In this document: positions 1 through 64,000 of the stretch, in pieces
Layout of the letters: each line of letters begins with the position of its first letter
How positions within the stretch are numbered: the stretch's first letter is position 1
Assembly: GCA_024640305.1 (NCBI GenBank)
Contig: JAHEFG010000043.1
Location: forward strand, 124,001 to 188,000
DNA from: Gammaproteobacteria bacterium
GTDB lineage: Bacteria; Pseudomonadota; Gammaproteobacteria; Steroidobacterales; Woeseiaceae
DNA length: 64,000 nucleotides
Direction of reading: 5' to 3'
Program-made: the position numbers and the translations under genes
Notes under the pieces: generated by a model
Database searches by the model: none
What the model was told of the DNA's origin: nothing
What the model saw: only the letters and a program-made list of their open reading frames with translations

Positions 1-137
1 CGATAACCGAGTTGTTGCTCCGCATGGGCGAGCACCTTGGAAACCGACGGCTGCGAAACATTGAGCTTCGCAGCGGCATTGGTCATTGAACCGCTGCTGT
101 AAATCGCGTGAAAAACTTCTATCTGACGCAGTCGCAT
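1..137 (-). CDS. LysR-family transcriptional regulator, N-terminal part only
   Basis: Only the first ~45 codons lie in the window; the gene runs off the left edge. The protein begins MRLRQIEVFHAIYSSGSM and continues through NAAAKLNVSQPSVSKVLAHA. This is the classic LysR winged-helix N-terminus: the first helix, then the helix-turn-helix with the conserved SQPSVSK recognition helix. The ATG at 137 is the natural start because LysR proteins begin a few residues before this helix. It is transcribed away from the CapA-like gene at 182, leaving a 44 bp divergent gap where LysR regulators often bind. Its effector domain and target cannot be seen, so regulation of the CapA/TonB genes is only an inference from position. 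Confidence 0.85.
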   Translation of the reverse strand, partial: MRLRQIEVFHAIYSSGSMTNAAAKLNVSQPSVSKVLAHAEQQLGY

Positions 138-181
138 AAACCCTCCGGGCAGCAGTATAGCCTGAGGTTATAGACCGGAGT

Positions 182-2236
182 ATGAATCGACTTCGGCCTT
201 TGGCCAGACGATGGCACACTGTCGCAATGAGACCACTTCTTCTTGCAGCACTATGCCTGGCGTCCGGCGGCTTATTCGCTCAATCGATGCCCGACCCACT
301 GGTGATCACAGGGCGCATTGTTGACGAGGCTCGCTCGCCAATCTCTAGCGCCGTGGTATCGATCAATGCGCGACCGGCCGCCGTGAACGAGAACGGCGAA
401 TATCAGTTCGCCGTCAGGTCAGCCGATCCGCTGCTGATCGACATCAGCGCGGACGGCTACTATCGAGCGCTGCATACAGTGCACCGGTCCGATTTCGCTG
501 CTGGTAGCAGGCAGGTTGCCGACGTCGAGCTTGTTCGCAAGACGCCGCAACGGCAGATGCTGGTATTTGCCGGTGATGCAATGCTGGCGAGGCGTTACTT
601 TGAACCGCGCGCAGGCGAGCCCGTCCTCGTGCGCACCGAGCACATAACAGAGGATGGTCAAAACCTGCTGCGCACGATTAAGCCATACATAGAGCTGGCG
701 GACTTCGCGTCAGTGAACCATGAAACACAACTTTCGTCGGGCAAGCTCACGCAGCCCTTGCCGAAGTCAGTAACGTTCTACTCTCCAACCGAGTTCGCCT
801 CGATCCTGCGCTGGGCTGGTTTCGATTACGTTGCGCTCGGCAATAACCATACCTGGGATTATCAGGACATAGGGCTCGCATCGACAACGATGGCACTCGA
901 CGACGCACAGCTGGCTTACTCCGGCGCCGGTATGGACGAAGCTGAGGCCCGGCAGCCGCATATCGCGCAACTGGGCGGTCAAACTTACGGCTTCCTGAGC
1001 TATGTTGGCTGGGCTGGCACATTCTCACCGAGCCAGGCCGCAAAAGGGAAAAAGGGCGGCGCGGCGCTGGGCGGCAGCGCAATATTCAAAGAGGATCTGC
1101 GCAAGATTCCAGGCTCGACCGTATCGGTACTGCAATACCACAGCGGCCTGGAATATGCGGAGGCGCCGGCCGTGAGTGAACGCATGCGACTCAGGGAAGC
1201 TGTTGACCAGGGTGCCGATGTCGCGATCGGCCACCACCCGCACGTGATCCAGGGTTTTGAGGTTTATCGAAACCGCCTCGTCGCATACTCGCTTGGCAAT
1301 TTTCTGTTCGACCAATACCACTACACCACGCAGCTTGGCATGCTGCTTTACGTGTGGATGGATGGTGAGGATCTGCATCGGGCGGAAGTCGTGCCGATGA
1401 ACATAAATGGTTACGTGCCGACACCCGCGACGGGCAAATTTCGTTTCTCAGTGCTTAATCGGCTGGCGCGACTGTCAAGGCCGTACCAAACCTGTCTTCG
1501 CGAGAATGGTGCTCACGCGATTATAGAAGCATGCGGTAAGGATGCAGCGGCCGGCATCCAGGTCGTTGACATCGACAGTGCCGAGACCGAAGAAGTGCCG
1601 TTGCACCTCGGTGAACTGGGTATGTCGCCGCTCAAGCCCGTCGCGTTCATGCCTGAAGGTCAAATGTATCGCCTTGGTACGGATATCTTGCGCCGTGGCG
1701 ACTTTGAGTCCTCTGGCCTGCACAGTACGTCTGACAGGGCGTGGATACGGAACACGGCCGTTTCGATCGATGATGACAATTCGCGCGTGCTGCGAATTCA
1801 CGTGCCGCAAAATGAAGTTACGCGTACCGGAATGAAAGTGTTTGAGAGAACCTTTACGCCATCGAACCCAACGACGGTGCGAGGGCGGATTCACACAGAT
1901 GGTGCGGCGTCCGTAAAGTTCTCTTTGCAGAGACGCCGGGTAGACGATCAACTCGGCGAGGCGCTCGACGCTGGCCCAACGATGGCCGTTGGCGGTGTGC
2001 GGGTGTCAGGAGCGGGCTGGCATGATTTCTCAGTCGATTTTGATCAGCCGCGCGTGTCGACAAGATCCGTTCGGCTGCTTGTCGATATCCGGGACGATTC
2101 CGGGCGCAGTAATGGTACGGTGGTGCTGTTCGATGACCTGGCCTGGATCGAGTGGCGAACGCCCTGGCTGGGCGGCGGCGATGCAGCGCCTGATGCCGCC
2201 TTTGCAACACACGTGCAGTTCGGATCGACCCTATAG
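182..2236 (+). CDS. CapA-family (poly-gamma-glutamate synthesis type) metallophosphatase-like secreted protein
   Basis: 684 aa. An arginine-rich N-terminus and a hydrophobic stretch ending near GGLFAQS (residue ~34) look like a signal peptide. Residues ~40-110 resemble a carboxypeptidase-regulatory-like beta-sandwich (ITGRIVDEARSPISSAVV). Residues ~125-390 carry the CapA fold signatures: FAGDAM (D132), GNNHTWD (H223) and GHHPHVIQG (H351, H352, H354), followed by YSLGNFLFDQ. These fit the metallophosphatase-like active site of the PGA_cap family. The ~200 C-terminal residues look like a beta-rich carbohydrate-binding-like module. Family members act in capsule or cell-surface polymer metabolism, but the substrate here is unknown. 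It precedes a TonB-dependent receptor, suggesting joint handling of a surface polymer or glycan. An internal ATG at 227 is an alternative start. Confidence 0.8.
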   Translation: MNRLRPLARRWHTVAMRPLLLAALCLASGGLFAQSMPDPLVITGRIVDEARSPISSAVVSINARPAAVNENGEYQFAVRSADPLLIDISADGYYRALHTVHRSDFAAGSRQVADVELVRKTPQRQMLVFAGDAMLARRYFEPRAGEPVLVRTEHITEDGQNLLRTIKPYIELADFASVNHETQLSSGKLTQPLPKSVTFYSPTEFASILRWAGFDYVALGNNHTWDYQDIGLASTTMALDDAQLAYSGAGMDEAEARQPHIAQLGGQTYGFLSYVGWAGTFSPSQAAKGKKGGAALGGSAIFKEDLRKIPGSTVSVLQYHSGLEYAEAPAVSERMRLREAVDQGADVAIGHHPHVIQGFEVYRNRLVAYSLGNFLFDQYHYTTQLGMLLYVWMDGEDLHRAEVVPMNINGYVPTPATGKFRFSVLNRLARLSRPYQTCLRENGAHAIIEACGKDAAAGIQVVDIDSAETEEVPLHLGELGMSPLKPVAFMPEGQMYRLGTDILRRGDFESSGLHSTSDRAWIRNTAVSIDDDNSRVLRIHVPQNEVTRTGMKVFERTFTPSNPTTVRGRIHTDGAASVKFSLQRRRVDDQLGEALDAGPTMAVGGVRVSGAGWHDFSVDFDQPRVSTRSVRLLVDIRDDSGRSNGTVVLFDDLAWIEWRTPWLGGGDAAPDAAFATHVQFGSTL

Positions 2237-2344
2237 ACAGGGGCTATAGGTTTAGGTAACGATGCTATTGGCTACGTCTTGCACAGGTTGTTAGCTTTAG
2301 ACGGAGTCGCAGTTTGCAATTATAAGAATTGTTTTAGGGGGAAG

Positions 2345-5300
2345 ATGATGAGCAATTTACAGCACTGGCTTCGCAGCCATAATCGTTCGTGGATGGTCGC
2401 AGTGGGTGCGGCGTTTTTTACACTGCTATCCGGCAACGCCCTGGCACAAGCGGATGATGATGACGAGCTGGTGGACGAAATCACCGTTACCGGATCGCAA
2501 ATTAAAGGCGCGAAGATCAACGATGCCTTAGCCGTGTCAGTCATCAGTAGCGAAGACATCGAGATCCTGGGCGTCGAGTCGGGCGAAGAGCTCCTGGACA
2601 TGATCCCCGAGATGGGCCAGAACTTTTTCAGTGAGGCAGATACCGCCGGCAGCGTAAACGCGGCACGCGGTGATGTCGGCGCAATCAACCTGCGCAATAT
2701 GGGTACGGGCAACACACTCGTTCTCCTCAATGGTCGGCGTCTTGTCAATATGGCCACGTACCAGACCGAGCGAGTCGGTGGCAGCCTGGTGCCGGTGAAT
2801 TCGGTGAACTCGAATCACATTCCTGTTTTCGGCGTGGAGAGAGTAGAAATCCTTCGCGATGGCGCATCAGCAATTTACGGCGCGGATGCCGTTGCAGGTG
2901 TTATCAACACGGTCCTCAAGGACGATATTGACGGTCTGACTATTCGGGCACGTTATGCGGACTACGATAACCTGCCGCGCAGTGACGAAGCTCTCTCGAT
3001 AGAGTGGGGTAAAGGCTTCAATGGCGGCGCAACGCACGTTGGCGTATTTGCCAGGTACTATGCACGCGATCGCGTAAATTCGCAGGACGATCCGCGTTGG
3101 GCAAATTCGGATTTCCGTTATCGGTTCCCCGAGGACTCGCCATACAGTACCAGTACGCAGTTCCGTAACGACAGCGCACATTCGCTGTGGGGGCAGTTCG
3201 ATGTGCGGCCGTCGCTCGGCAGTAGCCACAGCCTGCGCACGACACAAGTGGTCGACAACGCCGGCGAATTCGAGATTTTTCCAATCGGCGACGCGCGTTG
3301 TACTAATACGGCTGCGGGTGCCGTCGCTGAAGTGTACGACCTCGGTTACGGCACATGCCTGCACGAGGATGGCCAGGGAAATGTTCGCTACAACCTCAAC
3401 GACAACCGTGATCTTGCCTCGGAGTTGGAGCGAACCACGGTGTTCGCGTACTTCAATCACGAAATGGACTCCGGTCTCGAGATGTTCGGCGATGCCTACT
3501 ATTACGCGTCGACGACCAATCGGATCAATACGCCTATAACAGACCTGGGCGCCGTTCCGCTGCGGGTCGGCACCTCGAATTACTACAGTCCCATCGGTCC
3601 TGACAGCTCGGCAAACCGTCTGTCCGATGAGAACGGGGCGGTTTACGCGGACGTCTACGCGGACGTACCCGCCGAAGGCTATGAACTGGGCATGGACTTT
3701 TATCGTTTTGGTGAGTACCCGCGCATTGTCGACAATGACGGCGATGCAGCTCGCTTACTTTTCGGTCTGCGCGGCTCTGCAGGCGACTGGGACTGGGAAT
3801 CAGCCGTCACCTGGTCGGAAGCGACGCGCGACGATATAACGCACAACCGCCTGTCAAACACACTAATGTCTGCGGCACTTTTCGATCCGACACCGGCCGC
3901 ATACAACGCATTTAGTGCTGGTGTTGACTCGAATGTCGAGCAGGCGTTGGTTGACATGTATCGCAAAGGCAAGTCGGATCTATCGATGTTTGACGTCAAG
4001 TTCTCAAACCCGGAACTGTTCCAGGTGCCGGCTGGTCCGGTAGCATTTCTTGCCGGCTTTGAGTACCGCCGCGAGAGCTATGATGACGATCGTGATCCGC
4101 GACTCGACGGTACGACCCGTTTCATGCGGGAGTCCGACCCGATCAATGCGCCCGGCGTCTTCGACATCGAGGGTGACTTCGATAGTTGCGATCCCGGGAC
4201 TGTAGAGTTGGGCTGCTCCGACGATGGGTTCGATACCTATCCGCTGACCTCGGATATCGTTGGCGCGAGCCCGACGCCTGATGGCAGCGGCAAACGCACG
4301 ACGAATTCACTGTTCACCGAATTGCAGCTACCGGTGCTTGACACGCTCGATGTGCAGCTGGCGCTGCGCTACGAGGACTTCGATGACATCGGCAGCACGA
4401 CCGTTGGCAAAGCGGCGTTCGGCTGGCGTCCTGTTGACCAGCTACTCTTCCGCGGCTCGTGGTCCGAGGCATTCCGGGCACCGAACCTGATCACGATCAA
4501 TGAACAGTTCGTTGCGCGATCGAATACGCTCGACGACTGGGTCTGCTTTTATGGTGAAGATCAGGGAACGCTGGATGAGACTTGCCGATACAGCATTCAA
4601 CGGCAGGCGACGGGTAGCAAGGATCTCGTATCGGAGAAGTCCACGAATACTTCCATCGGTATCGTAGTCGAGCCGGTCGAGAACCTTACTATGACGCTCG
4701 ACTTCTGGTCGATCGAGAAGAACGACTCGATTGGCCTGTTCGGCGAGGAAAATCACATGCTGTATGACCTTGTGCTGCGGCTCGATGCCGGCACAAGCGA
4801 TTGCGCAAATGTGAAAGGAAATCCTGCGGTTGTCCGTCGTGATTTCGATGTCGATGATACGGATCTGATTAATGGGTATCTTGCTGCCGGCCTTTGCCCT
4901 ACTGGCACTGTTGACTATGTTGCGGATACGTATACCAATCTCGATACGCGAACCCTGCGGGGCTACGATATCGGCCTCTATTACGGCGTCGATACTTCGC
5001 TTGGCAGTTTCAATTTCCGTTATAACGGCGCGTTCTACACAGAGGTTACGCAAACCGCTACCGGAGAACTGTCTACGGCGGTCGAGGATGCGAAGGAGTC
5101 GGATCCAACGATCACTTACCCGATTGACGGACTTGGCGACCTGCTGGGCATCGACGGCAACCAGGAAAACCGGCACGCTGCCAGCGCGACCTGGTCCAAG
5201 GGTGATTTGGCAGCTGCTTTGTCGGGCTTTCGAATCAGCGGCTTCAACCAGATATTGAGTAGTGGCACGCCGTTCTATATCCCGTCGATGACAACCTACA

Positions 5301-5476
5301 ACCTTAAGTTTGACTATTCCTTTGATATTGGTGATAGCGACGTTCGGTTCCGAATTGGCGCCAACAACATTACCGACGAAAGGGCGCCCATTGCGGACGA
5401 GTCTTATGGCTTCGCTAAAGATGCGCACCGCGACTACGGCCGTTATGTCTACGTGGATCTCAGGTTCCGCCTGTAA
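2345..5476 (+). CDS. TonB-dependent outer-membrane receptor
   Basis: 1043 aa from the ATG at 2345, which follows AGGGGGAAG. An in-frame start exists at 2279 but adds only an unlikely leader. A signal peptide ends near GNALAQA. The sequence EITVTGSQIKGAKI resembles the TonB-box and start of the plug domain. The plug includes NLRNMGTGNTLVLLNGRRLV and VERVEILRDGASAIYGADAV, both hallmark motifs. The rest is a long beta-barrel with many acidic loops and typical barrel motifs such as FRGSWSEAFRAPNL near residue 710. It ends YVYVDLRFRL, so the usual terminal Phe is replaced by Leu. Such receptors of the Caulobacter-like group import peptides or oligosaccharides; the substrate cannot be read. A strong terminator follows the stop. 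Confidence 0.93.
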   Translation: MMSNLQHWLRSHNRSWMVAVGAAFFTLLSGNALAQADDDDELVDEITVTGSQIKGAKINDALAVSVISSEDIEILGVESGEELLDMIPEMGQNFFSEADTAGSVNAARGDVGAINLRNMGTGNTLVLLNGRRLVNMATYQTERVGGSLVPVNSVNSNHIPVFGVERVEILRDGASAIYGADAVAGVINTVLKDDIDGLTIRARYADYDNLPRSDEALSIEWGKGFNGGATHVGVFARYYARDRVNSQDDPRWANSDFRYRFPEDSPYSTSTQFRNDSAHSLWGQFDVRPSLGSSHSLRTTQVVDNAGEFEIFPIGDARCTNTAAGAVAEVYDLGYGTCLHEDGQGNVRYNLNDNRDLASELERTTVFAYFNHEMDSGLEMFGDAYYYASTTNRINTPITDLGAVPLRVGTSNYYSPIGPDSSANRLSDENGAVYADVYADVPAEGYELGMDFYRFGEYPRIVDNDGDAARLLFGLRGSAGDWDWESAVTWSEATRDDITHNRLSNTLMSAALFDPTPAAYNAFSAGVDSNVEQALVDMYRKGKSDLSMFDVKFSNPELFQVPAGPVAFLAGFEYRRESYDDDRDPRLDGTTRFMRESDPINAPGVFDIEGDFDSCDPGTVELGCSDDGFDTYPLTSDIVGASPTPDGSGKRTTNSLFTELQLPVLDTLDVQLALRYEDFDDIGSTTVGKAAFGWRPVDQLLFRGSWSEAFRAPNLITINEQFVARSNTLDDWVCFYGEDQGTLDETCRYSIQRQATGSKDLVSEKSTNTSIGIVVEPVENLTMTLDFWSIEKNDSIGLFGEENHMLYDLVLRLDAGTSDCANVKGNPAVVRRDFDVDDTDLINGYLAAGLCPTGTVDYVADTYTNLDTRTLRGYDIGLYYGVDTSLGSFNFRYNGAFYTEVTQTATGELSTAVEDAKESDPTITYPIDGLGDLLGIDGNQENRHAASATWSKGDLAAALSGFRISGFNQILSSGTPFYIPSMTTYNLKFDYSFDIGDSDVRFRIGANNITDERAPIADESYGFAKDAHRDYGRYVYVDLRFRL

Positions 5477-5500
5477 CGATAGCTAAACGACAGGACGAGA

Positions 5501-5527
5501 AAAGGGGAGCCTGGCTCCCCTTTTTTT
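5501..5527 (+). terminator. Rho-independent terminator after the TonB receptor gene
   Basis: A perfect stem pairs AAAGGGGAGC with GCTCCCCTTT around a 3-nt loop, and the run of seven T residues follows directly. It starts 25 nt after the receptor stop codon and 14 nt before the next start codon, so the SGNH hydrolase gene probably has its own promoter or depends on readthrough. Confidence 0.9.
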
Positions 5528-5541
5528 GGCATGCTGAGCGG

Positions 5542-6252
5542 ATGACTATTAAACCACTGTTGCTGCTTGTGCTGGCAGTCGCGGCGTCCGCACAAGCAGT
5601 CGCGGGTGGGCCGGATAAAGTGTTGTTCGTCGGCAATAGCTTCACCTACTACAACAACGGGCTACACCAACAATATAAGTCTATTGTGGAGTCAGCGAAT
5701 GGCTTGCTGCACGCGCGCATCATGACGATTTCGAGCGGCTATCTTCCGGAGCATGTTGACGGGTTGCCGTCGTTGCTGGCCTCGGATGACTGGGATGTCG
5801 TGGTGCTGCAGGGCTATAGCAAGGGCCCGATTAGAGACGACACATCAAAAGCATTTCGCGATGCCGCCGAGAAGCTCGTGCAGGTCATCAGAGAGAACGG
5901 CGCGAGACCAGCCTTTTTCATGACCTGGGCATATATTGACGAACCGGAGATGACCGCCCAGCTGGATGAAGCCTATACGAGCATAGGCAAACAGCTTGGT
6001 GCGCAGGTCGTTCCGGTCGGCCTGGCCTTTGAGCGTGCGATTCAGCAGCGGCCTGAGCTGAAGCTCAGGATAGCGGATCGCAAGCACCCAACTCTTGCGG
6101 GTACTTACCTCGCTGCGTGCACATTCTATGCAGCGCTACACCACCAGGATCCCCAGGGACTAAGTTACACAGCTGGCCTGGATCCGGACGATGCAGCCTT
6201 CCTGCAGCGTATCGCCTGGGACACGGTAGAGGCTTACTCAGCGCGCCAGTAG
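5542..6252 (+). CDS. Secreted SGNH/GDSL-type hydrolase-like protein
   Basis: 236 aa with a signal peptide (hydrophobic LLLLVLAVAASAQAVAGG). FVGNSFTYYNNG matches SGNH block I with the nucleophile Ser33. WDVVVLQGYSKG is a block-III-like strand and loop. The C-terminal DRKHPTLAGTYLAACTFY supplies the Asp179/His182 pair of block V. The overall style matches SGNH proteins related to DUF4886, which act as esterases or deacylases on carbohydrate or lipid esters. The gene lies behind the TonB receptor's terminator. Its substrate is unknown, though the neighbourhood makes an acylated surface glycan plausible. The start is the ATG that gives the signal peptide. Confidence 0.7.
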   Translation: MTIKPLLLLVLAVAASAQAVAGGPDKVLFVGNSFTYYNNGLHQQYKSIVESANGLLHARIMTISSGYLPEHVDGLPSLLASDDWDVVVLQGYSKGPIRDDTSKAFRDAAEKLVQVIRENGARPAFFMTWAYIDEPEMTAQLDEAYTSIGKQLGAQVVPVGLAFERAIQQRPELKLRIADRKHPTLAGTYLAACTFYAALHHQDPQGLSYTAGLDPDDAAFLQRIAWDTVEAYSARQ

Positions 6253-6281
6253 TCATGCGCCTGCATCAGGCATAGCGTGTC

Positions 6282-7562
6282 TTACTGGTCGGCTTCCTTG
6301 AGACGCTTGGCGCCGAGCATTTTGAGAACCATCTTCTCGTAATAGGGCTCGGTCTTGGCGGCGCGAACCTTGTGCAAAAAGTATTTCTCATACGCGATCT
6401 TGGCAACGTGTACCCACTTGCCCGCAGATGCCCAGTTAGTATTGCGCGGAGGAATCTGCGGCACTGCGACAAAGGCGACGCCGGTGTCGCCGAAGTCTGC
6501 GAGACAGACTGCGCTCCAGGTACCGCGCTTTTCGGGGGCATTGCCGTTGATTGCATTGACGATGTTGTGTGTTGTTGCAGTGACCATCGACTCGATCATG
6601 TAGCCGGTTTTTGGTGCGCCGGTCGCAACCGGTGTTGGTCCAACCGGCGGAATCGCTACACACACACCGACAGCGTAGATGTTGTTGAACGTCGGGTTGC
6701 GCTGGTAGTCATCAATAAGGATAAAGCCGCGCGGATTCGTGAGGCCTTCAATGTCGATGACGGCGTCTACACCCTTGAACGCCGGCAGAATCATAGAATG
6801 CTGGAATGGCAGCTCGTGTTCTTTCTTGTCATTACCGTCTTCATCCACCTCGGTAAAGTGCATCTTGCCCTCACTAACCGCAGTGATCCTCGCGTTGCAG
6901 GTCCACTTGATATGGCGATTACGCAGTTCTGACTCGATCATGCTTTTGGTGTCGCCAACCCCATCGAGTCCGAGGTGACCGACGTAAGGTTCTGGTGTCA
7001 CGAAATGCATAGGCACTCGATCGCGAACCTTGCGTTTCCTGAGTTCCGTATCAAGAATGAAAGCGTACTCGTAAGCAGGCCCAAAGCATGACGCGCCTGG
7101 CGCTGCGCCAACGATCACCGGCCCCGGATTGGCAACGAGTTTATTAAAGTCGATACAAGATGACTCGGCGTGTCCGGTTTTGCAGACCGACTGCGTGTGT
7201 CCCTCGGGGCCGAGACCTTTGACTTCTTCGAACGCGAGTTTCGGGCCCGTCGCGATGACAAGGTAGTCGTATTCCAGCTCGTTGCCGTCGCTTAGCTCAA
7301 GCATATTTTGTTGCGGGAACAAACGCTTTACGCCCTGGCCGTAAAATGTAATGCCGTTCTTTTTCATCAGGCTGGGCAAGTCGACTTTAATCTGCTTCGG
7401 CTTGCGCCAGCCAACGGCGACCCATGGATTCGACGGCGTAAACTCGAAATGATCTGAGTCGCCGATCAATATCAGCTCATGTTCTTTGCCAAGCTCTTTT
7501 CTGAGTTCGTACACCTGTGAGATACCGCCAATACCGGCGCCCATAACAACGACCGTCGCCAT
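6282..7562 (-). CDS. sqr: Sulfide:quinone oxidoreductase, type I
   Basis: 426 aa from the ATG at 7562, preceded by AAGGAGATTTGAA; an upstream in-frame ATG at 7598 lacks a good RBS. MATVVVMGAGIGG is the FAD-binding Rossmann motif. SNPWVAVGW, YLVIATGPKLAFEEV, GAAPGASCFGPAYEYAF and TGAPKTGYMIESMV are type I SQR signatures. Cysteines 127, 159 and 353 sit almost exactly where the three redox cysteines of Acidithiobacillus ferrooxidans SQR lie (128, 160, 356). The membrane-associated flavoprotein oxidises sulfide to persulfide or polysulfide and reduces quinone. It is divergent from a persulfide-sensor gene at 7710, with an inverted repeat between them, so sulfide-inducible control is likely. Confidence 0.93.
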   Translation of the reverse strand: MATVVVMGAGIGGISQVYELRKELGKEHELILIGDSDHFEFTPSNPWVAVGWRKPKQIKVDLPSLMKKNGITFYGQGVKRLFPQQNMLELSDGNELEYDYLVIATGPKLAFEEVKGLGPEGHTQSVCKTGHAESSCIDFNKLVANPGPVIVGAAPGASCFGPAYEYAFILDTELRKRKVRDRVPMHFVTPEPYVGHLGLDGVGDTKSMIESELRNRHIKWTCNARITAVSEGKMHFTEVDEDGNDKKEHELPFQHSMILPAFKGVDAVIDIEGLTNPRGFILIDDYQRNPTFNNIYAVGVCVAIPPVGPTPVATGAPKTGYMIESMVTATTHNIVNAINGNAPEKRGTWSAVCLADFGDTGVAFVAVPQIPPRNTNWASAGKWVHVAKIAYEKYFLHKVRAAKTEPYYEKMVLKMLGAKRLKEADQ

Positions 7563-7619
7563 TTCAAATCTCCTTGACCTGTCTCGATTTACTGCCACGC
7601 TTAATATATTTCAAAAACC

Positions 7620-7656
7620 TACATTAGTAAAGACTAAATAATAGACTTCTAATGTA
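7620..7656. promoter_or_regulatory. Putative operator between sqr and the SqrR-like regulator
   Basis: The AT-rich intergenic region holds perfect 8-bp inverted arms, TACATTAG at 7620-7627 and CTAATGTA at 7649-7656, separated by 21 bp. Inside is a short direct repeat of AGACT (7631 and 7643). It lies between the divergent sqr and ArsR-family genes, about 58 bp from the sqr start and 53 bp from the regulator start. This placement suits repression of both by the neighbouring regulator. Binding is an inference. Confidence 0.5.
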
Positions 7657-7709
7657 ATATCGCCTACTATGAATACTTGCAACACTCTCAATGGCAGGGA
7701 GCTGGCCGA

Positions 7710-8075
7710 ATGAACGCAGAAAAAACCCCTGATAAACCGCCGGTTACGAAGTTTTCGGCAGATCGGATGGGCGAACATGCTGCGGACGCCGCGGGTCTTA
7801 TGAAAGCACTCGGCAACGAAAGCCGGCTCATGATTTTGTGCGTGCTGGCCAATGGTGAGCGATCGGTGGGTGACTTGAACGAGACGATTCCGCTGAGCCA
7901 GTCGGCACTTTCCCAACAACTCGCGCGCTTGCGCCAGCAGGAACTGGTCACAACGCGGCGCGAATCCCAGACTATTTACTACTCGTTGGCCGAGGGGCCG
8001 GCGGACCGGATCATTGGTTTGTTGCACGACATCTATTGTGGAACGGCTTTGGCCGGGGACAAGGAGAAACACTGA
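7710..8075 (+). CDS. ArsR-family persulfide-sensing repressor, SqrR/BigR/YgaV type
   Basis: 121 aa, ATG at 7710 after AGGGAG. The winged-helix core includes ALGNESRLMILCVL, LSQSALSQQLARLRQQELV and the wing TRRESQTIYYSL. Cys44 (LMILCVL) and Cys110 (HDIYCG) are 66 residues apart, the same spacing as the Cys41/Cys107 pair by which SqrR senses persulfides through a polysulfide bridge. No other metal-site cysteines are visible. Divergent from sqr and overlapping the DUF302 gene by one base (TGATG), it most likely represses both units until sulfane sulfur accumulates. The family assignment is strong; the operator remains inferred. Confidence 0.9.
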   Translation: MNAEKTPDKPPVTKFSADRMGEHAADAAGLMKALGNESRLMILCVLANGERSVGDLNETIPLSQSALSQQLARLRQQELVTTRRESQTIYYSLAEGPADRIIGLLHDIYCGTALAGDKEKH

Positions 8076-8467
8076 TGGACGTTGGATTTGGATTTGGCAA
8101 GAAGGTTGCGATGGATTTTGATGCCGCAATCGAGAAGGTCACAGCAGACTTGCAGGCCGAGGGCTTTGGCGTTCTGTCGGACATCGATGTTGCGGCGAAG
8201 ATGAAAGAAAAGCTCGGCGAAGATATGCCGCGCTACCGGATTCTCGGCGCATGCAACCCACCGCTTGCCCTCAAAGCTATAAACGCAGTTCCCGACATAG
8301 GGCTTCTACTGCCCTGCAACGTCCTGGTTCGTGAGGACGACGAGGGTGCTGTTTCGGTCAGTTTTATGGATCCGCAAAGCGTCTTGTCGCTCGTTGATGA
8401 TCCAGGCGTCGAGCCGTTGGCGGCGGAAGTAAAGACAAGGCTGAAGCGAGTGCTCGCCGCGCTGTAA
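8075..8467 (+). CDS. DUF302-family protein
   Basis: 130 aa. The ATG overlaps the regulator stop codon (TGATG) and AAGGAG lies upstream, so the two genes are translationally coupled. The core MDFDAAIEKVTADLQAEGFG, then DIDVAAKMKEKLGE, YRILGACNPPLALKAI and GLLLPCNVLV, is the typical DUF302 pattern. The two cysteines in ACNPP and PCNV are conserved in many members. DUF302 proteins are small alpha/beta proteins with no settled function and are often found beside sulfur-oxidation genes. Here, linkage to sqr and a persulfide sensor suggests a role in reactive sulfur handling, perhaps through the two cysteines; this is inference. Confidence 0.85.
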   Translation: MDVGFGFGKKVAMDFDAAIEKVTADLQAEGFGVLSDIDVAAKMKEKLGEDMPRYRILGACNPPLALKAINAVPDIGLLLPCNVLVREDDEGAVSVSFMDPQSVLSLVDDPGVEPLAAEVKTRLKRVLAAL

Positions 8468-8478
8468 CTTAAGTGCTG

Positions 8479-8946
8479 CTAGCCTGATGCGATTTTTGCG
8501 TCGTGCTTCAAGCGCATGACCCGACCGCGGCTGACGTACAGCAGGTCGCTGATTTTCAGCACCAGTGAGTTTTCGTACTTGTCGAGTTGCCCGTCGGCGT
8601 AGGCAATTTGCCAAAGCAAACCGACGATGCGCGCTTTTTCATCTTCACTCAGGTGCTCATGCAGGAGCTGTGTAAACTCATGCACGGAGACGAGCTGTTC
8701 CGCCTTCTCACCCGCGATGTTCACAAGTTCTGCGGCTTGTTCCGGAGTCAGGTCGAAGTGAGCTTCAATAAGATTCAAGACGCGGTTGAACTCACGTTCT
8801 TCGAAGACGTGATCCGCACGCGCAACATCTATCATGAGTACGGCCGTCGCCAAACGTAAAGCCGCCTCACGATCCTCGATGCCGGCTTCGGTATCGGCGG
8901 GTGACGAGATCGTCTCGATAACCTGAATGAAGAGTCGCTTGATCAC
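8479..8946 (-). CDS. TerB-like (tellurite-resistance family) protein
   Basis: 155 aa if the GTG at 8946 is the start. The reading frame stays open further upstream, but that part has no family resemblance and contains the tRNA complement, so I reject it. EAALRLATAVLMIDVARADH, FEEREFNRVLNLIEAHFDLT, LSEDEKARIVGLLWQIAYAD and LDKYENSLVLKISDLLYVSR form the all-helical TerB/COG4103 repeat with its acidic clusters. Members are cytosolic or membrane-associated and possibly bind divalent metal; their cellular role is unclear. The gene converges on the DUF302 gene with an 11 bp gap. The exact start is uncertain; AAGGA lies about 15 nt upstream of the GTG. Confidence 0.75.
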   Translation of the reverse strand: MIKRLFIQVIETISSPADTEAGIEDREAALRLATAVLMIDVARADHVFEEREFNRVLNLIEAHFDLTPEQAAELVNIAGEKAEQLVSVHEFTQLLHEHLSEDEKARIVGLLWQIAYADGQLDKYENSLVLKISDLLYVSRGRVMRLKHDAKIASG

Positions 8947-9035
8947 AACTTGCTTTCTTGTCCTTAAGCGGTGGTTCACAGCTATGATCGGGTGCACGGA
9001 GAAAAGTTTCAATCGCGACGAGCGCCAACCGCTGT

Positions 9036-9065
9036 TTTCACGGTGTTCGCGGATTGTTGTAGAAT
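9036..9065 (+). promoter_or_regulatory. Probable sigma-70 promoter of the tRNA gene
   Basis: TTTCAC (9036-9041) and TAGAAT (9060-9065) are separated by 18 bp. A GC-rich discriminator (GCGCTGCC) follows, as is usual for stringently controlled stable-RNA promoters. The mature tRNA begins 30 nt downstream of the -10 box. Confidence 0.5.
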
Positions 9066-9095
9066 GCGCTGCCTTGCGAAGCAGCACCAAACATA

Positions 9096-9172
9096 GCGCC
9101 CGTAGCTCAGCTGGATAGAGTACTGCCCTCCGAAGGCAGGGGTCACAGGTTCGAATCCTGTCGGGCGCGCCA
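9096..9172 (+). tRNA. tRNA-Arg (anticodon CCG)
   Basis: A 77-nt cloverleaf with encoded CCA. The acceptor stem pairs GCGCCCG with CGGGCGC. The anticodon stem pairs CTGCC with GGCAG around the loop CTCCGAA, giving anticodon CCG, which reads CGG arginine codons. The T arm is ACAGG-TTCGAAT-CCTGT. A rho-independent terminator follows within 10 nt. The last 19 nt are repeated 168 bp downstream (see separate entry). Confidence 0.97.
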
Positions 9173-9178
9173 GTAAAT

Positions 9179-9207
9179 GAAAATGGGCCCCTTGTGGGCC
9201 CGTTTTT
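9179..9207 (+). terminator. Rho-independent terminator after tRNA-Arg
   Basis: GGGCCC (9185-9190) and GGGCCC (9196-9201) pair around a 5-nt loop. Flanking A and T runs extend the stem and supply the U tract. It ends the tRNA transcript just beyond the CCA. Confidence 0.88.
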
Positions 9208-9221
9208 GTTTACTTGTGTGT

Positions 9222-9315
9222 TCCGCCCAAGGAGGCGGACGTTGTTCGATAAATCGCGCAAGCGATTTAGACGCCGAAGGCGCCCCGCAGGGGTGAGGAT
9301 CGCCCTTAGGCGATC
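9222..9315. repeat. Cluster of four short hairpins downstream of tRNA-Arg
   Basis: Successive perfect or near-perfect stems occur. TCCGCC/GGCGGA lies at 9222-9239. TAAATCGC/GCGATTTA with a GCAA loop lies at 9250-9269. GACGCC/GGCGCC lies at 9270-9284 and overlaps CCCC/GGGG at 9283-9293. GATCGCC/GGCGATC with a CTTA loop lies at 9298-9315. No protein frame uses the stretch convincingly. It may be a structured RNA, a REP-like element or an attachment-site arm. Confidence 0.6.
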
Positions 9316-9321
9316 TGAATC

Positions 9322-9340
9322 AATCCTGTCGGGCGCGCCA
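9322..9340 (+). repeat. Second copy of the tRNA-Arg 3' end (19-bp direct repeat)
   Basis: AATCCTGTCGGGCGCGCCA at 9322-9340 is identical to the last 19 nt of the tRNA at 9154-9172, with a period of 168 bp. The rest of the tRNA is not duplicated. This recalls attL/attR pairs left by integrative elements and also the rtT repeats behind E. coli tyrT, where 19 nt of tRNA end recur in each unit. No integrase is nearby. Confidence 0.85.
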
Positions 9341-9570
9341 TTTTTCAAGCGGTTACGATTTCAAACTGCTATCTGTAAGCACCGATACGGAGTTCGTACG
9401 GATTTATGCATCGGAAATCAGGTGGTAACGGGGGCGCGATTACTCGAAAGTATTAATTTATATACAGATCTGTTTCCGTTGGTTGCCTAACGTCTGCTTT
9501 TCCCAATACCGGCCGTTCAGGCGTAACGTCGTGACCGTCTGCTTTCGGCCAATAGCGGTGCTAACGAGCC
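9341..9570. other. Intergenic stretch with a degenerate direct repeat
   Basis: No convincing gene is seen here. CGTCTGCTTTTCCCAATACC at 9491-9510 and the related CGTCTGCTTTCGGCCAATAG at 9536-9555 form an imperfect tandem pair with a 45 bp period, close behind the stop codon of the TolB/TPR gene. They may belong to a dispersed intergenic repeat family; only a genome-wide count would show this. Nothing else in the stretch is recognised. Confidence 0.45.
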
Positions 9571-11277
9571 TCAGAAATGAGGCAAATCCAACTTTTCGAG
9601 GAGCAGCACCCAGCGTGGGTCTTCGCGCAGGTTGGCAAGCAACGGGTCCGGCAGCAACTTGGGCAATCCACTGTCGCGGTTTACGTAAGCTCGTTCCAGC
9701 CATTCAAACGCATTATCGGCCTCGCCTCGATATGCGTAGACCTCGGCTATCTGGTAGGCCGCCGTTTCAGCCTGTTCGTCGATCAACTCCTGAAGTGCAG
9801 CGTTGGATACCTCGGTGTTGCCGAGCTCGTGCTGTACGATGGCGAGTCCGGCTAACCGATAGGGGGCGATCGGCTCGAGCTTCATTTCCGCCAGGGCGCC
9901 TGCCAGGTCTCCCAGAGCGAGCAACGTCTGGCCGAGCTGGAATCGCACTTTGGGCGCGCCCGGATTCAGCGATAGCGCTGTTTGAAAAGAGGTCGCTGCC
10001 TCCTCCAACCGATCCGCGGCATACGAGGATCGGCCCAGCGACCAATGCACCGAAGAAGATGCCGGGTCCAGCGCAATCGCCCGCTTGTTCAGTCGAATGG
10101 CCTCGTCGAGCCGACCGTACATGTATGATGCACCGGCAGCTATCCGCAGAGCGTAAGAGTCGTTCGGGCTCAACAGCACCGCCTTTTCCATGTTCTGGAT
10201 CGCGGATTCGAAATTCCAATCGTACTGCCCCTGGATCTGGGCCAGCGCCGTATAGGCGGGGCCAAAATTAGGGTCCAGGGTCTGGGCCCGCTGCACTGCA
10301 TGGCGCGCCAACTCGAATCCCTCAGCGGATGACCGCAGGCCGTAAACGGTCGTCTGCTCCCTGTAAACATGACTTAGTTCGGTCCAGGCCGGCGCAAAAT
10401 CCGGGGCTATAGCTAACGCCTGCTGTAGGAGTGCTTCTGCCTGCTGCAGGCCGATAGACGTCCCGGATCTCCGCAGATGTCGTGCCTGCAAATAGTAAGT
10501 GTAAGCCTTAGGATCGGTCGTCGTGGCCTTGAGCTCATCAACAATAAGAGAGCCCTTTAACGCGTCAACAACCGCCGCAGCAATATCGTCCTGCACGGCA
10601 AATACGTTCTTCAGTTCGCGCTCATAAGTCTCCGACCATAGAGACTTGTCGGATTCGACCTTGATCAGTTGCGCTGTGATTCGAAGTTGGTCCCCCGATC
10701 TTCTAACGCTGCCTTCGAGAATGTATGCGACGTTGAGGGCATTTGCTATCGTCTGAATATCGACGTTCTTGCCCTTAAATGAAAATGCCGAGGTTCGTGA
10801 GATTACGAGCAGATCAGGAACATTGACGAGCAGATTGAGGATCTCTTCCGAGATACCATCCGAGAAGTATTCGTTGTTGGCATCGTCGCTGACGTTCGCA
10901 AAAGGCAAGACGGCAATGGACTGCGGTGACGGCCCACTCGTCCACCATTTGTCCCAGGCGAACATCAGCACCGCTGCGGCCAGCACCGCGATGACAATGA
11001 AATCCAGGCTGCGACCGGCGGCTTTGACGCCAGCGCCGGGGTCGATGCCCTGGTCGAGGGTGACGCCCGCTGGCGTGACCTCATAGAACCACGACAGGAT
11101 GAGCGCGATCGGCAAGCCGACGGCAAGCACAGTGAGTACGACGACACCAGTCCAGTCCGGCAGGGAAAGTGGACCTTCAAGGACATCCACCACCTGCATA
11201 ACCAACCAAGCCGCGCCCACGTAGAGCGCTGCCATGCGGAAGACATTGCGACGCCTGAGTTCTGAAAACAGCCCCAT
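9571..11277 (-). CDS. Membrane-anchored TolB-like/TPR protein
   Basis: 568 aa. MGLFSELRRRNVFRMAALYV begins the conserved N-terminus of this family. Transmembrane segments lie near residues 15-33, 43-63 and 91-108. Residues ~117-240 form the TolB-N-like domain often annotated in adenylate-cyclase-type TPR proteins (QSIAVLPFANVSDD, YFSDGISEEILNLL, AYILEGSVRRSGDQLRITAQ, WSETYERELKNVFAVQDDIA). Residues ~255-560 contain at least six TPR repeats. Neither a catalytic cyclase domain nor a DNA-binding domain is present, so it is a scaffold or sensor rather than an enzyme. Paralogues with such heads are abundant in marine gammaproteobacteria; their role is unknown. It is separated from the propionate operon by 320 bp. 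Confidence 0.85.
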   Translation of the reverse strand: MGLFSELRRRNVFRMAALYVGAAWLVMQVVDVLEGPLSLPDWTGVVVLTVLAVGLPIALILSWFYEVTPAGVTLDQGIDPGAGVKAAGRSLDFIVIAVLAAAVLMFAWDKWWTSGPSPQSIAVLPFANVSDDANNEYFSDGISEEILNLLVNVPDLLVISRTSAFSFKGKNVDIQTIANALNVAYILEGSVRRSGDQLRITAQLIKVESDKSLWSETYERELKNVFAVQDDIAAAVVDALKGSLIVDELKATTTDPKAYTYYLQARHLRRSGTSIGLQQAEALLQQALAIAPDFAPAWTELSHVYREQTTVYGLRSSAEGFELARHAVQRAQTLDPNFGPAYTALAQIQGQYDWNFESAIQNMEKAVLLSPNDSYALRIAAGASYMYGRLDEAIRLNKRAIALDPASSSVHWSLGRSSYAADRLEEAATSFQTALSLNPGAPKVRFQLGQTLLALGDLAGALAEMKLEPIAPYRLAGLAIVQHELGNTEVSNAALQELIDEQAETAAYQIAEVYAYRGEADNAFEWLERAYVNRDSGLPKLLPDPLLANLREDPRWVLLLEKLDLPHF

Positions 11278-11598
11278 ATATAGGATCTACGACGCTCCGA
11301 GAGCCTCGGCAATCCGTATCGACCGCAATATTGGGAAAGTCCGCTTCGTGGTCATTACCAGCCGCTGAGGATACACCTGGGCGAAGGGCTGCTTTCGAGC
11401 GTCTTCTTTTTGACTACGCCGAAATAGACCTGCAAGCACCCGAATCCATCTATCACTCAAGGTGCGCTGTCGCTGTTGGCCAGCATGACAACGCCGGCGA
11501 TGACGAAAATGCAGAACAGGAAAAGGAGCGAAAGTGCTCCATTTTTGTGACCAGCCGTCGCTCCCAAACCAGGTGCTACCCGGTTCGAGAGCGCGCAA
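11278..11598. other. Intergenic region between the TolB/TPR gene and the fabD-like gene
   Basis: 321 bp without a recognised gene. The open frames in either direction lack family features, except for one short hydrophobic minus-strand frame listed separately. The promoter of the TolB/TPR gene must lie here, but I could not fix it. Confidence 0.5.
11457..11567 (-). CDS. Possible 36-aa single-span membrane peptide
   Basis: A minus-strand frame from a TTG codon at 11567 encodes 36 residues with a clear hydrophobic helix (LSLLFLFCIFVIAGVVML) flanked by HKNG and ANSDSAP. This gives a reasonable single-pass topology. No good ribosome binding site or ATG is visible, and the frame is short enough to be chance. 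It lies in the gap behind the fabD-like gene and could be a small membrane protein or nothing at all. Confidence 0.25.
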   Translation of the reverse strand: MGATAGHKNGALSLLFLFCIFVIAGVVMLANSDSAP

Positions 11599-12594
11599 TC
11601 AACCTGAATCAGGATTCGTCACGAAATCCGCAGCCTGCCCCAGGGATTGGGTATTTATTGCAGCCAGATAAAGCGCTTCGTCACCGGTGGTTCGCAGAGT
11701 CTTTTTGATCATACTTTCCAGGTTAGGTCGTTTGCCATCCGGCTCACTGGCCGTACCAATTCCGCCACCGAATTCGATGACCATATCGACCCCGTCGCCG
11801 AATGCCGTTTGCAGGTTCGAATACCACATTACTGGATGAAATAGCTGAAAGAACAAGCGCGCCTTGATGTCGGAGGGATCGGATTCGTGGTAGCCGCCTG
11901 TGAAGTTGGACAGGACCCGCACTGCAGACGGATCGAAGTTGGCCGCATCCAGGACAGGCCTGAAGTGTTGTGCAGCTTTGACCATATAATAAGTGTGAAA
12001 GGCGCCCTCTGTTTTCAATCGTACCGGACGCCTTCGTGCACCACTTTCTTCAACTGCCTTTTCCACCAAAGCCAAATCTTCAGGTCGACCGCCAACGACT
12101 GTTTGTTGGGGCAGGTTGCAGCCAGCAACCGCGCAGTGGTAACGCTCGGCAATCGGTCGAATGGTATCGAGATCCAATGAGAATGCGCTCATCTCACCTT
12201 CACCGTGCGCGCCCATCAATTCGCCACGTTTTTGCACCAGTTTTAGAGCGCTTTCGAAACTGAGTACCTTCGCTGCAACAAGCGCTGAGTACTCGCCAAG
12301 ACTGTGCCCGGCGGCCATAGCTGGCTTAACGCGATCGTCGGTTAGCTCTTTGAATACTTCAAGGCAAGCGATGGAGTGGGTAAGCAGGGCTGCTTGTGTA
12401 TATCGCGTTTGATTAAGTTGCTCTTCCGGATCGTTAAAGGAGAGTTCCGCAATATCGTAACCAAGAATGCCACTGGCCTGCGTGTAGATTTCCCTGGCAA
12501 CATCATATTCGCGACAGATATCGCTACCCATACCCTGGTACTGAGACCCTTGTCCCGGAAAAACAAATAACACTTTTCTTTCATTCCAAGGCAT
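11599..12594 (-). CDS. FabD-like acyltransferase (malonyl-CoA:ACP transacylase family)
   Basis: 331 aa from the ATG at 12594, preceded by [20 protein letters not shown] opens the fold. [13 protein letters not shown] carries the nucleophile Ser98, QKRGELM the carboxylate-binding Arg123, and [10 protein letters not shown] the catalytic His200. In polyketide acyltransferases an xAFH motif goes with malonyl and YASH with methylmalonyl specificity, so GAFH suggests malonyl. The start overlaps the VOC gene by 14 bp, making this the last gene of the methylmalonyl-CoA operon. No acp or fab genes are nearby, so a housekeeping FabD role is doubtful. It may act on CoA esters made by the carboxylase. Symbol withheld for that reason. 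Confidence 0.82.
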
Positions 12595-13057
12595 CGCGAA
12601 CCTCCCTAGGTGCTTGGACCAATTCAATTAACACGCCTTCCCCTGCAATCGGGAATTCATCGTTCGATTTTGGATGAATGAAACAAATATCGAAGCCGGA
12701 TGCTCCCTTGCGAACACCGCCGGGTGCAAATCGAACACCGTGATTCGTTAGCCATGCCACCGCTGCCTCAAGATCATCAATCCATAAGCCCACGTGATTG
12801 AGTGGCGGACTCTGCACTTTGGGTTTCTTATCGGGGTCGAGCGGCTGCATAAGATCAACTTCAACTTTGAGAGGCCCGGATCCAATAACCGCGATATCTT
12901 CGTCGACGTTTTCGGATTCGCTTTGGAAAGTACCGGTCAGCTCGAGTCCCAGCGTATCCACCCATAAGGTGCGCAAGCAGTTTTTGTCGAGACCGCCCAC
13001 CGCGATCTGTTGAATACCCAGCACTTTGAAAGGCCGGTCACTCATCAGTGCTTCCAT
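12581..13057 (-). CDS. VOC-superfamily protein, methylmalonyl-CoA epimerase-like
   Basis: 158 aa (154 aa if the ATG at 13045 after GGAAG is used). Two glyoxalase-type beta-alpha-beta modules are visible: [13 protein letters not shown] with KVEVDLMQP, and [18 protein letters not shown] with VLIELVQAP. Epimerases usually bind metal with His, Gln/Glu, His and Glu. Here Glu (KVEVD), His (LNHVG) and Glu (LIELV) are kept, but the first His of the usual DHIAIAV motif is Gln. Position between meaB and the fabD-like gene in a mutase/carboxylase operon strongly suggests epimerisation of (S)- to (R)-methylmalonyl-CoA. A divergent VOC lyase or a different acyl-CoA substrate is possible. Confidence 0.75.
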
Positions 13058-13072
13058 GTCTGTATCTCAGCC

Positions 13073-14089
13073 TCATCGTTCGTGCCGATTAAGAAAGATC
13101 TCAAGCAACTGCCTGGCGGCAATGGTCGGTGGGATCCGACCGTCACTCGCCGCGGCCTCCAGCGCCGGAATTTGCTTCCGCACCTCCGGGTCACTTTGCA
13201 GTGCTGCGATGAGGTTTTCGTTAACCTCCGACCACAACCAGTCCCGGGCCTGGGCGGCACGGCGCGCTGTGAACTGGCCACTGGCGTCGAGCATTTCGCG
13301 ATGGCGCAATGCGACCTCCCAGGCTTCAGCGATGCCCGTGCCGTCGCGGGCGGAACAAGTCTGAACCGCAACCTTCCAGTTTGCGGAGCGGGGTTGCAGC
13401 AGCCGCAGCGCATTGCGATATTCCGCGGTAGCGCGATCGGCCAGTGCCAGCAGGTCGTCATCGGCCTTGTTGATAAGGACCAGGTCGGCCAACTCCATGA
13501 TGCCGCGCTTGATGCCCTGGAGTTCGTCGCCCGCGCCTGGCAAAAGCAGCAACACGAACATATCGGTCATATCCGCGACCTTGGTCTCGGATTGTCCGAC
13601 GCCAACCGTCTCGACGATGATGACGTCGAAACCAGCCGCCTCACAGAGGATTAAAGCCTCGCGGCTGCGACGCGTGACTCCTCCAAGGGTTTTGCCCGCA
13701 GGGGAAGGCCGGATGTAGGCCTCACTGCGACGCGACAACAACTCCATGCGTGTCTTGTCGCCCAGAATGGAGCCACCGCTAATCGCTGAAGAGGGATCAA
13801 CAGTGAGCACGGCCACCCGGTGCCCGGCATCAATTACGTGATTGCCCAGTGCCTCGATAAATGTCGACTTTCCGACACCCGGGACGCCCGATATTCCCAG
13901 GCGCATTGATTTGCCCGCGTACGGTATCAGTCGCTCGAGCAGAGCGCTGGCCGCTGCACGGTGGTCGTTACGCGTGGACTCAATCAGGGTAATGGCCTGC
14001 GCAAGCGCACGCCGACTCCTGTCGAGCACGCCGTCGGCCAATGCCACGATGTCTATTTCCAATTCCTGCTCGCAATGTTGCGACGGCAA
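13073..14089 (-). CDS. meaB: Methylmalonyl-CoA mutase-associated GTPase MeaB
   Basis: 338 aa. G3E-family GTPase with Walker A GVPGVGKST at residues 68-76, VDPSSAISGGSILGDKTRM (switch region), IVETVGVGQSET (Walker B/G3) and INKAD (NKxD). MeaB loads adenosylcobalamin onto methylmalonyl-CoA mutase and protects or reactivates it. The gene sits 5 bp after pccA in the same orientation and downstream of the mutase, as expected. Length and motifs match the bacterial MeaB/ArgK family closely; the older transport-kinase name ArgK does not fit this context. Confidence 0.95.
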   Translation of the reverse strand: MPSQHCEQELEIDIVALADGVLDRSRRALAQAITLIESTRNDHRAAASALLERLIPYAGKSMRLGISGVPGVGKSTFIEALGNHVIDAGHRVAVLTVDPSSAISGGSILGDKTRMELLSRRSEAYIRPSPAGKTLGGVTRRSREALILCEAAGFDVIIVETVGVGQSETKVADMTDMFVLLLLPGAGDELQGIKRGIMELADLVLINKADDDLLALADRATAEYRNALRLLQPRSANWKVAVQTCSARDGTGIAEAWEVALRHREMLDASGQFTARRAAQARDWLWSEVNENLIAALQSDPEVRKQIPALEAAASDGRIPPTIAARQLLEIFLNRHER

Positions 14090-14094
14090 CGGCG

Positions 14095-16080
14095 TTACTC
14101 CAGCTCCAGGATCTTGTCACCCACGGCCAGGCTGGCGCCGACCTCATAGTTGACCCTGGCTACGACCCCGTCGCGTTCGGCGTACAGCGTATTCTCCATT
14201 TTCATGGCTTCGATGACCGCTAACTCCTTACCCGCACTAACTGCGTCGCCTTGCGTTACTGCCAGCGACACCAGCAGACCCGGCATGGGCGAAAGCAGAT
14301 ATTTTGACATGTCGGGCGGGGCCTTTACCGGCATGTATTGCAGGAGCTCTGCCACCCGTGGAGTGAGAATCATCACATTGGCCTGGGATCCGCCATGGGA
14401 CAGGCGATAGGTCTGGTTGACACGCTCAACCTGGACGAAAACCTCTTCGCCATTGATGGTGCCATGAAAGAGGTGCTGCCCAAACTGCCAATTACTTCTC
14501 ACAGCATAGGTGTTGCCATCGAAATCTACATCATGACCGCCATTTACAGGCACGACGGAAACCGGATGATGCTCGTTGTTCATTACCACCACCCAGTCTT
14601 CCGGTACCCGGCGTTCGTGACCTGACAGCTGGCCATCGATCTGCGCGGCACGGTCGCGGTGGCCGCGAAGCATGGACGCCGCAACGGTGATGATCAGGGC
14701 GGGATTCTCGTGAGGTATGTCCGCCGGACTAAAACCGTCCGGATACTCTTCGCCGATCATATTGGTGCTTATGTTCCCTTCCACGAAGCGCGGATGCACC
14801 ATCAACGCGGAGAGGAAATTGAGGTTGCTCGAAACACCGCGAATAATGAAGCGATCAAGCGCCGAACGCATGTGCGCCGCGGCCTCGTTACGGTCGGCCC
14901 CATAGGTGATGAGTTTGGCAATCATCGGATCGTAGAACATGGATACTTCACCGCCCTCGAACACACCGGTATCCACGCGTACATGGTCATCTTCCGCGGG
15001 CGGGCGGTAGTACACCAGGCGGCCAGTGGAGGGCAAGAAGTTACAAAATGGATCCTCGGCATAGACGCGGGATTCTATAGCCCAGCCATTGATGCCCACG
15101 TCCGCCTGTGTAATCGGCAATTCCTCGCCATCGGCCACACGAATCATGAGTTCCACCAGGTCGACGCCGGTTATCAGTTCAGTAACCGGGTGTTCCACCT
15201 GGAGGCGAGTGTTCATCTCCAGGAAATAGAAGTTGCGCTGGCTGTCGACAATGAACTCTACGGTGCCGGCCGACTCATAATCTACTGCCCTGGCCAGGGC
15301 GATTGCCTGCTCGCCCATTTTCTTGCGTGTTACCTCGTCAAGAAACGGCGAGGGCGCTTCTTCAATGACTTTCTGATGGCGTCGCTGCAGGGAACATTCA
15401 CGCTCATTGAGGTAGACCGCATTGCCATGGCGGTCGGCAATGATCTGGATCTCGATATGGCGTGGTTCCTCGATGAATTTCTCCGCGAAGATGCGGTCGT
15501 CGCCAAAGCTGGAGCGTGCTTCGTTGGCGGCGCGCTCGAAGCCGTCGCGGCACTCTTCGTCGTTGCGAGCCGTGCGCATGCCTTTGCCGCCGCCGCCCGC
15601 GGTTGCCTTGAGCATCACCGGGTAGCCGATCTCATTTGCGACTTTAACGGCATGGTCCCCATCACGTAGCACATCGGCACAGCCGGGTATGGTATTTACC
15701 CCGGCTTCATCAGCCAGTTTCTTGGACGTGATCTTGTCGCCCATGGCCTCGATCGCGCGGGCCTTCGGCCCAATGAAGGCGATACCTGCCGTTGCCAGCG
15801 AGTTGCAAAACTCGGCATTCTCGGAGAGAAACCCGTAGCCCGGATGTACCGCCTGGGCACCGGTGTCTTTGCAAGCCTGGAGAATTCTGTCCTTCAGCAG
15901 ATAGCTTTGCGCCGATGCTGACGGCCCGATATGAATGGCCTCATCTGCCATTTGCACATGCAGGGCACTGCTGTCGGCGTCCGAATAGACGGCAACGGTT
16001 TTAATGCCCATGTTGCGCGCAGACTTGATGACGCGGCATGCAATCTCACCACGGTTTGCGATCAGGATTTTGTCAAACAC
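14095..16080 (-). CDS. pccA: Propionyl-CoA carboxylase alpha subunit (biotin carboxylase and biotin carrier)
   Basis: 661 aa. The N-terminal biotin carboxylase half begins MFDKILIANRGEIACRVIKS and holds the ATP-grasp glycine-rich loop (KATAGGGGKGMR) and FLEMNTRLQVEHPVTE. The middle is the BT-type linker. The C-terminal biotinyl domain carries EAMKMEN with the lysine at residue 627. It carboxylates biotin with ATP and bicarbonate and passes CO2 to the beta subunit. Acetyl-, propionyl- and methylcrotonyl-CoA carboxylases share this build; the mutase, meaB and epimerase-like neighbours make propionyl-CoA the likely substrate. Gaps to pccB (11 bp) and meaB (5 bp) indicate one operon. Confidence 0.93.
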   Translation of the reverse strand: MFDKILIANRGEIACRVIKSARNMGIKTVAVYSDADSSALHVQMADEAIHIGPSASAQSYLLKDRILQACKDTGAQAVHPGYGFLSENAEFCNSLATAGIAFIGPKARAIEAMGDKITSKKLADEAGVNTIPGCADVLRDGDHAVKVANEIGYPVMLKATAGGGGKGMRTARNDEECRDGFERAANEARSSFGDDRIFAEKFIEEPRHIEIQIIADRHGNAVYLNERECSLQRRHQKVIEEAPSPFLDEVTRKKMGEQAIALARAVDYESAGTVEFIVDSQRNFYFLEMNTRLQVEHPVTELITGVDLVELMIRVADGEELPITQADVGINGWAIESRVYAEDPFCNFLPSTGRLVYYRPPAEDDHVRVDTGVFEGGEVSMFYDPMIAKLITYGADRNEAAAHMRSALDRFIIRGVSSNLNFLSALMVHPRFVEGNISTNMIGEEYPDGFSPADIPHENPALIITVAASMLRGHRDRAAQIDGQLSGHERRVPEDWVVVMNNEHHPVSVVPVNGGHDVDFDGNTYAVRSNWQFGQHLFHGTINGEEVFVQVERVNQTYRLSHGGSQANVMILTPRVAELLQYMPVKAPPDMSKYLLSPMPGLLVSLAVTQGDAVSAGKELAVIEAMKMENTLYAERDGVVARVNYEVGASLAVGDKILELE

Positions 16081-16091
16081 CTGCAGATCCC

Positions 16092-17624
16092 CTAAAGCGG
16101 AATGTTGTCATGCTTGCGCCACGGGTTGTCGAGCTGTTTGTTGCGCAGCGTGGCGAGTGATCGGCAGACGCGCTTGCGGGTGGCATGGGGCGCAATAACA
16201 TCATCGATATAACCACGGCTGGCGGCGATAAATGGATTGGCGAATTTTCTTCGATAAATCTCGGTGCGCTCTGCAATCTTTGCGTCATCACCGATGTCGT
16301 TGCGGAAGATGATCTCCACAGCACCCTTGGGCCCCATTACTGCGATTTCCGCACTGGGCCACGCGAGGTTAACGTCACCGCGCAAATGTTTGGAGCTCAT
16401 TACGTCGTAGGCGCCGCCATAGGCCTTTCGGGTGATGACGGTGATCTTGGGAACCGTGGCCTCGGCGTAGGCAAACAACAATTTTGCGCCGTGCTTGATA
16501 ATGCCACCATGCTCCTGCGCCGTGCCCGGCAGGAAGCCTGGCACATCGACGAAAGTAACGATTGGAATATTGAATGCATCGCAAAAACGCACAAAACGCC
16601 CGGCCTTGATGGATGATTTGATATCCAGGCATCCTGCCAGCACCTTGGGTTGATTGGCTACGATACCCACGGTGTGACCATCCATGCGGGCGAAACCAAT
16701 GATAATGTTCTGAGCATGTTCGGGTTGCAGTTCCCAGAACTCATTGTCATCGGAGACCTTGTAAATCAGCTCCTTCATGTCGTAAGGCAAATTGGGGTTC
16801 TTCGGAATAAGCGTGTCGAGTGACATTTCCAAGCGATCGGCGCGATCCGGTGTGGGCCGGTACGGGGGCTTCTCGCGATTGTTGGCTGGCAAGTAGTTGA
16901 TAAACCGTCGCACCATCAGCAGCGTTTCCACATCGTTCTCGTAGGCGCGATCACAGACGCCGGACACAGTGGAATGGGTCATGGCGCCACCCAACTCTTC
17001 CGCGGTAACCGTCTCATGCGTCACAGTTTTGACTACGTCTGGTCCGGTAACGAACATGTACGAGCTGTCTTTCACCATAAAGACAAAGTCGGTAATGGCC
17101 GGAGAGTAGACGGCGCCACCGGCGCACGGTCCCATAATGACAGAGATTTGTGGTACCACTCCGGAAGCCGATACGTTGCGTTGGAACACTTCCGCATAAC
17201 CGCCAAGGGAAGCCACGCCCTCCTGAATACGGGCGCCGCCCGAATCATTCAGGCCGATAATAGGTGCGCGCACCTTCATGGCCTGATCCATGACCTTGCA
17301 AATCTTCTCGGCGTGCGCCTCGGAAAGCGAGCCACCAAAAACGGTGAAGTCCTGGCTGAAGACAAAGACCACTCGTCCATTGATCGTGCCACAACCGGTG
17401 ACTACGCCGTCACCGGGCACCTTCTTGTCCGCCATGTCAAAATCGACGCAACGGTGCTCTACGAAGACATCCCATTCTTCGAAACTGTCCTCGTCGAGTA
17501 GCAGGTCGATGCGTTCGCGAGCCGTGAGCTTGCCGCGGCTGTGCTGTACGTCGATCCGGTGTTGCCCTCCGCCCAGGGCTGCTGCCTTACGTCTTTCTTC
17601 GAGTTCTTCGATTATTTCCTGCAT
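16092..17624 (-). CDS. pccB: Propionyl-CoA carboxylase beta subunit (carboxyltransferase)
   Basis: 510 aa, the usual length for PccB. Signature stretches include [67 protein letters not shown], and the second crotonase-like half with [20 protein letters not shown] and [18 protein letters not shown]. It transfers the carboxyl group from biotin to propionyl-CoA, giving (S)-methylmalonyl-CoA. The gene lies 9 bp after the mutase and 11 bp before pccA. Acceptor specificity cannot be read with certainty; context argues for propionyl-CoA. Confidence 0.94.
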
Positions 17625-17633
17625 ACACGATCC

Positions 17634-19799
<2,166 letters not shown>

Positions 19800-19979
19800 T
19801 TCAATTCATGCTTTTCATCAGCGCTGTGCAAGCCTCAAAAATGTCTCATATTCATGAGGATATAGAGTATAGGTCAGATCAGCGGCCAATTATCCGGAAT
19901 TGCCGGCCCGGCTTCCATCAAAGAAGGTTTGACAGTACGCTGCATGCCAATATGGGCAACAGGACGAGAATCGATTTTA

Positions 19980-20282
19980 ATGATTACCAGAATTGTCAGA
20001 ATGCATTTCAGGCCGGGAGAAAGCGATGCTTTCCTTGACATATTCAATGCATCCAAACACATGATTCGGCAATCCAAAGGATGTCAGCACTTGTGCCTGT
20101 ACACTGAAGCCGGTCTCCCCGACGTTTTCTTCACCTATAGCGTCTGGACATCCAGGGCGCACCTCGATGCCTACAGGAACTCGGAGCTGTTCCAGGCTAC
20201 CTGGACGAAAACAAAGGCTTTATTTGCTGACAAGGCGCAAGCATGGTCCTTAGAGAAGGTGGAAACAGTAGCTGTCCCCTGA
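19980..20282 (+). CDS. ABM-domain (antibiotic biosynthesis monooxygenase-like) small protein
   Basis: 100 aa from the ATG at 19980. MITRIVRMHFRPGESDAFLD, then SKGCQHLCLYTEAG, VFFTYSVWTSRAHLDAYRNS and FQATWTKTKALFADKAQAWS follow the dimeric ferredoxin-like ABM fold, including the WxSxxHLxxYRxS element. Such proteins include quinol monooxygenases, heme-degrading enzymes and many of unknown role. It is divergent from the propionate operon and followed by a thioredoxin-family gene. No catalytic assignment is possible. The frame is open further upstream to 19929, but that leader does not look like protein. Confidence 0.75.
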   Translation: MITRIVRMHFRPGESDAFLDIFNASKHMIRQSKGCQHLCLYTEAGLPDVFFTYSVWTSRAHLDAYRNSELFQATWTKTKALFADKAQAWSLEKVETVAVP

Positions 20283-20366
20283 GTTGATTTTTTGCGTTTC
20301 ACGGCGCGTAAATTGGACTGACCAAGCAACATTGACACGATAGAATTTAGCAAGGAGGTGAGCGAC

Positions 20367-20948
20367 GTGGCCGCAACCGAATCTACAATGCTCGAACTCG
20401 GAACACCGGCGCCCGATTTCGATCTGCCAAAACCAGACGGCGGTCGCGTCCGCTTGTCGGACTTCGCTGATGCTGAAGGGCTGGTTGTCGCGTTCATCTG
20501 CAATCATTGCCCATTCGTAAAGCGCATTCGCGAGGGACTTGCAGAGTTTGCCCGCGACTACGTGCCGCGCAATGTCGCGCTGGTTGCGATCAACTCGAAC
20601 GACTTTGCTGCATACAGCGGTGACGCGCCTGAGCGCATGCAAGAGGAGATCGATAACTATGGTTATATTTTCCCGTACGTATATGACGAGTCGCAGGATG
20701 TAGCCAAGGCGTACCGTGCCGCTTGTACACCTGAGTTTTATTTATTCGATGCCAGGCGAACACTCGTATACCGCGGTCGATTTGATGCTGCGACTCCGGG
20801 CAACGACGAACCTGTGACCGGTGATGAATTGCGTCGTGCCATCGACGCCATGTTGGCTGGCAACACGCCGGACCCGGATCAGTTTCCAGGCCTTGGCTGT
20901 AACATCAAGTGGAAGCCAGGCAACGCGCCCGATTATTTCGGTCGTTAA
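20367..20948 (+). CDS. Thioredoxin-fold redoxin with CNHCP motif
   Basis: 193 aa from the GTG at 20367, 8 nt after AAGGAGG; a GTG at 20358 overlaps that RBS and is rejected. LGTPAPDFDLPKPDGGRVRL is the AhpC/TSA-like entry strand. VVAFICNHCPFVKRI holds the vicinal thiols Cys45 and Cys48. The Pro in AACTPEFYLFD is the cis-proline loop. C-terminal GCNIKWKPGNAPDYFGR is the conserved tail of the family of thioredoxin-like proteins with CNHCP. No signal peptide is seen, so it is cytosolic. Members probably reduce peroxides or protein disulfides, but the partner is unknown. The next gene follows 41 bp downstream with its own RBS. Confidence 0.82.
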   Translation: MAATESTMLELGTPAPDFDLPKPDGGRVRLSDFADAEGLVVAFICNHCPFVKRIREGLAEFARDYVPRNVALVAINSNDFAAYSGDAPERMQEEIDNYGYIFPYVYDESQDVAKAYRAACTPEFYLFDARRTLVYRGRFDAATPGNDEPVTGDELRRAIDAMLAGNTPDPDQFPGLGCNIKWKPGNAPDYFGR

Positions 20949-20989
20949 CCGCCTGGTATTTAAGTCTAATCTCGAAGGAGCAGGTCAGA

Positions 20990-22189
20990 ATGAAAGGCAG
21001 CATACTAAGCGCGACATTGATTGTTCTACTGGCCATGACGAGCCTCGCAGGGGCGCAAAGCTGGGGCCCTCGAACCCTCGAGGAACTCAAGGTAGAGACG
21101 CTATCGCGCGCACGCGATGGCAAGTTCCCGATCGGCAAAGTCAAAATGGAGGATGCCGAGCGGGCAGTCGCCGCGATCCAGGACCTGGAGCGGGATACCT
21201 GGGCTACGGCATGGTCAAACATAGGTGACGAATACGTGGCACGTGCCAAGGCTTCGTCGTCGCCAGCCGAAGCCCGAGACAACTATTATTATGCCTGGCG
21301 TTACTTCGACATCGGTCGCTGGCCAACGGAAAAGCACTCGCCCGGCAAGCGCAAGTCCTACGAGAAAGGATTACTCGCGTTTCGCGAGTACGGCCAGCTT
21401 CTCGACCCACCGTTGGAGACCGTGCGCATTCCGTTCGAAGGCAAGGAGATCGTGGCCTACCTCCGTATACCGAACGGAGTAAGGCCTGCGCCGCTGGTTT
21501 TCGGCATGAACGGCCTGGATTCGCGTAAAGAAGGTGTGATGGCCAGGAGTGAGGCCTATATCCAAAATGGCGTTGCGGCGTTTGCAATCGACATGCCGGG
21601 CACTGGGCAGGCGCCTTTGTTGATCGATGTTGGTTCGGAACGCATGCTCTCAGCGGCACTGGACTACCTGGTAGAACGGCCGGATATAGATGCCTCACGG
21701 ATCGTCGTACAGGGTCGAAGCTGGAGCGGTTACTGGGCCGCCGTGCTTGCATACACCGAGCGCGATCGCATTCTGGGGGCTGCGGTACACGGCGTCGGGA
21801 TTCACAATTACTACCAGCCTGAGTGGCAAAAGACCGCCATCATGAGCGAGGAATACCTGTTCGACCTGTTCCCGGCGCGCTCAGTTGTTTACGGCGTCGA
21901 CAACATGGAGGACTTCCTGGCATACGGGCCCAGGCTGTCACTTGTGACTCGTGGTTTTATCGACAAGCCGTCTGCGCCAATGTTTCTCGTCAATGGTGAG
22001 CAGGACAGCCAGCAACCGATTGCCGACCTGTATTTGCTGATGAAGCACGGCGACCCAAAAACGACGTGGGTTAACCCGGTCGGTGGTCACATGGGCAGGT
22101 CTGCTCAGTGGCCGGATAGCCGGGTTCAGGCCGAGGTAGTGCGGCCGTGGCTAATGCGTCAGCTCGGAGTGGAGCCGGCCAGGCAGTAG
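20990..22189 (+). CDS. Secreted FrsA-like alpha/beta hydrolase
   Basis: 399 aa from the ATG at 20990, preceded by AAGGAG. The signal peptide ends at SLAGAQS. The N-terminal ~120 residues are helical (NYYYAWRYFDIGRWPTEKHS), as in FrsA/DUF1100-type esterases. The hydrolase core has VFGMNGLDSRKEG (oxyanion strand), a GRSWSG nucleophile elbow with Ser244, VNGEQDSQQP (acid) and VGGHMG (His). The enzyme probably cleaves an ester or C-C bond in the periplasm; its substrate is unknown. A paralogue of the same architecture, also with its nucleophile at residue 244, is encoded at 51335-52507 on the other strand. Confidence 0.8.
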   Translation: MKGSILSATLIVLLAMTSLAGAQSWGPRTLEELKVETLSRARDGKFPIGKVKMEDAERAVAAIQDLERDTWATAWSNIGDEYVARAKASSSPAEARDNYYYAWRYFDIGRWPTEKHSPGKRKSYEKGLLAFREYGQLLDPPLETVRIPFEGKEIVAYLRIPNGVRPAPLVFGMNGLDSRKEGVMARSEAYIQNGVAAFAIDMPGTGQAPLLIDVGSERMLSAALDYLVERPDIDASRIVVQGRSWSGYWAAVLAYTERDRILGAAVHGVGIHNYYQPEWQKTAIMSEEYLFDLFPARSVVYGVDNMEDFLAYGPRLSLVTRGFIDKPSAPMFLVNGEQDSQQPIADLYLLMKHGDPKTTWVNPVGGHMGRSAQWPDSRVQAEVVRPWLMRQLGVEPARQ

Positions 22190-22340
22190 CGCCACAAATT
22201 TCAGGCACTGATCAACCCTGTCGCGGTCGCGCTGGGTAGTCCAGGGCCGTTGCGGCACTTGTGCATCCTGCACGGCGCAAGCCAGACACTGCGGTTTCTA
22301 ACTACGGAATCACTTCTGCCGCTTTGTTATAGTTTTGCCC

Positions 22341-23426
22341 ATGCATAAGAACATTCTAATATGCATAATCCTTGCGCTATTATCGCCGTTGGTGGGCGGT
22401 GCCGAAGAGCTAAGCAACGGAGATTTATTTCAGGGTGCTTGCGCCGGTTGTCACGGTGCGGATGGCGCAGGCAGGGCGCAGGAAGATAGTGCGCTCGAGG
22501 TACTGCCACCGGATTTTTCAGACTGCGAATTCGCTTCTCGTGAGCCTGACGCTGATTGGTACGCGATCATCCACGATGGCGGGCCGGTACGCGGATTTGA
22601 CCGCACGATGCCAGCTTTTGGCGACGCCCTGTCCAGGGAAGAAGCGTACAAGATTCTCGCTCATGTTCGTACCCTGTGCGTCGACGAACGTTGGCCGCGC
22701 GGTGAATTCAACCTGCCACGCCCGCTTTTCACCGAGAAGGCTTTTCCGGAAGACGAAACGGTTTTTACAGCAAGTAAGGACACCGGTGATAGCAACACTT
22801 TCGAGCTCGAGTTTCTTTACGAAAAGCGTTTGGGTCCGGTTGGCATGTTCGAAGTATCGGTGCCATTGGCGACCACGGACACTTTATCCGGTAGCCAGAG
22901 CGGTATCGGCGACATAGCTGTCGGCTACAAGCACACCATTTATCACGATCTCGATCGTGGCAATATCCTGAGCGTTGGCGCTGAAGTCATCCTCCCGACT
23001 GGTGATGAAAACAAGTCCCTTGGCAAAGGTACTGCGGTGCTGGAACCGTTCATCGTGTTCGGAAAAATACTGCCGGCCAATATGTTCTTCCAGGCACACG
23101 CATTTGCAGAGTTCCCCGTTAAAGACGGTTTTGACGATGAGCTCGGCGTGCGTATGGCGCTCGGCAAGACATGGACGAGTGGTGGAGAGTTCGGCCGGGC
23201 CTGGTCGCCAATGCTGGAGGTGCTTGCAATAAGAGATCTTACCTCCGGCGCCGACACCAAGGTTGACCTCGTGCCGCAATTCCAGGTCTCGCTGAATACC
23301 CGTCAACACATCCTCTTTAATATAGGTGCCAGGCTGCCTGTAACCCAGACTGCGGATCGCGACGCGCAGATCGTTGCCTATGTTCTCTGGGACTGGTTTG
23401 ACGGAGGTTTCTTCGATGGCTGGTAG
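22341..23426 (+). CDS. Monoheme cytochrome c fused to a predicted outer-membrane beta-barrel
   Basis: 361 aa from the ATG at 22341. The signal peptide ends near LVGGAEE. Residues 25-115 are a class I cytochrome c: CAGCH at 34-38 with Met90 (RTMPAFG) as probable sixth ligand, and extra Cys62/Cys113 that might pair. Residues ~140-361 lack helices and show alternating amphipathic strands with glycine and aromatic belts (FELEFLYEKRLGPVGMFEVS, SVGAEVILPTGDE, IVAYVLWDWFDGGFF), ending in Trp. This resembles barrels of the phenol_MetA_deg/transporter-like group. The order, N-terminal heme then porin, is that of the fused cytochrome-porin Cyc2, but there is no clear sequence match. The next gene overlaps by 11 bp and encodes a pentaheme cytochrome, suggesting an electron conduit across the outer membrane. 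Confidence 0.72.
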   Translation: MHKNILICIILALLSPLVGGAEELSNGDLFQGACAGCHGADGAGRAQEDSALEVLPPDFSDCEFASREPDADWYAIIHDGGPVRGFDRTMPAFGDALSREEAYKILAHVRTLCVDERWPRGEFNLPRPLFTEKAFPEDETVFTASKDTGDSNTFELEFLYEKRLGPVGMFEVSVPLATTDTLSGSQSGIGDIAVGYKHTIYHDLDRGNILSVGAEVILPTGDENKSLGKGTAVLEPFIVFGKILPANMFFQAHAFAEFPVKDGFDDELGVRMALGKTWTSGGEFGRAWSPMLEVLAIRDLTSGADTKVDLVPQFQVSLNTRQHILFNIGARLPVTQTADRDAQIVAYVLWDWFDGGFFDGW

Positions 23427-25041
23427 GCGAATCCCGGCGCAGCTTTTTGTTGCGACTGTCTTGTTTGTGGCGGCAGCGGCTGTTGCCCAACAGAGTTCGC
23501 CGCACCCGGTGTTTGCGACATCAAGTCAATGCATCGCCTGTCATAGCAATATGCAGGACGCATATGGCGAGGATGTTGGTATCGGCCACGCGTGGCGAGG
23601 AACGATGATGGCCTTGTCGGCCAAGGATCCATACTGGATGGCTGGCGTCCGTCGCGAAATTGCGGAGCGCCCACATCTTCAGCAATTCATTGAGGACAAG
23701 TGTTCTGTTTGTCACATGCCGATGGCTCGCACAATGGCCGTGGCGAGCGGCGGTTCCGGGAAGATTTTCAACTTCACTCAAGGGACAGCGGCGCCTGCAG
23801 AGGCCAGCTTCGCGAACGATGGCGTGTCCTGCACCGTATGCCATCAGATTTCGGCGGAAAATTTTGGCGAGAACGAAAGCTTTGATGGTGGGTATGTCAT
23901 CAATACGGTCGATGCGCAGGATCCGGCAATCTTCGGGCCGTTTGCTATCGATGCGGGTCGCCACCGCATCATGAATTCTGCCTCGGCATTTCAACCGCAA
24001 CAGTCCACCCATATTCAAAAGAGCGAGTTGTGCGCGACGTGTCATACCTTGTTCACGCCGGCCGTGGATGGCGATGGCAAGGAGATTGGTCAGTTTGCCG
24101 AGCAGGCACCCTACCTTGAGTGGCGGCATAGTGGTTACGCAGACACAAGGAGTTGCCAGGACTGTCACATGCCAACAACCACGGCGCCAATTTCGTCCGT
24201 CCTTGGTGAGCCTCGCGAAGGTATGAGTCAACACGCGTTTCGCGGCGGCAACGCATTCATGCTGGGAATTATCGACAAGTATCGAACGGAGTTGGCAGTC
24301 GTAGCACCGTCCGAAGATCTGCAGCGCTCCGTGGCGGCGACGCTTGAACACTTGCAAACGAAAGCAGCGTCACTGCAAGTCCTGAACACAAACGTTGCCA
24401 ACGGCGAGGCAACGATGGACATTAAGATCACTAACCATGGCGGCCACAAACTGCCTTCGGCATACCCGTCCAGGCGTGTTTGGTTACACGTAACGGTCAT
24501 GGATAAAGACGGCGAAGTACTATTCGAATCTGGTGCCCTTAACAAAGACGGATCGATCGTTGGCAATGACAATGATGTTGATGGCAGCAGGTATGAACCG
24601 CATTACTCGGAAATCGTCGCTACGGACCAGGTGCAAATCTATGAGCCGATCATCGCTGATTACAAAGATGATGTGACGACGAGCTTGTTGTCAGGTGTCC
24701 GCTACGCAAAAGACAATCGCTTGTTGCCCAGCGGATTTGACAAGACAACGGCCAGTGAGGCGGTCAGCGTTAATGGCGCCGCTGGTGATGATGAGGACTT
24801 CGCCGATGGCGGCGATACAGTTCGCTTCCGGATCGCGATCGGCGATGATGTAGCTCCGCTCAGTGTAACTGCACGCCTTCTTTACCAGACCATCGGTTAT
24901 CGATGGGCGCACAACCTCGAGGCATTTGACCTGTCTGAAACAAACCGATTTGTTCAGATCTATACAGAAAATGCGCAAGTCTCTGCAGTTGTCCTGGCAT
25001 CAGCCCGTGGCGACATCACAGCAACTGACATATTGCCCTAG
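23416..25041 (+). CDS. Periplasmic pentaheme c-type cytochrome
   Basis: 541 aa from the ATG at 23416 (ACGGAGG upstream), overlapping the cytochrome-barrel gene by 11 bp. A signal peptide is followed by five CxxCH motifs at residues 39-43, 96-100, 139-143, 206-210 and 247-251. Spare histidines (IGHAWRG, EWRHSGYAD, SQHAFRGG) could be distal ligands. The pattern resembles cytochrome c554-like multiheme proteins. Residues ~300-541 carry no heme and look beta-rich, with NHGGHKLPSAYPSRRVWLHV, a stretch seen in other multiheme proteins. Translational coupling to a cytochrome-barrel fusion suggests it accepts or supplies electrons at the periplasmic face. Direction and partner are unknown. Confidence 0.85.
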   Translation: MAGRRIPAQLFVATVLFVAAAAVAQQSSPHPVFATSSQCIACHSNMQDAYGEDVGIGHAWRGTMMALSAKDPYWMAGVRREIAERPHLQQFIEDKCSVCHMPMARTMAVASGGSGKIFNFTQGTAAPAEASFANDGVSCTVCHQISAENFGENESFDGGYVINTVDAQDPAIFGPFAIDAGRHRIMNSASAFQPQQSTHIQKSELCATCHTLFTPAVDGDGKEIGQFAEQAPYLEWRHSGYADTRSCQDCHMPTTTAPISSVLGEPREGMSQHAFRGGNAFMLGIIDKYRTELAVVAPSEDLQRSVAATLEHLQTKAASLQVLNTNVANGEATMDIKITNHGGHKLPSAYPSRRVWLHVTVMDKDGEVLFESGALNKDGSIVGNDNDVDGSRYEPHYSEIVATDQVQIYEPIIADYKDDVTTSLLSGVRYAKDNRLLPSGFDKTTASEAVSVNGAAGDDEDFADGGDTVRFRIAIGDDVAPLSVTARLLYQTIGYRWAHNLEAFDLSETNRFVQIYTENAQVSAVVLASARGDITATDILP

Positions 25042-25056
25042 CTAGGTCGAAACCGA

Positions 25057-25770
25057 CTAAGCGGCAGCGGTTGCATTTACGTCACGATAGATTTCCCGTA
25101 CCTGTCGACCCTGCAATACGTCGAGCAGGATGTGCGCGACAATCGGCAGCCAGATCGAGCCACTAAAGATGAACAACGCGCCGAATGCCACGCCCACGAG
25201 GCCGGTGCGAATCATGCCGCCAAATCCCTGGTAGCTGTGTCCAAGACCGAAGGCCAGCGACGAAACAAACACGGCGGGCCAAAGCGGCATAAAGAATGAC
25301 AGATACCACAGCACGAATCCGCGAAAGACAGTCTCCTCGACAATGCCTGCAGTGATAGATATTCGATAAAAGCTGGCAAGATCACGATCATCCTGCGGTA
25401 TGAAATGGCCCAGGTCTCCGAAGGAGGCACGTTGCTTCTCTCGCTCAGACTGCGAGAGCTGGCGGCTGGATTTCGTTGACCATATCAGCGCGAAGCTGCC
25501 TGCTGCTACCAGTCCAGCACAGATCCAGAAGCCCATTCCACCGGCCTTAACAAAGCCCAGCGTGCCCAAGTCTCGAGACAGGACGAAAAAGCCGGTGAGA
25601 AGTACGGTCAGAAAACCCCACTCAAGCAGGTGCGTTTCGCGATAAAGCTTCGGGCGGTTCGCGGGTTCCCCGGCGGCGATCTTTTTCAGGTAGCGCCGGA
25701 ACTGCACCCAGCCGTTGATTGGCTGCACAACAAATAGCAAGAGGATCAAAAAGTGGTCGAAGAGAGTCAT
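25057..25770 (-). CDS. CPBP-family intramembrane glutamic endopeptidase
   Basis: 237 aa with about six to seven membrane helices. The catalytic pattern is EETVFRG (Glu145, Glu146, Arg150), then FGLGHSYQG (His178) and PIVAHILLDV (His213), which are CPBP/CAAX-protease motifs 1 to 3. Members cleave prenylated proteins in eukaryotes; bacterial ones serve in bacteriocin immunity or protein turnover, mostly unproven. It is divergent from a small HTH regulator (25866), and two palindromes lie between them, so the regulator probably controls this gene. It converges on the pentaheme gene with a 15 bp gap. Confidence 0.88.
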   Translation of the reverse strand: MTLFDHFLILLLFVVQPINGWVQFRRYLKKIAAGEPANRPKLYRETHLLEWGFLTVLLTGFFVLSRDLGTLGFVKAGGMGFWICAGLVAAGSFALIWSTKSSRQLSQSEREKQRASFGDLGHFIPQDDRDLASFYRISITAGIVEETVFRGFVLWYLSFFMPLWPAVFVSSLAFGLGHSYQGFGGMIRTGLVGVAFGALFIFSGSIWLPIVAHILLDVLQGRQVREIYRDVNATAAA

Positions 25771-25788
25771 CGCTTTTGTTATCCTGAA

Positions 25789-25832
25789 TATTCACTGAAT
25801 TGTGAATAATAATATTCACGAGTTCGTGAATA
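25789..25832. promoter_or_regulatory. Twin palindromic operators between the CPBP protease and HTH genes
   Basis: Two related inverted repeats share TATTCAC/GTGAATA arms. The first pairs TATTCAC (25789-25795) with GTGAATA (25802-25808). The second pairs TATTCACGA (25813-25821) with TCGTGAATA (25824-25832). Their centres are 24 bp apart, so both face nearly the same side of the helix. They lie within 45 bp of both start codons and would suit cooperative binding and autoregulation by the HTH protein. Confidence 0.7.
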
Positions 25833-25865
25833 ATCAAGAAGAATTTTGGTAGCGAGTGTTCTCAG

Positions 25866-26432
25866 ATGCAAGAAGTATTTAAAATCAGCACCTTAGAGCA
25901 GGTTCGCCTGCTTTCAGACCCATTCAAACTGAGTATCATGCAGGAATTTGCCGGGGGAGAGCGAACGACCGGCGAGGTCGCCAGGGCTCTGAAACAGCCG
26001 ATCACCAAGCTTTATCGTCATGTCGATGCTCTGCACGCGGCCGGACTTCTGGAGATTACGCAGGAAAAGCAAAAGCGCGGCACGGTTGAACGGCATTTCC
26101 AGGCTGTGGGCAAACGATTCGAAGCCGATCATGCCCTGTTTGCTGATGAAGAGGATGAAGACTCCGGTGCTATCAGAGACATGCTCAGAGCCAGCGAAGA
26201 TGAAATCGTCAATGCCATCAAATCGTCGGGCAATGACGACGAGCGTCAGGCGCTCTTTATGAAACTACGCATTCGGGGAACAGCCGAACACCTGGCCGAT
26301 TTGCAGCGTCAACTGACCGCATGGGTCGAGGAAGTGGAGGACAGCACCGACGACGAGGCCGAGGAACTGCTCGAAGCCGAAGCGCTGATCGCGTTTTACC
26401 CTGTTGGTCCGGCCGCCGAGAAAGCAAACTGA
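25866..26432 (+). CDS. ArsR-like winged-helix transcriptional regulator
   Basis: 188 aa. Residues ~8-80 form a winged helix: VRLLSDPFKLSIMQEF, TTGEVARALKQPITKLYRHV and the wing KQKRGTVERHFQ. The RHVDALHAAGLLEI stretch is typical of ArsR-type HTH_20 proteins. The C-terminal half is acidic and helical (EEVEDSTDDEAEELLEAEAL) and has no recognised ligand domain; it may dimerise. No metal-binding cysteines are present. It is divergent from the CPBP protease gene with twin palindromes between. It probably represses itself and the protease; the signal is unknown. Confidence 0.82.
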   Translation: MQEVFKISTLEQVRLLSDPFKLSIMQEFAGGERTTGEVARALKQPITKLYRHVDALHAAGLLEITQEKQKRGTVERHFQAVGKRFEADHALFADEEDEDSGAIRDMLRASEDEIVNAIKSSGNDDERQALFMKLRIRGTAEHLADLQRQLTAWVEEVEDSTDDEAEELLEAEALIAFYPVGPAAEKAN

Positions 26433-26476
26433 CAAAGGCTTGAACTAGCACTGAATACAGTGCCCCTTTCCATAGC

Positions 26477-29400
26477 TCAGTCCCTCTTGACGCTATAAAC
26501 AACGTCAACGTTATTGACGGAGCCTGAGCGAGATTCCAGAACCAGGCGTTTGTTCAACTGGTAGCGCAATAGCAACGTACCCAGGTTGTCGACAATGCCA
26601 TAGGCGTATTCAACCAACAGGCGGTTGCCCACACGCTTGCCGGCCACGATTTGTTGATTACCTGACCCTCCTTTTACCGCAAGCGTGTCCAGGCCGAGCT
26701 GGTTACTGATGTTCGACACAACACTTCCTGCCGTGCTGAGGCCAAGAGCAAATGCAGCCTGGTTCAGCATGTCTCCCTGCTCGGCATTCGCATTGACCAG
26801 GGGCCGTCCCGTCAGCAAATACGATAACGCTTCTGCATCACTGAGGATTGGCTCGCTAAAGACCGTAGATCTCGGTTGCGCCGGCGTGCCAGTCAGATGA
26901 ATCCCCGCGACGACATCGTCACTAGCCGTACGCGTCGCGCGAACATCCAGGGTCGGGTTGTCCAGTGGGCCGTTGAATATCAGCTCACCGCGTTCAATCT
27001 TCAGGTCTTGCCCATAGGCCTTATAACGGCCGTCGCGCAGGATCAGCCGGCCCGATCCGGCGTACGGCGATTTGCTGCCACCCGTTATGCGAACCGCACC
27101 CTCGAGACCGGTTGTAAGGCCAAACGCCGCCAGTGAAACGGCGTCTCCAAGCTCAGTTCGGACATCAACAAACAGCTCGCGGCGGATGGCTTCTTGTGAT
27201 TCGTCCTCGCGATGGACAATCACATCGGCCGACGGTTGCTCGGCCGTATCAGGTATCTCGTGAATGACGATATTGGCATTGGGGATGCCGAGTTCGCCAC
27301 TGATTCGAGCTTCACGATCATCGAGTAGCACATCGATGGAAGGCGAGGTCGACGCGTGCCATCCGGGCAGGCGCAGTATTTCAAAATTGTCTCCTTTGAG
27401 ATTTAACTGAGCGCGCACGCCGGCAGTTGAACTCAACGTCGTGCTACCGCTGACGGACAAATTACCTTCACCCGATTTTGCGCTGCCGTCGAGGCTGAGT
27501 CGCCCGGCTTCCGATTGCCGCAGCCGCAGCGCGACATCGGTGACAGTGATGCCAGCTCGTCTTACTTCAAAAGCGCCATCTCGCATGCCGATTTCGCCGA
27601 CAAATTCGGGTGCACTCAAGCTGCCTGATACCGCGACCTGTCCGGCAACTCGTCCGGATGTTTTTGTGACATCGGGATACAGGTACGAAAACAACGACAG
27701 ATCACTGAGTTCGAGCGTAGCGGCCCCCGCTACCTGCGACTCCTGATCGAGGGCGTCGGCAACTTCTATATTGGCGTTCGCGCTGGCCGACTTGTCCGCC
27801 GCAACCAGTTCCAGCTTCGCTTTAAGTTGGTTCTCGAAAATAGATGCGCTAATTGTCGCGACATCGAAATCCACTGCGATTTCCTCGTCTTCGTAAAGTG
27901 CGCGCAGGCCGAGACCCGAGATATTCAAGTTGGCATTTCCGGTCAGTTGTTGATCCGAGAACTCGCCATCGCCTTCTGCCTCTACGACACCGGTAATGCT
28001 CGATGCCTCTGGAAGGTAGATCGGTAGCGCGGCGAGAGGTAGTCCGCCAATTGAAGTCTTGAAGCGCAGCGGCCCCGAGTCCTCATAACGCAGCTCGACA
28101 CAGGCTGTGCCAGGCGGAGAGACGGCGAGGAGGCAGGCACGATCAATTATTAGCGCCTTGGCCGAGATGGCGACAGCTGTTTTCTGTTCCAGCGCCCACT
28201 CTCCGAGCGCCTCACCGCGCAGAGTCAGTGTCTCGAGCGACCCTGTCCATTGTTCGCCGGCGTACCCACCGTTAGCTCGAAACTCGGCTTGGCCCGCCGA
28301 CGCCCCAACGCGCACTAAAATTTTATGTGACCCGGCGGCACCGTCGCCATCAATATCTATCGACTCCAGCATGAGCTGACCGATGCCTGCGTTTTGGGCG
28401 CGCAAGAAGATCTCTCCAGCGCCGGTCGCAGGCAGGTCAAAACGGGATTCAAGGCGGTCGACAGAATAACCCTCCCACAGCAGCGATTCGCCGTCCAAAT
28501 TGCCAGACAACGCGACGTGATCAGGGGCGGTCTGCAAGCGCAGCTCGCCGCGGGCCGAGCCGGCCGCCGCCACAATCAGCTGGCTTATATCGGACAGTTG
28601 CAGGGTGGCATTGACGTCGAGCGTTGCTCCGTAGGAACCATTGAAAACGGCATGATTGCTACCTACGTTGATGCGCGCATCCCTGAAACGCAGCAACTCA
28701 TCTGCGTAAGATAAGGTTGCAGAACCGGTTACCGGATAACCGTTAAGATTGCCCGACAGGCTATCCAGCGCCGCATTGGCAATGACTTCCTGATTTTCGA
28801 CTCTTCCGATCGAGTGACCCTGTAGTTGCAGTTGGCCGGTCAGAAGCGAATTAAGCAGCGCCGGATTGATGTCAAAGAGCTCATATCCAAGATCCCAGTT
28901 TGGTACGGGTCCGATCGTTACCGAACCACTCGCCAGTAATTGCCCCCACTCACTGCCAACGGCTAACGTCTCGAGGCTGAAGCGATTCATGTCGCTGTCG
29001 CCGCTTAATGAAACGAGGAAAGGCGGTACGTTATCCATAGCCAGTGTGGTGTTGCCTTCAAACGCAAACTGCTCGGCGGTGCCGATCAACCGCAGCATTC
29101 CGTCACGGGCGTGTACCGTCCTGCCGTCTGCTATAGCAAGATCGACAACTTGCCAGTTGTTTTCGATATCGGCTCGAACTTCGCCACTTTCAAAGGCAAG
29201 CCAGCCGCGCGTGGCAATCTTGTATGGCGAGCTAAGCGTATGCTGAATTTCGTAGCGCGAATTGTCCCCGCGCAATTGCATCTGTCCGGCCAGCGGGGGC
29301 TTCCCAGGTAGCTGCAAAGCCCATCTGCCATTTACAGAAGCCGTGTAGGGACTGGCAAGATGTGCATTTCCGGAGAACGCTATTTCCCCTAAATTGCTTG

Positions 29401-29917
29401 CAGCATCGAACTCCGAAATATGCAGGTGGGATCCCGACATTCGGCCACCCAAGGCGATGGAATCTATCAGGTATTCTTCATCGGCAATCTGGATACGAAC
29501 GTCTCTAATTGATGCTGCGTCAAGAGCTACCGTAATTGGCAATTCAATAGCAACCGGGCCTTGCGCAGCGTCACTCTCGGAAGGATCGCCGATCATCACC
29601 TCCACAGTTCGTACGTTGAGAGCAGAAATACTGAGACTTCGTCGCAGCAGTGGCAGTAGCGCGAACTTTGTATGGACGCTATCAATCGAGATTGATAGTG
29701 AGTCGTCATCCCACCGTAGTGAATTAAGCTGCAGGCCGCTCAACAGCGTTCCGTCCAGGCTTGCAATACTCATTTGGGGCGGCAGGTATGGCGATGCCTT
29801 TGATAACAGCCAACGCGCGCCGTTTTCGGTAACGACCAACCAGTAAATTGAAGTAACGGCGACCAGTACGGCGACGGCTGCCACAGCAATCGACCAGCGC
29901 ACGATACGCCGCGTCAC
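26477..29917 (-). CDS. tamB: Translocation and assembly module protein TamB
   Basis: 1146 aa from the GTG at 29917, whose GTGA overlaps the tamA stop codon by 4 bp; the longer in-frame extension upstream lies inside tamA and is rejected. An N-terminal membrane anchor (SIAVAAVAVLVAVTSIYWLV) is followed by a very long beta-helical repeat region and the C-terminal DUF490 domain (GNQQIVAGKRVGNRLLVEYA, LLRYQLNKRLVLESRSGS). TamB spans the periplasm from the inner membrane and works with TamA in outer-membrane protein insertion and phospholipid transport. Length is in the normal 1100-1300 aa range. Confidence 0.93.
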   Translation of the reverse strand: MTRRIVRWSIAVAAVAVLVAVTSIYWLVVTENGARWLLSKASPYLPPQMSIASLDGTLLSGLQLNSLRWDDDSLSISIDSVHTKFALLPLLRRSLSISALNVRTVEVMIGDPSESDAAQGPVAIELPITVALDAASIRDVRIQIADEEYLIDSIALGGRMSGSHLHISEFDAASNLGEIAFSGNAHLASPYTASVNGRWALQLPGKPPLAGQMQLRGDNSRYEIQHTLSSPYKIATRGWLAFESGEVRADIENNWQVVDLAIADGRTVHARDGMLRLIGTAEQFAFEGNTTLAMDNVPPFLVSLSGDSDMNRFSLETLAVGSEWGQLLASGSVTIGPVPNWDLGYELFDINPALLNSLLTGQLQLQGHSIGRVENQEVIANAALDSLSGNLNGYPVTGSATLSYADELLRFRDARINVGSNHAVFNGSYGATLDVNATLQLSDISQLIVAAAGSARGELRLQTAPDHVALSGNLDGESLLWEGYSVDRLESRFDLPATGAGEIFLRAQNAGIGQLMLESIDIDGDGAAGSHKILVRVGASAGQAEFRANGGYAGEQWTGSLETLTLRGEALGEWALEQKTAVAISAKALIIDRACLLAVSPPGTACVELRYEDSGPLRFKTSIGGLPLAALPIYLPEASSITGVVEAEGDGEFSDQQLTGNANLNISGLGLRALYEDEEIAVDFDVATISASIFENQLKAKLELVAADKSASANANIEVADALDQESQVAGAATLELSDLSLFSYLYPDVTKTSGRVAGQVAVSGSLSAPEFVGEIGMRDGAFEVRRAGITVTDVALRLRQSEAGRLSLDGSAKSGEGNLSVSGSTTLSSTAGVRAQLNLKGDNFEILRLPGWHASTSPSIDVLLDDREARISGELGIPNANIVIHEIPDTAEQPSADVIVHREDESQEAIRRELFVDVRTELGDAVSLAAFGLTTGLEGAVRITGGSKSPYAGSGRLILRDGRYKAYGQDLKIERGELIFNGPLDNPTLDVRATRTASDDVVAGIHLTGTPAQPRSTVFSEPILSDAEALSYLLTGRPLVNANAEQGDMLNQAAFALGLSTAGSVVSNISNQLGLDTLAVKGGSGNQQIVAGKRVGNRLLVEYAYGIVDNLGTLLLRYQLNKRLVLESRSGSVNNVDVVYSVKRD

Positions 29918-31659
29918 AAGTCTGCCCCAAGCCGGACATGAAGACGTACGGTTTGATCGGACTTGTTCAGCGGGTGCGCCAGGTAGAATCGCAGTGGGCC
30001 GACCGGCGAGAGCCACTTTATTCCGAGCCCCGCGCCGATGGCCGGGTCGATATCGGTGCCATCAAAAGCGTTGCCGGCGTCAACAAACAAGGCGCCATAC
30101 CAGTCGCCCCGCAGTCGATGTTCATACTCTATGCTCGCAATCAGCAGATTGCTTCCGCCAATCACATCGCCCTCGCTATCCTCGGGGCCGAGCGTGTTGT
30201 AGCCAAAACCGCGTATGGATTCGTCGCCACCGGCAAAATAGCGTACCGACGGCGGTAGTTCATCGAAATCCGTTTTGTACGTCACACCGAAGGAAGCTCG
30301 AGCCAGAATTCGGCTGCTGTCCGACATCGAGCGTACCCATCGAGCCCAAACGGAAGCCTGTAGAAAAAAGTTGTCTGAACCAATTGTCCGACCGGATCCA
30401 CGAAGCTCCAATCCAAAGCGCCGGCCTCGTGTCGGAAATACTTCGCGATCCGAGCGTCTGTGATCAAATGCGATGGCCGGCAAAATCAGCGTGCTGGTGC
30501 CCGCTTCGCCACCAACATCAAAACGATCATGATTGAGATCGATCGACAGAGTCCGCATCCATTCAGGTCTGATGCGCTTTGACCGCCTGACGCCAATCCG
30601 AACGGTGTCGTTTGCGAACGTGTCTGTCTCTTCGAGCGTGAAAGCGCCCGTGTAGCTCATCCACTCGCTACGAGGATCCTTGAGCGGCCTGCGATACTCA
30701 GTGGTAACTCCCTGGATAACGGGGGCGATGCTGGTATGGACATTGAACCGGTGGCCCTTCTCATTAACGCGCCGGTTGTCAAAGCCGGCACGCAGCCGCG
30801 GTCCGGTATCCGTGGAATAGCCACCGCCAATGGTGTATTCGATACGGTCCGCTGGTTCGAGGATCAAACGAATCGGAACCTGGTTGTGCTGTGCCTTTTC
30901 CGTTTCAGGGAGAAGTTCGATGCGACGGAAGTAGCCGCTGATGGACAATTCAGTGTAAGCCCGGGCGAGCACTTGCGAGTCGTAAGGCGTCCCGGTTTCG
31001 AAATCAAGGTAGGCTGTGACAATATCCGGATCGATAAATGTCTGCTCTTGCTTTATGTCACCGAAATCATAGCGGGGACCGCTCTCGAAACTCAGCGCCA
31101 AGTCGGCGACAAACTCCTCGGGCCACACATTGATGGAATTCTTGCTAAAGCCGGCCTCCAGATAGCCACGCTCGGCGGCGCGAATCTGCAGCGACTTTTT
31201 TAGTTGCTCGTAATCGGAATGTCGAAGCTGCGTGCCGGAATTAAATCGGTCCGAGGACAAAAACTCAGCGAAAGTCGGGTCGACATGGGCTGGCCCTGAA
31301 ACAGTGATGTCGACATTTCGCAGGCGTACCGGATTGCCGGCGTCGATTTTAAGAATTGCACGCCAACAGTCATCACCTGGCTCGAGAGTTGCGGCAATAA
31401 CCGGTGAATAATAGCCAAACGGCTCCAGCGCGCTTCTTGTTTCCGCTTCTATGCTGCGAAATCGCCGCCGAATACGCCATGGCTCCGCATCGCATGGCTC
31501 CGTTGCCAGCGTAACGTAACTTCGAATATTTTGAGCAAGCTCGTCGTCAACGCCCTCGATCTGCAGATCTGCATTGCTTGTCGCGGGCCAGCCCATGCAC
31601 ACCAATGCAAGCGACAGAAACCGCCGCCGAGTAGTGAGATTTTGGACGAATTTGCTCAT
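29914..31659 (-). CDS. tamA: TamA outer-membrane assembly factor (BamA/Omp85 family)
   Basis: 581 aa with a signal peptide ending at ATSNADL. Three POTRA-like domains span roughly residues 30-270, then a 16-strand Omp85 barrel with the conserved lid-lock region (YFAGGDESIRGFGYNTLGPE) and the closing strand GIKWLSPVGPLRFYLAHPLN. It is upstream of tamB and overlaps it by 4 bp, the standard tamAB operon. It inserts a subset of outer-membrane proteins. The protein ends LHVRLGADL, so the usual terminal aromatic is not the last residue. Confidence 0.94.
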   Translation of the reverse strand: MSKFVQNLTTRRRFLSLALVCMGWPATSNADLQIEGVDDELAQNIRSYVTLATEPCDAEPWRIRRRFRSIEAETRSALEPFGYYSPVIAATLEPGDDCWRAILKIDAGNPVRLRNVDITVSGPAHVDPTFAEFLSSDRFNSGTQLRHSDYEQLKKSLQIRAAERGYLEAGFSKNSINVWPEEFVADLALSFESGPRYDFGDIKQEQTFIDPDIVTAYLDFETGTPYDSQVLARAYTELSISGYFRRIELLPETEKAQHNQVPIRLILEPADRIEYTIGGGYSTDTGPRLRAGFDNRRVNEKGHRFNVHTSIAPVIQGVTTEYRRPLKDPRSEWMSYTGAFTLEETDTFANDTVRIGVRRSKRIRPEWMRTLSIDLNHDRFDVGGEAGTSTLILPAIAFDHRRSDREVFPTRGRRFGLELRGSGRTIGSDNFFLQASVWARWVRSMSDSSRILARASFGVTYKTDFDELPPSVRYFAGGDESIRGFGYNTLGPEDSEGDVIGGSNLLIASIEYEHRLRGDWYGALFVDAGNAFDGTDIDPAIGAGLGIKWLSPVGPLRFYLAHPLNKSDQTVRLHVRLGADL

Positions 31660-31695
31660 AAACGCATGTTCTCGATCGGCCAGTAGTTGCGATTA

Positions 31696-32718
31696 TCAAA
31701 ACCACTTCTTCCAGCGAAAGAAGACGATGAGGATGGCTGCCGCGACCGTCATAGTGATAACAGACCAGACAAAACCCAAATTGCTTTCAAGGCCTGGCAG
31801 TCCGCCAACATTCATTCCAAGTAGACCCGTCACGAAGGTCAGGGGAAGAAAAATGGCAGCGACAACAGACAATACGTACATGCGTGCGTTTTGCTCCTGC
31901 GCGATCTGGCTGAGGAGTTCTTCCTGTAAAACAATGGCCCTTTCTTTAGCCAAATCAAGGTCCTCGAGATATCTTGTTATGCGATCTGCTTCCTGTCGCA
32001 GGCTGTTGGCGTCGGCCTCTTTGAGCCACTCATAGGATTGCCGGTTCAGGCGATCGAGCGCATCTCGCTGTGGCGCAAGAAATCGCCGTACGTGTGCTAT
32101 CTGTCGGCGGAGCAATGACAGCCGCTGACGAAAATCGAGCGATCGGCCCGATGCGATTTCCTCTTCGGCAGCATCCATTCGATCTTCGATCGTATCGACG
32201 AAATCACCAATCCGATCTGCGAGCCTCTCGACTAACGAGCCCAGAAAGTCGCCGGAGGAGGTGGGCCCCTCCCCGGAAGCCAGCGCCTTTCGTACATCTT
32301 GAATAGACAACAGTTTGCGCCGCCTCGATGTGATTATGCGGTTGGCATCTAACCACAGGCGAACGGAAACCATATCCTCAGCGTCAGCGCCAGGATTCGT
32401 GTTGACACCTCGCAAAACAATCAACAATCCGTTTTCGACGACGGTCGAGCGCGGTCGGGTCTCGCCCGCGAGCAAAGCTTCAACAGCGGCAGCCGGGAGA
32501 TCGCTTTGCTCGGCTAACCAATCGGCTGACGCGACGTCAGCCACATCGATATGGACCCATAGCACGCCTTCTTTGCCTGACCATTGGAGGGCAGTCGCGG
32601 CATCAACTTCTTTGCCTCTGCCCTTGCCATCGAGAATCATTGCGTGAAGGAAATTCGGATTTGATGCGTTCACTTGTCCATTACCTCTATCAACAGATCG
32701 TCGCGACCCTTCGCTCAT
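31696..32718 (-). CDS. CorA-family zinc/magnesium transporter, ZntB-like
   Basis: 340 aa. A soluble N-terminal funnel (LWVHIDVADVASADWLAEQS) is followed by a long helix (VERLADRIGDFVDTIEDRMD) and two C-terminal membrane helices. The signature GMN motif lies in LLGMNVGGLPG between them, and the protein ends RWKKWF. GMN with VGG downstream and the general style fit ZntB rather than classic CorA, whose loop reads YGMNF. ZntB imports Zn2+ coupled to protons. It is 36 bp upstream of tamA in the same orientation and divergent from the CaCA exchanger at 32787. Confidence 0.88.
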   Translation of the reverse strand: MSEGSRRSVDRGNGQVNASNPNFLHAMILDGKGRGKEVDAATALQWSGKEGVLWVHIDVADVASADWLAEQSDLPAAAVEALLAGETRPRSTVVENGLLIVLRGVNTNPGADAEDMVSVRLWLDANRIITSRRRKLLSIQDVRKALASGEGPTSSGDFLGSLVERLADRIGDFVDTIEDRMDAAEEEIASGRSLDFRQRLSLLRRQIAHVRRFLAPQRDALDRLNRQSYEWLKEADANSLRQEADRITRYLEDLDLAKERAIVLQEELLSQIAQEQNARMYVLSVVAAIFLPLTFVTGLLGMNVGGLPGLESNLGFVWSVITMTVAAAILIVFFRWKKWF

Positions 32719-32786
32719 GTAATTGCAGCATCAGCCTGAACCCCATAATAAGCAAGAATGACGGTTGTTTGCTGTAGACTCTCGGT

Positions 32787-33761
32787 ATGGTCGCTCTTGC
32801 CGGTGTTTGTTTTGGCGTGCTTTTGCTGCTATGCGGAGGCACGCTGCTGGTGCGCGGGGCCTCCGAGGTAGCATCGGAGTTCGGTGTTTCGCCGATGATC
32901 GTTGGGCTGACAGTTGTCGGCTTTGGCACCAGTTCACCGGAACTTATTGTGAACATTGTCGGCAGTCTACGTGGGGAGACTGCGCTTGCGTTCGGCAATG
33001 TCGTTGGATCAAACATCAGCAATCTCGGCCTGGTGCTGGGGCTCGCAGCAATTGTGGCGCCTATCACCATCCAGGGTGAACTCGTTCGCCGCGAACTGCC
33101 GTTGTTGTTGCTGGCCACGACCATGATGACGGTGATGGCACTCGATGGACCATTAGAAGGCTCACCCGCGGTGCTGGGACGGTCGGATTCGATCGTATTA
33201 CTGCTCATGTTTTGTATATTTGTTTATATCAGCGCTCACGACCTGCTTGCCACAAAACCAACTGAGGCACTGTTCGTTAACATCAGCGAGCACCCTGCGA
33301 TTTTGAGTGCGCCCAGCGGACGAGCACGGTGGTTTCTGGTTCTTGCAGGTTTTGCCCTGCTCTTTGTCGGCGGCGAGCTAACCGTCCGCAATGCTTTAGG
33401 CCTCGCATCGCATTTTGGGGCTTCCCCAGCAATCATCGGTCTGTTTGTCGTTGCGGTAGGCACAAGTATGCCGGAACTAGTGACAACGATAGTCGCGGCC
33501 ATGCGGGGAGAATCTGACCTGGCGTTGGGCAATGTCATCGGTTCAAACATTTTCAATTCCTTGCTCGTGTTACCAGCGAGCGGACTGATTGGGCAGATTC
33601 CGATACCAACGGGCGGCGTTGGTGATCTTGCGGTATCGTGGGTGCTTGCTGCTGTGCTTATTCCCATCTTCTTCATGCGTAAAGCAAAACTGGGACGAGT
33701 TGCCGGCAGCATATTTCTTGTTGCCTACTGCTCGTACGTTGCATTCCGAATTTTTGGGTGA
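32787..33761 (+). CDS. Calcium/sodium exchanger, CaCA family (YrbG-like)
   Basis: 324 aa, about ten membrane helices in two inverted halves. Both alpha-repeats are intact: GTSSPELIVNIVGSLRGE with GNVVGSNISN, and GTSMPELVTTIVAAMRGE with GNVIGSNIFN. The paired Glu and Asn residues form the ion sites. Such proteins export Ca2+ in exchange for Na+ or K+. It is monocistronic between a divergent ZntB-like gene and a convergent mscS. A half-size relative is encoded at 44437-44880. Confidence 0.92.
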   Translation: MVALAGVCFGVLLLLCGGTLLVRGASEVASEFGVSPMIVGLTVVGFGTSSPELIVNIVGSLRGETALAFGNVVGSNISNLGLVLGLAAIVAPITIQGELVRRELPLLLLATTMMTVMALDGPLEGSPAVLGRSDSIVLLLMFCIFVYISAHDLLATKPTEALFVNISEHPAILSAPSGRARWFLVLAGFALLFVGGELTVRNALGLASHFGASPAIIGLFVVAVGTSMPELVTTIVAAMRGESDLALGNVIGSNIFNSLLVLPASGLIGQIPIPTGGVGDLAVSWVLAAVLIPIFFMRKAKLGRVAGSIFLVAYCSYVAFRIFG

Positions 33762-33791
33762 TCGACTTACACGTAACGGTCGTTCCCTTGT

Positions 33792-34703
33792 CTAGCTTTC
33801 AAGCGCCGCGCCTTTGACGGCGACCCTTTCGTCGTTTGGCATCACGTGAATGCGCAGAGGATCTTTAGCATCCAAATGTACGTCGCGCTGCGGAAATGCA
33901 ACAACGATGCCATTTTCTTCAAAAAGCTCGGCGATGCGAAAGCGAATATCGCTCCGGAATTGGCGCAATATCCGGTCGCCGGAAACGTCGCACCAGAAGT
34001 ACGCGTCGAACACCAGGGCGTTGTCACCGAAATCTTCAAAAACAACGCTTGGTGCAGGCGTATCTTTGACCTCCGGCTGGCTTATTACTGCCTTGTAAAT
34101 CAGATCCGCTACCTGGCGAACCGGCGAGCCATAGGCGACGCCGACGCGTACCGTTGTGCGAATTGCATTGTCGATGAGCGTCCAGTTTACGACAGTGTTT
34201 TCCAGAATTGAGCTGTTTGGCACGAGCAGGTGCACGCCGTCGGTACGACGGACGCGCGTCGACCGATAACCAATTTCCTCAACGGTTCCCTGCGCGGTAT
34301 CGAGTTCGATGTAATCGTCAATGCGAATCGGGCGCTCTGCCATCAAAATCCAACCACTGATGAAATTGTTGATGATGTTCTGTGCGCCAAAACCGACGCC
34401 AATAGCCAATGCGCCGGTCGCAAACGCAAACGCAGTCAGAGGGATTCCAAGTAACCCCAGGGCCGTAATAACGACCAGAACAATAACTGCAAAAAATACA
34501 ATTCTTTTTACAATGTAAACGACGTCAGGTCGCAGCTTCGTCGTTGCAAGCCGCCGACCGATAAGGAAAACAAGTAAGCGGCTGCCGAAGTACCCGAAGA
34601 TCAACAAGAGCATTACTGTGGCTAGCTGGCCGATGGTAATTACCTGGCCGCCCGGTCCGGTCGCCAACACGTAACCCCAGATTTCTTTAGCCACATCAAT
34701 CAT
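33792..34703 (-). CDS. Small-conductance mechanosensitive channel, MscS family
   Basis: 303 aa. Three membrane helices lie in the first ~120 residues. The pore helix has the glycine/alanine-packed pattern FAFATGALAIGVGFGAQNIINN, followed by FISGWILMAERPIRIDDYIE and the beta-domain VRRTDGVHLLVPNSSILENTV. The C-terminal alpha/beta domain includes FPQRDVHLDAKDPL. It releases osmolytes on hypo-osmotic shock. It is 40 bp downstream of rimK on the same strand, so it may be the last gene of the rim operon. Confidence 0.93.
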   Translation of the reverse strand: MIDVAKEIWGYVLATGPGGQVITIGQLATVMLLLIFGYFGSRLLVFLIGRRLATTKLRPDVVYIVKRIVFFAVIVLVVITALGLLGIPLTAFAFATGALAIGVGFGAQNIINNFISGWILMAERPIRIDDYIELDTAQGTVEEIGYRSTRVRRTDGVHLLVPNSSILENTVVNWTLIDNAIRTTVRVGVAYGSPVRQVADLIYKAVISQPEVKDTPAPSVVFEDFGDNALVFDAYFWCDVSGDRILRQFRSDIRFRIAELFEENGIVVAFPQRDVHLDAKDPLRIHVMPNDERVAVKGAALES

Positions 34704-34743
34704 TGTTTGGATGTCCCCGTACTAGAAAGCGCAGACAGTATGC

Positions 34744-35649
34744 TCAGCCAGTGCCACGTGTTCGCGTACTGCTCTTCTTGGCGTTTTTTTCGATGAACTC
34801 TATGATCATACCGGCCACGTCTTTATTCGTTGCCTTTTCGATACCTTCCAGCCCGGGACTGGAGTTCACCTCCATGACGACTGGCCCATGATTGGAGCGG
34901 AGCAGGTCGACGCCGGCGACGTTCAGGCCCATGACCTTGGCCGAGCGTACTGCTGTCGAGCGCTCTTCGGGAGTCAGCTTTATTAATGTCGCGGAGCCGC
35001 CGCGATGCAGGTTGGATCGAAACTCACCTTCTTTCCCCTGCCGTTTCATAGCCGCAACGACCTTGTCGCCGACGACGAAGCAGCGGATGTCGGCACCGCC
35101 GGCCTCGGCGATAAATTCCTGCACCATAAAGTTGGCTTTCAGACCTCGAAACGCTTCAATAACGCTCTCTGCGGCTTTTCTGGTCTCCGCAAGAACCACA
35201 CCAACCCCCTGCGTTCCTTCCAGCAGCTTGATGACGACGGGTGCGCCGCCCGCAATATCGATCAGGTCCTCGGTATCATCGGGTGAGTTAGCGAACCCGG
35301 TGACGGGCAGGCCTATTCCTTTTCGTGCGAGAAGTTGACACGCGCGCAATTTATCGCGGGAACGCGTAATGGCGACTGACTCGTTGACCGAATAAACGCC
35401 CATCATCTCGAACTGCCGGACAACGGCGGTGCCATAGAAGGAGACCGACGCGCCAATTCGCGGAATGATCGCATTGACACCAGTAATGGATTCGCCCTTA
35501 AGGTGCACGCTTGGCCGGTGACTGGTGATGTTCATGTAGCAGCGCTTGTGGTTAATGACCGGCATCTCGTGTCCGCGCGCAACACCTGCCTCAACCAGTC
35601 GGCGGGTTGAGTACAAGTTCCTGTTCGTCGAAAGAATTCCAATTTTCAT
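34744..35649 (-). CDS. rimK: RimK-type ATP-grasp ligase (ribosomal protein S6 glutamate ligase)
   Basis: 301 aa. [20 protein letters not shown] starts the pre-ATP-grasp domain; [20 protein letters not shown] and [20 protein letters not shown] bind [23 protein letters not shown] and [14 protein letters not shown] hold the catalytic and metal residues. RimK adds glutamates to the C-terminus of ribosomal protein S6. The operon partners are a rimB-type retropepsin-like gene and an aspartoacylase-like gene, resembling Pseudomonas rimABK and related peptide-ligase clusters. Substrate could be another protein or small molecule. Confidence 0.92.
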
Positions 35650-35703
35650 TCTCTGCTTCCTGTGGTGTCCGATTCGGCCAGAGCGAGCAATCGCCGTGGC
35701 TCT

Positions 35704-36723
35704 TTAACTGTTGTCGTCGTGCAAAACCGCGAAACTTTCCACCGCGCCCTCCGCCTTGGGGATACTCTTGAATCCGCCAAGATGAAACAGCGCGTCTCCT
35801 TCGTGTGAGAGCGGCAAGTTGCTGCAGCCAATGACAATGCCATCGATAGGTGCAACGACGTTCGTCTCCTCTATTCCCAGCGGGTCGCCAATAATAGCAA
35901 GGCGCTGCCCGACGACGACGCTACTTCCAAGTTTTACCTTCGCGCTGACAATGCCGCTGGTTGGCGCACGAACCCAGCTCGAGGATCGAGCGATTACCGG
36001 TCGCGCGACCGCCTTATCCTTTTTGAGTCGTGGCAACATTCCTATCAGACGCATCGTATTCAGGATGCCACGCAGGCCGGCCCGAACGCTGACCTCGTCG
36101 AAACGCAGCGCTTCGCCAGCTTCGTAGGTTAGAACAGGCATGCCCATACCGGCCGCGCAAGCACGCAGCGAACCGTCCCGTGTATTTGAGTTGATTATGA
36201 CCGGAGCACCGAAGGCGTTCGCGAATTCCAACGTCTTTTCATCATCAAGGTTTGCACGAATTTGAGGAAGATTAGATCGATTGAGGGCACCAGTGTGCAA
36301 GTCGATGCCGTAGTCAGCCTTTGAAACTATTTCAGTGATAAAAAGGTTTGCCAGTCGAGCGGCGATGGATCCCTTCGCGCTGCCTGGAAAAGTACGATTC
36401 AGGTCGCGCCGATCCGGCAGATATCGTGACTGGTTCAGAAAGCCGTGCACATTAACGATAGGCACTGCCAGCAGTGTGCCACGGATTGAACCAAGCGATT
36501 TCCTTTTCAGTAAGCGTCTAATGATCTCGACACCATTGAGCTCGTCGCCATGAATTGCAGCGGAAACGAACAACACGGGACCGGCTCGGCGACCGCAAAT
36601 AACCTGCACTGGCATGTGCAGTGATTCCGATGTGTACAAGTCGGCAACCGGCAAATCGATATTCACCCGTTTTCCGGGCGCTATCTTCGTGCCGCCAATC
36701 TCGATGGTACTGTTCGTTGCCAT
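35704..36723 (-). CDS. Succinylglutamate desuccinylase/aspartoacylase-family metallohydrolase
   Basis: 339 aa. VSAAIHGDELNGVEIIRRLL contains the zinc-binding HGDExxG motif, followed by the catalytic-site Arg of LPDRRDLNRTFPGS and the third zinc ligand in YGIDLHTGA. The Glu of VLTYEAGEALRF is the likely general base. The C-terminal third is a beta-barrel biotinyl/lipoyl-like module (SSWVRAPTSGIVSAKVKLGS). The family removes acyl groups from amino acids. It lies 3 bp after the rimB-like gene and 54 bp before rimK, so it may trim or recycle products of RimK ligation; that is inference. Confidence 0.88.
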   Translation of the reverse strand: MATNSTIEIGGTKIAPGKRVNIDLPVADLYTSESLHMPVQVICGRRAGPVLFVSAAIHGDELNGVEIIRRLLKRKSLGSIRGTLLAVPIVNVHGFLNQSRYLPDRRDLNRTFPGSAKGSIAARLANLFITEIVSKADYGIDLHTGALNRSNLPQIRANLDDEKTLEFANAFGAPVIINSNTRDGSLRACAAGMGMPVLTYEAGEALRFDEVSVRAGLRGILNTMRLIGMLPRLKKDKAVARPVIARSSSWVRAPTSGIVSAKVKLGSSVVVGQRLAIIGDPLGIEETNVVAPIDGIVIGCSNLPLSHEGDALFHLGGFKSIPKAEGAVESFAVLHDDNS

Positions 36724-36726
36724 GAA

Positions 36727-37188
36727 CTAGGTCGCTCCCTTTATACGACGCTTCTTGCCGACCACATAGGATCTCGACGGATCTACTTGTGCGTGACCCT
36801 TTATGGCTGTGCGGCCAAGCAGCATGCGGAACATCATGTCGTCACGTGCGGTCAGTGTGGCATCTATTGGCCATGAATGTTCACCAATTGTTAGTTGAGT
36901 GCGAATAACATATCGTTTTTCTTTGTGTCCTCCGGAATCAGTTACCGAGCGGATGTCCAGGACGTCGGCGATGCAGCTGATGACTGTCTCATTGTCCTTC
37001 TGGATGGGGTGCATACGAAAAGCAACGAGATCGCGACCATTCTCGGAGTATGGCCGCACCTCGAAGGCATGCAGCGCTGACGTTCGGGCACCCGTATCGA
37101 CTTTGGCCTTTATTCTCCGAATGCCGAGATCCGGCAGGCTGACCCACTCTCGCCAGCCAAAGGTAAGTAATTTGTCGGATTGCTTCAT
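36727..37188 (-). CDS. RimB-like retropepsin-fold protease (PF05618 type)
   Basis: 153 aa. [20 protein letters not shown] leads into [11 protein letters not shown], where Asp31-Thr-Gly is the aspartic-protease-like active triad. [20 protein letters not shown] and the basic tail KKRRIKGAT are also typical. These proteins, often labelled ATP-dependent zinc protease or RimK-associated, form dimeric retropepsin-like enzymes. In Pseudomonas, RimB is encoded with RimK and influences S6 modification. It is immediately upstream of the aspartoacylase-like gene and rimK, consistent with that role. Confidence 0.88.
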
Positions 37189-37206
37189 TCGAGTGTTCCT
37201 GCGGGC

Positions 37207-37311
37207 TCAGAGTGCCCTGTTGAATCTTACGCTTACTTCGTGTGTGACACGCAAAAACGACACTCGAACATATCGGCCGGGTTTGCGGTAGCGCTTTTTG
37301 CCAGGGCGCAT
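37207..37311 (-). CDS. Possible 34-aa very basic peptide upstream of the rimB-like gene
   Basis: A short ATG frame encodes a basic peptide starting MRPGKKRYRKPGRYVRVSFL and ending FNRAL, with ten Arg/Lys in 34 residues. It ends 18 bp before the rimB-like start and lies on the same strand. The ribosome binding site is weak. It could be a leader or small RNA-binding peptide, or a chance frame. The rest of the 37189-37333 gap holds no other recognised feature. Confidence 0.28.
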   Translation of the reverse strand: MRPGKKRYRKPGRYVRVSFLRVTHEVSVRFNRAL

Positions 37312-37333
37312 GGTAGCTGAAGATCTCGAGTTA

Positions 37334-40300
37334 TCAAGCGGGATTTTGTTCCGCCTTCAGTACGTTCCTGAAGCTGTAGTACAGGACCGGAATCACTACC
37401 AGGGTCAGCATCGTCGAAATCAGTATGCCAAAGATCAGCGAGATCGCGAGACCGTTGAAGATCGGGTCGTCGAGGATAAAGAACGCGCCCATCATGGCGG
37501 CGATACCGGTCAGTACGATCGGTCTTGCGCGCACGGCGCTGGCACGGATCACGGCATCCTCGAGTGCTTTGCCCGCCCGTTGTTCGTGGAGAATAAAATC
37601 AACGAGCAGAATCGAGTTGCGTACGATGATGCCGGCAAGTGCGATCATGCCGATCATGGATGTCGCGGTGAAGCTTACGCCGAATAAGGCGTGGCCCGGC
37701 ATGACACCAATAATCGTCATCGGAATTGGCGCCATGATAATCAGGGGTAACAGGTAAGAGCGGAACTGTGCCACGACGAGCAGGTAGATCAGTATCAGGC
37801 CGACCGAGTAGGCGAGGCCCATATCACGAAATGTCTCGTAGGTAATCTGCCACTCGCCATCCCACTTGAGTGAGAAGTAATAAGTATCGTCTGGTTGGCT
37901 GATGTAGCGTTGATCGACGTCATGCTCTGCTTCGGCACGATTGTCGATCTGCCCTGCGAGGTCGAACATCCCGTAGAGGGGGCTGTCGAGCCTGCCGGTC
38001 ATGTCGCCCATAACCATGACGACCGGCAGCAGATCCTTGTGATATACCGCATCGTCCCACCCGGTTTCCCTGACGGTCGCAATTTCCGCAATAGGCACGC
38101 GTTGCCCCGTGCGGCTACGCACTTCGAGCGCCAGCAGTGAATCGAGGTCGTCTTTTGACTCCACAGGAACTTCGAGACGTATAGGAATTGGATAGCGTTC
38201 CCGCGCCTGGTGAATGTACGTGATGTCTTCGCCGTTCAGTGCCATTTGAAGAATCGCTGCAACGCGCTGTTGCGGTATGCCCAGTAATGCCGCGCGCTGC
38301 TGGTCGACCTCGACGACGAGGCGCGTCGCATCTGCCTCGACCGTGCTGTCGATATCGACAATATCGGCCGTGTCCGCGAACAAGCGCTCGAACTCGAGAC
38401 CGAGTCGTTTTTGCTCTTCGTAGTCCGGCCCATAAATCTCGGCGACGATCGGCGAGATCACGGGCGGGCCCGGCGGCACTTCGACAACCTTGATCGATGC
38501 ATTGTTACGTCGGCCGATTTCGGCGAGGTCATTACGAACGGCCTGGGCGATCTCGTGACTTGAGCGGTCACGGTGTTTCTTGTCTACAAGGTTGACCTGG
38601 ATGTCGCCAACATTACCGCCGCTGCGTAGATAGTATTGCCTCACGAGGCCGTTGAAGTTGATTGGTGCAGCGGTACCCGCATAGACCTGGTAGTCGGTAA
38701 CTTCGGGGACGGTCTCGATCGCCGTGGCGAGTTCATCGAGCACTCTGGCTGTTGCCTCGACGGCGGTGCCTTCGGGCATGTCTACGATAACCTGGAATTC
38801 AGATTTGTTGTCAAATGGCAGCATCTTCAGGACGACGAGCTGGGCGACAACGAGCAGCATCGCCACCGCAATAGCGCCGGCGAGGCTCCCGTAAAGAATT
38901 TTGCGTGCGCGGCTACCGCCCGTATCGTTGAGAAATGGACGCATGAGTCGCTCGAACAGCTGGTGCAGGCGCGACTCGCTCTCGTCTTCGACGTGATGCA
39001 CAGGCGCGTGCGCGAGCAGGCGGTGACTGAGCCAGGGTGTGAGGATTAGTGCGATGCCCAGCGATATAAGCATTCCGGTGCTGGCGTTGATCGGGATTGG
39101 ACTCATGTACGGGCCCATGAGGCCGGTCACGAAGGCCATCGGCAAAAGCGCTGCGATGACCGTAAACGTCGCGAGTATCGTCGGTCCTCCGACTTCTTCC
39201 ACGGCAGGCGGAATGACGTCACCGATGGTGCCGGGTCGCAGGCTGCGGTGCCGATGGATATTTTCGACAACGACGATGGCATCGTCGACAAGGATGCCGA
39301 TCGCAAAGATCAGTGCGAACAGCGATACGCGGTTTATCGTAAAACCCCAGGCCCAGGACGCAAACAGCGTCGTGGCAAGCGTGACGATCACGGCTGCACC
39401 GACGATAATTGCTTCGCGCCAGCCGAGCGCAAACCAGGCGAGCAATATGACCGACAGCGTGGCGAACGATAGCTTCTGAATTAGTTTGGATGCCTTGTCG
39501 TCGGCCGTCTGGCCGTAATTTCGGGTGATCGTGACGTTGACACCTTCGGGGATCAGCGTTGCCTCGAGTTGGTTGAAGCGTTCCTTGACCGCGTTCGCTA
39601 TCCGTGTCGCGTTCGTGCCTGGCTTCTTGGCTATAGCGATTGTCACGGACGGGGCGTGCCCGGTTTGCTCGAGACTGATATGTTCGGCGGCAGGGCCGGA
39701 CGCAAACCACGTGTACTGGTCAGGTGTGTCGGCGCCGGCGCGCACATCGGCAATATCGTCCAGGTAAACGGGCCGATCCTCGAACAGACCGACGACCATT
39801 CTGGCAACATCCTCGGCACTACTAAGGAATGTCCCGGCCTGCACCGGAATTTCTACATTGTTCGAAATCAGTGAGCCGGCCTGCGTAACGACGTTGCTCG
39901 CCGTGAGGGCGTAGCGCAAGTCATCAAGCGTCATTCCGTAACCAGCAACACGCTGCGGATCCAGTTCCACGTGAACGATGTTAGGCGCGCCGCCGATCGT
40001 ATATACATCGCGTGTGCCGGCGATACGCTTGATTTCGGCTTCGAGCGCATGTGCAACCATCAAGAGTTCATGTGTGCCGCGTTCGGTGTCCTCGGTCCAC
40101 AAGGTTGCGGTTACGATCGGCACATCGTCGATGCCCTTCGGTTTAACGAGTGGTGGCAGAATGCCGAGCGCCTGGGGCTGCCAGTCCTGGTTCGAATAGA
40201 TCGCATTGTAGAGCCGGACCAGCGCCTCGGTGCGCGGCTCACCGACTTCGAATTGCACGGTCAGGATTCCAACCCCGGGCCTTGAAACCGAGTAGACGTG

Positions 40301-40555
40301 CTTTACTCCGTCAATCTCAGCCAGTACCTGTTCCATCGGGATCGACACGAGGTTCTCAACCTCAGTCGTGCTCGCTCCCGGGAACGCTACGAAGACATTG
40401 GCCAGGGTGACATCGATCTGCGGTTCTTCTTCGCGCGGCGTGATTACGACCGCGAGCGCACCGAGCAATAGTGCCGCCACCGCTAGCAATGGCGTCAATG
40501 CGTTGTCCTGGAAGCGCCTGGCGAGGCCTCCTGACAGTCCGAGTTTGTCAGTCAT
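37334..40555 (-). CDS. RND-superfamily efflux pump, inner-membrane permease
   Basis: 1073 aa, twelve membrane helices and two large periplasmic loops. The TM4 relay is FAIGILVDDAIVVVENIHRH, with the paired aspartates that carry protons in HAE-type pumps. The helix-11/12 region MIALAGIIVRNSILLVDFIL is also typical. It starts MTDKLGLSGGLARRFQDNAL and overlaps the adaptor gene by 8 bp. It is the last gene of a tolC-arsR-adaptor-pump operon, so the set forms a complete tripartite exporter. Heavy-metal pumps (CusA type) have a Met cluster that is not seen here, so an organic or sulfur-related substrate is more likely. Confidence 0.92.
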   Translation of the reverse strand: MTDKLGLSGGLARRFQDNALTPLLAVAALLLGALAVVITPREEEPQIDVTLANVFVAFPGASTTEVENLVSIPMEQVLAEIDGVKHVYSVSRPGVGILTVQFEVGEPRTEALVRLYNAIYSNQDWQPQALGILPPLVKPKGIDDVPIVTATLWTEDTERGTHELLMVAHALEAEIKRIAGTRDVYTIGGAPNIVHVELDPQRVAGYGMTLDDLRYALTASNVVTQAGSLISNNVEIPVQAGTFLSSAEDVARMVVGLFEDRPVYLDDIADVRAGADTPDQYTWFASGPAAEHISLEQTGHAPSVTIAIAKKPGTNATRIANAVKERFNQLEATLIPEGVNVTITRNYGQTADDKASKLIQKLSFATLSVILLAWFALGWREAIIVGAAVIVTLATTLFASWAWGFTINRVSLFALIFAIGILVDDAIVVVENIHRHRSLRPGTIGDVIPPAVEEVGGPTILATFTVIAALLPMAFVTGLMGPYMSPIPINASTGMLISLGIALILTPWLSHRLLAHAPVHHVEDESESRLHQLFERLMRPFLNDTGGSRARKILYGSLAGAIAVAMLLVVAQLVVLKMLPFDNKSEFQVIVDMPEGTAVEATARVLDELATAIETVPEVTDYQVYAGTAAPINFNGLVRQYYLRSGGNVGDIQVNLVDKKHRDRSSHEIAQAVRNDLAEIGRRNNASIKVVEVPPGPPVISPIVAEIYGPDYEEQKRLGLEFERLFADTADIVDIDSTVEADATRLVVEVDQQRAALLGIPQQRVAAILQMALNGEDITYIHQARERYPIPIRLEVPVESKDDLDSLLALEVRSRTGQRVPIAEIATVRETGWDDAVYHKDLLPVVMVMGDMTGRLDSPLYGMFDLAGQIDNRAEAEHDVDQRYISQPDDTYYFSLKWDGEWQITYETFRDMGLAYSVGLILIYLLVVAQFRSYLLPLIIMAPIPMTIIGVMPGHALFGVSFTATSMIGMIALAGIIVRNSILLVDFILHEQRAGKALEDAVIRASAVRARPIVLTGIAAMMGAFFILDDPIFNGLAISLIFGILISTMLTLVVIPVLYYSFRNVLKAEQNPA

Positions 40556-41609
40556 GATCCGTTACGACCCTGGTCTTGAGGTAAATATCGGCGTCGATGG
40601 GATCAGCTGCGACACGTTCACCCTCCCGCAGTCCCGAGAGCACCTCTGTTCGGTTGGCAAACGTGCCGCCAACGCGTACCTGGCGCATGCGCACCTGCTG
40701 CTGGTCATCGACGACATACACGCCCGTGACTTCGCTGCGCCGAAGCAGCGCATTCGTTGGTACAAGCAGGCGTCGTGATTCGCCTGTGACGAAAGCTACT
40801 TTGACGAACATGCCGGGGTAGAGCGCGAACTGCCCTTCGGGAAGTTCGAGGCGCACACGAAACGTTTTGCTGGCACTGTGGGCGTACGGAAATATCGTGA
40901 CGTTAGTTGCTGCGACGCGGCCTTCATCGGTAAGCACATATGCCTTGCGGTACTCTCGAACCTGTGTCGCTACCTGTTGCGGAAGATCAACGATGACACG
41001 CAGGACCTCGAGTGAGAGACCACTCATGAGCGGCTGTCCGACGCCGACCGCCTCGCCGGTCTCAACGTGACGCTCGGTGACAATGCCGGCATAGGGCGCG
41101 CGCACAAGCGTGTATTCGAGTTGCTGCTCGGCGGCGCTAACGGAGGATCTTGCGGCTTCGACACGCGCCCGGGCTGCATCCCTGGCGGCAAGAGCCTGGT
41201 CGTACTCGCGCTTCGACGCGGACTGTGCCTCGAATAGTCCGGCAATGCGCCGAAACTCTTCGTCAGCCTGGTTCTGTCGGGCGCGAGCCTCGTCCAGCGC
41301 GGCCTTCGCTTGTCCGAGCGCGGATTGCTGTTCGACATCCGTGAAGCGCACGAGCGGCGCGCCCGGTTGCACGTAGTCATCAACGTCAAAGAACACTTCA
41401 GCGATACGACCGGCAGTCTGCGCCGACATGGTGGCCTGGTTCACGGCTTCAACGGTGCCGTCCAGTAAACGCTCGCGTGGTGTTTCATCAAGTTCGACGA
41501 TTGCGGTTTCGAACGGCAGGTCCTGAGCTTGTGCTGTTGCGAAAAGCAATAGCGCAGGCAATGTCATCGCCGAAAAGCGTCGGATTGGAAACAGCGGCAG
41601 AGTATTCAT
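40548..41609 (-). CDS. RND efflux periplasmic adaptor (membrane fusion protein)
   Basis: 353 aa, signal peptide ending at TAQAQDL. The lipoyl half-motifs are in TVEAVNQATMSAQTAGRIAE and YTLVRAPYAGIVTERHVETG, separated by a coiled-coil hairpin (QAKAALDEARARQNQADEEF). It bridges the pump and TolC. The start codon overlaps the end of the ArsR gene by 4 bp and the stop region overlaps the pump by 8 bp, indicating tight coupling. C-terminal membrane-proximal domain residues (VDDQQQVRMRQVRVGG) are normal for the family. Confidence 0.92.
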   Translation of the reverse strand: MNTLPLFPIRRFSAMTLPALLLFATAQAQDLPFETAIVELDETPRERLLDGTVEAVNQATMSAQTAGRIAEVFFDVDDYVQPGAPLVRFTDVEQQSALGQAKAALDEARARQNQADEEFRRIAGLFEAQSASKREYDQALAARDAARARVEAARSSVSAAEQQLEYTLVRAPYAGIVTERHVETGEAVGVGQPLMSGLSLEVLRVIVDLPQQVATQVREYRKAYVLTDEGRVAATNVTIFPYAHSASKTFRVRLELPEGQFALYPGMFVKVAFVTGESRRLLVPTNALLRRSEVTGVYVVDDQQQVRMRQVRVGGTFANRTEVLSGLREGERVAADPIDADIYLKTRVVTDHD

Positions 41610-41944
41610 TGTTCGATGTCCTTTGACGTCGGTTCGCAGTACAGCGACTGCAGGGTTCCGAGTATTTCGCGAGCTTCATTTCCCGCGAGCGTGTAAAAGC
41701 GTGTGCGGCCGTCATGCCGCGCAGTAATGAGACCTTCTCGCCGCAACAGGCCAAGATGATGCGAGACTGTCGGTTGAGCTGCATCCACCAGTTGCGCAAG
41801 CTCATTCACCGTCCGTTCCTTCTCGATGAGCTGACACAGAATCATGAGCCGCTTTTCATTGCACATTGCACTGAGCAATGACGTTGCCTCGTTGACCCGC
41901 AATTGCAGGGCATCAATATCGATCATGTCTGGTTTGCGAGGCAT
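41606..41944 (-). CDS. ArsR-family regulator with SqrR-like cysteine pair
   Basis: 112 aa from the ATG at 41944 (an in-frame GTG lies at 41956 and a later ATG at 41926). The winged helix is ATSLLSAMCNEKRLMILCQL, AAQPTVSHHLGLLRREGLIT and RHDGRTRFYTLA. Cys37 (LMILCQL) and Cys103 (SLYCEP) are 66 residues apart, exactly as in SqrR and in the protein at 7710; an extra Cys28 is also present. The usual ArsR arsenic or zinc site motifs (ELCVCDL, DxHx) are absent. Lying inside the tolC-adaptor-pump operon, it probably represses that operon in response to persulfides or other thiol-reactive compounds. Confidence 0.87.
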   Translation of the reverse strand: MPRKPDMIDIDALQLRVNEATSLLSAMCNEKRLMILCQLIEKERTVNELAQLVDAAQPTVSHHLGLLRREGLITARHDGRTRFYTLAGNEAREILGTLQSLYCEPTSKDIEQ

Positions 41945-41952
41945 GCCGGATA

Positions 41953-43236
41953 TCACAGGTTGCCAACCGCTCGCGCGAGTCGAAGCCTGGCCAGGACAAG
42001 TTCGAAGCGAGCATCATCGTTGTTGCGCAGACTTTGTTCACGCAGGGCCTCCGCGTCGAGCACCTCCACGTTGGTGCTGGCTCCCGCCGTGTAGCGATTG
42101 CGTACTACGCGCAGGTTTTCCGTTGCCTGCGTGACCGCACTTTGGGCAACACCGATGCGGTTCTCGGCTTCCTCGCGATCGTTCCACGAGCGTCGGACCT
42201 GGAGCGCGATAATGGTTTCCAGGTCAGCGCGCTGATGGCCAATCGCGGCGGCCTTGCTGTCGAGCGATGCTGCCTGCTTACGAGCACGGCCGCCGTCGAA
42301 CACATTCCACTGCAGCGACACGCCCGCCATCCAGAAAGCATCGTCATCGAGAAACTCGTTTTCGAGGAACATGTACCCGCCTGTCAGTGAAACTTGCGGC
42401 CGCGAGTTGGCTCGAGCCGTGTCCGATTGTCTGCGTAGTGACTTTGCCTGCAATGCCATGGCGGACAGCTCCGGTCTTTGTTTTTGCGCCAGGGTGATCA
42501 GGTCCTGAACGCTTTGCGCCACCGGGATCAGGTTGTCGATATCCAGCGATGGGCTCAGATTTACCGGAGCATCCAGGGGTCGGCCCAGATAACGATTATA
42601 GGCGGCGTGCGCGTAATCGAGCGCGTTTTCCGCCTGCAGTAAGCGCTGCTTCGCGTCAGCCAGCGTGACGCTGGCTGCCAGGTAGTCGTTCTGTGGTACG
42701 GCACCGAACTCAAAGCGGTTCCTGGTATCGTCGGTATGTGTCGTGAGTGATGCGACAATCGACCTGGCAACGGTTACGCCGCTTTCCGCGCGAAGAACCA
42801 TTACGTAATGTTCGGCCACACCCAGTTTGGTGCCCTGTATGACGGCATGCAGTTGATCCGCTGCAGCCCCGGCACCCAATTCTGCCGCGGCGATGCCAGA
42901 ACTAATACCGCCGCCGGCGTAGATCGGAACCTTGAGCTGAGCGCCCGCACGAATGAAATCGTCACCTTCGAAGATCGGCGGCGTTGTGATTCCGCCCAGC
43001 GAGAAACCAGGCGCGGAATCCATCCACATGTACTCGGTCGAAATGCCCAGTTGGGGCATCCGCGCCGACTGGGCACTTTGCAGGTCATAGTCCGCAGCAT
43101 CACGCTGCGCGGCAGCTGCGGCGATTTGGTGGTGGGAAGCAAGCGCTGTATCCCACGCTTCAGTCAGGGATTCGGAGAACGCCGGAACGGGCAGGAGCAG
43201 CGCCGTGAGGGCGAGTAACGTGTATTGGTGGGTCAT
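41953..43236 (-). CDS. TolC-family outer-membrane efflux channel
   Basis: 427 aa from the ATG at 43236, giving a clean signal peptide (TLLALTALLLPVPAFSES). Two outer-membrane efflux repeats form the alpha-barrel and beta-barrel: SLTEAWDTALASHHQIAAAA, LQSAQSARMPQLGISTEYMW, then KSLRRQSDTARANSRPQVSL and VRNRYTAGASTNVEVLDAEA. It is first in the operon with ArsR, adaptor and pump. A longer in-frame start at 43272 gives no better signal sequence. A palindrome just upstream (43279-43304) is the probable operator. Confidence 0.92.
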   Translation of the reverse strand: MTHQYTLLALTALLLPVPAFSESLTEAWDTALASHHQIAAAAAQRDAADYDLQSAQSARMPQLGISTEYMWMDSAPGFSLGGITTPPIFEGDDFIRAGAQLKVPIYAGGGISSGIAAAELGAGAAADQLHAVIQGTKLGVAEHYVMVLRAESGVTVARSIVASLTTHTDDTRNRFEFGAVPQNDYLAASVTLADAKQRLLQAENALDYAHAAYNRYLGRPLDAPVNLSPSLDIDNLIPVAQSVQDLITLAQKQRPELSAMALQAKSLRRQSDTARANSRPQVSLTGGYMFLENEFLDDDAFWMAGVSLQWNVFDGGRARKQAASLDSKAAAIGHQRADLETIIALQVRRSWNDREEAENRIGVAQSAVTQATENLRVVRNRYTAGASTNVEVLDAEALREQSLRNNDDARFELVLARLRLARAVGNL

Positions 43237-43278
43237 TATCAGCGTCCGGGATCGTTGCAGGATTGATCGCACTGAAAA

Positions 43279-43304
43279 TAATATATCTACATATTCAGAT
43301 ATTT
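43279..43304. promoter_or_regulatory. Putative ArsR-type operator upstream of tolC
   Basis: An AT-rich imperfect palindrome has perfect inner arms ATATCT (43283-43288) and AGATAT (43297-43302), an 8-bp centre and partly matching outer AT bases. This layout is typical of ArsR/SmtB operators. It lies 43-68 bp upstream of the tolC start, and the regulator is the second gene of the operon, so autoregulation is likely. Confidence 0.55.
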
Positions 43305-43350
43305 CAATGTAAGTGTTTATACTGATGTCTTATGTGTGTCTCTGGGGAGA

Positions 43351-44328
43351 TCAGCAACTACGTGGCGTTTCGCCGCACAAGACCATTGAAAACCAATTGG
43401 TATCGATATTGCCGCCCGTGAGAATGACGGCAACTTTACGATCCTTCATCTGCGCGCGTTCCTGCATCAGTGCCGCAAGCGATGCCGCGCCTGCACCTTC
43501 GGCAACGTTATGTGTCGATCGAAAATAGAGACGCATCGCTTCTGCTACCTGATCGTCAGTCACGGTGACAATTCGTTCTGCGCCCTTCGAATAAATTTCG
43601 AATGCTTCCGCAACCGGGACACGCACGGCCATGCCATCGGCGAAAGTATTAGCACTTTCGGTTTCCAGCAACTGTCTGGCGTCGAATGACAGCCTGGCCG
43701 TCTGGGCTTCGCTGGAAACGACGCCTACAATCTTTGTCTTCAAGCCCAGGGCATCGCGCGCTGTGATCAGGCCGCTGATACCTGACCCACAGCCGATGGG
43801 CACATAGACCGTGTCGAGATCTGAAACACTCGTAAATAACTCAAATGCGTAAGTCGCCACGCCTCTGACAAGCTCAACGTGAAACGGCGGGACGATCATC
43901 AGCTGTTCTTCCTCGGCTACGCGCATCGCTTCTGTTCGTGCCGTGTCGAAATCGTCTCCAAACTCGATCAGGTCGGCACCGAAGGCACGCATCGCTGCAT
44001 TCTTCTCCTTCGAATTGCCGTACGGGACGTAGACCTTGGCACTCAGCCCCGCGGCCGTCGCCGCCCTGGCCTGGCTCTGGCCATGATTGCCGCGTGTCGC
44101 CGTACAAATTCCGCGCACACCCGGGTGATCGCGTAGCAGCCAGTCCATGAAAGTAATCCCGCCCCGAACCTTGAAAGCACCGGTTGGTGTGTGATTTTCG
44201 TGCTTTACTAAAACCTCGGTTCCCACAGCGTCGTTGATGAGTGGCCAGACGTATTGTGGTGTCGGCAGCATCTGTGTGTGAACCAGTTGAGTCGCCCGCT
44301 CGAGCTCGGTCTTGTTAAATAACGGCAT
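43351..44328 (-). CDS. Threonine dehydratase-like PLP enzyme (fold type II)
   Basis: 325 aa from the ATG at 44328, preceded by GGGAAAG. HENHTPTGAFKVRGG carries the PLP lysine of the family, TRGNHGQSQARAATAAGLSA the substrate loop, and VPIGCGSGISGL the phosphate-binding glycine loop; VILTGGNIDTNWF closes the fold. No ACT regulatory domain is present, so it is the catabolic or short form. Likely reactions are deamination of threonine or serine, or of a related hydroxy-amino acid as in EutB of ectoine breakdown. It is monocistronic. Product is not certain beyond the family. Confidence 0.82.
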   Translation of the reverse strand: MPLFNKTELERATQLVHTQMLPTPQYVWPLINDAVGTEVLVKHENHTPTGAFKVRGGITFMDWLLRDHPGVRGICTATRGNHGQSQARAATAAGLSAKVYVPYGNSKEKNAAMRAFGADLIEFGDDFDTARTEAMRVAEEEQLMIVPPFHVELVRGVATYAFELFTSVSDLDTVYVPIGCGSGISGLITARDALGLKTKIVGVVSSEAQTARLSFDARQLLETESANTFADGMAVRVPVAEAFEIYSKGAERIVTVTDDQVAEAMRLYFRSTHNVAEGAGAASLAALMQERAQMKDRKVAVILTGGNIDTNWFSMVLCGETPRSC

Positions 44329-44436
44329 CGTCTTTCCCGGTGGAACCTGTGTTCGATCATACAAGACGCAGGCTAAGTAGTTATTCTAATTACGTTTGCC
44401 AACGAGGCCGTGTTACATGCGAGACTTCTGCCGTTA

Positions 44437-44880
44437 ATGTCATTTGACATGGAGTTTCTCGCCTTACTTGCCGGTCTCGTCGGGTTATGGCTCGGGACCG
44501 AGGCGACCATTCAGGGCGCTGTCGCTATCGCCGCCCGGCTACGCATTTCAGAATTCATAATTGGTGCTGTCGTACTGTCGATTGGCAGCGACTTGCCCGA
44601 GTTGACGATCGCCGTTGATGCTGCGGTTGCAAACCTTAAATCAGGACAGGCGTCCGATATTGTGGTTGGCAGTGCGTTGGCGCAAATCAGTTTCGTGCTG
44701 GGTATTACTGGCCTGACATCTCCCCTCGTACTGCCACGGAAAATTGTTTACCAGCACGGCGCAATGTTGCTCGGCTCGCTGGTGCTGCTGGGCCTGTTTG
44801 GTCTGGACGGACAGGTATCAAGAATCGAAGCGATATCGTTAATAACGGTATACGCAATCTACCTTATCCGGAGGCTTTGA
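44437..44880 (+). CDS. Half-size CaCA exchanger-like membrane protein
   Basis: 147 aa from the ATG at 44437 (ATG 44449 also possible). It corresponds to one half of a Na+/Ca2+ exchanger: LVGLWLGTEATIQGAVAIAA, RISEFIIGAVVLSIGSDLPE, the GSALAQISFVLGI segment and SRIEAISLITVYAIYLIRRL. The alpha-motif reads GSDLPELTIAVDAAVANLKS instead of GTSxPEL, so ion-site chemistry may differ. The protein stops where the N-half of full-length exchangers ends. It may homodimerise, as proposed for ancestral single-repeat exchangers, or be a relic. It precedes a beta-CASP hydrolase and a Ca2+-type ATPase. Confidence 0.75.
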   Translation: MSFDMEFLALLAGLVGLWLGTEATIQGAVAIAARLRISEFIIGAVVLSIGSDLPELTIAVDAAVANLKSGQASDIVVGSALAQISFVLGITGLTSPLVLPRKIVYQHGAMLLGSLVLLGLFGLDGQVSRIEAISLITVYAIYLIRRL

Positions 44881-44934
44881 TACTTATCGGGATTTATTTG
44901 GGCTATGTAGTTACAAAAATTGTGAGTATTTAAA

Positions 44935-46341
44935 ATGGGTTTCGAACTACAGTTTTTCGGTGCAACCGGCGAGGTTACGGGCTCGCTCTATGTTATCCGT
45001 GCTGGTGGACATACGGTGTTGCTTGAGTGTGGTCTTATTCAGGGTGGCGCAGAAAATGAAGAGCGCAACCGGCTTCCATTTCCCGTTGCGGGTAACGAAG
45101 TAGATGCCGTAATCCTGAGTCACGCGCACATCGACCATTCCGGTCGCGTGCCGCGCCTGGTTAAGCAAGGGTACACGGGTCCGATCTACGTTCAGGACGC
45201 TACCAGGGCGCTGTGCGAGATCATGCTGCCGGATTCCGGCTACCTGAATGAAAAAGATGCTGAGTGGGAAAACCGCAAACGTCGCGGCACCGGCAAAACT
45301 CTCGTGGAACCACTGTACACGCGAGAGGATGCCGAAAAGAGCCTTGATCAATTCGAAAGCGCACCATATGGCCAGGCCATCGAAGTCGTTCCGGGACTGA
45401 CACTGCGCTTTCACGATGCAGGGCATATCCTCGGTTCCGCAATCGTCGAGCTGGTCTATAGCGACGATGGTGGCAGCCGCCGGCTGATATTTAGCGGCGA
45501 TCTCGGCTATCGCGAAGCCCCGGTAATGAACGCGCCGTCGACGTTTACACACGCAGACACGGTGCTGATGGAGAGCACATACGGCGATCGACTGCACAGG
45601 CCCATCGCGGAAACCATGCAGGAGATGACCGACGTATTCGAGGCGGCGCGAGCGGCGCAGGGCAACATCCTGATTCCGGCGTTCACCGTAGGTCGCACGC
45701 AGGATCTTCTGTACCTCATGGCGGAAAACTACGAACGTTGGAACCTCGACAAGTGGCACATATTTCTTGACAGCCCGATGGGCATCGAGGCGACTGAGAC
45801 TTACTCGAAATACCGCCATCTCTATGGTGCAAAACTCTTTGGACCCGAGTCGAATTTGCCGGACCTGCCAAATTTTCACGCAACACGCACCGCCGAAGAG
45901 TCGATGGCGATTAATGAGATCCGCTCTGGCGCGATCATCATTGCAGGCAGCGGCATGTGCAGTGGCGGGCGCATCCTGCACCATCTGAAGAACAACGTCT
46001 GGCGACCGATGTGTCATCTGCTCATAGTCGGATTTCAGGCACAGGGAACGCTCGGCAGGCGCATCGTTGATGGTGCCGAGACCATCAAACTCTGGGGTGA
46101 TGAATTCCGAGTTCGAATGCAGGTACATACGATCGGCGGATTGTCTGCGCACGGTGATCAGGCAGACTTGATGGCCTGGTACCGGAATTTCGAGAACATG
46201 CCGCCCGTGTACCTGGTGCATGGCGAGCGCGAAGCGCAGAAAATCCTTGCGATGGAGATGCGCAAGGAGTTTGGTGCAGCCGTGTCTATTGCCGAATATA
46301 AGCAAAAGATAAAGATCGAGACGCACGGCAGCCGTTCATGA
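44935..46341 (+). CDS. Metallo-beta-lactamase/beta-CASP hydrolase (RNA-processing exonuclease-like)
   Basis: 468 aa. MGFELQFFGATGEVTGSLYV starts the MBL domain; ILSHAHIDHSGRVPRL is the HxHxDH zinc motif; FHDAGHILGSAIVEL and FSGDLGYREAPVM give the next ligands. The beta-CASP insert holds ESTYGDRLHR, FTVGRTQDLLYLM and SGMCSGGRILHHL, and the C-terminal VHTIGGLSAHGDQADLMAWY holds motif C His. This matches the Ysh1/CPSF73-like bacterial group that processes RNA. Start at the ATG 44935. Its place ahead of a P-type ATPase is not obviously functional. Confidence 0.9.
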   Translation: MGFELQFFGATGEVTGSLYVIRAGGHTVLLECGLIQGGAENEERNRLPFPVAGNEVDAVILSHAHIDHSGRVPRLVKQGYTGPIYVQDATRALCEIMLPDSGYLNEKDAEWENRKRRGTGKTLVEPLYTREDAEKSLDQFESAPYGQAIEVVPGLTLRFHDAGHILGSAIVELVYSDDGGSRRLIFSGDLGYREAPVMNAPSTFTHADTVLMESTYGDRLHRPIAETMQEMTDVFEAARAAQGNILIPAFTVGRTQDLLYLMAENYERWNLDKWHIFLDSPMGIEATETYSKYRHLYGAKLFGPESNLPDLPNFHATRTAEESMAINEIRSGAIIIAGSGMCSGGRILHHLKNNVWRPMCHLLIVGFQAQGTLGRRIVDGAETIKLWGDEFRVRMQVHTIGGLSAHGDQADLMAWYRNFENMPPVYLVHGEREAQKILAMEMRKEFGAAVSIAEYKQKIKIETHGSRS

Positions 46342-46392
46342 CACACAGCGGCGAAAAGGGAATGTAGTGTCAGCGCTGCCAGCCCGACGACA

Positions 46393-49056
46393 ATGACTAT
46401 GCAAGTCGATTACGAATTGTCGGCATGGAGCGAAAGCTTTGACCACGTGCTGCAGAAGCTGGCGGTCGACTCGCTGCGCGGTCTCGACGAGCACGAAGCG
46501 CAACGGCGCCGCAAAACAGTTGGCTCCAATCAGCTCCGCGTTGCAAAGCAGCGGCACTTCGTGTCGATCCTGCTGGATCAATTCAAAAGCATCGTTGTTG
46601 TATTGCTGTTGGCCGCCGGTGCCCTGGCGCTGCTGTTCTCCAATCTTCTGGAAGCCATGGCGATTTTCGCAGTGATCCTGATCAATGCGACGATCGGTTT
46701 TTTTACAGAGTGGCGAGCAATTCGATCAATGGAAGCTTTGCGTCGCTTCGCACGGATTTCCTGTGTACTGCTGCGCGCGGGCCAGGTGCGCAGTGTCGCA
46801 GCCGAAGAACTGGTTCCCGGGGATATCGTATTGCTCGAGGCAGGCGATCTCGTACCGGCTGATCTTCGCGTAATCGAGTCAGCAAAACTGTGCGCGAATG
46901 AGTCTACCTTGACCGGAGAGTCCTTGCCGGTGCGCAAGCATACAGATCCTCTCAGCAAAGATACGGTCATTCTCGATCGTCACAACATGGCATTCAGAGG
47001 TACGGCCATTACCCGCGGTAAAGGACGCGGTGTTGTTGTCGCTACGGGAATGCGGACAGAGTTCGGCAAGATAGTCGAGCAGGTTAGCGAGGCAGAGGAG
47101 CAGCGCACACCGCTCGAGAAACGATTGGACTCGCTCGGTGAGCGTCTCGCGTGGGCCGTGATTGTCATCGGCGTTTTGATCGCCGTCGGCGGCATCCTGG
47201 GTGGTCGGGATGCGATTCTTGCCATCGAAGTAGCGATCGCATTGTCAGTGGCGGCGATTCCCGAAGGCTTGCCGATCGTTGCCACTATTGCACTGGCGCG
47301 TGGCATGTGGCGCATGGCGAAACGCAATGCGTTGATTACGCGGTTATCGGCCGTCGAAACTCTCGGTGCAACGAGTGTGATTCTGACCGATAAGACCGGC
47401 ACGCTGACCGAGAACCGCATGGCGGTAACCACAGTGCTGCTGGCGGATACCGACATCGTGCTTGAAGAAAGAGATGATCCGGATTCGGCAGCGCTGTTAC
47501 GTGGGCTGCTGACGACGGCAGCACTCTGCAACAACGCGACCTTGCAGCGGGATACAGATATGCATGCGGTCGGTGATCCAACCGAAGTCGCTTTGCTCGT
47601 CGCCGCAGCGCAACTTGATATTCATCGCGAGCAACTTGCCGAACAATTACCGGAAGTTCATGAGGATCCGTTTGATCCCGATAGCAAGCGCATGGCGACG
47701 GTGCATAAACGCAACGGTGGCTACCTGGTTGCTGTTAAAGGAGCGCCCGAAGTTATTCTGTCGAGCTGCAGTGCCGTGCACACCAGCGATGGTGTCTTGC
47801 CGATTGAGGACAAAGAGATACAGCGCTGGTTTGGCCGGTTGGAACGACTGTGCGCGCGCGGGTTGCGCACTATTGCGCTTGCCGACAAAACAGTCGACAC
47901 GGTCGAAACGGACCATTATGCGAACCTGGTTTTGCGAGGTATTGTCGGTCTTGAGGATCCGCCTCGAGAGGGAATAGAGAATGCCATAAGGCAGTGTCGC
48001 GATGCTGGCGTATCGGTGGTCATGGTTACCGGGGATCACGCCGAGACGGCCCGAAACATTGCGGCAAGAATCGGCATCATCGATGCGTCATTAGATGCGC
48101 AGCAGTTCCTGGGCGGCGATGCGGTGGACCGACTGTTGGCGGACGGGCGCACTGATGATCTGGTTGCTACGCGTGTTTTCTCGCGCGTTACACCCGAACA
48201 AAAACTCAAGCTAATTAGCCTGTTTCAGCAACGCGGACAGGTCGTCGCGATGACAGGTGACGGAGTCAACGATGCACCTGCTCTGAAAAAAGCAGATATA
48301 GGCATTGCCATGGGCATCCGTGGCACGGCAGTTGCCAAAGAAGCCGCAGACATGGTGCTGCAGGACGATAACTTCGGCACGATCGTTTCGGCTATAGGGC
48401 ATGGCCGGGTAATTTTCGAGAACATTCGTAAATTCGTTATCTACCTGATGTCGTGCAACTCCAGCGAGGTACTTGTTGTCACTCTCGCCACTATTGCGGG
48501 CGCCCCATTACCGCTATTGCCACTGCAAATTCTGTTTTTGAATCTCGTAACGGATGTGTTTCCAGCATTGGCTCTGGGCGTCGGGTCGGGACGAACTTCT
48601 TTAATGGCGAGGAAGCCGCGGCCGGCGAGAGAACGAATACTGATGCGCCGGCATTGGATTGAAATCGGGCTCTACGGCATCGTCATGGCCGTCGTTGTTC
48701 TCGCGGCGATGGCCATTGCCATTCTTTACCTGGGGTTTGACCGCGAAAAAGCCGTGACGGTCGCATTCTGCACGCTGGCGCTTGCCCAGTTGTGGCATGT
48801 ATTCAACATGCGGAGCAATCTTAAACGCTTCTTCAACAACGAGATAACCCGAAATATCTGGATCTGGCTGGCACTCGCACTGTGCCTGGTTTTGGTGCTT
48901 GGCGCGGTGTACACACCGGTGCTGCACGAAGTAATGAAGCTATCTGATCCGGGCGCCGCTGGATGGCTGGTAATCGTAGTCGGCAGCCTGGTGCCGCTGC
49001 TTGCTGCACCTGTCGTGCGGCGGATTGCCACAATTGACGGCGCCCCTGATGTGTAA
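46393..49056 (+). CDS. P-type Ca2+-transporting ATPase (P2A/SERCA-like)
   Basis: 887 aa. N-terminal cation ATPase domain, actuator loop TGES (LTGESLPVRKH), PEGLP in TM4 (AIPEGLPIVATIALARG), phosphorylation site DKTGTLTE with Asp333, nucleotide-binding KGAPEVI, hinge MTGDGVNDAPALKKADIGIA and C-terminal six-helix region. PEGLP with the NDAPALK hinge is typical of P2A calcium or manganese pumps. It likely exports Ca2+ from the cytosol. The gene follows the beta-CASP gene by 51 bp. Na+/K+-type or H+-pumps are less likely, but specificity is not proven. Confidence 0.9.
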   Translation: MTMQVDYELSAWSESFDHVLQKLAVDSLRGLDEHEAQRRRKTVGSNQLRVAKQRHFVSILLDQFKSIVVVLLLAAGALALLFSNLLEAMAIFAVILINATIGFFTEWRAIRSMEALRRFARISCVLLRAGQVRSVAAEELVPGDIVLLEAGDLVPADLRVIESAKLCANESTLTGESLPVRKHTDPLSKDTVILDRHNMAFRGTAITRGKGRGVVVATGMRTEFGKIVEQVSEAEEQRTPLEKRLDSLGERLAWAVIVIGVLIAVGGILGGRDAILAIEVAIALSVAAIPEGLPIVATIALARGMWRMAKRNALITRLSAVETLGATSVILTDKTGTLTENRMAVTTVLLADTDIVLEERDDPDSAALLRGLLTTAALCNNATLQRDTDMHAVGDPTEVALLVAAAQLDIHREQLAEQLPEVHEDPFDPDSKRMATVHKRNGGYLVAVKGAPEVILSSCSAVHTSDGVLPIEDKEIQRWFGRLERLCARGLRTIALADKTVDTVETDHYANLVLRGIVGLEDPPREGIENAIRQCRDAGVSVVMVTGDHAETARNIAARIGIIDASLDAQQFLGGDAVDRLLADGRTDDLVATRVFSRVTPEQKLKLISLFQQRGQVVAMTGDGVNDAPALKKADIGIAMGIRGTAVAKEAADMVLQDDNFGTIVSAIGHGRVIFENIRKFVIYLMSCNSSEVLVVTLATIAGAPLPLLPLQILFLNLVTDVFPALALGVGSGRTSLMARKPRPARERILMRRHWIEIGLYGIVMAVVVLAAMAIAILYLGFDREKAVTVAFCTLALAQLWHVFNMRSNLKRFFNNEITRNIWIWLALALCLVLVLGAVYTPVLHEVMKLSDPGAAGWLVIVVGSLVPLLAAPVVRRIATIDGAPDV

Positions 49057-49114
49057 TTAGATGGCGTGCGCGTTTTGTTAGTCAGGCAGATTCGTAAACA
49101 AGGAGATTGTTTTC

Positions 49115-50293
49115 ATGTCGAACTTAGTACCGCCGCATGGCGCGGACTCCCTACAGCCACTCTTGTTGCCGGCAACCGAAAGGGCCGATGAGGCGCAACG
49201 GGCCGAGCACCTGAAACAGGTTCCGCTATCCAGTCGCGAGGTTTCGGATCTATTCATGCTTGGCATGGGCGCCTACACACCGCTGGCTGGTTTCATGGGT
49301 GAAGCGGACTGGCGCGGTTGCTGCGAACACATGCAGCTTGCCGACGGACTTTTCTGGCCTATCCCGATCACGTTATCCTGCGCGCAGGATCTTGGCGATA
49401 GTATCGGCGCTGGTGAAGATGTGGCGCTGGTCGATGGAGAGACGGGCGAATTGCTCGGCATCCTCACGGTTGAGGAGAAATATTCGATAGATCGCGAATT
49501 CGAATGTTCGCACGTGTTTCGCACAACTGATCCTGCGCATCCCGGCGTCGCCAAAGTGATGAGCCAGGGGCCGGTTAACCTCGGCGGACCCGTGCGCACG
49601 CTGTCGGAAGGCCATTTTCCGGAAACCTATGCGGGGCTGTACCATCGCCCGGCGGACACTCGGGCGATGTTCCAGGACAGGGGCTGGTCAAAAGTAGCCG
49701 CGTTCCAGACGCGCAACCCGATGCACCGCAGCCACGAGTACCTGACAAAGATCGCCATCGAAATCTGCGACGGCGTGATGATCCACCAGGTGCTCGGTGC
49801 GCTCAAACCGGGCGATATTCCGGCCGACGTGCGGGTCAAGGCAATCGATGCACTGGTGAACAATTACTTCGTGGACGGCACCGTATTGCAAGCTGGTTAC
49901 CCCATCGAAATGCGCTATGCCGGTCCCCGCGAGGCCCTGCTGCACGCAGTGTTTCGCCAGAACTTCGGCTGTTCACACCTCGTTGTAGGGCGCGATCATG
50001 CTGGTGTCGGCGACTACTATGGACCGTTCGATGCACACCATATATTCGACACGCTGCCAGAGGGCAGCATGAAGACCGAGCCCCTGAAGATCGATATCAC
50101 CTTCTTCTGCTACAAATGCGGCGGCATGGCGACGGGCAAGACCTGCCCGCATACAGCCGAAGATCGGCTGGCAATTTCAGGTACAGGGCTGCGCCAAATG
50201 CTTGCCAACCACGAGTCCGTCCCGGCCGAATTCAGCCGCGCGGAAGTGATCGATGTACTGCAGGAATATTACGATGGGCTTGGGCGCCAGTAG
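49115..50293 (+). CDS. sat: Sulfate adenylyltransferase (ATP sulfurylase), monomeric type
   Basis: 392 aa. [20 protein letters not shown] contains the QxRNPxHxxH active motif, [20 protein letters not shown] the GRDHAG loop, and [15 protein letters not shown] a zinc-binding segment seen in archaeal and sulfur-bacterial Sat. The fold matches homo-oligomeric Sat rather than CysND. It makes APS from sulfate and ATP, or runs in reverse, forming ATP from APS in sulfur oxidisers. With sqr in the same window, the reverse role is possible, but no apr or sox genes are visible. The upstream AAGGAG fits the ATG at 49115. Confidence 0.95.
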
Positions 50294-50562
50294 TTATCCT
50301 GTTTGACAGCATCAGCTGAAAGATTTACAAATTAGAAAAATCGAATATTCTTAAATCTGTCGAAACCTTCAATCGGGGTAATTTGATGTCCAGATGCTCC
50401 GCAAGGAAACGAGATGGTCGGGGTATTACTATCGCGGCGATCATAAGAAGCTCGACGACAAAGATTGGCATTGCTTCACCCTGTCCCAGTACGACCAGCG
50501 ACGCTGGCAACTGGGAAATGGAGAAAGGATCTGTCTATGACATCGTCGACTAAGGGCCGCTA
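50294..50562. other. Gap between sat and the phosphodiesterase gene
   Basis: 269 bp without a recognised gene. Two overlapping short plus-strand frames occur: one listed at 50394-50540 and another from an ATG at 50386 (55 codons). A short antisense frame also crosses. None has a family signature. No strong terminator is visible after sat. Confidence 0.4.
50394..50540 (+). CDS. Possible 48-aa small protein
   Basis: ATG at 50394 opens a 48-codon frame rich in aromatic and charged residues (WSGYYYRGDHKKLDDKDWHC). It ends GNGERICL. The ribosome binding site is weak and a competing ATG in another frame lies 8 nt upstream. The composition is more protein-like than that of the alternatives. It could be a remnant of a larger gene. 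I do not recognise it. Confidence 0.3.
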   Translation: MLRKETRWSGYYYRGDHKKLDDKDWHCFTLSQYDQRRWQLGNGERICL

Positions 50563-51327
50563 TTGCTAATCGCCCAGATCAGCGATACCCATATTCTGGC
50601 CTCGGCATCGGATCTACCGGCAGCACAGCTGCGGGCCGATTGCCTGCGGCGCTGTATCGCGGATATCAACCAGCAACATCCCGACGCCGTAATCTTTACC
50701 GGCGATACGGTGCAGCACGGGCAGCCTGAGGAGTACGCGCGCCTGCGCGAGTTGCTTGCCCCTTTGCAGGCGCCGCTCTACCTGATCCCGGGTAATCGCG
50801 ATAATAACGATGCAATGCGCGCGGCCTTCGATGACAAAACCTACCTGCCTGAGAGTGGCGATTTTCTTCACTACACGATCGAGGACTATCCAGTACGCCT
50901 GGTCGCGCTCGACTCGACGTCATCCGGCGAGCGCAAGGGTGTTTATTGTGCGGAGCGCCAGGCGTGGCTTGATGCAGTGTTGAGCGAACAACCGAGTCGA
51001 CCGACCTTGCTGTTCATCCACCATCCGCCTTTCGATGTCGACGATCATTATATTGGCGGCTATCGACGAGCCGAGGAGGCCACTGCCCTCACCGATATAG
51101 TGAGCCGCCATGCGCAGGTTCAGGCGATGCTCTGTGGTCACGTTCACTGCCCCGGCCAGCAGCATTGGGCTGGCACGCTTGCCAGCCTCATGCCGAGCGT
51201 CGCCGTCGATCTGCGCAAAGGTATCGACGAGACCGAGGCCAGGGAGCAACCGATTTACATGCTGCACCGTTTGTCAGAAAAGACCGGCCTCGTTAGTGAA
51301 GCGAGGATGGCAGAAGCAGCAACATGA
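50563..51327 (+). CDS. Calcineurin-like phosphodiesterase (Icc/CpdA family)
   Basis: 254 aa from a TTG start at 50563 with AAGGG ahead. The metal motifs run in order: AQISDTHIL (DxH), IFTGDTVQHG (GD), PGNRDN (GNxD), FIHHPPFD and GHVHCPG. The second motif reads GDT rather than GDL and the third GNRD rather than GNHD, both tolerated in this family. CpdA-type enzymes cleave cyclic AMP or other phosphodiesters. No adenylate cyclase is visible nearby. The gene converges on the hydrolase at 51335 with a 7 bp gap. Confidence 0.87.
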   Translation: MLIAQISDTHILASASDLPAAQLRADCLRRCIADINQQHPDAVIFTGDTVQHGQPEEYARLRELLAPLQAPLYLIPGNRDNNDAMRAAFDDKTYLPESGDFLHYTIEDYPVRLVALDSTSSGERKGVYCAERQAWLDAVLSEQPSRPTLLFIHHPPFDVDDHYIGGYRRAEEATALTDIVSRHAQVQAMLCGHVHCPGQQHWAGTLASLMPSVAVDLRKGIDETEAREQPIYMLHRLSEKTGLVSEARMAEAAT

Positions 51328-51334
51328 GTTGCGT

Positions 51335-52507
51335 TTAGTTCTGCTCTTTGCGCGCCGCCAGTTTTTTCGCAAGCCAATCTGCCATCTTGGGCATGACAAT
51401 CGAACGGTACTGTCCGAAGCAATGCTGATCGCCACCCATGATCCAGAGGTCGGTTTCCTGGCCGGAATCTGCCAACAGGCGCAGATCCGACATCGGCGCC
51501 AGATTATCCAGATCGCCATTCACGATTAGCGTCGGCTGCGTAACACTGTGGTCGGTCGTCAGCAGGCCCTGCTTGACCAGTGAGAAGCCCTGCATGTACT
51601 CATTTATTCCATCAGTGTCTTCGGGAGGGAAATGAATGGCAGCAGACAAGGCTTCCTGAATCTCCCAGGCGCGATCAGTATTTTTCCAGCCATCGTGAAC
51701 GGCCGCACAAGCGGCAATGACGGCAAACAACCGATCTTCTGTTATTGCATTACGCGCGGCGTAATAGCCAGAAAAGCTGAAGCCGACATGGGCAATGTAA
51801 CGCCCATCTATCAGGGGGTGGTCTTGCATGAAATCGACAACGCGGCTGTGCAGGACGTTTGAATCTGGCTTAGCCGCCCAGGCGGTATTTTCACCGGTAC
51901 CGAGCACGTCGAAGGTTAGTACGGCAAAGCCGCGCTCAACGTACGGCTTAATGTTGTTGTAGACGTCGCCTTTCCATGTGTCGATACCGCCGTTCCACAA
52001 TATCAGCGGCGGTTTCTCGGCGTCGGGCGGCATGTGCAGGTAGCCCTGTATTGTCTGACCATCGTAAGGAATATCGATGATCACCAAACGCGGATCGAAG
52101 TATTCGCCGGCTCGCTTGTAGTACTTGAGGTGTTGACTGTAAGCCTCGGCCTGGCCGGGAAGCGTCTTCGCCGGGAACCTGGCGATGCCGTAGAATTTGG
52201 ATGCGGTCAGAAATGCTTCCCGAGCCGCATCGGCGTCGTCCGCCGCGGCAAATACCTCACCACGATCGGCAAAATACTGTCCGATTTGTGACCACTCATA
52301 CACCCAGGATCCCGGATCTGTACCTTGCATGTGCTTGACACGTCTGTAGGTCGAACGGATGAGATCCGGATTCTTTGTTTGCGCGCTCCATAGTCGCAGC
52401 CGCCTTTCTTCGACAAACTCTTCTTCATTCGCGGTATCGGCAAGTGAGAGGTCTTGCGCCAAAAGACAGAGACCAAAAAGTCCAAAGAGCAGATGTTTTA
52501 AGTGCAT
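51335..52507 (-). CDS. Secreted FrsA-like alpha/beta hydrolase (paralogue)
   Basis: 390 aa from the ATG at 52507. The signal peptide is LKHLLFGLFGLCLLAQDLS. The architecture matches the protein at 20990: a helical N-domain with YGIARFPAKTLPGQAEAYSQ, then an alpha/beta hydrolase with LILWNGGIDTWKGD, a GFSFSG elbow (Ser244), IVNGDLDNLAP (acid) and a C-terminal His. Substrate is unknown, but periplasmic ester or C-C bond cleavage is likely. The upstream 234 bp gap is shared with the divergent redox cluster at 52743. Confidence 0.8.
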   Translation of the reverse strand: MHLKHLLFGLFGLCLLAQDLSLADTANEEEFVEERRLRLWSAQTKNPDLIRSTYRRVKHMQGTDPGSWVYEWSQIGQYFADRGEVFAAADDADAAREAFLTASKFYGIARFPAKTLPGQAEAYSQHLKYYKRAGEYFDPRLVIIDIPYDGQTIQGYLHMPPDAEKPPLILWNGGIDTWKGDVYNNIKPYVERGFAVLTFDVLGTGENTAWAAKPDSNVLHSRVVDFMQDHPLIDGRYIAHVGFSFSGYYAARNAITEDRLFAVIAACAAVHDGWKNTDRAWEIQEALSAAIHFPPEDTDGINEYMQGFSLVKQGLLTTDHSVTQPTLIVNGDLDNLAPMSDLRLLADSGQETDLWIMGGDQHCFGQYRSIVMPKMADWLAKKLAARKEQN

Positions 52508-52742
52508 AGTGAGGTTCCCGCAGGCTGATGGATCGCCTGAATATACTAAGAAAGGCGTCAATGCACACGTTTGCAGCTTTTTCGGGGCGCGGATATACTC
52601 TGGCGACACCTAAGTTTTTGATACCAGCGGTTCTATCTGCGTGCGCAACGCGCAGACAAGCTAGTTGTGCCCTGCCGAGGCGCTCGGTAAGCCCGGCTTC
52701 ATATTCACCGTCCACCTATTGAGCTCCAGGGAGCGACTGACC
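52508..52742. other. Divergent promoter region, hydrolase / redox cluster
   Basis: 235 bp between the divergent starts at 52507 and 52743. AGGGAG just ahead of 52743 is the ribosome binding site of the propeller gene. No clear palindrome, riboswitch or small gene was found. Confidence 0.4.
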
Positions 52743-54131
52743 ATGAATTTAATATCTTCCCAACCCAAATCCGCGGCGTTTGTCGCCCTGATTTTATCGA
52801 CCTGCCTGGTTTTCGGTGCAGCGCATGCGGCAGGACCGAAAAAGGCGACCGCGAAGCAAAAGGCGGCGTGGGAAAATGAATGGACAAGAAAGGTCGGCGT
52901 GGTGCTGGAGTACGATCTGGATTCGAGTGGACCTGATGCATGGGACTCAAAAGAGCACCCATTGGTTTTCATTACAACAGAAGGCCCGGGTTACGGTGGG
53001 TTGCTTAGCGGCGTTACGCTTCCGGGTCTTGCGATCATCGATGCGGACACGCGCGAGGTCGTTGCGAGCCAGAGTTTCGATGTCTTGTCGTGGGGCTGGA
53101 AAAACGTCTTTGAACCACACGGTCTTGGCGTATCGCCCGACGGCAAGTGGATCTATTTGCCAACCGGCGAGGGGTCATTCACGACAACAACGGGTGGGCA
53201 CGCTGGTCGCTTTCTCGTGATTAATGCCAGGACCCTGAAGGTGGATAAAGTCATCCAGTTGGCAGGACAGGCGCATCATGCCAAGTCCTACACGAGCCCC
53301 GAGGGTGAACAGCGCGTCATGTTGTATGGCTGGTCGCAGCCGTTATTCGTGCTTGATCCGGACGATGACAATCGTGCCGTGGGCAGCATCTCGCATCAGG
53401 AACAGGGCAGCGAAGGGTATCTCTATTTCGCCTCGTCTGGCGGCGACAAGATCATTGGTACGGGTCGCTATCGCGATTTCGACATGCGCAAACACCTCAC
53501 CGACAACCCAATATGGATAATCGATCCGCAGAGTTGGCACATCAAGAAGTTCATCAGCGTCCCGGACAGTGCGCCGGTCTGGGTCAACTTCACAAGCGAC
53601 GATAAATACGCCTACATAACCGGTGCGCGCAACAGCATCGTCATGAAGCTGGACCTGGAAGAGGAAGAGGTCGTTACCGAACAACGTGCCGGAGTCGACG
53701 GTCCATATGGCAATCACTTCGGCTGGGACGACCGATATATCTACACCATCGGCAAGGGAGAAGAGTCACATAACCGGGGCAAGGTGCTGGGCATGGTAGA
53801 CACCGCGACAATGGAAGTTCCCGGATCGCGAGCCATGGATCAATTTTATACGGGCTGTGTGCGCGGTGATCATGGCACTCTCCACCCGGATCCCGAGGCC
53901 AACGAGTTGTGGATCAGCTGTAATGCGAGTTTCGAGGTCGTCATTTTTGACCTGGATCTCAGAGAGGTCTCGGCGAGAATCCCGCTGCCAAATGGTGGCA
54001 GTACGCATTCGGGCGCTTTCGTCTTCTATCCCGATGGTTGGAACGCGCCCGGCAAAACCCAGTCTGATATGAACGGCCTGCACGGTGAAGCATTAGAGAT
54101 GAAGAGAAAAATCGTCTCTGGCGAGTTTTAG
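52743..54131 (+). CDS. Periplasmic beta-propeller protein, first gene of a redox cluster
   Basis: 462 aa from the ATG at 52743; signal peptide ending AAHAAGP. The rest is a seven-bladed-type propeller in the YVTN/nitrous-oxide-reductase-like style: EPHGLGVSPDGKWIYLPTGE, QAHHAKSY, WIIDPQSWHIKKFISVPDSA, GNHFGWDDRYIYTIGKGE and RGDHGTLHPDPEANELWISC. Many histidines fall at comparable blade positions, as would suit a metal or heme centre, though no NosZ-specific CuZ motif is recognised. Downstream genes encode a cytochrome c/cupredoxin fusion, a CcdA-like protein, another propeller and SCO. It is probably the catalytic or substrate-binding part of that system; the reaction is unknown. Confidence 0.7.
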   Translation: MNLISSQPKSAAFVALILSTCLVFGAAHAAGPKKATAKQKAAWENEWTRKVGVVLEYDLDSSGPDAWDSKEHPLVFITTEGPGYGGLLSGVTLPGLAIIDADTREVVASQSFDVLSWGWKNVFEPHGLGVSPDGKWIYLPTGEGSFTTTTGGHAGRFLVINARTLKVDKVIQLAGQAHHAKSYTSPEGEQRVMLYGWSQPLFVLDPDDDNRAVGSISHQEQGSEGYLYFASSGGDKIIGTGRYRDFDMRKHLTDNPIWIIDPQSWHIKKFISVPDSAPVWVNFTSDDKYAYITGARNSIVMKLDLEEEEVVTEQRAGVDGPYGNHFGWDDRYIYTIGKGEESHNRGKVLGMVDTATMEVPGSRAMDQFYTGCVRGDHGTLHPDPEANELWISCNASFEVVIFDLDLREVSARIPLPNGGSTHSGAFVFYPDGWNAPGKTQSDMNGLHGEALEMKRKIVSGEF

Positions 54132-54174
54132 TCTTACTGCGCAGTATTGGCCAATTAGCAAATCAGGAGATTCT

Positions 54175-54834
54175 ATGAAGCTTGGCACAGCAACAACGCG
54201 AATTGCGTTGGCTCACCTATTTGTCGCAGCACTCCTGTTGCCGTTTCCAGTGCATGCCGATGATGACAGTCAGCTTGCCGAGGGAGCCCGGGTTTTCAGC
54301 ACGGTTGCCGGAGTAGGCTGCAAAACGTGTCACGGAGAGTACGCGGAAGGTGATGTTGGTGTAGGGCCTTATATTCGCGGTGCCACCGAGGGGGCGATAC
54401 GTGCCGCAATCGATGCTACCGGTGAAATGATCGTCATCAAGAGTGCGATCACAGAAGACGAGATTAAAGCAGTATCAGCCTACGTTGGCAGCCTTGGCAC
54501 TATGCAGGCCGTACGCACGCTGGCAAAGCGCGGTCGCTTCCTGCCCGCAGAGGTCAGTATTCGACCGGGTACCGCTGTGCAACTGATCATCCAGAATTCA
54601 AGCATTCAGCCACACACGTTCAAGAGTGACAATCTGGGTATTGGCGAATTTGTTGTTGCAGGTCGCAGCAGTGGTAGCGTCGAGTGGCGGGCACCGGAAG
54701 CCGAGGCGGAGTTCTCGCTGTATTGCACAGACTGCAAACTCAAGGATCAGTTTTTCACGGTGCGCGTAGCGGCGAGCGCGAAGGAGTTTCGCCCTGTTGT
54801 GTCAGTTAGCAGTGCTACAGATGATGCGATGTAA
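54175..54834 (+). CDS. Cytochrome c fused to a cupredoxin-like domain
   Basis: 219 aa, signal peptide ending VHADDD. Residues 34-110 are a short cytochrome c domain with CKTCH at 49-53 and Met85 as possible axial ligand. Residues ~120-200 form a cupredoxin-like sandwich: VSIRPGTAVQLIIQNSSI, QPHTF with His147, and FSLYCTDCKLKDQFF with Cys184 and Cys187. A type-1 copper site would need Cys-His-Met and CuA would need Cys-x3-Cys-x3-His; neither is complete. The CxxC may instead be a redox dithiol. RBS CAGGAG precedes the ATG. The gene sits 43 bp after the propeller and 9 bp before a CcdA-like gene, so electrons may pass among the three. Confidence 0.75.
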   Translation: MKLGTATTRIALAHLFVAALLLPFPVHADDDSQLAEGARVFSTVAGVGCKTCHGEYAEGDVGVGPYIRGATEGAIRAAIDATGEMIVIKSAITEDEIKAVSAYVGSLGTMQAVRTLAKRGRFLPAEVSIRPGTAVQLIIQNSSIQPHTFKSDNLGIGEFVVAGRSSGSVEWRAPEAEAEFSLYCTDCKLKDQFFTVRVAASAKEFRPVVSVSSATDDAM

Positions 54835-54843
54835 CAAGTTCGG

Positions 54844-56271
54844 ATGAATACCAAAACCACGTCGCTCGATAGTGGGTTGCGTCCAGACGACCCCCCGCAA
54901 CGTGATGCATGGTTCTCCAGGCACCAGGCGGCAGTAACAGCGCTGTTAGTCACGCTTACCTTATTGATAGCAGCCAGCTGGCTGGTATTTCCCTACTACA
55001 TAAAAGACCACGACCTGATTGCGAGCGTGGGTGGCAGCGTTAAGCAGGAAAAGCTGCGCAACGCAATTAGCATAGGCCAGTTCCTTAATCGGACAACGTT
55101 CGGCTCGGGGGAAGCGCAGGTCGACGTTCTTTACGCAACGCCGAAATATTTTGCTGTTACGGATCGTGCGCAGGCTGTCACACAGTTTCGGCCTGACCTT
55201 TACCTGGTGTTCCTGGTTACGGAAACCACACACATCGAAGACCTGCCCCGGCAGTTGCCGGATGCGGTGCTAAAAGTTGATGGTCGTGAGTATGCACCCT
55301 TCGATGTGGAAGGGCCGCTGGAGGTGTATCACCACAGGGTCGTTACGCTGCGTTTTCCGGCATATAGCGAAGACGGCACGCCAGTTCTGACCGACGATTC
55401 GACAGCTTTGGAGCTGCAGCTATTTAACACTTGGGATCCGGACAATTCCCCCAGGATTGTTAGCTGGGATCTGCCGCTCGCTTATCCGCCGGCCCTGGAA
55501 AACCCGAGTCCCTGGACTCCTGTCATGGTGCTGGGCTTGTCAGCGGGATTGTTGTCGTTCGTGCTAACACCGTGTCTGCTGCAGCTGCTCATTGTTTATG
55601 TGGTTACGCTCACCGGGTTTTCCGTTGACCAGTTGCGTAGTGGTACTGCGGCCGTTCCGGTCGATGTCAGACGCAAGCTACTATTGGTTGCCGTTTCATT
55701 TGTTGCAGGTCTGACCGCATTGTTCACTTTGACCGGCGCGGGCATCGGGTACGCTGGCAAGCAAATGCAAATGTTTTTTGCGGTCTGGAGTCCAACGCTC
55801 AGTGTTATATCCGGGATTATCGTGATCCTGATGGGCTTGTGGGTTGGTGTGCGTTCACGGGCGCCACTTGTTTGCCGTCTCGTCCCACAAAAAGTGCTGG
55901 ATGCTCAGTCCCAGGGCGTAGCCTCATACTTTGGGTCGGCGTTGATCGCAGTTGGTTTTTCGCTGGGTTGTATCACGTGCTTCGGCGGCGCGATTATAGC
56001 TACGCTGCTGATCTACGTGGGCTCCCTGGGTAGCGCACTGGTTGGCGCCACCGTCATGTTCGGTTTTTCGATGGGTGTTGTCATACCGTTTCTTTTGGCG
56101 GCATTCTTTCTGTCCCGTACCATGCCACTGCTGTCGAAGATTCATCTGTATGCGCCGACGATAGGGTTTGTCGGCATGCTGGTGATCGTTGCATTCGGAC
56201 TCGTGCTCGTCACCGATAATTTCCACGCCCTGAGCGACCTCATCTATCCCTGGTTGCAACTGGACGGCTAA
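54844..56271 (+). CDS. CcdA/DsbD-like membrane protein with an N-terminal periplasmic domain
   Basis: 475 aa. One anchor helix at 31-50, a cysteine-free periplasmic domain (51-225) and a CcdA/DsbD-type membrane domain of about six or more helices. FVLTPCLLQLLI (Cys244) and FSLGCITCFGGA (Cys376, Cys379) occupy places like the paired cysteines of CcdA. The family moves electrons from cytosolic thioredoxin to periplasmic thiols. It lacks the C-terminal thioredoxin domain of DsbD. The likely target is the CxxC of the neighbouring cytochrome/cupredoxin protein or the SCO protein downstream. The N-terminal domain resembles nothing I recognise. Confidence 0.72.
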   Translation: MNTKTTSLDSGLRPDDPPQRDAWFSRHQAAVTALLVTLTLLIAASWLVFPYYIKDHDLIASVGGSVKQEKLRNAISIGQFLNRTTFGSGEAQVDVLYATPKYFAVTDRAQAVTQFRPDLYLVFLVTETTHIEDLPRQLPDAVLKVDGREYAPFDVEGPLEVYHHRVVTLRFPAYSEDGTPVLTDDSTALELQLFNTWDPDNSPRIVSWDLPLAYPPALENPSPWTPVMVLGLSAGLLSFVLTPCLLQLLIVYVVTLTGFSVDQLRSGTAAVPVDVRRKLLLVAVSFVAGLTALFTLTGAGIGYAGKQMQMFFAVWSPTLSVISGIIVILMGLWVGVRSRAPLVCRLVPQKVLDAQSQGVASYFGSALIAVGFSLGCITCFGGAIIATLLIYVGSLGSALVGATVMFGFSMGVVIPFLLAAFFLSRTMPLLSKIHLYAPTIGFVGMLVIVAFGLVLVTDNFHALSDLIYPWLQLDG

Positions 56272-56281
56272 TGTCGAGCTT

Positions 56282-57397
56282 ATGAAAACGATCAGCATAT
56301 TGTCCACAGGCTTGTTGTTGAGTCTCCTGATTTCGTCAGCGGCGTTCGCACGCTTCGATGACGGGGCGCGTTATGCGTTTATCGCCAGCGCGAGCAACAA
56401 GTCGATAATCATCATCGATCTGCAGGAGAGGTCTCTGGTTCACACGATCGAACTCAAGCAGGTTCCGACGTCAGTAATGGTTTCGGCGCGGCTCAAGGCG
56501 CTGGTTATAGCGCATGCAGCAGACGATAGTCTGACCCTGGTTGACCTTAGCTCTGCAGATCTGACACAGATCGCCTACCCACTGGATTTAACGCCGTCGA
56601 CAATCGAAATGAGCCCTGTTGGGGAAACCGTCGCTGTCTTTGACAAGGACGCGGGGAAACTCGAGGTGCATGCATTTCGTCGCCGCTCAGTTCTGCTGGC
56701 TGTAGAAGACGTACAAACAGAATCAGGGTTCACCTTTAGCTCCGACGGCGCGATGATATTTTGGGTAGACGACGGCAATGGGACCTTTAACGCGGTCGAC
56801 CTCTGGTCGAAAAGGAAGAGCATTGCGCTGGCGCAGCCCTGGTCCGGTTTGTCGGCAATTTCGCGCAGCATCGACGGCAGAGTCGCCTTCATCAGTGAAG
56901 CATCAGCTGCCGTCGTGCATATGATTGACCTGTCGACGTTTGCGCCATTGCTCAAGGTGAACGTCGGCAAAAGTCCCGGTCGACCATGGGGCACCACCGA
57001 CGGACGTTACATGCTGGTTCCGAATAACGGGGACCGCACGCTGACGGCAATATCAACTGCGTCTGGGGCACCGGCATACACGGTTGCGACGGTCGATCAT
57101 CCTTTGTTTATTAATCCCGGCTGGCTGGATTCAACGGCGGCTGCGGTCGGTGAGTTCGGTGAAGTGGCGTTTATCGATATCGATAATGGGAGCGTGACAC
57201 ATCATTACGAACTCGAAGGCGCGGCGCTTGATGGCATTGTGACTTCGGATTCCCGCTTGTTGGCAATTCCGGTACCTGACAAGGGAACCGTGGAATTCTT
57301 CGATATGCGAAGTCGGGCCAGGCTGTCGTCGATTTCCGGTTTGCCGCCTGATATCGGGCCGCCAGTACTGGCGATCTCAAATAATCTTTGCCACTAA
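56282..57397 (+). CDS. Second periplasmic beta-propeller protein
   Basis: 371 aa, signal peptide ending AAFARFDD. Repeated YVTN-like blades occur: YAFIASASNKSIIIIDLQER, KALVIAHAADDSLTLVDLSS and YMLVPNNGDRTLTAISTASG. Unlike the first propeller, it is poor in histidine; it may be a structural or substrate-sensing partner. The gene starts 10 bp after the CcdA-like gene and its stop codon overlaps the SCO start by one base (TAATG), so it is coupled into the same operon. No function is recognised. Confidence 0.75.
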   Translation: MKTISILSTGLLLSLLISSAAFARFDDGARYAFIASASNKSIIIIDLQERSLVHTIELKQVPTSVMVSARLKALVIAHAADDSLTLVDLSSADLTQIAYPLDLTPSTIEMSPVGETVAVFDKDAGKLEVHAFRRRSVLLAVEDVQTESGFTFSSDGAMIFWVDDGNGTFNAVDLWSKRKSIALAQPWSGLSAISRSIDGRVAFISEASAAVVHMIDLSTFAPLLKVNVGKSPGRPWGTTDGRYMLVPNNGDRTLTAISTASGAPAYTVATVDHPLFINPGWLDSTAAAVGEFGEVAFIDIDNGSVTHHYELEGAALDGIVTSDSRLLAIPVPDKGTVEFFDMRSRARLSSISGLPPDIGPPVLAISNNLCH

Positions 57398-57981
57398 TGA
57401 AACGCAGAGGCAACAGTCTGTTCTTACGGGCAGGGCTCGTGCATGCTCAATTCGTCCTGTGCGCGCTTCTTCTGTGTTCGCCGGGTCGCGCCGAGGACAT
57501 CGTTGACGGTACGTTTGAGCTTACAGATCACGAGGGTCAACCAACCAACGAGCGCAGTTTCGACGGCAAGCTGCGACTGGTATTTTTCGGTTATACGAGT
57601 TGCCCCGATGTCTGTCCGACAACGCTGTACGAGGTCGCCCGCATGATGCGGCAGCTCGGTGACGAGGCTCGCCATGTGCAGCCAATATTCATCAGCGTGG
57701 ATCCCGTAACAGATACGCCTGCAAGACTCGCGAACTACGTTGCAGCGTTTCACCCCGCAATGGTCGGGCTAACCGGAAGCAAGCAACAACTGGACGCAGC
57801 TGCCGCGTCATTCAACGTCACCTACGGGGTCGAGCCGGCGAGTGGCGACAATTCAGTCCCGGGTACCGTGTTTCACAGCTCGTATCTGTTCCTGATGGAT
57901 CGGCAGGGGGCTTTCCTCGACGTTTTCGGTTATGGCGCAAAAGCCGAGGAAATTGCAGCCAGGTTGCGCGAGCATTTTTGA
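57397..57981 (+). CDS. SCO1/SenC-family copper chaperone or thiol-disulfide protein
   Basis: 194 aa, coupled by TAATG to the propeller gene. The thioredoxin fold carries FFGYTSCPDVCP, with Cys69 and Cys73, and His160 in the GTVFHSSYLF loop; these three are the copper ligands of SCO proteins. The N-terminal hydrophobic stretch AGLVHAQFVLCALLLC anchors or exports it. SCO proteins insert copper into CuA sites of oxidases or, as with PrrC/SenC, manage thiols. Its presence argues that the cluster includes a copper protein, presumably the first propeller or the cupredoxin-like domain. Confidence 0.88.
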   Translation: MKRRGNSLFLRAGLVHAQFVLCALLLCSPGRAEDIVDGTFELTDHEGQPTNERSFDGKLRLVFFGYTSCPDVCPTTLYEVARMMRQLGDEARHVQPIFISVDPVTDTPARLANYVAAFHPAMVGLTGSKQQLDAAAASFNVTYGVEPASGDNSVPGTVFHSSYLFLMDRQGAFLDVFGYGAKAEEIAARLREHF

Positions 57982-58011
57982 CGGTCGCTTGCCCGAATAG
58001 TGCCAGCTTGC

Positions 58012-58260
58012 CTAATGTCGATGGGGCCTGCCTGTTGCGCAGCCACACGCGGTGGCCGCAGGGCTTTTCTTATCGACTACCGTACTGCGCCTGAGCACTC
58101 CCAGCTTGAGACCACTGCCGCCGGTGATGATCATGCGGACGGGTTCGCCCGTGGCGGGGTCTTCGGTCAGGGGTGACTCACTCATGCTTTGAAATACTTC
58201 GAAGCGTCGCGGTTTGTCGCCCTGTTTGCTGGGGATAGTTTCGTAGGTGTAGGTCGGCAT
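58012..58260 (-). CDS. FmdB-family protein lacking its zinc-ribbon cysteines
   Basis: 82 aa. The backbone MPTYTYETIPS..FEVFQSMSESPLTEDP..RMIITGGSG follows FmdB proteins, whose standard form is MPTYEYxCxxCG..FEVFQSMSDPPLTxCPxCGG. All four zinc-ligand cysteines are replaced here (YETIP, TEDPATG). The tail has CGCATGRPHRH, which could still bind metal by a different site. Members are annotated as regulatory but rarely studied. The gene converges on the SCO gene. The cysteine-less form probably folds without zinc. Confidence 0.72.
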   Translation of the reverse strand: MPTYTYETIPSKQGDKPRRFEVFQSMSESPLTEDPATGEPVRMIITGGSGLKLGVLRRSTVVDKKSPAATACGCATGRPHRH

Positions 58261-58454
58261 TGTTCAATCTCTGTGTTGCTCCGCCTATCGCTGTTTGGCA
58301 CGGCCGGCGAGGCGGGTTTGATTATGTCTGAAATATAGACTACCATTTTATGCACACGTTTGCAGAAGATTAGCCAGGTCCTTCTGCCAGGCACGCAGGC
58401 TCACCCCCGGGAGTGCCCGCAAACCCAATGATCAAGCCAATTAACAGGTGAAAC
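58261..58454. other. Divergent gap before the catabolic operon
   Basis: 194 bp between the FmdB-like gene and the M24-like gene, transcribed apart. No palindrome or small gene was recognised. The purine run ACAGGTGAAAC before the ATG at 58455 is a weak ribosome binding site. Confidence 0.35.
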
Positions 58455-59759
58455 ATGTCAAAAATTGAGTCTACGGAACCTGTTGTCATCCGCCCGGAAG
58501 ACATCCAGACAAACTGGAACTGGGATCGGCCAATCGCAGCCCCCGGTCGGACAGACGTCGACTTCGAGGAGCGCGTTGATTTTCGGCGCTTGCACAAGTA
58601 TCGAATTGCGCGCGCCGAGCAGGCGCTAAAGAACTCGGACCTTGGGGCACTGTTGTGTTTCGATAACAACAACATTCGTTACCTGACGAGCAGCGTGATC
58701 GGCGAGTGGAGCCGGGACAAGATATGTCGCTACGCGCTCTTCACAGGCAACTCGAACCCATATCTCTGGGATTTTGGTTCGGCTGCATCGCATCATCGCC
58801 TGTATGCGCCATGGTTGAAAAAGGATCACTGTAAGGCCGGCATGCTCGGCTTGCGCGGCTCCGTTCCGGTTGAGGCGGACCTCTTCAAGAATGCGGCAAA
58901 GGAAATTCATGACCTGCTGAAGGTCGAAGGCGTTGCCGACATGCCGATCGGTGTCGATATCGTTGAACCGCCCATGCTGTTTGCACTACAGCAAGAAGGT
59001 CTGGATATTCGCGATGGACAGCAAGTGTTTCTCGATGCGCGACAAATCAAAAGCATGGATGAAATTATTCTGCTAAATATGTCGGCAGCGCTTGTTGACG
59101 GCGCCTACCAGGAGATTGCTGAGAACCTGAAACCCGGCATGCGTGAAAATGAAATGGTTGCCCTGGCAAACAAGTTTCTTTACGACAATGGATCGGATGA
59201 TGTCGAGGCGATTAATGCGGTATCCGGTGAGCGTTGTTCGCCGCATCCGCATAACTTCACAGATCGCATGTATCGACCGGGCGACCAGGCGTTTTTTGAC
59301 ATCATCCAGTCGTACATGGGTTATCGCACTTGCTACTACCGAACCCTGAACGTCGGTCTCTCGACGCCGGCGCAGGTAGATGCGTACAAGACGGCGCGCG
59401 AGTGGATCGACTCTGCAATTAACCTGGTTCGACCGGGCCTGACGACAGACCGAATCGCCGCTTTGTGGCCGAAGGCGGAAGAGTTTGGTTTTGCCAATGA
59501 AATGGAGGCGTTTGGCCTGCAGTTCGGGCACGGTCTCGGTCTTGCGTTACACGAAAGGCCGATCATCAGCCGTCTGGTCTCTTTCGAAAATCCATTTGAG
59601 TTGCAGGAAGGCATGGTATTCGCGCTCGAAACCTATTGCCCCGCGGCCGATGGTAACGGCGCTGCCAGGATTGAAGAAGAGGTGGTCGTCACCAATGACG
59701 GCTGCAAGGTCATTACCTTGTTCCCGGCCCAGGAATTATTTGTAGCTAACCAGTACTAA
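58455..59759 (+). CDS. M24 (creatinase/aminopeptidase P-like) family protein with an altered metal site
   Basis: 434 aa. The creatinase N-domain spans ~40-190 and the pita-bread domain ~195-430. Metal-ligand positions align as Asp282 (FFDIIQ), His359 (FGHGLGLALHERP), Glu392 (ALETYC) and Glu407 (ARIEEEV). The second aspartate of the usual pattern GYxSDxTRT is Cys293 (GYRTCYYRT). Relatives include aminopeptidase P, creatinase and the DMSP lyase DddP, which shares the fold but has its own Asp set. The altered ligand suggests an unusual metal or a non-peptidase reaction. The next genes encode an aldehyde dehydrogenase, an alpha-keto acid E1 and a VOC protein, suggesting a catabolic route. Confidence 0.78.
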   Translation: MSKIESTEPVVIRPEDIQTNWNWDRPIAAPGRTDVDFEERVDFRRLHKYRIARAEQALKNSDLGALLCFDNNNIRYLTSSVIGEWSRDKICRYALFTGNSNPYLWDFGSAASHHRLYAPWLKKDHCKAGMLGLRGSVPVEADLFKNAAKEIHDLLKVEGVADMPIGVDIVEPPMLFALQQEGLDIRDGQQVFLDARQIKSMDEIILLNMSAALVDGAYQEIAENLKPGMRENEMVALANKFLYDNGSDDVEAINAVSGERCSPHPHNFTDRMYRPGDQAFFDIIQSYMGYRTCYYRTLNVGLSTPAQVDAYKTAREWIDSAINLVRPGLTTDRIAALWPKAEEFGFANEMEAFGLQFGHGLGLALHERPIISRLVSFENPFELQEGMVFALETYCPAADGNGAARIEEEVVVTNDGCKVITLFPAQELFVANQY

Positions 59760-59763
59760 GACT

Positions 59764-61215
59764 ATGTCCGACAAACTAATAAGCAGCATTCCCACAAACC
59801 TCTATATCGGCGGGCAGTGGCTTCCATCGTCCGATGGCAACAGTATCTCTGTTGTCGATCCGGCCACCGAGCGGGTCATCGCAGAAGTTGCTAGTGGTTC
59901 TGCCGATGACGCAACGAGTGCCGTGGATGCGGCGTCTGCAGCCGCGGCTGAATGGGCGGCAACGCCACCGCGAGTTCGCTCCGAGGTATTGCGCAAGGCA
60001 TTCGAGCTAATGACTTCGCGAAGAGAGGAGTTCGCCACAATCATATCCAGGGAAGAGGGCAAGACCCTGGCGGAAGGGTTGGGTGAAGTGGCTTACGCTG
60101 CGGAATTCTTTCGCTGGTATGCAGAAGAGGCACCGCGGACGATGGGGCACTTCGGTCGTTCGCCGGCTGGTGCCAATAACATTCTGGTTGACTACAGCCC
60201 TGTTGGTGTATCACTTCTGATTACGCCCTGGAATTTTCCCGCGGCAATGGGAACGAGAAAAATTGCTCCTGCACTAGCCGCAGGTTGCACCGTCATCTTG
60301 AAGCCCGCTTCAGAAACTCCATTGACTGCTCTGGCACTCGCCGGGTTGCTCGAAGACGCGGGCGTGCCTGCCGGTGTGGTCAACGTATTCCCCTCCAGTC
60401 GCTCCGGTGAAATATCGAACCGCATCCTGAGCGATAGCCGCGTAAGCAAAGTGTCATTTACAGGCTCGACTGAAGTCGGTCGTATTCTGCTTGCGAAGGC
60501 GAGCGAGCGTATTGTCAATTGTTCGATGGAACTCGGCGGCAACGCACCATTCATCGTGCTCGACGACGCGGATATCGACGAAGCTGTCGCTGGTGCAATG
60601 ATCGCTAAAATGCGTAACGCCGGTGAGTCGTGCATTGGCGCGAACCGCTTCTATGTGCACAGCGCTGTCGCCGCTGAGTTCGCAGACAAATTTGCTGCAG
60701 CTATGGCAGAACTAAAGGTAGGGCCCGGCCTGGATGAGGGTGTTGACGTTGGGCCGCTCGTCAATGCAAGTACAAGAGACAAGGTTGAGCACCTCGTCAA
60801 CGATGCCGTCGCAAGTGGTGCACGCGTCCTCACTGGCGGAAAACGCCCTGCTGGCCAAGGATTCTTCTACGAGCCAACGGTCGTAACAAACATTGATCCG
60901 CAGGCAGAGATCCTCAACACAGAGATTTTTGGGCCCGTCGCACCGATCGTCGAATTTGACGAACTGAGTGACGTAATCACTCGTGCGAATGAAACGATCT
61001 TTGGATTGGCGGCATATGTTTTCAGCGGCAACGTTGGTCGTGCACTGTCGGTCGCACAGCAGATAGACGCCGGAATCATCGGTGTAAATCGTGGCTTCGT
61101 ATCAGATCCTGCAGCACCGTTCGGCGGCATGAAGCAAAGTGGCCTGGGGCGCGAAGGGTCGCAGGATGGAATGCACGAGTTCCTCGAAAAGAAATACATA
61201 GCCGTAGATTGGTGA
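59764..61215 (+). CDS. NAD(P)-dependent succinate-semialdehyde-type aldehyde dehydrogenase
   Basis: 483 aa, starting 4 bp after the M24 gene. VSLLITPWNFPAAMGTRKIA is the coenzyme entry motif, FTGSTEVGRIL the NAD-binding loop, MELGGNAPFIV holds the general base Glu256, and NAGESCIGANRF the catalytic Cys290. The pattern ESCIGANRF and closing GMKQSGLGREGS are typical of GabD/SSADH. It oxidises a semialdehyde to the acid; substrate in this operon is unknown and may be a product of the M24-like protein. Length matches the family. Confidence 0.9.
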   Translation: MSDKLISSIPTNLYIGGQWLPSSDGNSISVVDPATERVIAEVASGSADDATSAVDAASAAAAEWAATPPRVRSEVLRKAFELMTSRREEFATIISREEGKTLAEGLGEVAYAAEFFRWYAEEAPRTMGHFGRSPAGANNILVDYSPVGVSLLITPWNFPAAMGTRKIAPALAAGCTVILKPASETPLTALALAGLLEDAGVPAGVVNVFPSSRSGEISNRILSDSRVSKVSFTGSTEVGRILLAKASERIVNCSMELGGNAPFIVLDDADIDEAVAGAMIAKMRNAGESCIGANRFYVHSAVAAEFADKFAAAMAELKVGPGLDEGVDVGPLVNASTRDKVEHLVNDAVASGARVLTGGKRPAGQGFFYEPTVVTNIDPQAEILNTEIFGPVAPIVEFDELSDVITRANETIFGLAAYVFSGNVGRALSVAQQIDAGIIGVNRGFVSDPAAPFGGMKQSGLGREGSQDGMHEFLEKKYIAVDW

Positions 61216-61263
61216 CGCCGATTGCGAGCACCATGACGGCGAGAAAATAACAGGATACTAACG

Positions 61264-63459
61264 ATGTCTGAAACGAAGACCCTGCAGCTTGATGCGCCGT
61301 GGGTGGAAATTACTGCGACACCATCCGATTGGGATGATGCCGGATCGCAGACATTGCTGAAGATGCTAAATCATATGCATCTGATCAGGGCATTCGAAGA
61401 AGAGATTCTGAATCTCGACAGAGAAGGCCTGGCGCATGGTCCCATGCATGTCAGCGTAGGCCAGGAAGGCGCAGTGGTCGCGGCGATGTCTCTGCTCAAT
61501 ACCGGGGACGGTATTAACGGGCCGCACCGCGGTCACCATTTGTTTCTTTCGAAAGCCTTGAACTACGTGGACGCAGAGGGCTATGACCCGCGGAGCGAAG
61601 CTACACCTGCGGTCATCGATGACCTGATGTATCGGACAATGGCCGAAATATTGGGCCTGACGCCGGGCTTCTGCAAAGGCCGCGGCGGTTCTATGCATTT
61701 GCGATGGGAAGACGCCGGTGTCTTCGGCACGAACGCAATTGTCGGCGGCGGCGTGCCGCTGGCCAACGGTGCGGCCTGGTCGAAACGGCGACAAGACAAA
61801 GGCGAGGTTGTCTTCACGTTTTTTGGCGACGGCGCTTGTCACATTGGCAACGTCCTCGAGTCGATGAACCTGGCTGCCCTGTATAACCTGCCGATTTGTT
61901 TTTTCATTGAGAACAACCAGTATGCTGTATCCACGACGCTGGCCGAAGAGGCTCGCGAGACACGAATGTCTTCGCGCGGGCTCGGTTTTGGAATCCCGTC
62001 GTTCCGCGTAGATGGCATGAACCCGATGTCGGTGCGCGTAGCGACAAACGCCGTATTGCAGCTACTTCGCGAGGGCAAAGGGCCCGCCGTTCTGGAAGCC
62101 AATTCATACCGTTATTACCACCATGGTGGTGGCCTTCCGGGCAGCGCATTTGGTTATCGGAGCAAAGAAGAGGAAGCCGCTGCCATGGAACGTGATCCAC
62201 TGGCGCAGATGGAAAGGGAAATGTTGTCTCGCGGCTGGCTGGATGAGGATGGGCTCAACACGATTCAGCAAGCGGCCAAGGTCGCTGCTGAGACTGCCTC
62301 TGCGAAGTTGACCGAACCAGCGGGAAGCAAGCGTGCAATAGTGAGTTCATTGTGGCCCGACGTCAGTTTCCGGGACCAGGGATTGCGGGGCGACCTGTCG
62401 GAATTTGACGGCATAGATTTCGTCGAGCAGGAGTCTTACCAGGGTGAGCTCCAGGAAGTTAAGTTGATAGAGTCGATAGCCTCCGTCATGGTGCGCCGCA
62501 TGGAAACAGACGAGCGCTACTTTGTGATGGGTGAAGATATTCACAAGCTGCGCGGCGGTACCAATGGAGCTACCAAAGGTATTCCGGAGCGTTGGCCCGA
62601 TCGCTGTATTCCTACGCCTATTGCGGAGCACGGTTTTGTTGGGCTATGCGGTGGCGTTGCTATGGACGGCCACTACCGGCCGGTCGTCGAGTTGATGTAT
62701 CCCGATTTTTCACTGGTCGCTGCAGACCAGTTGTTCAACCAGATTGCCAAGGCACGCCATATGTTTGGTGGCGATATAAACGTGCCGTTAGTGTTGCGGA
62801 CGAAGGTCGCTCTTGGCTCCGGTTATGGCTCGCAGCATTCGATGGATCCTGCCGGTATGTTTGCGATGTGGCCCGGCTGGCGAATTGTTGCCGCATCAAC
62901 GCCGTTCGACTATGTCGGCTTGATGAACAGCGCACTACTTTGCGAGGATCCGGTAATGATGCTTGAGCATGTAGACCTGTATCAAAGCAAAGGTCTCGGA
63001 GCTACTGAAGACTTCGACTATTACATTCCGCTTGGCAAGGCCAGGGTTGCTCGCAGAGGCGGCGCATTTACCGTCCTGACCTACCTCACGATGGTGTCCA
63101 AGGCCATCGAGGTTGCTGATGAAATGGGCATCGACGCGGAAGTTATTGACCTGCGTTCGCTGGATCGTGGCGGCCTTGACTGGGAGACGATCGGTAACAG
63201 CGTTCGCAAGACGCACAACGTCGTAGTGCTCGAGCAGGGTCCTTTGACAACCTCCTATGGGGCGATGGTTACTGATGAGTTGCAGCGGCGGTTCTTCGAT
63301 TACCTGGATCAACCAGTTAAACGCATCCACGGCGGAGAAGCGTCGCCAAGCGTATCCAGGGTTCTGGAACGCTCCGCGTTTGTCGGTGAAGAAGAAATAC
63401 GCAGCGGGTTCGCCAACATGATCGCGGATATGGGCCGGTCATTCGCGGCGGTCAGCTAA
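61264..63459 (+). CDS. Alpha-keto acid dehydrogenase E1, fused alpha and beta subunits
   Basis: 731 aa. Residues 1-360 are E1-alpha: GPMHVSVGQEGAVVAAMSLL, then GDGACHIGN (188-196) through IENNQ (about residue 217) as the thiamine pyrophosphate motif. Residues ~395-731 are E1-beta: VMGEDIHKLRGGTNGATKGI, HGFVGLCGGVAMDGHYRPVV and VIDLRSLDRGGLDWETI. It decarboxylates a 2-oxo acid and would pass the acyl group to a lipoyl E2, which is not in the window and may be supplied elsewhere. The fusion replaces two usual genes. The gene is 48 bp after the aldehyde dehydrogenase in the same operon. Confidence 0.9.
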   Translation: MSETKTLQLDAPWVEITATPSDWDDAGSQTLLKMLNHMHLIRAFEEEILNLDREGLAHGPMHVSVGQEGAVVAAMSLLNTGDGINGPHRGHHLFLSKALNYVDAEGYDPRSEATPAVIDDLMYRTMAEILGLTPGFCKGRGGSMHLRWEDAGVFGTNAIVGGGVPLANGAAWSKRRQDKGEVVFTFFGDGACHIGNVLESMNLAALYNLPICFFIENNQYAVSTTLAEEARETRMSSRGLGFGIPSFRVDGMNPMSVRVATNAVLQLLREGKGPAVLEANSYRYYHHGGGLPGSAFGYRSKEEEAAAMERDPLAQMEREMLSRGWLDEDGLNTIQQAAKVAAETASAKLTEPAGSKRAIVSSLWPDVSFRDQGLRGDLSEFDGIDFVEQESYQGELQEVKLIESIASVMVRRMETDERYFVMGEDIHKLRGGTNGATKGIPERWPDRCIPTPIAEHGFVGLCGGVAMDGHYRPVVELMYPDFSLVAADQLFNQIAKARHMFGGDINVPLVLRTKVALGSGYGSQHSMDPAGMFAMWPGWRIVAASTPFDYVGLMNSALLCEDPVMMLEHVDLYQSKGLGATEDFDYYIPLGKARVARRGGAFTVLTYLTMVSKAIEVADEMGIDAEVIDLRSLDRGGLDWETIGNSVRKTHNVVVLEQGPLTTSYGAMVTDELQRRFFDYLDQPVKRIHGGEASPSVSRVLERSAFVGEEEIRSGFANMIADMGRSFAAVS

Positions 63460-63490
63460 TGACCCATTCAGTCGATTGCGAGTATATGAC

Positions 63491-64000
63491 GTGGCGGTAG
63501 ATAACATCGGCTTACCCGGCTTAAGGGGAACAGACCACATCGGTTTTACGGTACCGAACCTTGAAGAAGCGGTCGACTTCTTTGTAAATGTTATTGGTTG
63601 CGAGAAGTTTTACGAACTGGGCCCGATTAAATCCGATGATGACTGGATGCAGACTCACCTCAATACTCATCCTCGAGCGGTTATGACGAAGCAGTGGTTT
63701 CTGCGCTGCAAGAACGGTTCGAACTTCGAAATCTTCGAGTACGATGCACCAGATCAAAATACAAGCCAGCCAAGCAACAGCGATATTGGTGGCCATCATC
63801 TTGCATTTTATGTCGACGACTTTGATGCAGCACTTGCGTTTCTGAAGAGCAAAGGCGTCAGGATCCTCGGCGAGCCAACCGTACGTACAGTGGGTCCGGT
63901 TGCCGGGCAGACCTGGGTCTATTTCCTTGCACCATGGGGTATGCAACTGGAGTTGGTGAGCTATCCAAACGGCAAGGGTTATGAAAAAGAGACATCAAGG
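63491..64000 (+). CDS. VOC-superfamily (glyoxalase/dioxygenase) protein, incomplete at window edge
   Basis: Opens with GTG at 63491 and runs off the right end. GTDHIGFTVPNLEEAVDFFV gives the first metal His, FLRCKNGSNFEIFEYDA the Glu of the first module, GGHHLAFYVDDFDAALAFL the second His, and WGMQLELVSYPNGK the second Glu. Metal ligands of a complete H/E/H/E site are all present. Such proteins range from glyoxalase I and epimerases to extradiol dioxygenases. The gene belongs to the M24 / SSADH / E1 operon. Its C-terminus cannot be seen. Confidence 0.85.
   Translation, partial: MAVDNIGLPGLRGTDHIGFTVPNLEEAVDFFVNVIGCEKFYELGPIKSDDDWMQTHLNTHPRAVMTKQWFLRCKNGSNFEIFEYDAPDQNTSQPSNSDIGGHHLAFYVDDFDAALAFLKSKGVRILGEPTVRTVGPVAGQTWVYFLAPWGMQLELVSYPNGKGYEKETSR

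Follow-up and report, generated by a model that had tools for sequence, protein, structure and literature searches.

The five-gene cluster and its neighbourhood

Within the window, by which we mean the whole analysed stretch of 64,000 nucleotides, five genes (P1–P5) follow one another on the plus strand (Table 1). They are separated by gaps of 43, 9 and 10 bp, and in the sequence TAATG the TAA of gene 4 shares one base with the ATG of gene 5, all of which agrees with an earlier note on this DNA.

The same five-gene order was found again in 7 of 13 related loci, one of the seven ending inside gene 5, which suggests that the arrangement is more than chance. Four of the 13 loci are interrupted by contig ends and two have genes 1 and 2 alone. 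L022 and L024 lack adjacent P3–P5 genes, and the L022 genome carries these elsewhere (L063).

Table 1. Coordinates of the cluster, the hub histidine codons and the adjoining genes
Feature	Position in window	Strand	Basis
P1, propeller with leader-like N-terminus, 462 aa, putative copper-hub catalytic subunit	52743..54131	+	ORF; AlphaFold model; orthologues
P2, cytochrome c and cupredoxin-fold domain	54175..54834	+	Pfam; orthologue alignment; fusions
P3, N-terminal domain joined to DsbD/CcdA-type membrane domain	54844..56271	+	Pfam; alignment
P4, second propeller, companion of P3	56282..57397	+	Pfam; alignment; gene neighbourhood
P5, SCO1/SenC copper chaperone	57397..57981	+	Pfam; alignment
His126 codon, blade 1, just ahead of inner strand, 49/49	53118..53120	+	AlphaFold model; 49-sequence count
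His178-His179 codons, blade 2, inner strand, 49/49	53274..53279	+	AlphaFold model; 49-sequence count
His325 codon, blade 5, invariant only in P1 type	53715..53717	+	Alignments; AlphaFold model
His377 codon, blade 6, 49/49	53871..53873	+	AlphaFold model; 49-sequence count
His422 codon, blade 7, 49/49	54006..54008	+	AlphaFold model; 49-sequence count
M24 metallopeptidase-fold protein, adjoining catabolic cluster	58455..59759	+	Best NCBIfam family DddP, far under cut-off
Aldehyde dehydrogenase, adjoining cluster	59764..61215	+	Family search
E1 alpha-beta (single ORF) of 2-oxoacid dehydrogenase, adjoining cluster	61264..63459	+	Family search

Catabolic genes neighbour 7 of the 13 related loci. A TRAP transporter also belongs to the nearby cluster, and four of six c-propeller loci of the same family (see below for this sub-type) show E1-E1-E2-propeller runs. 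The presence of a 2-oxoacid dehydrogenase and a TRAP transporter argues for the oxidation of an organic substrate.

As for its identity, DMSP metabolism via DddP is kept just as a weak clue, the M24 neighbour reaching 114 of 600 bits. A TauE-type exporter lies near relatives' loci and was confirmed in L044. Neighbours of distant copies, among them FAD_binding_4 flavoproteins with cytochrome c, an RPE65-type oxygenase and a PQQ dehydrogenase, are suggestive of aromatic substrates, but many of the 30 regions checked with 19 neighbour queries share none of them; we therefore claim no substrate.

Conserved histidines at the propeller hub

No Pfam family matched P1 above its cut-off. The AlphaFold model (pLDDT 79.1, pTM 0.85) is a seven-bladed propeller by strand count, and P1 leaders look Sec-type when judged by eye. 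The protein had been called histidine-rich; the enrichment proved moderate (15 of 462 residues), but seven histidines are invariant across 14 aligned orthologues, with His126 present in every row covering it (14/14).

A wider set of 49 non-redundant propellers comprised 14 of the P1 type and 35 with an N-terminal haem c (c-propellers). The two sub-types are about 22–26% identical, yet His126, His178, His179, His377 and His422 are invariant in all 49, and no other histidine column in the propeller part of this alignment reaches 90%. His343 and His381 are invariant only within the P1 type.

In blades 1, 2, 6 and 7 of the AlphaFold model, the five family-wide histidines lie within the innermost strand or precede it by no more than two residues. 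The conserved histidines thus sit at the predicted hub, where the earlier note had proposed looking for them. Blade 5 contributes His325 as a further hub histidine; local model confidence is moderate near this residue (block mean 61) and near His377 (68). Strand counting places Tyr226 and Trp280 at the equivalent positions of blades 3 and 4.

It is worth stressing that structure comparison put a generic propeller, 1l0q_A, above the copper enzymes (Z 31.1, rmsd 2.5, 298 aligned). P1 and P4 were also matched as propellers with an hhalign probability of 91%, so propeller profile scores of this sort are partly generic. SBP56 (methanethiol oxidase) was absent from the Pfam matches of P1 at E 1; the structure-comparison rows are compatible with it.

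Coupling of the propeller to haem c

P2 matches Cytochrom_C above the cut-off (24.9 vs 21.3 bits) and Cupredoxin_1 slightly below it (26.2 vs 27 bits), in line with the haem c and cupredoxin protein described previously. The haem c domain has CxxCH and a conserved Met85. The cupredoxin-fold domain has an invariant YCxxCK; across the P2 family its site has just Cys-x2-Cys-Lys, neither His nor Met being conserved as a copper ligand.

Of the 12 loci showing both gene 1 and gene 2, four have them fused (L024, L026, L027 and L028), and c-propellers carry an N-terminal CxxCH domain whose Pfam cytochrome scores are at or below the cut-off. Judging by these two arrangements, there is a physical link between propeller and haem c. 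The AlphaFold model of the fused P1–P2 protein was poor (pLDDT 67.5, pTM 0.60). The proposal that the enzyme has its own electron donor is consistent with the data in that P2 looks like a dedicated redox partner, given the fusions; it may, however, accept electrons rather than donate them.

Candidate assembly proteins and their distribution

P3 contains a DsbD_TM domain (30.9 vs 27.1 bits) with Cys 244, 344, 376 and 379 invariant in all nine aligned rows, and its N-terminal domain has three invariant histidines (130, 163 and 164). P4 is a generic propeller by Pfam with an invariant C-terminal SNN-x-Cys-His and a weak score against the zinc chaperone AztD (17 of 400 bits). P5 is a clear SCO1-SenC protein (157.4 bits, cut-off 22.8), and its copper ligands Cys69, Cys73 (Cys-x3-Cys) and His160 are invariant in 8/8 rows.

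PCuAC (PF04314, cut-off 29.4 bits) is present in four of six loci: above the cut-off in L027 (88.4 bits), where it is fused to SCO, and in L029 (90.4 bits), and by tblastn only in L026 and L030. It was not found beside SCO within the 64-kb window. The thiol supply and copper insertion suggested earlier are consistent with P3 and with SCO plus the PCuAC of relatives, respectively. SCO together with PCuAC in four of six loci points to copper. Proteins of the SCO, PCuAC and DsbD/CcdA types are also used in assembling cytochrome oxidase and cytochrome c, so the copper could have another destination.

We searched 246 genomes of the order twice, once with P3 and once with the propeller, at a threshold of E 1e-15. 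The propeller was found in 24 genomes and P3 in 21, all of which carry the propeller; P3 was detected at this threshold in 0 of the 222 genomes without it. Three genomes (G723, G748 and G794) have a propeller and no P3 match at E 1e-15. The genomes in which the two co-occur are related and hence not independent. P4 adjoins P3 in 20 of 23 P3 loci, and the other three run off contigs. This pattern, P3 only alongside the propeller and P4 beside P3, makes both look like maturation factors. Together with the recurrent gene order, it also means that the genes are linked in a conserved way, as a synteny check had been meant to establish.

Propeller paralogues reach seven per genome. Among the 14 genomes with at least two propeller matches, nine have a single P3 match, two have two and three have none. 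A scan of viral contigs with P2 returned nothing of use, and among plasmids tblastn found a single weak propeller match for each of two queries.

Alternative readings

P1 resembles thiocyanate dehydrogenase (TcDH) and nitrous oxide reductase (NosZ) in plan; the scores speak against membership in NosZ and are mixed for TcDH. The earlier note had raised a split or distant NosZ; a divergent enzyme with a CuZ-kind hub, in which P2 replaces the CuA domain as electron donor and N2O is reduced, now appears highly improbable. Passages on CuZ in PMC11573801 describe one histidine per blade except the fourth and two consecutive ones from the second. As in NosZ clades I/II, a propeller is combined with a cupredoxin, and P1 has seven blades with an HH pair in one and single histidines in others; NosZ 5i5j_A is among its listed structure matches (Z 26.7, rmsd 3.1, 309 aligned), and the cupredoxin of the fused L026 form scores 24.6 bits against the C-terminal domain of NosZ (TIGR04246 cut-off 625). 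However, P1 has six histidines at strand starts, from five blades, and the wider family five, so the seven of a CuZ-like hub were rejected; Trp280 occupies the blade 4 position, haem c is present, and the P2 family lacks the CuA motif Cys-x3-Cys-x3-His-x2-Met with its upstream His, P2 scoring 12.5 of 625 bits against TIGR04246. The lactonase-type clade III (NF052460; L033 and L034) shows, by eye, H and then HH in its first two repeats, but it has the full CuA motif and P1 reaches 17.1 of 700 bits against it and in hhalign does not outdo the control propeller P4, whose own profile has NosZ among its best 60 of 83 matches. The catabolic neighbourhood and the up to seven paralogues also speak against NosZ, and the source genome (78% complete) has none over the TIGR04246 cut-off. 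A TcDH-lineage enzyme that acts on a C-S bond, possibly one in an organosulfur compound, is unlikely. A profile of blades 1–3, a sub-region picked after a weak full-length match (0.0077) had been seen, gave TcDH 8q9x_A an E of 2e-6 (0.0023 for the best single stretch) and placed HH opposite the position mutated to Gln (H447Q) in chain 8yu5; but 1l0q_A came first (8e-8), hydrazine synthase beta scored equally (2e-6), and TcDH was not found by the blades 5–7 profile, the P1-type profile (E 10) or the c-propeller profile (E 1). The control P4 had no TcDH among its best 60 of 83 matches. In structure comparison P1 matches 8yu5_A with Z 25.3 (rmsd 3.0, 326 aligned), the seven-bladed fold itself being common. 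According to the parts of PMC6504805 and PMC9456337 dealing with the enzyme, TcDH (EC 1.8.2.7) is a seven-bladed propeller with copper ions in its central tunnel, electrons accepted by cytochrome c and copper-handling genes nearby, features that the present cluster matches or, for the hub copper and the electron acceptor, would match on the reading favoured below. The active site given in PMC6504805 (Lys103, His135, His136, Gln156, His206, Glu288, Asp314, His381, His437, His482, His528, Asp529 and Arg544) has seven histidines against six at the P1 hub, an HH pair and four others. The same source gives Tat export and linkage to CopC/CopD or Cus, whereas here we see Sec-type-looking leaders, SCO (PCuAC in relatives), P3 and P4, and a haem c that is fused or linked. 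The TauE exporter and the DddP-like M24 neighbour would suit sulfur chemistry; both belong to broad families, and relatives in another family adjoin genes without an obvious sulfur role.

Two further readings depart from a copper enzyme. A haem d1-like tetrapyrrole in the hub, with the histidines as axial ligands as in NirS/NirN, is very unlikely, even though c-propellers share the plan of haem c plus propeller, NirN 6rtd_A ranks fourth in Foldseek, the source genome has a NirS-type gene over the cut-off, and L012 of the wider family scores just over for Cytochrom_D1 (26.1 vs 25.5 bits, on 97 residues) among otherwise weak scores. P1 itself stays under that cut-off (18.3 of 25.5 bits), NirS/NirN propellers have eight blades where strand counting gives the P1 model seven, the linked chaperones serve copper, and an HH pair with histidines from three to four other blades is more in keeping with a metal cluster than with a single haem. 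It is also quite unlikely that the cluster encodes no enzyme at all, but proteins that deliver copper or haem to respiratory oxidases and help to assemble them, with the propellers as metal carriers. SCO, PCuAC and DsbD/CcdA-type proteins are indeed respiratory assembly factors, and P4 has its C-terminal Cys-His and weak AztD score. Yet it would be odd for a general respiratory factor to go undetected in 222 of the 246 genomes, as this module did, and the propellers occur in several copies per genome, lie in catabolic operons and have their own haem c domain.

A putative copper-hub dehydrogenase

We therefore lean, with modest confidence, towards a periplasmic dehydrogenase with a copper hub that passes electrons to haem c, is assembled by P3, P4 and SCO, and serves catabolic clusters. 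P1 would be the catalytic subunit of this oxidoreductase, its hub (His126, His178-179, His325, His377 and His422) most likely binding copper and probably holding at least two ions of it. P2 would be its one-electron partner, with a cupredoxin-fold domain that may dock P2, so that substrate oxidation at the hub would reduce haem c and electrons would move on to the respiratory chain. P3 may bring cytoplasmic reducing power across the membrane and keep the Cys pairs of SCO, perhaps also of P2, reduced; P4 could be its dedicated companion, probably serving as a holdase or relaying metal. After export, Cu(I) would be loaded into the hub by SCO, together with PCuAC in those loci that have it. In Woeseiaceae, the product of the enzyme serving the catabolic clusters is perhaps a 2-oxo acid or a precursor; the TRAP transporter might import it and the E1/E2 complex then convert it to acyl-CoA.

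PQQ alcohol dehydrogenase with cytochrome cL offers a parallel: a periplasmic propeller dehydrogenase with paralogues per substrate and a cytochrome c partner. P1 differs in that no PQQ-enzyme family exceeds its cut-off and the conserved residues are histidines. More tentatively, and with rather more doubt than belief, we suggest a third hub-copper propeller family beside NosZ and TcDH: periplasmic dehydrogenases that have duplicated within genomes to serve different substrates and that all obtain their metal from a common P3–P4–SCO system dedicated to them, in marine-sediment Woeseiaceae and some relatives.

The family looks uncharacterised: among the matches listed in the open-licence literature there is no description of the P1–P5 cluster, which, as only part of the matches in that literature was covered, is no proof of its absence from print. 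Very few enzymes with propeller-hub copper clusters are known, each with unusual chemistry (N2O reduction, thiocyanate oxidation). If our reading is right, the list of copper catalysts would grow by another family, one rich in paralogues and equipped with maturation genes of its own. It would reveal how hub copper sites are built by a route different from the NosZ one, and help to find out what is oxidised by the Woeseiaceae, which are common in marine sediments but poorly understood. Given the hub histidines, purifying a single protein would be enough to test the idea.

The P3–P4 pair is a ready genomic marker for further members. The module also occurs outside the family, in L042 of another family (P3 39% identical) and in L099 of another class.

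Organization of the gene cluster

The earlier note had described five same-strand genes, and their arrangement was confirmed: P1 to P5 follow one another at distances of 43, 9 and 10 bp, the last two genes overlapping at TAATG (see the table). By eye, we recognized Sec-like leaders without a twin arginine at the N-termini of P1, P2, P4 and P5. As argued below, P1–P5 most likely represent a family of dehydrogenases that have copper at the hub and a maturation system of their own, both function and metal being putative. The divergent gene upstream of P1, hydrolase-like and by eye an alpha/beta hydrolase, is retained in L019, L020, L021 and L023. The small ORF immediately 3′ of SCO ends in CGCATGRPHRH and presumably resembles FmdB-type small metal-binding proteins; locus L027 carries a similar ORF.

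Features of the window and of related loci (family assignments by NCBIfam and Pfam unless indicated)
Feature	Coordinates	Strand	Assignment
P1–P5	52743-57981	+	five-gene cluster
P1		+	propeller; no family over cut-off
P2		+	cytochrome c and cupredoxin-like domain
P3		+	DsbD_TM; N-terminal part without family assignment
P4	56282-57397	+	generic propeller
P5		+	SCO1/SenC
Upstream gene	51335-52609	-	hydrolase-like (by eye)
Small ORF	58012-58260	-	82 aa
M24 protein	58455-59759		best NCBIfam family DMSP lyase DddP, 114 of 600 bits
E1 ORF	61264-63459		E1 alpha and E1 beta of 2-oxoacid dehydrogenase in a single ORF, 731 aa
SCO-PCuAC	L026:4640-5683		natural fusion (alignment)
SCO-PCuAC	L027:12801-13757		natural fusion (Pfam)
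Small ORF of L027	ending near 19538		similar to the window's small ORF

The propeller hub of P1

The AlphaFold model of P1, built from a 14-sequence alignment (pLDDT 79.1, pTM 0.85), has seven blades by our own count of its strands. His126, His178-179, His325, His377 and His422 lie in, or at most two residues before, the innermost strands of blades 1, 2, 5, 6 and 7, while the equivalent places are taken by Tyr226 in blade 3 and Trp280 in blade 4. Model confidence is moderate near His325 (block mean 61) and His377 (68).

Conservation was followed in 49 non-redundant propellers (98 matches, 55 of them distinct), comprising 14 P1-type sequences, assigned by the EPHG motif, and 35 c-propellers, the sub-type of the wider family with an N-terminal haem c. 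All 49 retain His126, 178, 179, 377 and 422, and likewise Lys338, Glu340, Asp376, Trp280 and Tyr226; no further His column reaches 90% in the propeller part of these sequences. In P4, which served as an internal control (nine sequences), the sole invariant His is the C-terminal one.

Comparison with nitrous oxide reductase and thiocyanate dehydrogenase

According to PMC11573801, the CuZ site of nitrous oxide reductase (NosZ) takes two consecutive His from blade II and one from every other blade except IV. P1 shares the HH pair and the single His in other blades, with a total of six. Thiocyanate dehydrogenase (TcDH), as described in PMC9456337, is a seven-bladed three-copper propeller that passes electrons to cytochrome c. 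It was found with a profile of blades 1–3 at E 2e-6 and with the full length at 0.0077, and was not found with profiles of blades 5–7, of P1-type sequences (E 10) or of c-propellers (E 1). The blades 1–3 alignment places HH opposite the position where the H447Q mutant chain 8yu5 carries Gln. Among fold matches, 1l0q_A (Z 31.1, rmsd 2.5, 298 aligned) scores above both NosZ (5i5j_A; Z 26.7, rmsd 3.1, 309 aligned) and 8yu5_A (Z 25.3, rmsd 3.0, 326 aligned), and therefore the fold alone says little. The plan of P1 resembles those of NosZ and TcDH, which is a likeness of plan and not demonstrated descent.

The earlier note had compared the cluster with nitrous oxide reductase and suggested a split or distantly related metalloenzyme; the NosZ link is unsupported. 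Against clade III NosZ, P1 reached 17.1 of 700 bits; hhalign gave the 49-sequence profile 28% probability over 73 columns and the c-propellers alone 34%, values below the 39% that P4, the control propeller, reached against this target. The partner protein P2 does not fit either. All rows (11/11) keep its haem c motif CxxCH and Met85, and Tyr-Cys-x2-Cys-Lys is invariant in the cupredoxin part, but in this 11-row alignment that part lacks both the His and the Met that a CuA site or a type 1 site would have and is therefore not CuA; His147 of the window's P2 occurs in some rows only. Judging from these residues, the domain is possibly for docking only, or a thiolate site. In the window's genome, which is 78% complete, we found no NosZ over the TIGR04246 cut-off, no clade III NosZ at E 1e-50, and one NirS-type gene.

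Conservation of gene order and fusion of P1 with P2

A single scan of genome contigs yielded 13 loci with close P1 relatives, all in MAGs: five labelled Woeseiaceae/Woeseia, five unclassified Gammaproteobacteria/Proteobacteria, and one each Porticoccaceae, Rhodobacteraceae and Arenicellaceae. The ordered five-gene set was present in 7 (L021, L025, L026, L027, L029, L030 and L019, in which gene 5 is cut), and the contigs of 4 (L020, L023, L028, L031) stop early. L022 and L024 carry P1-P2 without adjoining P3–P5, although the sequence runs on; the genome of L022 (G012) has P3-P4-SCO on a separate contig (L063). P1 and P2 form a single open frame in 4 of the 12 loci showing both (L024, L026, L027, L028). 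The cluster is patchy, since P1 (78–90% identity) occurs in just 5 of 36 other same-genus genomes.

The most distant P1 type is that of the Arenicellaceae MAG (L031; 59% identity over residues 111-461). Its match omits the first 110 residues, so it is possibly a broken or re-started gene.

Putative copper handling and co-occurrence of the companion genes

SCO retains Cys-x3-Cys and a His in 8/8 rows. In 4 of the 6 loci where SCO is complete, a PCuAC protein accompanies it, either encoded 3′ of SCO (L029, L030) or as a fusion with it (L026, L027); Pfam confirms the identity for L027 and L029. In 9/9 rows of P3, the membrane domain has invariant Cys residues and the N-terminal domain three invariant His. 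We infer that the hub metal is copper. P4 and its homologues share an invariant SNN-x-Cys-His C-terminus in 9/9 sequences, down to 20% identity, a possible metal relay; P4 is weakly similar to AztD (17 of 400 bits).

Two profile searches (P3 and propeller, E 1e-15) of 246 genomes of the order, sampled alike, found P3 in 21 and the propeller in 24. Every one of the 21 P3 genomes also has the propeller; the other three propeller genomes (G723, G748 and G794) gave no P3 match at this threshold, nor did the remaining 222 genomes. Because the genomes are related, these co-occurrences are not independent events. P4 adjoins P3 in 20 of 23 P3 loci, the other 3 running off their contigs, and SCO adjoins P3/P4 in 17, with 4 others cut; L057 and L059 have no SCO by P3/P4 despite room. 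Among the 14 genomes with at least two propeller matches (some matches being fragments; five best candidates scored per genome), nine have one P3 match, two have two and three have none. Such numbers agree better with an assembly system that is shared than with a role specific to one substrate.

Taken with the invariant hub His, the linkage and the fusion, this co-occurrence supports well the idea, raised in the earlier note, of a predicted enzyme with a metal at its hub and with partner and assembly genes dedicated to it.

The wider family and its catabolic neighbourhood

The c-propellers show 25–30% identity to P1, with an N-terminal CxxCH domain and no cupredoxin; one genome, G055, has 7. 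In another family (G041), a c-propeller gene is lined up with homologues of SCO, P3 and P4 (L042; 29%, 39% and 20% identity to the window proteins), and in another class of the phylum (G480) P3, P4 and a propeller form a row on one strand (L099). The propeller family is uncommon elsewhere: 2 of 398 phylum genomes matched at E 1e-30, the window's own included, and the P1-type profile (E 1e-20) matched 1 of 369 class genomes, namely the window's own. In L108 (G767), a P4-like gene and a divergent c-propeller are arranged head to head, and the 20-kb stretch contains no P3.

In the window, the cluster is followed 3′ by genes for an M24 protein and an aldehyde dehydrogenase and by the E1 alpha-beta ORF, after which a VOC protein begins. 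Parts of a catabolic set (M24, aldehyde dehydrogenase, E1, E2, VOC, TRAP genes, LacI regulator, GST, TauE-like exporter) lie beside P1–P5 or P1-P2 in 7 of the 13 loci (L021, L024, L025, L026, L027, L029, L030), L029 being counted solely by its LacI gene and genes like xanthine-dehydrogenase-type and MBL ones. GST names, and TauE-like names outside L044, were assigned by eye. In the other 6 loci, mostly short, only the upstream hydrolase and phosphoesterase matched among the neighbour queries. Among Woeseiaceae c-propeller loci, the propeller lies directly 3′ of E1 alpha, E1 beta and E2 in 4 of 6 (L041, L044, L104, L107); this run is not seen in L108, nor in L118, which is cut. Thus, in Woeseiaceae, both sub-types attach to 2-oxoacid catabolism.

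Relatives of the M24 protein adjoin both propeller sub-types; its sequence would perhaps place it in a DddP-related branch with another function. Other propeller copies of G055 adjoin FAD_binding_4 flavoproteins with cytochrome c, an RPE65-type oxygenase and a PQQ dehydrogenase.
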